33,048 nucleotides of DNA, taken from NCBI GenBank assembly GCA_021804095.1, contig JAJZKQ010000007.1, positions 1 through 33,048 on the forward strand, written 5' to 3'. A program made the translations under genes and the position numbers. The stretch comes from Microcaldota archaeon (lineage in GTDB: Archaea > Micrarchaeota > Micrarchaeia > Micrarchaeales > CABMGC01). Every line of letters starts with the position of its first letter. Position 1 is the stretch's first letter. Below, one piece after another: positions 1 through 33,048 of this stretch. The notes below the pieces were generated by a model. It had not been told where the DNA came from, ran no database searches, and worked only from the letters and a program-made list of their open reading frames with translations.

Positions 1-2
1 AT

Positions 3-113
3 ATGGCTGAAAATGCAAATGTTCCAGTATTTTTCGTATCAAGTGGAAGTTCACTCGGAAGGGAATTCCTGATGGGCTTCAAGGGAGTAGGTGCGCTGCT
101 GCGCTACAAATGA
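3..113 (+). CDS. prf1: C-terminal fragment of probable archaeal peptide chain release factor 1 (aRF1); 5' end outside window
   Basis: Open frame from the window start: ...MAENANVPVFFVSSGSSLGREFLMGFKGVGALLRYK*. The ending 'GxxFxGxGAxLRYK' resembles aRF1/eRF1 C-termini. Only 36 codons are visible. Confidence 0.55.
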   Translation: MAENANVPVFFVSSGSSLGREFLMGFKGVGALLRYK

Positions 114-229
114 ACAAACTGTACTCCCAATACCAATAAGTCCTGCATCCTCTCTGCCTGTTGATAATATTCTTATAATTTTCGGTATAGCATTACAAAT
201 GTATTGCCGGTGAAATAATGTTGCTGGTC

Positions 230-560
230 TCTCGTATGTCTGGAATACGTCCTGAAAAGGACTATACCGTATCAAGTGCGACATGCCCAAATGAGACGCA
301 CCACGGCACGCAATCCGTAGTTGAGGATGCGCCTGTTTCCATCCAAAGAAACAGGTATAACGATATATCCTGATTGCATACAGACAGGGACGTATGCAAA
401 GAGAGCACTGATACCTTCAGAGAAGCAACGCAAGGATGCTCTGTGACCTTCCTAGTAATTGTTCCAAAACCCGCTCCGATGCAACATGTGAAGACGGACA
501 GAGACAGAAGCTAAGTGAAAGAGGAACCTCCCTCTCTTTAGATGGGAGAGGATGTCAGAA
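230..560 (+). pseudogene. Decayed 3' end of an IS200/IS605-type tnpB with retained right-end/omega-RNA-like hairpin
   Basis: Frame-broken zinc-finger/RuvC-III-like remnants ('NTS*KGLYRIKCDMPK*', 'SSATCPNETHHG'), then 'aggaacctccctctctttagatgggagaggatgtcag', which resembles IS605-family right ends. CCTCTC (531-536) can pair with GAGAGG (546-551). Confidence 0.45.
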
Positions 561-685
561 CTACTCCCAAGTCTGCGCAGTTTCTGAATATGCGGCTATA
601 TGAAACGTCCGCTATCCGTTGGAATTAATCAACCTTTTTAAAGCTTAACTTCTCAAGCTATTTTGGATTTTTAAGAGGTGTCAAA

Positions 686-1009
686 ATGAGCGATAGAGAA
701 TTCAGTCTGTATGACATTGAACAATTTCTAAGAGAAGCAGGAGCTGAGAAAGTGACTGAAGACGCTGTCTTAAACCTTGAAAAGGAGCTTGCAAAGCTCG
801 CAGACAAGGTAACAGGAAAGGCGATGCGCTATGCTGCACACGCCGGACGTAAAAGACTAATAAAAAAAGAGGACATACTTCTTACCAGAAATATGAAACA
901 GGCACATCTTTATGGCAATCATCCCTATAAGGATCATACCTATAGTACTCCGAATACCTTAAGAAGAAGGCCAAGGATTACAAATACCGCTTCAAAAGTG
1001 CATAGATAG
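686..1009 (+). CDS. Archaeal histone with about 35-40 aa C-terminal extension
   Basis: Histone-fold sequence MSDREFSLYDIEQFLREAGAEKVTEDAVLNLEKELAKLADKVTGKAMRYAAHAGRKRLIKKEDILL; Shine-Dalgarno-like 'gaggtg' upstream; box A-like 'tttttaaa' near 632. Confidence 0.88.
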   Translation: MSDREFSLYDIEQFLREAGAEKVTEDAVLNLEKELAKLADKVTGKAMRYAAHAGRKRLIKKEDILLTRNMKQAHLYGNHPYKDHTYSTPNTLRRRPRITNTASKVHR

Positions 1010-1977
1010 ATAGTCACATCCCTTTCAGTAGCTCTCTTCAGGTTCATTACTACATGTGTAAGGCTGTATATCTTCCTGCCATACGGTGCTTTCATGCTTC
1101 CATCTGGCTGCCTTATCCCAAGATCTGTAACCTTGAACTTTCTTCTAAGATGAAGGAAAAATTCTATTATCCAAGGTATAAATATTATTATTCCTATTGC
1201 TTCGGCATTTCCCATCACCATTATAGCTACGAAAATCGCTCCTGTGGCATAAGTAAAGGTATCTCCGGGTATTATCTTCGGATTGACTGCGTTAAATGGA
1301 AGGAAAGTAAGCACAGCAGCAACAAACAGCGTTGATAGAAGGGTTCCCATATAACTTCCAAAAAATATCGAATAGACCAAGAAGCCTATTCCTGCTACCA
1401 ATGCCATTCCGGGCTGCAGCCCGTCAAAGCCTCCAAGGAGATTGACTGCGTTAGAAACAAAGACTACTGCAAGAGGTATCACCACTATCGGAAAGAAGAG
1501 CCCCAAATTGACATTTCCAAATATCGGTATGTCTACCGTGCTGACTCCAGCATTTATTGCCATTAGTGGAAGGGCTCCCACAAATGTGAGAACAGGCTTC
1601 TGCCATTGCTTAAGCCCCTGTCTTATATCCATCATGTCTGTACTCTTAACTCTCTTTCTCTGGACATTAATGTCATCAAGGAAACCTACCATTGCGATAA
1701 GCATTACTGACAGGGCAACCGCTAGAAGATCCGACGTGCTTACTACAGGTATGAATACAAAAGTGCCTCCGAAAACATATGCGAGTATTCCGAATATCAC
1801 TCCAGCAGCTACTGCAAGGCCACCACTGCTTGCCATTCTCTTGACCTTCCCTTTGTTTCGGTCTTCTGCTATTATACCCGCATTGTAAAGATATGTTATA
1901 AGGAATTGTGTCGCTACATATGTCACTATGGCAACTATCACTCCAGGAATCAATACCGTCTGGAAGGTTCTATACAT
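940..1977 (-). CDS. Glycosyltransferase family 4 / MraY-AglH-WecA-like polyprenyl-phosphate sugar-1-phosphate transferase, multi-pass membrane protein
   Basis: 'GFLDDIN', 'NAVNLLGGFDGLQPG' and 'GDTFTYATGAIFVAI' match the family's Asp-rich and 'NaxNxxDGxDGL'-type motifs; many TM segments. Confidence 0.87.
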   Translation of the reverse strand: MYRTFQTVLIPGVIVAIVTYVATQFLITYLYNAGIIAEDRNKGKVKRMASSGGLAVAAGVIFGILAYVFGGTFVFIPVVSTSDLLAVALSVMLIAMVGFLDDINVQRKRVKSTDMMDIRQGLKQWQKPVLTFVGALPLMAINAGVSTVDIPIFGNVNLGLFFPIVVIPLAVVFVSNAVNLLGGFDGLQPGMALVAGIGFLVYSIFFGSYMGTLLSTLFVAAVLTFLPFNAVNPKIIPGDTFTYATGAIFVAIMVMGNAEAIGIIIFIPWIIEFFLHLRRKFKVTDLGIRQPDGSMKAPYGRKIYSLTHVVMNLKRATERDVTIYLCTFEAVFVILGLLLKVFGVL

Positions 1978-2073
1978 ATACTAGAATTAGGAAGTTGACA
2001 AATTAAATACCTTTACGTATATTAGCATCTATGCCTTCCAAAGGCTTCATATGCCTAATCTAATGCAGATTTT

Positions 2074-3198
2074 ATGTATCCAATATTATACTATCCAATT
2101 TTAGGATTCATCTTCCTGGTATTCGCATTTATGATGGTAATAGACCTTGCAGGCATCATAAAGTCTAAAACAAGAAACAAAGCCCATCTCCAATCACGCC
2201 GAGTGGAAACATATCCCTCAATGTATATCCCAAAAACCCTTGTTATAGTGCCCTGCAAAGGAATAGACATTTCGCTTGAAGGAAATCTGAAATCTATAAA
2301 AAATCAGAAGTATAAGAATTTCGATTCTATCGCAGTCGTAGATTCAGAAAACGATCCTGCAATAAAGCATATAAAAAAATCAGGAATGAGATATATCATT
2401 ACAGGTTCAAACTGTAAAGCATGTAGCGGCAAGGTAAAGGCCATAAGCACCGCTCTGGAAAAGTTTGGAAATTACGACGTTTATGTTATAGCGGATTCAG
2501 ATGTGGAAGTGCATGAAGGCTGGCTCGAAAATCTTGTATTGCCTCTTCAAGAAAGCTCTGTAGGCATTTCAACCTCATATCCATACTTCATGCATTCCGG
2601 CGGCTTCTGGTCAAAGATAAAATCAGTATGGGGTCTAGTCGGAGAAGGCCTTATGGAAAACGAATCTACCAGATTCGGCTGGGGAGGCTCCCTGGCATTC
2701 AGAAAAGACCTTATCGGAGGCCCGAAATCCACCACCCTATTCAAGAACTCCCCATATTCAATATCGGACGATATAACCCTCACAAAGATCTCAGAATCGA
2801 AAGGATTGGGAATTGCCTATGTAAAGAAATCCCAGCCAATAGTGAAAACCAACGATAGCTTCAAAACATTCATGGAATGGGCAAACAGGCAGACTGCATT
2901 ATCAATCACGGGGAACAGGAAGAACCTTTATGCTGGAGTAATCTTCTATCTCTCTGAGTCAGTACTGATTCTATCCGGAATATCCCTTTCCATACTAATA
3001 TCTCCTATCTTCCTCCTTCTTCTAATACACTATGCAAAGAGCCTTACTATGATCTGGAAGAGATCAAAACAGAAAGGAGCATATATTATTATAGCAGCAT
3101 TGATGGTTCCATTCATATACTCTTACAATCTTCTGCATGCAAAGGGAACGAAAAGCATAACCTGGAGAGGATCGGTTTATCCTCTGCCTAAAGCCTGA
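2074..3198 (+). CDS. Membrane-associated family 2 glycosyltransferase (ceramide glucosyltransferase/HpnI-like)
   Basis: N-terminal TM, 'TLVIVPCKG', 'VYVIADSDVEVHEGWLENLV' (DxD-type), C-terminal TM segments. Confidence 0.82.
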   Translation: MYPILYYPILGFIFLVFAFMMVIDLAGIIKSKTRNKAHLQSRRVETYPSMYIPKTLVIVPCKGIDISLEGNLKSIKNQKYKNFDSIAVVDSENDPAIKHIKKSGMRYIITGSNCKACSGKVKAISTALEKFGNYDVYVIADSDVEVHEGWLENLVLPLQESSVGISTSYPYFMHSGGFWSKIKSVWGLVGEGLMENESTRFGWGGSLAFRKDLIGGPKSTTLFKNSPYSISDDITLTKISESKGLGIAYVKKSQPIVKTNDSFKTFMEWANRQTALSITGNRKNLYAGVIFYLSESVLILSGISLSILISPIFLLLLIHYAKSLTMIWKRSKQKGAYIIIAALMVPFIYSYNLLHAKGTKSITWRGSVYPLPKA

Positions 3199-3210
3199 AC
3201 CTGCCTCTGA

Positions 3211-5016
3211 TCACACTGACAAAAACCTTGAAACCGAATCTATTATGTTCCTATTCTCAGATATCTCAACGAATTTGCTTAGCAACGACCTGTAACTGCT
3301 CCATCCGTATCTCTTATCCATAAATATGATGAATGCCCTGTCATTCTCACTTCTAATTGCTCTTCCTGCTGCCTGAGCAGCTCTTATTATCCCCGGTATA
3401 AGATAAGCATATTCAGCACCTTTCCCGTTAAATCTCTTGTTTATGTATTCTATCTTGGCATTTATCTCAAGGCTGGGCTTCTCAAGAGGTATTCCTACTA
3501 TTATTATGCCTTTTATAGCATTGTTTGCATAATCTATTCCCTCGCTCATGCTTCCTCCCATAACCCCGAACATTGTTGAGTCTCTTCCTTTTTTGAATTC
3601 ATCTATGAACTTCTCCACAGCGATGCTCTTCATCTCGCTTCTCTGTATATAATCCACTTCTTTTTTCATGTTTCTGTATACTGAATTCAGGACAGAGAAG
3701 CTTGGAAAAAAAACTGCAAGATTTCCATCTGTTATCATTCTGATCTCTTCGATCCTCTCGGCTATCTTTTTGTATTCTTCATTCGATCTGCTTTCATATT
3801 TTGTAGATACTGTATCATCTATCAGGCAGAGTTTGTTGCCTTTTGGAAAGGGAGAGCCATAATCTTCTGTAATGGCATCGCTTACTCCAAAAAGCTCCTT
3901 ATACATGCGCAGCGGAAGAAGCGTTCCACTCATAAATATATTGGCATAGACTTCATCAAAGAGCCCTATTGCCTTTTCAGGATACAGGCATGTCAGCGAG
4001 AAGCGCAGCCCCTTGTTGTTTTTTGTTATTATGCTGGCTATCGATTCATCTTTCGAATTCAGCGATACAAGGAAATTTGCTATATGCATCAATGCTGATC
4101 TTTTTGCCTTGCTTTCGGTAAGGTACTCTACTCCTGCCTTCTCAAGCTGCTTCGAAACCTCCGAGATATTCTCAACAACTTCTTTAGGTATATCCTCTTT
4201 TTCTACAAACGCTTCGTTCTTTCCAGAAAGCCTTCTTTCAGCTATTTTTTTCAGCATGAACTGAAGATACTCCAAGTCTATGCTGCTGCCTATGGAAATC
4301 AGTTCTTTAGAGGCATTAGCTATCGCATTGGAGCTGAGCGAAGTACTCATATAAGACGAAGCCGCATTAAGTATGTTATGGGCCTCGTCCCATATCACTA
4401 TCGAATTCTCAAGATTGTGTGATATCTTCTTCAGGAAAGATGTCCTGGTGTATGGATTCAGCATATGTGCATAATCTGCTATTACAAAGTCAGCATCTTT
4501 AGCAAGCTGCGTTGCAATCTCATATGCACATATCCCTCTGTTAAACGATTCCTCGAAGAGCGCATTGTGGCCTCTGTAGCTTGCCTCTACCACTTCCTCG
4601 GTTATATTAGAATGTTCCTTGGCATTGGTGTAAAATACGCATCTCTTGCTGCTTACTGCCTTCTCGCATCCTTTATAAAAAGCCTCGCTTTCCAGTGAAT
4701 TTATCTCTGTATTTATGCAGAGATTTCTCTTCCCTACTATATCTATGTATCTTATTCTATTATCGAATTTCTTCCTTATACCAAGAAGCGAGTCAACGGC
4801 TATCTTATGTTGGGATATCTTCGGAGTAAGAAAAAAAAGATCGAGATTGTTATCTATAGCATAGCTCAAAGCAGAAGCGATAGCCGCATCTGTCTTTCCT
4901 GTACCTGTAGGCGCATTTACGAGTATGTTCCTTTTCAGAGAGAGGGCGTTACCGATGCTCTTCATTATGGCTTCCTGGTTGGCTCGTGGCCTGTCAAATC
5001 TGAATAATGTATCCAT
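3211..5016 (-). CDS. XPD/Rad3-family superfamily 2 DNA helicase
   Basis: Walker A 'NAPTGTGKTDAA', DEAH 'VIWDEAHNI', four Fe-S-type cysteines (NLC, KGC, KRC, GIC), C-terminal 'QAAGRAIRSENDRAFIIFMDKRY'. Confidence 0.9.
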   Translation of the reverse strand: MDTLFRFDRPRANQEAIMKSIGNALSLKRNILVNAPTGTGKTDAAIASALSYAIDNNLDLFFLTPKISQHKIAVDSLLGIRKKFDNRIRYIDIVGKRNLCINTEINSLESEAFYKGCEKAVSSKRCVFYTNAKEHSNITEEVVEASYRGHNALFEESFNRGICAYEIATQLAKDADFVIADYAHMLNPYTRTSFLKKISHNLENSIVIWDEAHNILNAASSYMSTSLSSNAIANASKELISIGSSIDLEYLQFMLKKIAERRLSGKNEAFVEKEDIPKEVVENISEVSKQLEKAGVEYLTESKAKRSALMHIANFLVSLNSKDESIASIITKNNKGLRFSLTCLYPEKAIGLFDEVYANIFMSGTLLPLRMYKELFGVSDAITEDYGSPFPKGNKLCLIDDTVSTKYESRSNEEYKKIAERIEEIRMITDGNLAVFFPSFSVLNSVYRNMKKEVDYIQRSEMKSIAVEKFIDEFKKGRDSTMFGVMGGSMSEGIDYANNAIKGIIIVGIPLEKPSLEINAKIEYINKRFNGKGAEYAYLIPGIIRAAQAAGRAIRSENDRAFIIFMDKRYGWSSYRSLLSKFVEISENRNIIDSVSRFLSV

Positions 5017-5040
5017 GAAAAGGCCTAAGTCCTGTCTACC

Positions 5041-7599
5041 TCATGCCTCTTTCTTACTCTCCATGCTGCGTTTCATAAATCTTCTATTTATCTCAATAAT
5101 CTCCATTGTCTTATCTACGGAGTTCCTTATGTCCGCACGCATGTTTTCCTTCTTGCCGAAGAATCTCCTGATTTCAACTACTTCTGATGGATCGCCTATC
5201 AGGCTAAGATTCTCTACATACCTCCCAAGCATATGGGTGCCGCTCTTAAACCTTCCCCTAATCTCCTTCCAATTCTCCCTTGTCCATTTCCATATGACTT
5301 TCCTGCCAAGAGGATTTGAAGAGACATATGCAGGTATAAAGAACGAGTCCTGATATCTTACCTTGTCTGTCAATGAGTAGTCCATAGCTGCTCTAAGCAG
5401 CTTTTCATCCCTGAACATTCCAAGTGCCGCAAGAAATCTTATCTTTTCCTCAGGAGCCTCCTCTTTTTCATAATGTTCGCGCAAATTTCTGTAAATATCG
5501 CCATTTCCCGACCAGGCAACAATGCCATAAACCGCACTTCTTATATCCGGGTCTATGGAAATGCCTTTCAGGCTTCTGTCGAAAAGCTTGTTTGACTTAT
5601 TTACTGTCATATGCTCTCCTGTAAGCCCTGAACCGAGTATAGCTGAGCTTCTCATCAATGCTGTAGTCGGGCTCTCTTCAGGGTTCTTCTTCCAGCCTAC
5701 CTGCTTTATTATGTCCATGCTATACTCCCTGAATATCCTTTCCAGCCTCTCGCTCTCTGTGAACTCCTTTTCATAAAACAGAGTATACAATCCCCTGAGG
5801 TGAGAAAGGATTCCGAGATTCATGGGATACTTTGCGGCGAAGCAGTATTTTTCTATGAAATCGAGGTATTCACCGAGCGTAACAAGGTTTTTCTTCATAT
5901 AAGCGTAAAGGTCGTTCTCAACTCCCCATGCATCAAGGCCTTTTACCTCATTCTCCTTTATCATCTCCCCAATGCTCTCAAGCATATCCTGATTATAAAA
6001 TACCCTATAAAATCCGCTCTGGCCGAAATTAAGTTTTGGCTTCTTGCCCTTTTCAACATTAACTGAGAGCGCTCCGCCCCGCATCAGAAAAGACTCTCTT
6101 CCTTTCCCATCGAGATATCCTATATCTACCGGTATGAGCCATTTTGTATTTTCATCTCTGCTATCCATCAGCATAAATCTTTTCTGCCTTAGCGCAAGCC
6201 TGCCTCCTCTCTTTTCAACCACTATTCCAGGATATCCTTCATTATCTATCCAGCTCTTGGCCACCATAGGCAGATATCTTCCTTTTCCTTCTTTCACAGA
6301 GGCTCTGCCTATGGCATTCCAGAGATCATACTTATCAGCGTTGGAGTAAGCATGTTTCCTAAGGTAGGCATTCAATCCCTTCCTGAAATTAGATTTGCCA
6401 ACAAAGTTCTCAAGCATGTTTAGGACAGCACCTCCTTTATTGTAACTTATATCGTCGAATATCTGATCTATCTCTTCAGGCGTGTCAACCTTGACGCTTA
6501 TCGGATGGGTAGCCTTGAGCTGGTCGACTGCAAATGCGGCTCCAACCACCTCTGCCACATATCTATTCATCATCTCCCACTCCGGGAATACTGCATCAAG
6601 AGCCTTATAGCTCATAAAATTGGCAAAACTCTCATTAAGCCATAAATCATTCCACCATTTCATCGTTACAAGATCTCCGAACCACTGATGTACAAATTCA
6701 TGGGCTATTACCTCTGCTATTCTCTGTTTTGTAGCTATCGCGCTGTTTACGTCACCAAGAAGCGCAGTCTCTCTGAATGTTATAGCCCCCCAATTCTCCA
6801 TGGCTCCTGCAGCAAAGTCCGGTATAGCTATAAGGTCCATCTTAGGCAGGGGGAATTTTATTCCGAAATACTTTTCGTAATAAGAGAGAAATTTTACTGC
6901 GTATTCAAGTGCAAGCTTGGAATACTTCTCTCTGCCTGGTGTAGTTACCAAACCTATTTCAATATTCCTGTATCTGGAAGTATTTCTTACAAAATCTCCA
7001 ACCCCAAGGTATAAGAGATATGTCGACATCTTAGGGGTAGGCATAAAAGAAACCACCTTCTTTCCGTTCTCACTCTTCTTCACCGATCTGGCAGGCATGT
7101 TTGAGATGCATGACATTCCTTCCGGAACAATCATGGAAACATCAAAAACGGCTTTGAACTCAGGCTCATCAAAGCATGGAAAAGCATTCCTTGCATTTGC
7201 AGGCTCAAACTGCGTAGTGAGAAGATAGCCGCTTCCCTTTGGCCCATCATACCTGCTTCTGTAGAAACCGTAAAGCTTGTCATTATGTATTCCTGTAAAT
7301 TCTATCTCTATTCTTATTCTTCCGGAAACAGGTTTCCCAAGCCTTAACTCAAGAATGGATTTCCCCATGTCTCTCAGTATCTCCGCTTTTTCTCTTCCTG
7401 TACCGCTCTCAACATACGCCGCATCTATCTCAAGTTCTCCCGCATTCAATTTTATGCTTCTCACTGTCTTCTCTGCTTCTGCATCTATCTTGGCAGATGC
7501 CTTGTAGACAAACCGCTCCATGTCAGGCTCAAATGCAAGCTCATATCTTTTGGGAATGACGCTTCTTCCCAATGTATAATGCTCTTCTCTCTTATCCAT
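5041..7599 (-). CDS. M1-family zinc aminopeptidase
   Basis: 'GAMENWGAITFRE' and 'HEFVHQWFGDLVTMKWWNDLWLNESFA' (HEXXH-X18-E). Confidence 0.95.
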   Translation of the reverse strand: MDKREEHYTLGRSVIPKRYELAFEPDMERFVYKASAKIDAEAEKTVRSIKLNAGELEIDAAYVESGTGREKAEILRDMGKSILELRLGKPVSGRIRIEIEFTGIHNDKLYGFYRSRYDGPKGSGYLLTTQFEPANARNAFPCFDEPEFKAVFDVSMIVPEGMSCISNMPARSVKKSENGKKVVSFMPTPKMSTYLLYLGVGDFVRNTSRYRNIEIGLVTTPGREKYSKLALEYAVKFLSYYEKYFGIKFPLPKMDLIAIPDFAAGAMENWGAITFRETALLGDVNSAIATKQRIAEVIAHEFVHQWFGDLVTMKWWNDLWLNESFANFMSYKALDAVFPEWEMMNRYVAEVVGAAFAVDQLKATHPISVKVDTPEEIDQIFDDISYNKGGAVLNMLENFVGKSNFRKGLNAYLRKHAYSNADKYDLWNAIGRASVKEGKGRYLPMVAKSWIDNEGYPGIVVEKRGGRLALRQKRFMLMDSRDENTKWLIPVDIGYLDGKGRESFLMRGGALSVNVEKGKKPKLNFGQSGFYRVFYNQDMLESIGEMIKENEVKGLDAWGVENDLYAYMKKNLVTLGEYLDFIEKYCFAAKYPMNLGILSHLRGLYTLFYEKEFTESERLERIFREYSMDIIKQVGWKKNPEESPTTALMRSSAILGSGLTGEHMTVNKSNKLFDRSLKGISIDPDIRSAVYGIVAWSGNGDIYRNLREHYEKEEAPEEKIRFLAALGMFRDEKLLRAAMDYSLTDKVRYQDSFFIPAYVSSNPLGRKVIWKWTRENWKEIRGRFKSGTHMLGRYVENLSLIGDPSEVVEIRRFFGKKENMRADIRNSVDKTMEIIEINRRFMKRSMESKKEA

Positions 7600-7608
7600 A
7601 ACCTACAC

Positions 7609-8073
7609 CTATTTTGAGGACGATTTTCCGTTAAGGAAAGCCAAAACCTCTTTATCATGGTGCGCTGCATCTACCTTTTGGAATATCTCTAAAATCTTCC
7701 CTTTCTCGTCTATTATAAATGTCTTTCTAAGAGTTCCTTCTCCGAAGATGCCCCTGCTTCCATAAGCCTCGTACTCTTTTATTGTCTTCTTTTCAGGATC
7801 CGAGAGCAGCAGAAATCCAAGTCCATACTTATTCGTGAATTTCGCATGGGAATCCAGACTGTCAGCGCTAATTCCCACGACTTCAGCGCCCTTCTTTCTT
7901 ATTTCACCTATGGATGAATTCAGGCATTTAGCCTCTGCCGTGCATCCTGGTGTATCATCCTTCGGATAAAAATACAATACAAGTCTCTTTCCCCTGAAAT
8001 CTGCAAGTTTATGTCTCTTTCCATCAGATCCTTCAAGCGAAAAGTCCGGTGCGGTTTCTCCTTTTTCTAACAT
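7609..8073 (-). CDS. bcp: Peroxiredoxin, Bcp/PrxQ type
   Basis: '[21 protein letters not shown]' peroxidatic motif and overall thioredoxin-like AhpC/TSA sequence. Confidence 0.93.
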
Positions 8074-8114
8074 GGTAACACAAAATCTACTGCCACAAAC
8101 AACTATTTATACTA

Positions 8115-8840
8115 ATGTCTACAATAACTTCTCTACTGCTTCTGAGTGGTATATTGGCAATAACAGAGATATTCAAACGTTTCAAAAATAATAAAAATCC
8201 AGGAAAAAGCATAACTCTTACCAGCATAAACCTGCGTTTCGGTTCAGATGTCCATGCCCTGCAGGGCAAGGAATTCGACAAAGAAGAATTCGAGCTTAAG
8301 ATACCATTCAAGAATACAATGGGCAGCGGACTTCTTCCTGACAATATCAAAGGCCCTGAGATAACTATAAAAAAAATAAGCGTGGATTCTCCATTCCAGC
8401 TAACCCAGTTATCACCCAAGCCTCCGCTCAAGGTAGGATATCTCTCAAGCACGAGCTTCAATATGCGGCTGCGCTCCCCCTCACCAAACTACACCGGACC
8501 TGTAACCATCTCGTTTGAGACAGATACCAGCGATAATGTCAATATAGACATCAACAAAGTGGTGCTTATAAAAGGTGATATGCGGAGAGAGATTGAAGAC
8601 ACGGCAACAAACATGATACTCAAGAAATCGCAGATAATAAGAAGGGACATACAGCTGTACAAAATCCTGAAATACGACCAGGCAGTATCCTCAGTGAAGG
8701 CAAATCCTCCGTTTGAACTAGTCTCATCCGAGCCAGCGCTGCCTTTTACTATAGACAGGAAGGATAGCTACGTTATAAAGCTCTTCATCAGATGCCCAGA
8801 TTTCAATTATGCAGGACCTCTCGAGATAACCTTTCTATAA
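8115..8840 (+). CDS. Hypothetical protein with N-terminal TM segment and a probable internal duplication
   Basis: Uninterrupted 241-codon ORF in a gap between annotated genes; two related segments ending 'SPSPNYTGPVTISF' and 'CPDFNYAGPLEITF'. Confidence 0.7.
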   Translation: MSTITSLLLLSGILAITEIFKRFKNNKNPGKSITLTSINLRFGSDVHALQGKEFDKEEFELKIPFKNTMGSGLLPDNIKGPEITIKKISVDSPFQLTQLSPKPPLKVGYLSSTSFNMRLRSPSPNYTGPVTISFETDTSDNVNIDINKVVLIKGDMRREIEDTATNMILKKSQIIRRDIQLYKILKYDQAVSSVKANPPFELVSSEPALPFTIDRKDSYVIKLFIRCPDFNYAGPLEITFL

Positions 8841-8950
8841 GCAGGGAAGCGCCAAGCACACTGCAGAACGTCAAGCATCTTTAAATAAATTACTATGGTA
8901 TATATAATCCTAAAATCTAGATCTGAGAAGTTATAGAGAAGCGTGCTTTT

Positions 8951-9376
8951 ATGGAAAAGAAAACAGAAAACAAATTGCTTGCAGTAGTAAGGGTAAGAGG
9001 CAGAGCCTCAGTCAGACACGACATACGCGAGACAATGAAGAGATTAAACCTCAACAGGATAAACAACCTTGTTCTTATATACGGGACAAAGCCCAATCTT
9101 GGCATGATAAAGAAGTGCAACGACTTCATAACATACGGGGAGATAAACGAGGAGACGTTCGGAAAACTTGCAGAGAGAAAAGAATTAGAGGCAACCAAAG
9201 AAGACCTCAAATTAATCATGGAAGGCGGAAAGCGCCCCCAAGAGCTGATAAAAATGCCGATAAGAATGCATCCGCCAAGAAGAGGCTATGAAGGTATAAA
9301 ATCTTCGTTTGGCAACAAAGGTTCTCTAGGTTACAGGGGAGAGAAGATAAATGCGCTCCTGAAGCGAATGATGTGA
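8951..9376 (+). CDS. rpl30p: 50S ribosomal protein L30
   Basis: 'LLAVVRVRGRASVRHDIRETMKRLNLNRINNLVLI' and archaeal C-terminus 'MHPPRRGYEGIKSSFGNKGSLGYRGEKINALLKRM'. Confidence 0.96.
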   Translation: MEKKTENKLLAVVRVRGRASVRHDIRETMKRLNLNRINNLVLIYGTKPNLGMIKKCNDFITYGEINEETFGKLAERKELEATKEDLKLIMEGGKRPQELIKMPIRMHPPRRGYEGIKSSFGNKGSLGYRGEKINALLKRMM

Positions 9377-9380
9377 TCTT

Positions 9381-9773
9381 ATGACCGAGAGAAACAAGAA
9401 AAAATCAAGGAAGTTTCTGGGCTCACGAAGCTGGGGCGTAGGAAATATCAAGAACAACAGAGGCAAGGGAAGCAGAGGAGGCGTAGGAAGAGGAGGCATA
9501 AAGCACAAATGGTCTTATAATGTCGTATATGCACGAGATACATTGGGATCCACGGGCTTCAAGCCGTGGAAACCGAAGCGCCTAGAAGAAATAGACCTTT
9601 CAGGCATCTCCAAGGAAATTCCCTCAGGAGAGAAACCTACAATAGAAAAAAGGGGATTTAAAGTTTTGAGCAGCGGCATACTTATAAAACCTGCAATAAT
9701 CAAGGCATCAGCCTTCTCAAAGAAGGCAGAGGAGAAGATAAAAAGCGCAGGAGGGGAAGCTGTTAAGCTCTGA
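9381..9773 (+). CDS. rpl15p: 50S ribosomal protein L15
   Basis: 'SRKFLGSRSWGVGNIKNNRGKGSRGGVGRGGIKHKW'; directly follows L30. Confidence 0.95.
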   Translation: MTERNKKKSRKFLGSRSWGVGNIKNNRGKGSRGGVGRGGIKHKWSYNVVYARDTLGSTGFKPWKPKRLEEIDLSGISKEIPSGEKPTIEKRGFKVLSSGILIKPAIIKASAFSKKAEEKIKSAGGEAVKL

Positions 9774-9781
9774 CTGATGAA

Positions 9782-10969
9782 ATGGAACGATTAGGGATAG
9801 CTTTCTATACTGATAGTTATCTCCCTGCAGTTGATGGCGTCGTCACATCAATACTCAATTTCAAGGATGAGCTTGAGCACCGAGGCCATGATGTCTACAT
9901 ATTCTCAAGCAAGAAGCTCTATACTGAAGCTAAAAAGTCGAAGAATGTATTTCTTTATCCCGGGATAGACTTCAAGCCATATCCGCAGTACAGCATGGCA
10001 ATATTTCCATATAACTCCATGCTAAAGCTCAAGGATCTTAAAATAGACGTAATACACGCGCATACTCCGCTGGTCATGGGTTTTGCCGCAATGGTAAGCG
10101 CAAAGCTTGGTAAATATCCTATAGTCGGCTCCTACCATACCATAATAAACAACAAGTCTGTAGTGCAGGACTATTATCCCAAGAACAAGCAGCTGAAAAA
10201 AATCACCTCAAAATACATGCTTAAGTACATAAAATTCTTCTACAGGAGATGCAATGCTACGACAGTTCCCTCGGACTCCATAAAAACATTCCTGGAAAGA
10301 TACGGCGGCATACAAAACATATCTGTAGTGCCAAACAGCATAGACCTAAAGACATTCAATCCCGGTGTTGACGGATCCGTCCTTCGCGCCAGCCTGGGCA
10401 TAAGAGATAATGAAAAAATGGTTCTTTATCTGGGCAGGATCTCCAAGGAGAAGAAGATAGAGGTAATGCTTAAGGCGGCAGCCTATCTTCTTAAAAAGGA
10501 AAAAAACATAAAATTCATAATAGGCGGAACAGGCCCTGCTGAACAGCACTACAAAAAGATGGCAGTCAATCTGGGACTGGAAAAGAGCGTAAAATTCATA
10601 GGATTCGTAGGCAATAAAATCCTTCCCAAGCTATATGCCGCCTCGGATCTCCTCTGCCTGCCATCCACATTCGAGACCCAGGGGATAGTCTCTCTAGAGG
10701 CGATGGCAACCGGCAGGCCTGTCGTCGGAGCCGACTATCTTGCGCTATCCGAGCTCATAATAAACGGGAAAAACGGTGAAAAATTCATTCCCGGCAATTA
10801 TATCTCATGTGCAAAAAAAATAGAAAAGGTTTTAAATGATACATCTCCATATATAGGCAGTGCATTAAGTACTGCAGCTCAATTTTCAGTTAAAAAAGTG
10901 ACCGATAGATTGCTTGATGTATACGATTTAGTCCTTACAAACTACAACGGTGTATATACTGACAGATAA
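9782..10969 (+). CDS. GT4-family (GT-B fold) glycosyltransferase
   Basis: 'MGIAFYTDSYLPAVDGVVTSI'-like start (MERLGIAFYTDSYLPAVDGVVTSI), 'VPNSIDLKTFNPG', 'YLGRISKEKKIEVMLKA', 'PSTFETQGIVSLEAMATGRPVVG'. Confidence 0.93.
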   Translation: MERLGIAFYTDSYLPAVDGVVTSILNFKDELEHRGHDVYIFSSKKLYTEAKKSKNVFLYPGIDFKPYPQYSMAIFPYNSMLKLKDLKIDVIHAHTPLVMGFAAMVSAKLGKYPIVGSYHTIINNKSVVQDYYPKNKQLKKITSKYMLKYIKFFYRRCNATTVPSDSIKTFLERYGGIQNISVVPNSIDLKTFNPGVDGSVLRASLGIRDNEKMVLYLGRISKEKKIEVMLKAAAYLLKKEKNIKFIIGGTGPAEQHYKKMAVNLGLEKSVKFIGFVGNKILPKLYAASDLLCLPSTFETQGIVSLEAMATGRPVVGADYLALSELIINGKNGEKFIPGNYISCAKKIEKVLNDTSPYIGSALSTAAQFSVKKVTDRLLDVYDLVLTNYNGVYTDR

Positions 10970-11597
10970 TGAAATAAAGACAGAAGAAAAAAGCCCTAAG
11001 AGCGAAGGCTCATCCTCAGAGGTTAAGAAGCCAGTTCCTACTCAGAATGAGGAGCTTATGAAAGCCATAGAGGAAGAGCGCAAGAAGAAGAGCGCACTCA
11101 TCGATGAGCTCAGGAGGTACAAGCGCAGGCTTGCGTATAAGCTAGCTGAGAAAGACGCACTTGCAAAGCTCAATGCTGAAAACTCTGCAAACAGAAAGGG
11201 CACGAAGAACATAGGCTATCTGAGGAGGAAGAAGGAGTCGCTTGAATTCAGGATATCAACGGAGGCATTCACCCTTAGCGCTGAGAAAGATCTTATAAGA
11301 AAGAAGCAGGAAGTAGATGCCGAGCTGAACGAGGCCATAAACAACTACCGAATGAAGCGCAAGGCAGAATTTGTAAATGGGGACATAGAGGAGCTCACTA
11401 AAAAATCAGACGAGACGTATGCAAAGCTGCAGGAGCTGGAAAAAAGGCTCGATGTATTATATGGCAACCTGAGAAGGCAGCGCGGCCAGCACAGGGAGAA
11501 GAAGCATGAATACCACCAGGCACCTGTGCAGGAGGTAAGCTTCGCCGATATAGCAATCATAAAAGGCAAGAAGGAAGACAAGAAGAACGGCGAATGA
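10950..11597 (+). CDS. Archaeal coiled-coil protein (COG1340-like)
   Basis: Highly charged heptad-like sequence throughout; overlaps the upstream GT4 gene by 20 nt, so the start may be slightly downstream. Confidence 0.75.
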   Translation: MYILTDNEIKTEEKSPKSEGSSSEVKKPVPTQNEELMKAIEEERKKKSALIDELRRYKRRLAYKLAEKDALAKLNAENSANRKGTKNIGYLRRKKESLEFRISTEAFTLSAEKDLIRKKQEVDAELNEAINNYRMKRKAEFVNGDIEELTKKSDETYAKLQELEKRLDVLYGNLRRQRGQHREKKHEYHQAPVQEVSFADIAIIKGKKEDKKNGE

Positions 11598-12917
11598 ATG
11601 CAGGTTACCTTTTTTGGAGCGGCTTCCGAGATAGGAAGAAGCTGCATAATGCTAGAATCCAATAAGACAAGGATACTTCTCGATTCTGGAGTCAAAATCG
11701 GAAGCAGTGAAGAATATCCCATGATTCCTGAAAGTGATCTAAAAAGCATAGATGCAATACTAATATCACATGCTCATCTTGACCACTCGGCATATCTTCC
11801 GCATATATTCTCAAAAGGATTCAGGGGCAGCGTCTATGCCACAAAGCCGACCCTGGAGCTTATGAATATCCTGATAGGAGACTACCTAAAGATAGCAGAG
11901 CCGCCTGAGGTGGACCCTGATGCTTTTTCAAAGATGCAGAAAAGCTACAAAATAACAGAATACAACATGCCTATCATCATAAAAGACATGGAGATAAGCA
12001 TGCTGCCTGCAGGGCATATCCTGGGAAGCTCCATGATAACCGTCAAAGCAGAAAAGAAGAGTATTCTCTATACTGGAGATGTGAACTGCAGAAACACAAA
12101 ACTCCTTAACAAGGCAGAGAGCAGGAATCTCGAATCCGAAATAATGATAACAGAGAGCACCTACGGCGGCTCAAAAGATATCTTCCCTCCTGAGAAGTCT
12201 GTTCTTGCAGGAATGATCTCCAGCATAAAGGAGACTATCTCAAAAGGCGGCAAGATAATAATACCAAGCTTCGGGGTAGGGAGAGCGCAGGAGGTTATGC
12301 TGCTTCTTGACGATTACATGAAATCAGGCGCAATTCCGGCAGTGCCTATATATACCGACGGCATGGTGAACAAGGCACTGAGAATACACAGGCATAATGT
12401 GATATACTGCAGGGATGAGCTCCAGAAGCGAATACTTATGAATGATGATGATCCATTCAAGAGCAGAAATTTTGCAGAAGTTGGCGGGATATCGGGAAGA
12501 AATAAGATACTCTCACAAGGCAATCCTGCAATAATAGTAACAACAAGCGGCATGCTTACCGGAGGACCTGTGTTGGAATATCTGGAAAGGCTCGGAGGCG
12601 ATACTCTAAACAAGCTGATACTGGTAGGCTATCAGGCCGAGGGAACAAGGGGAAGGGCTCTTGCAGAAGGAGCCGATGAAATAGAATACAAAGGCAGAAA
12701 AACCAAGATCTCAATGGACATTGAACAATACAGGCTCTCAGCACATGCGGACAGAAACCAGCTTTTAAACCTTATACAAAGCGTCAAATCAATGCATGAC
12801 CTCTTCATAATACACGGCGAGCCTTCAAAATCCAGAGAGCTTGGAGAAGCAGTTTCATCCTCCGGAAATCCTGCAAGAATACATATGCCTTCAATCAAGG
12901 ATAGTTTCGGATTCTAA
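11598..12917 (+). CDS. Metallo-beta-lactamase/beta-CASP ribonuclease (aRNase J/CPSF-like)
   Basis: 'HAHLDHSAYLP', 'GHILGSSMI', 'YTGDVN', 'ESTYGG', 'TSGMLTGGPVLEYL', 'SAHADRNQLLNLI'. Confidence 0.94.
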   Translation: MQVTFFGAASEIGRSCIMLESNKTRILLDSGVKIGSSEEYPMIPESDLKSIDAILISHAHLDHSAYLPHIFSKGFRGSVYATKPTLELMNILIGDYLKIAEPPEVDPDAFSKMQKSYKITEYNMPIIIKDMEISMLPAGHILGSSMITVKAEKKSILYTGDVNCRNTKLLNKAESRNLESEIMITESTYGGSKDIFPPEKSVLAGMISSIKETISKGGKIIIPSFGVGRAQEVMLLLDDYMKSGAIPAVPIYTDGMVNKALRIHRHNVIYCRDELQKRILMNDDDPFKSRNFAEVGGISGRNKILSQGNPAIIVTTSGMLTGGPVLEYLERLGGDTLNKLILVGYQAEGTRGRALAEGADEIEYKGRKTKISMDIEQYRLSAHADRNQLLNLIQSVKSMHDLFIIHGEPSKSRELGEAVSSSGNPARIHMPSIKDSFGF

Positions 12918-13083
12918 TCCTGCACCTGATAACTAATCCCTACTCTCGTATAATTTCCAATATCTCTCCTATCCATATACTTCTATATTGTATTTTATCT
13001 ATAAAAAACCGAAAGCTTTAAGAATCTCATCTAATTAATATCAACAAGGGCTAACAAGTACATCCTGCTGAAAAGGTGAAAAT

Positions 13084-13272
13084 ATGAACACAACAAAACA
13101 AAAACCTGAAAAGACAGTGGTTACTGGTACAGAAAAGAATCCTGCCCAAGTAGCTCAAGCACCAGCGCAAACGAGAACTGTAGTTTTCACAGCAGCAGAA
13201 AAACTGCAAATACAGAGAGAAGCAAACATCGGGAGGCTTGGACCATTTCTCAAAGGTCTGAAACTACATTAG
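13084..13272 (+). CDS. Small 62-aa protein of unknown function
   Basis: Preceded by Shine-Dalgarno-like 'aaaaggtgaaaat' and A/T-rich promoter-like sequence; no competing gene on either strand. Confidence 0.5.
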   Translation: MNTTKQKPEKTVVTGTEKNPAQVAQAPAQTRTVVFTAAEKLQIQREANIGRLGPFLKGLKLH

Positions 13273-13419
13273 TGCGCAGGATAACAGGCAAAGAAACAGA
13301 ATGGGAAATTTACTTAATAAATTTCCCTATTTATACTTAATATAATTTCATCTTTCCAATGCGGTACATCGCATAATCACATAATCAGGCGTTTTCTTCT
13401 AATCCTTCATTGTAACCAA

Positions 13420-13875
13420 TCAGACATCTACTATTGCCCTGATTGTGCATCCTGATTCCGATCTTAGTACCGCAAATCCTGAAGGGGTTACTGCCTTGAT
13501 ATCAAGCATGGTATAATCCCTATCTGTATCCTTGTAGAACAATCTTCCTTCTATGGTGAATCTTCCTGCTGATTTTTTAAGATGCTCTACCTTAAAACTA
13601 AATGCGTTAAGATATAACGATGACCTCTTAGTTACAATATCTTGCAGGACAAACCACGCCAGATTCTCAATGTTACCTGCCTTCTCAATTATCTTTAACG
13701 ATCTGCTTGGGTTTCCAAGAGCAGATAATTTCTTAGTATCAAGTACTATTCCAAGCAATGCTAAAGCTGCGTTCTCCAATGCCTCTTCAAAACTATCGCC
13801 ATAAGCCTCAAATTCAACATCTGCCATATGCTTAAGGTATCTGAAACGCCGTTTTCCCATAAGTATCTGCCTCAA
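13420..13875 (-). CDS. Archease family protein
   Basis: 'FRYLKHMADVEFEAYGDSFEEALENAALALLGIV' and C-terminal 'CTIRAIVDV'. True start may be the internal Met of 'MGKRRFRYL'. Confidence 0.87.
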   Translation of the reverse strand: MRQILMGKRRFRYLKHMADVEFEAYGDSFEEALENAALALLGIVLDTKKLSALGNPSRSLKIIEKAGNIENLAWFVLQDIVTKRSSLYLNAFSFKVEHLKKSAGRFTIEGRLFYKDTDRDYTMLDIKAVTPSGFAVLRSESGCTIRAIVDV

Positions 13876-13942
13876 AAAAGCTATATATGTCTATCAGTAC
13901 AAATTATAAACGTCCTGTGAAGACAAGAGTAACTGCTGAAAA

Positions 13943-15526
13943 ATGATGAAACCCATATCGACGGAGGACACTGGTGTATTGTTGGAATATGATAAACGGG
14001 TAGGAATTCTCATTTTTTCAATACTCCTGGCAGTATCGGTTGCCAGCTCTTTTTATATAACCCCATTCTCAATAGGCGATACCGACCCCTCGACATATGT
14101 GGCAGTGCCTCTTCTTATGCTTCCACTATTCTCATTGTTCATGCTCAAGGAGGAGATAAAGCCTAATACAACAAAGCGTGACATAATGCTAGGGATATCC
14201 ACCTTCGCCCTTCTCGCTGCGATTACTGTATTTCTGAGATATCAGCTTTCCTATCTTTTTCTTAGCTACAGAATAGACATGCTCCTATTCCCTATGCTTA
14301 TAATCTCCTTCGCATTTCTCCTTTTCGGGTCTTCGAACATTCACAAATTCAAGTATATCGCCGTATATTCCATGCTTGCCTCATCTCTAATAGCCGCTCC
14401 CATAATAATGGCAAATTTTGCATTTACAGAATTCAATACACATATAATCTACCTCATTCTGCGGATATTCATACCTGGAATATCACTCATATCACCATTA
14501 ACTGTGGCTACAAACGGATACCAGATAAGCATAGGAGAAACATGTGTGGGGATAGGCATACTTATCTCAATAATCTTATTTCTCATGCCACTAGCATATC
14601 TCTATAACGGAGAAAGGAAGAAGAAATTTCTATGGCTCCTAAGCGCAATAATCATCTTATTCCTGCTCAATATAGGAAGAATGTTCAGCATAGCCTTATT
14701 CTGGCTTCTTTACGGTCCAACAAGCGCCCTGATGGAAGTCCATGTCTTTGCAGGCGTTCTTCTCTTCTATATCTCCATAATACTTATGGTCCTATTATCG
14801 GGAAGATACGGCTTGGAATTAAAAACAGAGAGTCAAAAAAACAGGACTCAAAACAAAGCAGGAAAGGCAAGCAAAACAAAAAGAGCAGCAACCTATTCTG
14901 CATATGGCATAATCATAAGCATACTTATGGCAATAGCATATTTTGCCATGACTTATAACTACTCTTCAGCACTCTACATCTCGCAAATACACCTGTATAC
15001 GCCTTCATATCCCAAATTAACTAGCGAAGGTGCTTATGCAATTGCAGGTTCCATATTGAATCGTTCTGAAACACTTAAAAGCATATCCCTGAGCGGAAAC
15101 TTCAGCGAAATTCTCTCTGTATATGGACAAAATATAAACTACTCAGAGCCTCTAATAGTCTACATGGGCTACTACAAAAACACCGGGCTTCCCATACCTG
15201 TTTTGGGAAGAACAGGGATAAGCAGCATGCATTTCACTAACCAGAAAGGAATCTCCGGAAGTATCTATTATTTAGAATCAAACATGTCCGGATTTCTGGT
15301 GTATCATGCCATAATCCCAGATATAGGGCTAAACGGCTCTTCTGCAATTCCAATTTCAACATATCTGATACTTCCCGCTTCAGAACTAGAAACCTCCGGT
15401 GCATGCACAAATGGGTTTTCATACACCGACTACCTGATTAATATAGCAAATCCTACACTATACAATACCACTTTAAGGCAGCAGCTAAATTCAGGATACT
15501 GCCTTTTCAAAAAGGTGCTATCTTGA
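13943..15526 (+). CDS. Archaeosortase/exosortase-family membrane protein with about 200-aa extracytoplasmic C-terminal extension
   Basis: Putative triad Cys (ISIGETCVGIGI), Arg (LNIGRMFSIAL), His (MEVHVFAGVLLF) within TM segments; after one more TM, a soluble segment 'SSALYISQIHLYTPSYPKL...'. Confidence 0.8.
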   Translation: MMKPISTEDTGVLLEYDKRVGILIFSILLAVSVASSFYITPFSIGDTDPSTYVAVPLLMLPLFSLFMLKEEIKPNTTKRDIMLGISTFALLAAITVFLRYQLSYLFLSYRIDMLLFPMLIISFAFLLFGSSNIHKFKYIAVYSMLASSLIAAPIIMANFAFTEFNTHIIYLILRIFIPGISLISPLTVATNGYQISIGETCVGIGILISIILFLMPLAYLYNGERKKKFLWLLSAIIILFLLNIGRMFSIALFWLLYGPTSALMEVHVFAGVLLFYISIILMVLLSGRYGLELKTESQKNRTQNKAGKASKTKRAATYSAYGIIISILMAIAYFAMTYNYSSALYISQIHLYTPSYPKLTSEGAYAIAGSILNRSETLKSISLSGNFSEILSVYGQNINYSEPLIVYMGYYKNTGLPIPVLGRTGISSMHFTNQKGISGSIYYLESNMSGFLVYHAIIPDIGLNGSSAIPISTYLILPASELETSGACTNGFSYTDYLINIANPTLYNTTLRQQLNSGYCLFKKVLS

Positions 15527-16506
15527 TATTCGAATTTTCATCCGGAGCTGTGATATTCAGAAAAGACCAAGACGGAAAGATACTTTTTCTCTTATTGGAG
15601 AAAGCAAACGGCGAATATGATCTTCCAAAAGGCCATATAGAAAAAGGCGAGAGTGCTGTAGAGGCTGCCAAAAGGGAGATAACCGAAGAGACAGGATTAT
15701 CGGTAGAATTTATACCCGGATTCTCAATAATGACAAAGTATTTTTTCTACAAAAACAAATCAAAGGTTCTTAAGAAGAATAAGCTATTCCTGGCTGAAGT
15801 ACGTTCATCAAAGGTGACAATCTCCCCTGAACATAAAGGATATTCATGGCTTACTTTTGAAGAAATAACTGAAAAAATAAAATACAAGAACACAAAGACC
15901 CTCTTCAAAGAAGCAAGTTCCTACATAAGAAAGAAGGAATTGATGGACAAGCTTAATTCAGAATATGCAAAGCTGCCTTCTTCTGAGAAAATCTGGAATC
16001 TCAGCAAGAGGCTAGTTCCAGGAGAAGGCCCACTAAACGCTTCAGTAATGCTAGTGGGTCAGGCTCCCGGAAAGAATGAGGACGAATCGCTCAGGCCCTT
16101 CATAGGCAGGTCAGGAAAGCTGCTTTCATCCATGATGCACAAAGCAGGCATAAACAGAAGCGATACCTACATAACAAGCACTGTGCAGTTTTTCCCTCCT
16201 GCAAACAGGCTTCCTACCGAAAACGAGGTAGAGCTCTGTATGCCGTTTCTAATGCGGCAGATTGAGATAATAAAACCCAGTTTCATAATTACCCTAGGGA
16301 GCCTTTCTGGAAAAGTCCTTACCGGAGTAGAAAGCATTGAGAAGGAGCACGGCAGAATCATCAAAAGAAACTCGATTACTTATATGGTCACATATCATCC
16401 TGCAGCGGCCTTAAGGTTCAAAAGAGTGCTGGAGCTCATGTCTGAAGACTTCAAGAAATTCGGAAGAGAGATAAATGCCGGAACTATTGAAATCAATAAG
16501 GAATAA
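15523..16506 (+). CDS. Fusion protein: N-terminal Nudix hydrolase (Ap4A hydrolase-like) + C-terminal family-4-type uracil-DNA glycosylase
   Basis: Nudix box 'GHIEKGESAVEAAKREITEETGL'; UDG motifs 'VPGEGPLNASVMLVGQAPGKNEDESLRPFIGRSGKLL', 'PPANRLPTENEVELC', 'TYHPAAALR'. TTG start overlapping the upstream TGA stop. Confidence 0.92.
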   Translation: MIFEFSSGAVIFRKDQDGKILFLLLEKANGEYDLPKGHIEKGESAVEAAKREITEETGLSVEFIPGFSIMTKYFFYKNKSKVLKKNKLFLAEVRSSKVTISPEHKGYSWLTFEEITEKIKYKNTKTLFKEASSYIRKKELMDKLNSEYAKLPSSEKIWNLSKRLVPGEGPLNASVMLVGQAPGKNEDESLRPFIGRSGKLLSSMMHKAGINRSDTYITSTVQFFPPANRLPTENEVELCMPFLMRQIEIIKPSFIITLGSLSGKVLTGVESIEKEHGRIIKRNSITYMVTYHPAAALRFKRVLELMSEDFKKFGREINAGTIEINKE

Positions 16507-16538
16507 AGACATTCCCAGCCTAATATCCTGCAATGACG

Positions 16539-16613
<75 letters not shown>

Positions 16614-16763
16614 TTAACAACGCGTGCATGAAATCACACACCATTTACAGGTATGATATAGTGGCTTACAGTTATATCATGAATTGGCATTTTGCAACTC
16701 CTTCAGCTAGAACGAGAGGATATCGCTTTTTCGCTGGCATGGATTCAGTCACAGGCAAAAAAG

Positions 16764-17255
16764 CTAATCCGAATATATCCTGCCGAACACATCCTTATGG
16801 TAATGCTTTATCTCTTCAACAACAGCTATCTCCCTGAGTTCCGAAACACCTTCAATCATCTTTATCTTGTCTCTCATCACATCATCTATCTGCGAAAGGT
16901 CTTTACCGCTGATTTTTATTATGAAATCATATTCGCCGAAGACCACATATATATCGGTAACTTCAGGCAATGCCTCAAGCTCCTTCTGCACATCATCATG
17001 CTTTTCTGACACAGTCTTCAGAAGAGCCATAGAAACCACACCATGTTCCACATAGATCGAATTCAACTCAATGGTAAATCTCTTTATAACTCCCTCCCTC
17101 ATCAGTCGTTTGAACCTATGCTGTATTGTTGCATCAGGATAGCCTGTTGCCTTGGACATCTTGGCAAAACTCATCCTAGAATCCTCAGATAAATGTGATA
17201 TTATAGCTAAATCTATTTCATCTAATTTTATCTTATTGCTAGCTGTACTTGCCAT
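16764..17255 (-). CDS. Lrp/AsnC-family transcriptional regulator
   Basis: 'KLDEIDLAIISHLSEDSRMSFAKMSKATGYPDATIQHRFKRLMREGVIKRFTIELN' wHTH plus RAM-like C-terminal domain. Confidence 0.95.
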   Translation of the reverse strand: MASTASNKIKLDEIDLAIISHLSEDSRMSFAKMSKATGYPDATIQHRFKRLMREGVIKRFTIELNSIYVEHGVVSMALLKTVSEKHDDVQKELEALPEVTDIYVVFGEYDFIIKISGKDLSQIDDVMRDKIKMIEGVSELREIAVVEEIKHYHKDVFGRIYSD

Positions 17256-17383
17256 ATAACCCCTATCATTTAGTATTATACCAATAAATTAATAAATACT
17301 TAAGAAATCAACAACATTGATAAATATAAACAATATGTTAGTTTTAAACTACTGTATATGCTTATATTTGGTTTTTTACCTAA

Positions 17384-17413
17384 TTTCATTAGATATTTGA
17401 GTATTTAATGAAA
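17384..17413. promoter_or_regulatory. Inverted repeat TTTCATTA-N14-TAATGAAA, candidate operator between Lrp-family and transporter genes
   Basis: Perfect 8-bp arms at 17384-17391 and 17406-17413 in the AT-rich spacer between divergent genes. Confidence 0.4.
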
Positions 17414-17502
17414 CATTTAAATACCTTATTGTTATTATACTAATATAAAATCTGCAAGTTATCTAATATAACCTGTAAATAATTGATAGCAAAGATGGTA
17501 AT

Positions 17503-17709
17503 ATGAGCGCATATCAAAGCCTAGGAAAAAACTTTATGACAAAAGAAGAGATAATAGAAGTTATAGGGGACCATGCGACCTTTGTAAAGAAGGAGAAACT
17601 CAGCCTCAGGGTGCTGACTAAAAAGGAAAAATATCTGATGATAGGACTAAGAATATACATAGTAGCCATTATCGGTGTTATAATCCTGAGCCTGCTGGGC
17701 GTTATCTGA
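17503..17709 (+). CDS. Small 68-aa single-pass membrane protein
   Basis: C-terminal hydrophobic helix 'YLMIGLRIYIVAIIGVIILSLLGVI'; located directly upstream of the NRAMP-like gene. Confidence 0.65.
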   Translation: MSAYQSLGKNFMTKEEIIEVIGDHATFVKKEKLSLRVLTKKEKYLMIGLRIYIVAIIGVIILSLLGVI

Positions 17710-17748
17710 CCCCATCAATATCTGTAACAAAGACAAGTATCTCTAATT

Positions 17749-19200
17749 TTGTATAACAAAGATCTTGCAGAGCAAGGCGATCCGATGCCCACAAAGCACA
17801 TTAGCAAAACAATTAGTAAACCGACTAAGAATAAAAAAGCCTTCTTAAATGATACCACTCCAAAATTAATGACTAATGATGGGATAAAATCAGAGGATAT
17901 GGTACGTGTGAGAGAGAGGCAGCAGATTGAACGCCTCAAATCAAAAAAATCGTTTTTGAAGAAGATAATGCTCTTCCTGATACTGATGGGTCCCGGAATG
18001 CTTGTTATGCTTGCAGACAATGATGCTGGAGGGGTCATCACCTATGCAATAACAGGAGCGACTTATGGGATAAGTATCTTCATCCCATTTCTCATACTTA
18101 TGATTTTTGTTGCTTACATTGTGCAAGAAATGACTGCAAGGCTCGGAGCAGTAACCCATCGTGGACACGCAGAGATGATCTTCAGCAGGTTTGGAAAAGG
18201 CTGGGGCTTATTCTCCATGGGTGATCTCATCATATCAAACTTTCTTACCCTGATCACCGAGTTTATAGGAATGGGGGCAGCCTTGCTCTTCATCGGCGTG
18301 CCATTGGCCTTGGGAGTCTTAATAAGTGCCGCGATTCTTCTTTTCATACTTTCATTCCGTAGATATCTGGTCATAGAAAAGATAATTCTTGCATTTGCCG
18401 TATTGAACTTGATATACATACCACTGGCGTTCATTGCACATCCTACAATTGCACAAATACTGAAGGCTTTCTCATTTGCCGGAATACCTAGTACAGGTTC
18501 GCTGACAACATTGGTCTTCCTATTAATTGCCAATCTAGGAACAACAATTGCACCGTGGATGCTTTTCTATCAGCAATCAGCAGTTGTGGACAAAGGAAGT
18601 GTAAAGGAAGACCTATTTTACGGAAAATTGGACACCTTCATCGGTGCTGTTATGATGGGAATCATATCTGTCGCTATTGTTGTATTCACCGCTATGACAT
18701 TACATACGACTGGCACAAACACTCTCTCCTACACTGACCTTGATTTTGCTAACACCATATCAAAGATCATGGGCAATTATGCCGGAGTACTATTCTCAAT
18801 AGGACTGTTTGAGGCAGGTTTTGTGGCAGCATTCGCTTTAGCTTCCTCATCGGCCTGGGCATTCGGAGAAGTTATGGATCTTCCCCACAGCTTCAACAGA
18901 AAGTTCAGCGAAGCAAAGCCTTTCTATGCAATTTTCTTTGCAAGTATAATCGGCGCTGCACTTGTAGTGCTAATACCAAACGCTCCACTCGGATTCTTCA
19001 CCCTGCTGGTGCAGATAACCGCGACCATACTTATGCCACCGGCTTTAATATTTCTCTACTTCCTTGTTAATGACAGGAGTCTCATGGGAGACAAAGTCAA
19101 CGGAAAATTCACCAATATTGCTGTTGCCGCTATAATAATCGGAATAATTGCGATGAATACCCTTTTGGCAATCCTGCTGGTAAACGGAGGGCATATATGA
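17749..19200 (+). CDS. NRAMP-family divalent metal transporter, divergent subfamily
   Basis: 'MGPGMLVMLADNDAGGVITYA' (TM1) and 'LGTTIAPWMLFYQQSAVVDKG' (TM6), many TM segments. The listed start is TTG; an ATG at about 17785 is an alternative. Confidence 0.88.
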   Translation: MYNKDLAEQGDPMPTKHISKTISKPTKNKKAFLNDTTPKLMTNDGIKSEDMVRVRERQQIERLKSKKSFLKKIMLFLILMGPGMLVMLADNDAGGVITYAITGATYGISIFIPFLILMIFVAYIVQEMTARLGAVTHRGHAEMIFSRFGKGWGLFSMGDLIISNFLTLITEFIGMGAALLFIGVPLALGVLISAAILLFILSFRRYLVIEKIILAFAVLNLIYIPLAFIAHPTIAQILKAFSFAGIPSTGSLTTLVFLLIANLGTTIAPWMLFYQQSAVVDKGSVKEDLFYGKLDTFIGAVMMGIISVAIVVFTAMTLHTTGTNTLSYTDLDFANTISKIMGNYAGVLFSIGLFEAGFVAAFALASSSAWAFGEVMDLPHSFNRKFSEAKPFYAIFFASIIGAALVVLIPNAPLGFFTLLVQITATILMPPALIFLYFLVNDRSLMGDKVNGKFTNIAVAAIIIGIIAMNTLLAILLVNGGHI

Positions 19201-19475
19201 AATCATATTTTCCAGCGTTTCTTTTTTCCTGAACATCTTTCCTTTATTCCGAATACATAGCAGATGCAGTTGCATGTGTGGCAAGCGGGCTATCAAAAGT
19301 AAGCATAAACGGGATATTAACACGCCCCATAGCCCAGTAGGCTAACATCCATCTTCCTGTAAATATCATCTTCTTGTAACTATCTGTACAGTAACAGATT
19401 AATTTTTTCTGTTATTAATTTCCAAAGATGTAAATAACATATAAGAATCTAATCTATCTAATTCTACCAACAGCA

Positions 19476-21194
19476 ATGATAACTGTGGCTAGTGATACTG
19501 ACATCTATTCTGAAGAAAAAGTAAAACATAGGAGCCTACATCTTTATTCTGCAATTGTTCTGATAATTATTCTAGCAATAAGTCTCAGAGCCTTTTTCCT
19601 AATTCGGGGTAAATTTCTGACTGTCGGAACAATGGCTGCCGTTTTAGCAATGAAACAGACTATTGCAAATGGATACGTAATACATCCAAACCCTCTAGCC
19701 AGTTTTCCAAACCACCCATATATATTCCCCGAAACCGGCCTAATCTATTTTGCAGTATATACATACAGGATCTTTCCATTTATTGGGATATTCGGCAGTA
19801 TGTACTTGATAAAAACACTTTTTACCATTCTCGGAGTCATAACCGTCTTCCTCTTCGCGAAGAAGATAACAAAAAATGCGGAGGCAGGCCTTCTCGCATC
19901 ATTGCTTTACGCCACTTCCGAGATAGGAATAACCGCAGAAGCATTCAACAGATGGAAAGGCGATTCATTTGTACCAATACTCCTTTTGTTTTCTGTATTA
20001 ATGCTTCTGCACTTGATAGAAAACAAAAACCATTATAACTCATTTAAAAAAATAGGATTCTTCCTGCTAATCACAGTTCCATTGGTTTTCTCATACTACA
20101 TCTGGAATGGCGGTTTATATGCAACTGCAGCATTCTTCTTCATACTGACTGCACTCATCATATCTAACATAATCCCAGATACTAAGAAACAGGCCCTCGC
20201 GATTATACTAATCTTCGCAGCAGCTTGGACAGCATTCGTCTTCTTTCATCTAAACAACGCAATAAGTCTAGGTCCCATAAACTTAACTCCCCATCTTTTC
20301 ATAGAAGACATACTTCAGCTTCTAGGGCAGCTCGAATCCGCTTATTATCTTCCGTCTCTGATATACCATACCTATCTCTATTATATATGGGTTTTAGCAG
20401 GATTTCTGTCGACCTTTGGCTTGTTAATAATAACCATCAGGTTATACAAGCCTTCTTTAAAGGACAAAAATCAAAAAAGCGCATACACTGCAATACTGGC
20501 AATGCTTTTGTTTGGGATACCATTTGCAATTATTCAATATAGATTCAATTCATTAGTATATCTTCCAATCTCGATAATTGCAGGATGTTCAATAGCATTA
20601 ATTCCAGATATCTGGAAACGGAACATGAAAATCTTCATACCTTCCATAATCACAATAGTCTTAATATTTGCAATATACCAGATAATCTCAACGCCACAAT
20701 ACACCGGCATGAGCCAACAGTTCCACCGCGAACTTTACTGGATTGTTAACAATACACCTAAAAACGCAACATTCCTGAATTTTGATGGTGATGGTACCGC
20801 CATACAATACTGGGCAAACAGGACCACATACAGCGATACGAACTACGCCGATAATCAAACTGTAGTAAATGACTATTACTCTTTTCTTTATGCACGTGCA
20901 GGAAATTTCTCATATCTAAACCAGATAAAACCAGACTATTTGCTTATCCATCAAGTTCCTTCGATAAACAATGATTACAACAGATCATTCAACGGAAGTA
21001 ATATCCAGTATCTGATAGAATGGACAAGATCCCCACACCCCAACTTCTATTATGACGGAGTACTCTTCAATCTTGTTTATGCTAATTTCACTCCAGAATA
21101 CATAAACAACGGTACTATCCTATTCCGGTTATTTTACATGAATGAGAGCGAAGTTGCAAAATTATTGAAGGTGAACAACAAAAATTACACCTGA
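19476..21194 (+). CDS. STT3/AglB-like membrane protein (oligosaccharyltransferase superfamily), divergent
   Basis: Multi-TM N-terminal half; C-terminal 'HRELYWIVNNTPKNATFLNFDGDGTAIQYWANRTTYSDTNYADN' aligns in layout with the WWDYG region of AglB proteins. Confidence 0.7.
   Translation: MITVASDTDIYSEEKVKHRSLHLYSAIVLIIILAISLRAFFLIRGKFLTVGTMAAVLAMKQTIANGYVIHPNPLASFPNHPYIFPETGLIYFAVYTYRIFPFIGIFGSMYLIKTLFTILGVITVFLFAKKITKNAEAGLLASLLYATSEIGITAEAFNRWKGDSFVPILLLFSVLMLLHLIENKNHYNSFKKIGFFLLITVPLVFSYYIWNGGLYATAAFFFILTALIISNIIPDTKKQALAIILIFAAAWTAFVFFHLNNAISLGPINLTPHLFIEDILQLLGQLESAYYLPSLIYHTYLYYIWVLAGFLSTFGLLIITIRLYKPSLKDKNQKSAYTAILAMLLFGIPFAIIQYRFNSLVYLPISIIAGCSIALIPDIWKRNMKIFIPSIITIVLIFAIYQIISTPQYTGMSQQFHRELYWIVNNTPKNATFLNFDGDGTAIQYWANRTTYSDTNYADNQTVVNDYYSFLYARAGNFSYLNQIKPDYLLIHQVPSINNDYNRSFNGSNIQYLIEWTRSPHPNFYYDGVLFNLVYANFTPEYINNGTILFRLFYMNESEVAKLLKVNNKNYT
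20600..20624. repeat. 25-bp direct repeat copy 1 (aattccagatatctggaaacggaac)
   Basis: Identical to 22620-22644; contains perfect 16-bp palindrome TTCCAGATATCTGGAA. Confidence 0.95.
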
Positions 21195-21265
21195 CTACTG
21201 GTTTTTTAAATTCTTATGTTCCTAATATCAATAATGCTGCAAAATAAGCAGAATTAGTTGATATA

Positions 21266-22852
21266 ATGACAAATAAGAATCTCATAATCGCATCAGTTGG
21301 AATAATTGTCATAATTGCTGTTATAATAGCTGCCGTTTCACTTACTTCTTCAGTACCAAAAACATCTACCACTTCAACAACCTCTCCCGGAACTACGTCA
21401 GTTAATACTTCTGTACAAAATCAACAGATATCCACATCAGTCCTGCTTACTGATCCCCCAGTAGTTCCAAATGGCACAACCTCCCTTCTGATACATTACT
21501 CTTCAATAAGCATACATTCAATATCTTCTAATGGCTGGCTGTCATCAAACACACAAGGAAACATAAACCTGCTGAATCTCACCAACACCTCAGTAGTTCT
21601 CGCAAATCTCAACATCTCGCCAGATTCCAGCCCTAATCTTGTAAGGTTCTATATCTCAAATGCAAGCATAACAATAAACGGAACAGTGTACAATGTCACA
21701 GTTCCAAGCGCAGAGGTTACGGCTGAAATTTCTAACTACACCAGCGCAAATGCTTATCTGACTTCAAGTATACTAATGCAGTTCTCTCCTACTATAGTTA
21801 CTATATATACTAACACAACTCCAGACTTCATACTTGTTCCTTCAGTAAAGGCTGTGGTAGTCGGGAATGTATTGGCTGGAAAAAGGCCTCAGGAAGGCGA
21901 AATGCTTCCATTGACTAAGGCTGAAGACAGATCTCTCAAAGATGCAACTCCAAATATAACAATTACCAATGCTTCGATATCCCAGTCGAATAACACTACC
22001 ACCGTATCGTTCACTGTTACTGACAACTCAAATTATTCTGTAAACCTCATGCATGCAAGCATAAATGGGGAGGAGAACATAAGCATCAACACCACAGCGG
22101 CATCTGCTGTTGCGAATTCAATAACAAGAAGGGTAGACGACATAGTAAACCAGATTCAAAACAATACAGAAAACGCATCAATCAATTCTACTGACAAAAC
22201 TCAAGTAAACGAAAGCAGTTCAGGGTATAACACCCATACTGACATAAACGAATCGACAAACGCAAGCACTAAGTATCCTGCTGAAAATTCCTCAGCAAGT
22301 TCCTCTGTAAACATATCAATTACAGGCAACGGCAAGCTAATAACTCCTGCAACAAACCAGCGAATATCATCCACATTCAAAACCGGATTAGGGATTGGAA
22401 AATTCAACAACTACAACATAGAACTTTCAGACAGGCTTGAAAATGACATGAACGGGATAGCAGGAAACTCAACATTAAGCACTTTTGTAAACAACTCAAT
22501 AATGAACGGCACATTAAATACAACTTCTTTCAGAAATGAGCTATCCGATAAAATAGAAGGCTTCATATCGCAAAGATATAAAGAAAACGAGGCCTTCCAG
22601 AATCATAATCATGTAATACAATTCCAGATATCTGGAAACGGAACCCTACAGTTACCTTTCTCAGAAGACCAATTTGCAAATAATCTGGGATATGCGCTTC
22701 AACCTGGACAATCCCATACCTTCACATTTATTGGAAGGATGACCCTTGCAAATGGACGTATGCAGATATCACTCATTCCTGGGCAGAATTATACTCTAAA
22801 TCTCCAGGGAGACATGGGTGCGAGGGCAGAGGCAAATCTCACTGCAAGATAA
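21266..22852 (+). CDS. Secreted/membrane-anchored, N-X-S/T-rich protein with DUF4382-like N-terminal region
   Basis: N-terminal TM, Ser/Thr linker, 'STSVLLTDPPVVPNGTTSLLIHYSSISIHS...WLSS...NLLNLTN...PSAEVTAEI', and about 30 N-X-S/T sequons. Confidence 0.82.
   Translation: MTNKNLIIASVGIIVIIAVIIAAVSLTSSVPKTSTTSTTSPGTTSVNTSVQNQQISTSVLLTDPPVVPNGTTSLLIHYSSISIHSISSNGWLSSNTQGNINLLNLTNTSVVLANLNISPDSSPNLVRFYISNASITINGTVYNVTVPSAEVTAEISNYTSANAYLTSSILMQFSPTIVTIYTNTTPDFILVPSVKAVVVGNVLAGKRPQEGEMLPLTKAEDRSLKDATPNITITNASISQSNNTTTVSFTVTDNSNYSVNLMHASINGEENISINTTAASAVANSITRRVDDIVNQIQNNTENASINSTDKTQVNESSSGYNTHTDINESTNASTKYPAENSSASSSVNISITGNGKLITPATNQRISSTFKTGLGIGKFNNYNIELSDRLENDMNGIAGNSTLSTFVNNSIMNGTLNTTSFRNELSDKIEGFISQRYKENEAFQNHNHVIQFQISGNGTLQLPFSEDQFANNLGYALQPGQSHTFTFIGRMTLANGRMQISLIPGQNYTLNLQGDMGARAEANLTAR
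22620..22644. repeat. 25-bp direct repeat copy 2 (aattccagatatctggaaacggaac)
   Basis: Identical to 20600-20624. Confidence 0.95.
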
Positions 22853-23021
22853 TGCGTGGGCAGAGCCTTTCAGCTCTTCTACGAATGAACTGGGAAAAAG
22901 GAAAACTTTAGAACAAAGAAAGCAGTATCCCCCGGATTTGGATTTGGACTCTCCTGAAGCAAAAAGGTTTATAGTTATCTCATGTATTAGAAAGTAAGAT
23001 GTTTTTAAACTAAGTGATTAG

Positions 23022-23561
23022 ATGAATTTATGGCATGACATAGAAACCGGGCCCGAAACTCCGAAAGTAATAAATGTAATAGTCGAAATACCTAAAGGCA
23101 GCACAAACAAATATGAATACGACAAAAAGAACAATCTTATAAGACTGGACCGGGTTCTCTTCTCCCCTGTATATTATCCCGGAGACTATGGCTTCATACC
23201 AAAAACCCTATCAGAAGACAACGATCCGCTTGATGCAATCATAATCCTTGACAAGCCAACCTACCCTGGCGTTCTTGTGGAAGCGAGGCCTATAGGCGTG
23301 CTGATGATGGAGGATAACGGAGAAAACGACGAAAAAATACTCTGCGTGATAAAAGGGGACCCAAGGTTCAGCAAAGTGAACGATATCAAAGATGCAAATG
23401 AGCACGAACTGAAGGCCATTGCACATTTCTTTGAGGTATACAAAAAACTAGAAAACAAGGTTACTAAGATACAAGGCTGGAAAGATTCAGGAGATGCCTA
23501 CAAAATCATCTCGGAAGCTATCGAACGATACGAAAAAAAGTTCAATGCGGAAAAGCACTGA
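23022..23561 (+). CDS. ppa: Inorganic pyrophosphatase, family I
   Basis: 'VIVEIPKGSTNKYEYDKKNNLIRLDR', 'YPGDYGFIPKTLSEDNDPLDAIIIL'. Confidence 0.97.
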   Translation: MNLWHDIETGPETPKVINVIVEIPKGSTNKYEYDKKNNLIRLDRVLFSPVYYPGDYGFIPKTLSEDNDPLDAIIILDKPTYPGVLVEARPIGVLMMEDNGENDEKILCVIKGDPRFSKVNDIKDANEHELKAIAHFFEVYKKLENKVTKIQGWKDSGDAYKIISEAIERYEKKFNAEKH

Positions 23562-23650
23562 AAGCGAATCCCAACAAGGCCCAAGTATTTATTCTTCCTG
23601 CCTAAATAAATGCAAAGATATTTTATATATAAGATTCATTAGGTAAAAAC

Positions 23651-25270
23651 ATGGATGCGTTTTCCAACGAATCAACCTACAAAAAATTCCTAGAGCAAGG
23701 CGATGAGCAGAGATTCGATCTTTTGTTTGATGGTGCCTTAGAAAAGGCTAAGAGGGAGATTTTCAATAAACGATTTCCTGCATACATAGGTGGAAAGGAG
23801 ATAATAGCAGAAAAAGAGCTGACCGAATACTCTCCTATAGATGGCATGCTGATAGGCAAATTCCAGTACTGCACAAGGGAAGACGCCGGAAAGGCTGTAG
23901 ACGCCGCTTTAGATGCGTTTTCCGGATGGTCAAAAACCGACTACAGGGAGAGGGCTGCAATAATGCGCAAAGCCGCAGATCTCTTCAGAAATCAAAAATT
24001 CCTGATATCGGCTATAATGAGCGTAGAGAACGGAAAAACAAGATACGAATCTGTAGGGGAAGTTGACGAAGCCATAGACTTTCTGAATTATTACGCATAC
24101 GAACTGGAGAAAAACAAAGGATATGGGATAAGGAAAAAAATAGGCGAGAGCCGAGTCAAGGTATCTGCAGGATTTCAAGGGGCTCCTGGAAACAGTGAGC
24201 AGATATCCAACATTATGAAACCATACGGTGTCTTCGGGGTAATAGCTCCATTTAATTTTCCAATATCCATATCTACCGGGATGAGTTCGGCCGCATTGAT
24301 AACCGGCAATACTGTTGTATTCAAACCGTCATCTACTGACAACATGACAATGCTGACCGGATTATACATATACAAGATATTCGAGGAGGCAGGAGTCCCT
24401 CCTGGCGTTTTCAATTATATCACCGGGCCTGGTTCTGAACTGGGAGACGAGCTTGTATCAAATCCCAAAGTAAAGGGCATAATCTTCACAGGCTCAAAAA
24501 AGACAGGATTCGGAATGATGGCAAAATCCTATAGTTTAGGTTTGCATAAAACATTTATTGTAGAGCTCGGCGGCAAGGATCCGGCCATAGTCTCAAAAAG
24601 TGCAGACCTTGATATTGCAGTTGAAGGCATATCAAGCTCAGCGTTTGGATACTCGGGGCAGAAATGCAGTGCATGCTCCAGGGTATATGTACAGGAGTCA
24701 GTAAAAGAAGAATTCATAAGCAAGCTTTCTGAAAGAACCAGGAACCTGCGCATAGGGAACCCGCTGGTAAAAGAAAATTATGTAGGTCCACTGATAAGCC
24801 AAAAATCACTCATAAAATTCAATGAGGCTGTTGCAGAGGCCGAAGCCCACGGCAGAATAATCTGTGGTGGAAAAATTGCAGGCCCTGGAGCTGAAGGAAT
24901 CTATGTTGAACCCACCATCGTAGAGATCGACCATTCAAACAGGTTATTCCACGAAGAGCTCTTCCTTCCATTCCTTGTGATAGACAGCTATAAGGACTTC
25001 AGCGAGGCAATTGCCAAGGCGAATGACACCGAGTACGGACTGACTGCAGGGCTTTACAGCAAAAACAGGACCGAAATCAACGAATTCCTAAAAAAGATAG
25101 AAGCAGGGGTAGTATATGTAAATAGGAAGATAGGCGCAACTACCGGGGCTATGGTAGGTTCTCAGGTTTTTGTAGGCTGGAAAGGCAGCGGCACAACTGG
25201 AAAGGGAACCGGAGGCAGATTCTATCTGCAGCAATTCCTGCAGGAACAGAGCCAGACAGTTGTAAAGTGA
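23651..25270 (+). CDS. Aldehyde dehydrogenase family protein, 1-pyrroline-5-carboxylate dehydrogenase-like
   Basis: 'PFNFPISISTGMSSAALITGNTVVFKPS', 'IIFTGSKKTG', 'VELGGKDPAIVSKSADLD', catalytic Cys in 'GYSGQKCSACSRVYV'. Confidence 0.93.
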   Translation: MDAFSNESTYKKFLEQGDEQRFDLLFDGALEKAKREIFNKRFPAYIGGKEIIAEKELTEYSPIDGMLIGKFQYCTREDAGKAVDAALDAFSGWSKTDYRERAAIMRKAADLFRNQKFLISAIMSVENGKTRYESVGEVDEAIDFLNYYAYELEKNKGYGIRKKIGESRVKVSAGFQGAPGNSEQISNIMKPYGVFGVIAPFNFPISISTGMSSAALITGNTVVFKPSSTDNMTMLTGLYIYKIFEEAGVPPGVFNYITGPGSELGDELVSNPKVKGIIFTGSKKTGFGMMAKSYSLGLHKTFIVELGGKDPAIVSKSADLDIAVEGISSSAFGYSGQKCSACSRVYVQESVKEEFISKLSERTRNLRIGNPLVKENYVGPLISQKSLIKFNEAVAEAEAHGRIICGGKIAGPGAEGIYVEPTIVEIDHSNRLFHEELFLPFLVIDSYKDFSEAIAKANDTEYGLTAGLYSKNRTEINEFLKKIEAGVVYVNRKIGATTGAMVGSQVFVGWKGSGTTGKGTGGRFYLQQFLQEQSQTVVK

Positions 25271-25274
25271 TCCG

Positions 25275-25682
25275 TTGTTCACAAAACTACTTTATCTTAC
25301 AACAAAATTCAAGACAAGAAAGACAAGATGCAACGGCAAGGCCTTCGAGCTCATGGTTGCAGACTCTCCAACAAAAAAAATGCTAGGTCTCATGCACCGA
25401 AAGTCTCTTCCTGAAAATAAAGGAATGCTCTTTCTCTTCAACCGGGCAGGAAGATATGATATATGGATGCTAAACATGAATCTTCCTATAGACATACTAT
25501 GGCTAGATTCCAAATCAAAAGTCATCAAAATAATTGAAAATGCAGAGCCTTGCAGCTCATTCTTCAAATGCATCCCCTACTCCTCCCCACACAATGCGAT
25601 GTACATAATAGAGCTAAATGCCGGAGCGTCAAGAAAAAATTCTATAAGGAAAGGCAGCGTATTCTCATTTCAGAAAGGATAA
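25275..25682 (+). CDS. DUF192 family protein
   Basis: 'KKMLGLMHRKSLPENKGMLFLF...DIWMLNMNLPIDILWLDSKSKVIKI' is the characteristic DUF192 layout. Confidence 0.87.
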   Translation: MFTKLLYLTTKFKTRKTRCNGKAFELMVADSPTKKMLGLMHRKSLPENKGMLFLFNRAGRYDIWMLNMNLPIDILWLDSKSKVIKIIENAEPCSSFFKCIPYSSPHNAMYIIELNAGASRKNSIRKGSVFSFQKG

Positions 25683-25748
25683 CCCTCCAACGTTTTCCAC
25701 ATAAGAAGGCTTTTAGTGTTTTTGCATATAAACCTATACTGAATATAT

Positions 25749-27260
25749 ATGACAGAGAATTCGGGCGAAAGCCAGAACAATCAACCTGAAATCTTAGGCG
25801 AAAAGATATATGAGCTAGCAAAGCGCAGGGGATTTTTCTATCCCAGCAACGAGATATACGGAGGTCTAACAGGCTTCTATGACTATGGAAGCACAGGCGT
25901 TCTTCTAAAAAGAAACCTGGAGAACCTCTGGCGCATGCACTTCCTGAGATTCAATGACAACTCCTTCGAGCTGGAACCATCACAGATAATGCCCGAACCT
26001 GTATTCATAGCTAGCGGCCATATAAAAAATTTCATAGATCCGAGTGTAAGATGCAAGAAGGAAGGCATATACTACAGGGCAGATCATATAATAAGCGAAG
26101 CCACCGGTGAAAATGCCGAGGGAAAGAAGCCGGAGGAGCTAGAGCGGCTTATAACTGAAAGAAAGATAAGATGCCCAAAATGCGGAGGCGAGCTTGGGGA
26201 GGTCAAAGTCCTCAACATGATGCTTCAGGTAAAACTCGGCGCAGAAGGGGACACTATTGCATACTTAAGACCTGAGACAGCTCAAGGAGTATATGTAAAT
26301 TTCCTGCGCCAGTTCAATATACAGCGCGGGAAGCTTCCAATGGGGCTTGCCATAATCGGCAAGGCCTTCAGAAACGAGATCTCCCCAAGACAGCTACTCA
26401 TACGCCAGAGGGAGTTTACACAGGCAGAGCTCCAGACGTTTATAGATCCAAGCGAGATCGAGAGCGTAGAGAGATGGGATGATATCAAAAATTACCAGCT
26501 GAGGCTTCTGTATTCAGGAAAAGACGAAATCCAGACATTCAGTTGTGAAGATATCGCATCATCTAAAAAGATACCCAAATTCTATGTATACTGCATGGCA
26601 AAGATGCAGCAATTCTTTATCGACATACTGGGATTTCCTCCAGACAAATTCCGCCTGAGGGAACTCTCCCAAGAAGAACGGGCATTCTACAACAGGCTTC
26701 ATTTTGACTCTGAAGTATATCTGGAAAGCCTGGGTGAGTATAAGGAAGTAGGTGGAATACATTACCGAACAGACCATGATCTAAATGGTCATGCCCAAAT
26801 ATCAAAGAAATCCCACGAAATACTTTATAACGGAAGAAGATTTGTACCTCATGTCGTAGAGCTAACTGTAGGGATAGACCGGGTTTTCTATTCTATAATG
26901 GAATTATTTTATAATCCAAAATCCGTGAAACGGGAATGGGAATGGATGGCATTTCCAAGAAGGCTCTCCCCATTTCAGTTTGCGGTATATCCTCTGGTAA
27001 ACAAAGACGGGATTCCCGAATCAGCTATCAAGGTGGCTGAAAAACTAAAGAAAAGATACGAAGCCTTCTATGACTATTCAGGAAGCATAGGAAAGAGATA
27101 TGCAAGAGCTGACGAGATAGGCATACCTTTTTCTATAACAATAGACTACCAAACACTTGAAGACAATACCGTTACAATAAGGGATAGGGATACCACGCTG
27201 CAGTCACGTGTAAGAATAGAGGAGCTTGAAGCCGAAGCGGGCAGGCTTCTAGGCTTCTGA
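25749..27260 (+). CDS. glyS: Glycyl-tRNA synthetase, class II
   Basis: 'LAKRRGFFYPSNEIYGGLTGFYDYGSTGVLLKRNL', 'LRPETAQGVYVNF', 'FRNEISPRQLLIRQREFTQAELQTFIDP', 'VVELTVGIDR'. Confidence 0.97.
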   Translation: MTENSGESQNNQPEILGEKIYELAKRRGFFYPSNEIYGGLTGFYDYGSTGVLLKRNLENLWRMHFLRFNDNSFELEPSQIMPEPVFIASGHIKNFIDPSVRCKKEGIYYRADHIISEATGENAEGKKPEELERLITERKIRCPKCGGELGEVKVLNMMLQVKLGAEGDTIAYLRPETAQGVYVNFLRQFNIQRGKLPMGLAIIGKAFRNEISPRQLLIRQREFTQAELQTFIDPSEIESVERWDDIKNYQLRLLYSGKDEIQTFSCEDIASSKKIPKFYVYCMAKMQQFFIDILGFPPDKFRLRELSQEERAFYNRLHFDSEVYLESLGEYKEVGGIHYRTDHDLNGHAQISKKSHEILYNGRRFVPHVVELTVGIDRVFYSIMELFYNPKSVKREWEWMAFPRRLSPFQFAVYPLVNKDGIPESAIKVAEKLKKRYEAFYDYSGSIGKRYARADEIGIPFSITIDYQTLEDNTVTIRDRDTTLQSRVRIEELEAEAGRLLGF

Positions 27261-27504
27261 ATGACAACCCTGATACTGATTGTCGTATTTTTATTATAAC
27301 TTGTTACCTGTACACTTCAAGATGAAGCCTGAAACATTTCTAACAATCAGCTATCAAAAAATTTCATAATTCTGCCCACTAACCAACCAATTCTGCCGGT
27401 TTTATAAAATCAGTCCCCATCAATCAAACGCGCCTGAATATAAACTCAAATTCCTAAGCCTGTTTATCTCACGCGGACCTGTTACCTAACCGGAGGCGAA
27501 ATGA

Positions 27505-27512
27505 TTTAAATA
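27505..27512 (+). promoter_or_regulatory. Box A/TATA element (TTTAAATA) for the Lon-like gene
   Basis: About 25 nt upstream of the ATG at 27533, typical archaeal spacing for a leaderless transcript. Confidence 0.55.
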
Positions 27513-27532
27513 TTAACTCCTTAAGGCTAATC

Positions 27533-29404
27533 ATGAGGACACTTCTAAAATACTCTGCGTTTTTGATGATTGCCGCATTCTTTTTAGGCACTGTGAGTGG
27601 ATACACTACACAGATACATGCTCCTGCTGTTCTTCTAAGCGAGAACCAGGGAGTGCTCACTGTAATACAGCTTAATCTGACTCAGGGCAATGGCAATGTG
27701 TCAATAAGCGGCCCATCAAAGGTCGGGAATTCAACTCTTCAGTCAGCTATTACGGCAGCAAACTACGCCTCAAAATATCTAGGAGTGAACGAATCCAACT
27801 ACAATTTCTCGTATACAATAGAGGACAATGGCTCAGATGTCTCAGGCCCTAGCGGTGGTCTTGCATTAACCCTCCTCGCAATCTCCGCCCTGGAGCATAC
27901 ACAACTTCGCGGAAATTTCACGGTTACCGGAACCATCTCTCCTTCCGGCCTGGTAGGACAGGTAGGCGGAGTATATGACAAACTTAACGCGGCAAAGAGA
28001 TACGGAATGAGATTCGCACTGATTCCTTCAGCCTCGCAGCAGAGCATAGAATATCTCATCTACTACATAGCGCAGCAGGAATTCAGGATTCCCGTGGTAG
28101 AGGTATCAAACGCATCGCAGGCACTTCCTTATGCTACAGATAAATATACTCCAAAGATAACTCCGCTAGCACTTAATTTCTCAAGCGACTACAAGCTCAA
28201 AGGTCTGCCCATGGCTCCTGTAAACTGCAGCGATTGCAACATGAGCTATTTCAGGCAGCTCATCAACTTCACATTCGGAATGCTCTCTAATTCCACAAAC
28301 CTGATATCCGGAAACCTGAGTGTTGTAAAACCCCAGATCGACTCACAGCTCAGAATCTATGAAAACATATCCGGAAAAGGATATCTATATCAGGGAGCAG
28401 ATCTCGCGTTCCTGCAATATCCTACTGTGTTCACTCTGATGAACTCTGGCAATTACAGCGTTCAAGGCGCAAATAATATCTTCAATAATGTATATTCGTA
28501 CTGTTCTTCATTGACGCCTCCAAATATGACCACTGCCAATTACGAATATGTAGTCGGAGGGCAATTAAGGCAGGAATGGGCAATGCAAAATCTGGCAGAG
28601 ATACATTCATTTATAAACGCATCAAACACAACAGACGATGTTATCTTTGGCCTAAACAATATAGCTCCATCATATGCATGGTGCAGAAGCACTTCTGAGA
28701 TGTATCACATAGCAGGAGAGATAGGAGGAACTCCAATGGGCTACTCTTCAAAACTCAAATCGGAAGCACTGGCAGCGATAGACAGGGCAAACGCTTCAGG
28801 CACAGCTGTACCTTTATATCTTCTTGCAGCAGAATCCGCATATAACTCAAGCCAATATCCTGCAGCCATTTTTGGTGCGGACTATTCTGTCTCTTTCAGC
28901 GCAAATGTAAATCCTTCAATAAACAACACCGAATTGTTGTCCATGATAAATGCAAACGCTGCAAATTCGACATATGGCATATGGTCATCAGAATTTGCCA
29001 ATTCTGCGATGTTTGCAGCATACCAGGCAAACCTCACGGGAGGCAACGAAACATATAATCTTACAAGCGCATATGTAACATCGGAGCTTGCTGCGAATCT
29101 TGCAAATGCAGAAGAGGAGACAGCATCTGGCCTTGTTCCTATAAATGAAAGCATTGCAAACGTGCTCACCCAAAACACGCAGACTGCAACCACACAACCT
29201 GAAAACAGCACAGCCATAACCTCTATAGAATACCAACTCAATCAGATCTATTCCGTGCTTCTGATATTGGTTATCATAGTCGCAATACTCGCCCTGATAC
29301 TCTTCTTCATATTGATAAGGCTATTCAGGCTTGGAAATGAGAATATTCGGAACACTGCCAGAAATACCAACTCCAGGGCCGCAAGCCAGAAAAGGAAGGT
29401 GTAA
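27533..29404 (+). CDS. Secreted/membrane-anchored Lon-like (S16, COG1750-type) serine protease lacking an ATPase domain
   Basis: Signal peptide, catalytic Ser 'SDVSGPSGGLALTLLAI', Lys 'GGVYDKLNAAKRYGMRFALIP', C-terminal TM and basic tail. Confidence 0.9.
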   Translation: MRTLLKYSAFLMIAAFFLGTVSGYTTQIHAPAVLLSENQGVLTVIQLNLTQGNGNVSISGPSKVGNSTLQSAITAANYASKYLGVNESNYNFSYTIEDNGSDVSGPSGGLALTLLAISALEHTQLRGNFTVTGTISPSGLVGQVGGVYDKLNAAKRYGMRFALIPSASQQSIEYLIYYIAQQEFRIPVVEVSNASQALPYATDKYTPKITPLALNFSSDYKLKGLPMAPVNCSDCNMSYFRQLINFTFGMLSNSTNLISGNLSVVKPQIDSQLRIYENISGKGYLYQGADLAFLQYPTVFTLMNSGNYSVQGANNIFNNVYSYCSSLTPPNMTTANYEYVVGGQLRQEWAMQNLAEIHSFINASNTTDDVIFGLNNIAPSYAWCRSTSEMYHIAGEIGGTPMGYSSKLKSEALAAIDRANASGTAVPLYLLAAESAYNSSQYPAAIFGADYSVSFSANVNPSINNTELLSMINANAANSTYGIWSSEFANSAMFAAYQANLTGGNETYNLTSAYVTSELAANLANAEEETASGLVPINESIANVLTQNTQTATTQPENSTAITSIEYQLNQIYSVLLILVIIVAILALILFFILIRLFRLGNENIRNTARNTNSRAASQKRKV

Positions 29405-29407
29405 TCA

Positions 29408-29860
29408 ATGGAAGCCAAAAAAGGCACCGATGTCTTCTGCAGCGAATCGATAAACAAAGGAATATTCTTCAGGACAGAGCATACCATGGCTTTATGCGAC
29501 ATAGCCCCTGTAGTCTATGGCCATTCTCTCATAATACCAAGAAGACATGTACTTGACTTTTCGGAGCTGAGCGAAGAAGAAGTGTTGGACATGCAATCTG
29601 TGATAAAGAAGGTCAAGCCAGTGATTCTGAAATTATATGGGGACAGCTCGAATTCTTATGATCTCACCGCACAGATAGGGGAGTATTCGGGAATGAGCGT
29701 AAGGCACCTCCATTTCCATATAATACCACGCAGGAAAAACGACGAATATCAAGAAGGCAAGAGTGTCTTCGATGCCATAGAACATGTAAAGCGCCTCGAT
29801 AATGACGAGTATCTGAAGAGAGTGGCTATCCTAAGAAAAGAACTAGATTGGCGCGAGTAA
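29408..29860 (+). CDS. HIT-family nucleotide hydrolase/transferase
   Basis: 'VVYGHSLIIPRRHVLDFSEL' and HIT motif 'VRHLHFHIIPRRK'. Confidence 0.95.
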   Translation: MEAKKGTDVFCSESINKGIFFRTEHTMALCDIAPVVYGHSLIIPRRHVLDFSELSEEEVLDMQSVIKKVKPVILKLYGDSSNSYDLTAQIGEYSGMSVRHLHFHIIPRRKNDEYQEGKSVFDAIEHVKRLDNDEYLKRVAILRKELDWRE

Positions 29861-30691
29861 TATGGCAATAAGGGCAAGCCCCATGGCTACCAGTGAAAGA
29901 TTCCTTGCAAGATCATAAAACCTCCTATCCGACTTCACTAAAAATCCTATTCCTGTGTAAGCAAGCATTATGTCCGTTATGGTTATGGGCAGCGCATATA
30001 CCAGATTCATCTTGAATGGAGCAACCCTAAAGAAAATGTAGGCACTTATGGCAATTGCAATTATGTATAGCAGAAGCGCAATGGCAGCACTTGCCATGGT
30101 CCCTATTATTCCAGGAAGCGATCTTATCTTCCTTGCCTTTGAATCTCCTTCAATGTCTCTTATGGTGCCATGGATCTCCCTTGCCAGCCCGCTGAGAAAG
30201 ATCATGCAGAATATTAGGATTATTCCATTGCCCAGCTCGCTGCTTACCACATAGCTGCCGTATATGAAAGGTATTGCCATTGAGAATGCGATATACGAAT
30301 TTCCTACGAATGCTATCTCTTTAAGTTTATAGCTGTAGAGAAGGGCAAGAATGCCGAAAACCAGCGCTATCACGAAAACTTCCCAGTTTATGAGTGCGCT
30401 GGCAACCAAACCGATCAGCATGCTCAGTATTGTTATATAGACAGCATCGGAAGGCTTCATATCTCCTGTCACAAGCGGCCTCTTTCTGTTGTTCATCCTG
30501 TCTACTTCGAGGTCAAAATAATCGTTTACTGCAAATGACGACATGCTTATGAATACCGGGGAGACAATGCTCAAGATCAGAATCCAGGCTCCAGGCAGCC
30601 TTCCCGCTATCATCTCCGCAGCAAGCACGGCTATCACAAGCATGGCACTATGCTCCATGCGCGTAAGCCTAAGCAGAGCCATCAATCTCAT
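29843..30691 (-). CDS. UbiA-family prenyltransferase, digeranylgeranylglyceryl phosphate synthase-like
   Basis: 'NDYFDLEVDRMNNRKRPLVTG' and 'DIEGDSKARKIRSLP'. The ORF extends to 30856, but the start 'MRLMALLRLTRMEHS' at 30691 is better supported: 'tttaataa' on the minus strand lies about 25 nt upstream. Confidence 0.88.
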   Translation of the reverse strand: MRLMALLRLTRMEHSAMLVIAVLAAEMIAGRLPGAWILILSIVSPVFISMSSFAVNDYFDLEVDRMNNRKRPLVTGDMKPSDAVYITILSMLIGLVASALINWEVFVIALVFGILALLYSYKLKEIAFVGNSYIAFSMAIPFIYGSYVVSSELGNGIILIFCMIFLSGLAREIHGTIRDIEGDSKARKIRSLPGIIGTMASAAIALLLYIIAIAISAYIFFRVAPFKMNLVYALPITITDIMLAYTGIGFLVKSDRRFYDLARNLSLVAMGLALIAILLAPI

Positions 30692-30875
30692 GATAGAGCT
30701 TTGTATCCCAATTATTAAATTCTTTGGCAAATTCAACCTATGTCCTCCCAACTTCCCATTATCCCTAGCGCAAGGCAGCATAACCACAGTTTCTCCAGAC
30801 TTGAAATACAGCCAAGCATCTTTGCAAGCCAAGCGTGCTGTTGCGTCTATATGCAATACCTCCTAAATACCAAAG

Positions 30876-30884
30876 CTTAAAAAG
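30876..30884 (+). promoter_or_regulatory. Box A/TATA-like element for SRP RNA
   Basis: 'aaagcttaaaaag' about 27 nt upstream of the inferred SRP RNA 5' end. Confidence 0.5.
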
Positions 30885-30905
30885 TCTAACACGCCAAAGT
30901 ATAAT

Positions 30906-31203
30906 CGCAGCAGTAAGACGGGAAGCTAGGGGTTTCCCACACCGCAAATCCCCTTCAGGCGGGTCTCAAGCCGACAGAGTATTATATGCAGTACATGGGA
31001 ACCTTGCTGAAGCGTCGAAGTCTTGCCTTTGGTGGTGGTTCTACATGTGAAACGGGCCAGGCCGGAAGGAGCAACCCTAAGTATATTGCCCATTGGCTTA
31101 CAAGGCCAAAGGCGTACAAAGCGCCATGCTCTGAAGATACAGGGCGGAGTGGATGCGGGTCAAACCCATGTGCCCTTATGGTGCAATGTCGGCCTCTGCT
31201 GCA
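30906..31203 (+). ncRNA. ffs: Signal recognition particle (7S) RNA
   Basis: Helix 8 signature 'gtgaaacgggccaggccggaaggagcaaccctaa'; terminal helix GCAGCAG (30907-30913) with CTGCTGC (31196-31202); about 300 nt as expected for archaeal SRP RNA. Confidence 0.93.
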
Positions 31204-31210
31204 AGAACCT

Positions 31211-31295
31211 GCCGGGTTCGCCTAGTGGTAGGGCGGCAGCCTGCTAAGCTGTTTGGCTGATTTAGCCTTCGCGAGTTCGATTCTCGCACCCGGCG
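31211..31295 (+). tRNA. tRNA-Ser (anticodon GCT)
   Basis: Acceptor GCCGGGT/ACCCGGC, anticodon loop CTGCTAA, long variable arm GGCT-GATTT-AGCC, T-arm GCGAG-TTCGATT-CTCGC, discriminator G. Confidence 0.96.
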
Positions 31296-31367
31296 TATTT
31301 AGAATAAAGAGACAAGAATACCAATAACTAAGTGTATAAGTCAAAACGGCAACACACAAAAGCAGCC

Positions 31368-31375
31368 TTATATAA
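31368..31375 (+). promoter_or_regulatory. Box A/TATA element (TTATATAA) for tRNA-Cys
   Basis: About 35-40 nt upstream of the mature tRNA-Cys 5' end. Confidence 0.5.
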
Positions 31376-31407
31376 TCTACTGCATGTAATCTTGGATTTA
31401 TAGGCAT

Positions 31408-31478
31408 GCCAGGATGGCAGATCGGCTATGCGTCCGCCTGCAGAGCGGAGTAGGGGGGTTCAACTCCCTCTCCTGGCT
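31408..31478 (+). tRNA. tRNA-Cys (anticodon GCA)
   Basis: Acceptor GCCAGGA/TCCTGGC, anticodon stem-loop TCCGC-CTGCAGA-GCGGA, T-loop TTCAACT, discriminator T. Confidence 0.96.
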
Positions 31479-31686
31479 TAATATGAATGGTCAAAAACCC
31501 TTCAACAATTTTTTCTGCCGCAAAATCCACAAACTCCCCAATCTGCACTCACATACAAATATGACCTGCCAAAAATCGGAGAGGCATCTGATTTCTTTTT
31601 ATTTTCTTGTGTAAACTATACTGGATATATAATTTTATAATTCGGTTTAGGAATAGATTTAAATAATAATACAATAATGGATATGT

Positions 31687-32295
31687 ATGGATTTGTTCTC
31701 AAAAGCAGTTATTTCTGCATTGGTTCTTATAGTAGTGATGTTCTCAATATACCAAATAGAAAGTTCAAGCAGGCCTGTATCACAAGTAAGCGCCCAGCAG
31801 GCAGATTCTCTTGTATTGCATTATCTTGAGAATACAGTACCAAATTCTACAATAAATATAACCAACACCACCCCTTCCCAATATCCGGGAAGCTGGCATA
31901 TAACAACCTCTGTCATAACTAACTCAACTTCACCATGTCCTTCCTATCTCATATACTCATTCGATTACCCGAAATACGGCTTTGTATTCAGGGTAGATAA
32001 TACATACACGAGCAGATGCCAGATATACGGTACCAGATCGGGAAACACCCTAGTGGGCTCATATCCGGTCGCAATAACTCTCTCTTACCTGGACAACATC
32101 TCCCCGGTAATATCATTTATATCAAAATACGGATTTTCAAACGTAAAAGTAAATGCCGTGTATTATAATTCCACTACCTATGTTGGGAAAAAATACTCCA
32201 ACGTATGGATGATCAATTATACTTATTACAATGCTCCAAACAACGTAACTGTTCTGCTTTCCCAGATAAACGGAACGGTTTTATACCCTAAATAG
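31687..32295 (+). CDS. Hypothetical secreted or membrane-anchored protein with several N-X-S/T sequons
   Basis: N-terminal hydrophobic segment 'AVISALVLIVVMFSIYQI' followed by an extracellular-type sequence; box A-like 'tttaaata' near 31658. Confidence 0.7.
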   Translation: MDLFSKAVISALVLIVVMFSIYQIESSSRPVSQVSAQQADSLVLHYLENTVPNSTINITNTTPSQYPGSWHITTSVITNSTSPCPSYLIYSFDYPKYGFVFRVDNTYTSRCQIYGTRSGNTLVGSYPVAITLSYLDNISPVISFISKYGFSNVKVNAVYYNSTTYVGKKYSNVWMINYTYYNAPNNVTVLLSQINGTVLYPK

Positions 32296-32311
32296 ACGCC
32301 ATCTCTATTCT

Positions 32312-32800
32312 TCAGATCCTTTTGACAAATGTCAACCTTCTCACTGTAAAACCTGAATCATCCTGTCTAACCTGTGCCAATTTTTCCGGAACAAACCCAT
32401 TTCTTTCAAGAAAACAAATCCCTGCCTTATTATCGCTTGAAACTTCTGCCAATACCCTGATTATGCCTTGCTTTCCTGCATCCAGCAATGCCCTTTTCAG
32501 CAAGGCGTTTCCTATTCCTGCCCTCCTGTTCTCAAGGCCCACTATAATCCCCAATATCCCTGTATTCTTATCAATTCTGATTATCTCGCAGTTTGCAAGT
32601 ATTTTCCCATCTTCTTCAGCAATAATGTCTACAGAGGTGCCATCCGATAGCATATCCAGCTTATTCTCAAACAAGAAACGGAATGCTTCCTTCCCAGGAA
32701 TCTCCTTGAAATTAAACGCCGTAGGCGTATCTGCAAACACATCGGCAACAAGCCGGAAGACTTTTTCGAAATCTTTACTTCCAATATCTCTTATTTTCAA
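32312..32800 (-). CDS. GNAT-family N-acetyltransferase
   Basis: 'ILGIIVGLENRRAGIGNALLKRALLDAGKQGIIRVLAEVSSDNKAGICFLERNGFVPE'. Confidence 0.93.
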   Translation of the reverse strand: MKIRDIGSKDFEKVFRLVADVFADTPTAFNFKEIPGKEAFRFLFENKLDMLSDGTSVDIIAEEDGKILANCEIIRIDKNTGILGIIVGLENRRAGIGNALLKRALLDAGKQGIIRVLAEVSSDNKAGICFLERNGFVPEKLAQVRQDDSGFTVRRLTFVKRI

Positions 32801-32854
32801 GTCTAATACCTAATAAACACTCCAAGCGCAAACTTTTTTATTCTTACCATCAAT

Positions 32855-33048
32855 ATGTTAGGTATGCCTATAAATAGGGTTACAGCAAAACGTATGCTTA
32901 AGGAAGCCGGCGCAGAAAGGGTAAGCCTGCAGGCTGCCGAAGAGCTTGCCGAAATAATAAACAAGTATGCATACGGAATAGCGAAGAAGGCTGTAAATCT
33001 AGCCGCACACGCTAAAAGGAAGACAGTAAAGAAGGCGGATATAGACCT
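32855..33048 (+). CDS. Archaeal histone, 3' end truncated by window edge
   Basis: [65 protein letters not shown]. The start could also be the ATG at 32864. Confidence 0.93.

Follow-up and report, generated by a model that had tools for sequence, protein, structure and literature searches.

What reactions could be carried by a single open reading frame (ORF) that joins a Nudix hydrolase domain to a uracil-DNA glycosylase (UDG) without most of its iron–sulfur cysteines? The ORF lies in a 33,048-nucleotide stretch of DNA from Candidatus (Ca.) Micrarchaeales, which is called the window below. We consider it rather probable that the product is a bifunctional repair/house-cleaning enzyme of this order, combining a cluster-independent UDG, its cluster site filled by a hydrophobic plug, with an ApnA-type Nudix hydrolase. 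The features of the locus are listed in Table 1.

Table 1. Positions in the window of the Nudix–UDG gene, its parts and its neighbours.
Feature	Position	Strand	Description
Exosortase-like membrane protein (Pfam Exosortase_EpsH)	13943..15526	+	Directly upstream; context, not part of the enzyme
Nudix–UDG fusion gene	15523..16506	+	327 aa, TTG start, no internal stop
Nudix hydrolase domain, Ap4A-hydrolase type	15523..15885	+	Residues 1-121; Pfam, phmmer, Foldseek, conservation
Linking helix	15886..15966	+	Residues 122-148; AlphaFold model
Family-4-type UDG domain without Fe-S cysteines	15973..16464	+	Residues 151-314; Pfam UDG, TIGR00758, Foldseek
Fe-S ligand positions 1 and 2	15973..15987	+	Leu151 and Glu155 in place of Cys-x2-Cys
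Motif A GQAPG	16057..16071	+	Residues 179-183; Gln180 = E41 position of Thermus UDGa
Motif 3 S-T-V-Q-F-F-P-P-A-N-R	16177..16209	+	Residues 219-229; Ser219 = N80, Phe223 = ligand 3, Asn228 = N89
Cys239, sole ligand-position cysteine left	16237..16239	+	Alignment
Motif B HPAAALR	16396..16416	+	Residues 292-298; catalytic His292
tRNA-Ile(GAT)	16539..16613	+	Conserved downstream neighbour; context

Gene Structure and Domain Layout

The profile searches showed that the window protein matched Pfam NUDIX at residues 8-118 (E = 1.6e-15) and Pfam UDG at residues 166-305 (E = 8.2e-32). It passed the cut-off of the NCBIfam model TIGR00758 (UDG_fam4) with 157.5 bits vs 125.3, and missed that of the type-4 UDG equivalog NF040953 (163.3 vs 250). 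The initial annotation, which had described one ORF with a Nudix box and a family-4-type UDG, was thereby borne out. An AlphaFold model, which had been proposed with that annotation as a check, was built from a 41-sequence alignment and gave a confident two-domain protein (mean pLDDT 95.9, pTM 0.91). A single helix (residues 122-148) runs unbroken from the C-terminal helix of the Nudix domain into the N-terminal helix of the UDG domain. In the Foldseek search, family-4 UDGs ranked first for the UDG half (4zby, E 1.1e-17, target TM 0.81), and the Nudix half matched the Ap4A hydrolases 3i7u, 4ijx, 4mpo, and 1ktg.

A frameshift or assembly join had been named as a danger at 15940-15960. The helix is unbroken there, the junction is also present in aligned orthologs, and the full-length fusion occurs in dozens of independently assembled genomes. 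An artefact joining two neighbouring genes, for which the unusual architecture alone speaks, has next to no probability and is refuted by the orthologs, since the fusion is full-length in about 113 genomes, which stem from many separate assemblies and include the complete chromosome of Ca. Micrarchaeum sp. A_DKE. Comparison of the window gene with four same-genus orthologs gave pS of 0.7-0.95, so that synonymous sites are saturated, and pN of 0.17-0.31 in both domains. Purifying selection acts on the Nudix and UDG halves, and neither is decaying.

Nudix Domain

Conservation was counted in a set of 93 distinct fused proteins. The Nudix box (GX5EX7REUXEEXGU, G37-L59) was intact, with G37, E43, R51, E52, E55, and E56 in place, and each catalytic position was kept in 92-93 of the 93 proteins. 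The EHxxYxWL motif was located at residues 103-110 (Glu103 in 92/93, Trp109 in 93/93). Residue 73 was Tyr in 85 proteins and Phe in 5, and it aligned with the specificity Tyr of ApnA hydrolases (Y82 of 3u53). In a clan-wide analysis, Tyr is the ApnA-hydrolase specificity residue (Y87, 1XSC numbering) (PMC5389931). The phmmer search matched the Nudix half to human Ap4A hydrolase 3u53 with an E value of 2.6e-13, and its best solved sequence relatives were the human, nematode, chlamydial, and Aquifex Ap4A hydrolases.

Assignment of the Nudix half to the Ap4A-hydrolase type is supported by both the sequence and the fold. Glu52, Glu55, and Glu56 would bind Mg2+, Tyr73 would hold the adenine, and the domain would cut Ap4A or a related 5'-5' polyphosphate asymmetrically. 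The idea that the Nudix domain compensates for a missing dUTPase is not favoured; a dUTPase/Dcd-family match was found in 51 of 59 genomes, and the match in the window's genome was weak.

UDG Domain without Cluster Cysteines

The ligand sites were mapped by alignment to the Sulfolobus tokodaii UDG (4zbx). Leu151, Glu155, and Phe223 stand at the first three sites and only Cys239 remains, exactly the cysteine loss that the initial annotation had described; its readings of motif A and motif B were also correct. Cys was present at ligands 1-3 in 0/93 fused proteins. Ligand 1 was Leu in 87, Ile in 5, and Met in 1; ligand 2 was variable and never Cys; ligand 3 was Phe in 90, Tyr in 2, and Ile in 1. 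Ligand 4 was Cys in 91/93. Hydrophobic residues near the former ligand sites were conserved as well (Trp158 in 91/93, Leu160 in 93/93). In canonical enzymes a single cluster is enclosed by all four ligands, so the conserved Leu, Phe, and Trp residues at this place suggest that a hydrophobic plug fills the former cluster site. Leu151, Trp158, Leu160, and Phe223, with Cys239, would take over the structural job of the cluster. That the UDG half is a family-4-type UDG without a cluster across the whole order is well supported by the alignments.

Lost cluster biosynthesis was ruled out as the cause of the cysteine loss, since the profile search found SUFBD genes in 59 of 59 genomes. The persistence of SUF genes indicates that the cluster loss is specific to this UDG. 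Replacing Cys by Ser in archaeal family-4 UDGs reduces activity by only about 40% (PMC5295032), which supports the view that the cluster is dispensable. Several SufB ORFs were unusually arranged: in genomes G038, G039, G063, G077, G010, G170, G130, G097, G193, and G155 they have about 840-900 aa, and close to the start of the SUFBD match several hundred residues interrupt it, as an intein would.

Cluster loss is not unique to the Micrarchaeales fusion. Among 80 viral family-4-type relatives (loci L201-L280), 9 had at most one ligand cysteine, with the catalytic motifs kept. All nine differ from the fusion in retaining the motif-A Glu and N80 and in having no Nudix domain attached. Some of these nine sit inside much longer ORFs (616-881 aa). 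The distinguishing trait is the combination of cluster loss, GQAPG, Ser219, and the Nudix fusion, not cluster loss alone.

Genomic Neighbourhood and Distribution

The last 4 bases of the exosortase-like gene, which include its stop codon, are shared with the start of the fusion gene. The exosortase-like gene was found directly upstream, within 60 bases, in 71 of 80 related loci, and tRNA-Ile(GAT) in about half of the related loci. The stability of the neighbourhood in most related loci points to a gene of the chromosomal core rather than to a mobile or defence element. The block itself (window 13420-16613; loci L077-L156) consists of archease (-), exosortase-like (+), Nudix–UDG (+), and tRNA-Ile(GAT) (+) genes, and the overlap of the exosortase stop with the fusion start recurs in many genomes. 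Elsewhere in the window, the 623-aa product of 27533-29404 has a Lon-type proteolytic domain, and its C-terminal region contains a hydrophobic stretch; it appears to be a Lon-like protein that lacks the ATPase part and is anchored in the membrane. Three ORFs (21266-22852, 8115-8840, and 10950-11597) had no Pfam match; the product of the first is rich in Ser/Thr/Asn, has an N-terminal hydrophobic stretch, and is probably a surface protein.

The fusion spanned both domains in 62 of the 79 genomes of the window's family, at 43-100% identity, and was again the rule in the sister family. Across the order, 120 of 164 genomes passed the family-4 model, 112 of them with an ORF of at least about 300 aa; with one further fused ORF below the cut-off (G134), about 113 of the 164 genomes have the fusion. 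Among the best 80 of 371 genome matches, the named records with the fusion were Micrarchaeota; the NCBI taxonomy places the genus Ca. Micrarchaeum within Ca. Micrarchaeales. No fusion was seen in other Micrarchaeia families, none covering 80% of the query was found in phages or plasmids, and none occurred among the 80 best matches on viral contigs. Elsewhere in the class, the other families encode UDG and Nudix separately (by adjacent genes in L062). The initial annotation had also considered separate-gene orthologs with all four cysteines; those found belong to these other families, so they do not count against it.

In the UDG tree, the fused UDGs of the order and those that stand alone in place form one group (98/98). 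L058 and L057, two UDGs that stand alone in other families, adjoin this group, and the whole group is supported with 100/97. L057 keeps only ligand 4 and L058 only the N-terminal pair; ligand 3 is absent in all members of the whole group, and more distant relatives keep all four ligands. Two or three ligands are already missing from the nearest stand-alone relatives, which places the cluster loss before the fusion. The simplest history from these sequences would be that ligand 3 was lost first, then the other ligands, and that fusion followed.

The two halves have also come apart. In L051, L052, L055, L056, and L196, the Nudix domain was deleted in place and the UDG directly follows the exosortase gene. 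At the exosortase locus of G111, the Nudix domain occurs by itself; the UDG of this genome is a different one, also without cluster cysteines. This other type was seen in L187, L188, and L189 (G111, G196, and G265), with the motifs GEAPGYEE, VVKSHP, and YFHPSYLLR and no cluster cysteines. Genera without the fusion can carry another UDG, UDGb-like in g12 and of another type in g33. These replacements would fit a UDG role for the fusion and halves that can live apart.

Does the UDG Half Excise Uracil?

One feature was missed in the initial annotation: the Asn that reads N3/O4 of uracil (N80 in Thermus UDGa) is Ser219 here. This position was Ser in 88 and Asn in 5 of the 93 fused proteins, and the E41 position of motif A was Gln in 91 and Glu in 2. 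In Thermus UDGa, E41Q lowers k2/Km from 2.4e5 to 2.7e2 (about 890-fold) and N80A lowers it to 5.5e3 (about 44-fold); E41Q is rescued by G42D (PMC5387724). The fused group has Gln-Ala, not Gln-Asp, in motif A, so the known rescue is absent. Since E41Q and N80S are both present, ordinary uracil excision cannot be assumed, and the sequence implies that there must be compensating changes, a slow enzyme, or a different substrate.

The other catalytic residues are kept. E47 (E186), F54 (F193), and H155 (H292) were found in 93/93 fused proteins, N89 (N228) in 92/93, and the motif-B Arg was invariant. Phe193 would stack on the flipped base, Glu186 would exclude thymine, His292 would stabilise the leaving uracilate, and Asn228 would position the water. 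These residues bear on the idea that the UDG half is weak or inactive and serves as a DNA- or lesion-binding module that brings the active Nudix domain to DNA. The strong weakening of the known family-4 enzyme by E41Q and N80 loss (PMC5387724) speaks for such a module, as does GQAPG being nearly fixed (91/93) while the Nudix box is fully intact. We regard it as unlikely, because a mere binder would not need H155, E47, F54, and N89, several genomes deleted the Nudix domain and retained the UDG, and fusion-less genera can carry other UDGs.

The UDG half may instead be active on another deaminated or modified base, in place of or besides uracil. Ser219 replaces an Asn that makes two hydrogen bonds to uracil N3/O4, and the equivalent position adjusts both activity and specificity in MUG (K68N; see PMC10776899) and in Brig1, a UDG-fold enzyme for a modified cytosine (PMC11078745). 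However, the fused proteins invariably have Glu186, whose Thermus UDGa equivalent keeps thymine out. Ser at N80 is also found in several UDGs of the class that have four cysteines and a normal motif A (L059, L067, and L068), so Ser alone need not change the substrate, and we judge a changed specificity to be quite unlikely. The same UDGs rule out N80S as a consequence of the fusion.

A working UDG is the most likely reading of the sequence, because the leaving-group and water-positioning residues are kept and no other UDG-fold gene was recognised in the window's genome (83% complete, so that a second UDG could be missing). As the sole recognisable UDG there, the fusion is most likely responsible for uracil removal in general. 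A second, MUG-like UDG is present in some genomes of the order, and in a few genomes no UDG was found. The second UDG at L191, L192, and L193 in some Micrarchaeales is MUG/TDG-like (GINPHFGSYARGIPFSNNK).

Relationship between the Two Activities

The fusion, together with the confident joint model, may suggest co-regulation or co-localisation of the two activities. Repeated in-place domain loss argues against obligatory coupling. The two functions look separable, since the Nudix domain was deleted in place several times with the UDG kept and stands alone in one genus. The cluster-free UDG proposed in the initial annotation is well supported, with its ligand cysteines lost order-wide, and the Ap4A-type Nudix domain is supported as well; the joint "sanitation" pathway that it had drawn from them is a hypothesis.

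Closer coupling would mean a distinct UDG subclass, marked by the plug and the motif-A Gln, joined to a Nudix domain that processes the product or end of the same repair event, such as 5'-adenylated DNA or cap-like ends. Such a two-step base-excision enzyme in one chain seems very unlikely. The Nudix half might also work on the ends of nucleic acids, such as 5'-adenylated DNA from failed ligation after base excision, which would place glycosylase and end-cleaning in one pathway. 5'-App-DNA contains a pyrophosphate linkage of the kind that Nudix enzymes cut, and AlphaFold predicts the two domains as one well-defined body. Besides recognising 5'-5' polyphosphates, Ap4A-type hydrolases can also accept molecules that resemble caps (PMC5389931). 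Against these points, the domains separate by deletion in several lineages, and a HIT-like gene in the window (29408-29860) might do this job; we consider end-cleaning highly improbable.

Comparison with Known Enzymes

The UDG half resembles family-4 UDGs (UDGa; S. tokodaii 4zbx/4zby, Thermus 1ui0, T. maritima 1vk2) in its fold (target TM 0.81-0.85), motif B, catalytic His, E47/F54/N89 equivalents, and match to TIGR00758. It differs from them in the loss of three of the four [4Fe-4S] cysteines, in the change of motif A from GE(A/G)PG to GQAPG, in Ser for N80, in the N-terminal Nudix domain, and in falling below the NF040953 cut-off. UdgX is likewise a family-4 relative with an altered motif A. 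However, the fusion lacks GEQPG, the R-loop KRRIH with His109, and any loop insertion; R229 and C239 are spaced as in 4zbx (11 residues in 92/93). UdgX membership was ruled out by GQAPG, the missing R-loop insertion, and a TIGR03914 score below the cut-off (113.6 vs 189.95).

The Nudix half shares the Nudix box, the specificity Tyr, EHxxYxWL, and the fold (target TM about 0.8) with asymmetrical Ap4A hydrolases (NUDT2, aq_158, and CT771). Unlike them, it is fused to a DNA glycosylase, and Ap4A hydrolysis is only predicted here. MutY/MUTYH also joins a DNA glycosylase to a Nudix fold. In MutY, the glycosylase is of the HhH type and carries an Fe-S cluster, and the Nudix-like domain is C-terminal and non-catalytic (PMC9266487), whereas the fusion has an N-terminal Nudix domain with an intact catalytic box and a UDG fold without cluster cysteines.

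Significance

No report of a Nudix–UDG fusion was found in the literature searched, which covered few subscription papers, and the gene does not appear in the papers on Ca. Micrarchaeum and Mia14. The protein appears to be a family-4-derived UDG that fails defining family-4 features, joined to an ApnA-type Nudix hydrolase: known kinds in a new pairing, independent of MutY. The fusion is predicted to be the main uracil-excising enzyme of the acid-living Micrarchaeales. The purpose of the Fe-S cluster in family-4 UDGs is still debated, and here a whole archaeal order manages without it. Some relatives represent intermediate stages that retain two ligands or one, and the organisms still have the genes for cluster assembly. 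As a natural E41Q enzyme, which laboratory mutagenesis would lead one to expect to be crippled, the fusion offers a direct test of the roles of the cluster and of the motif-A Glu.
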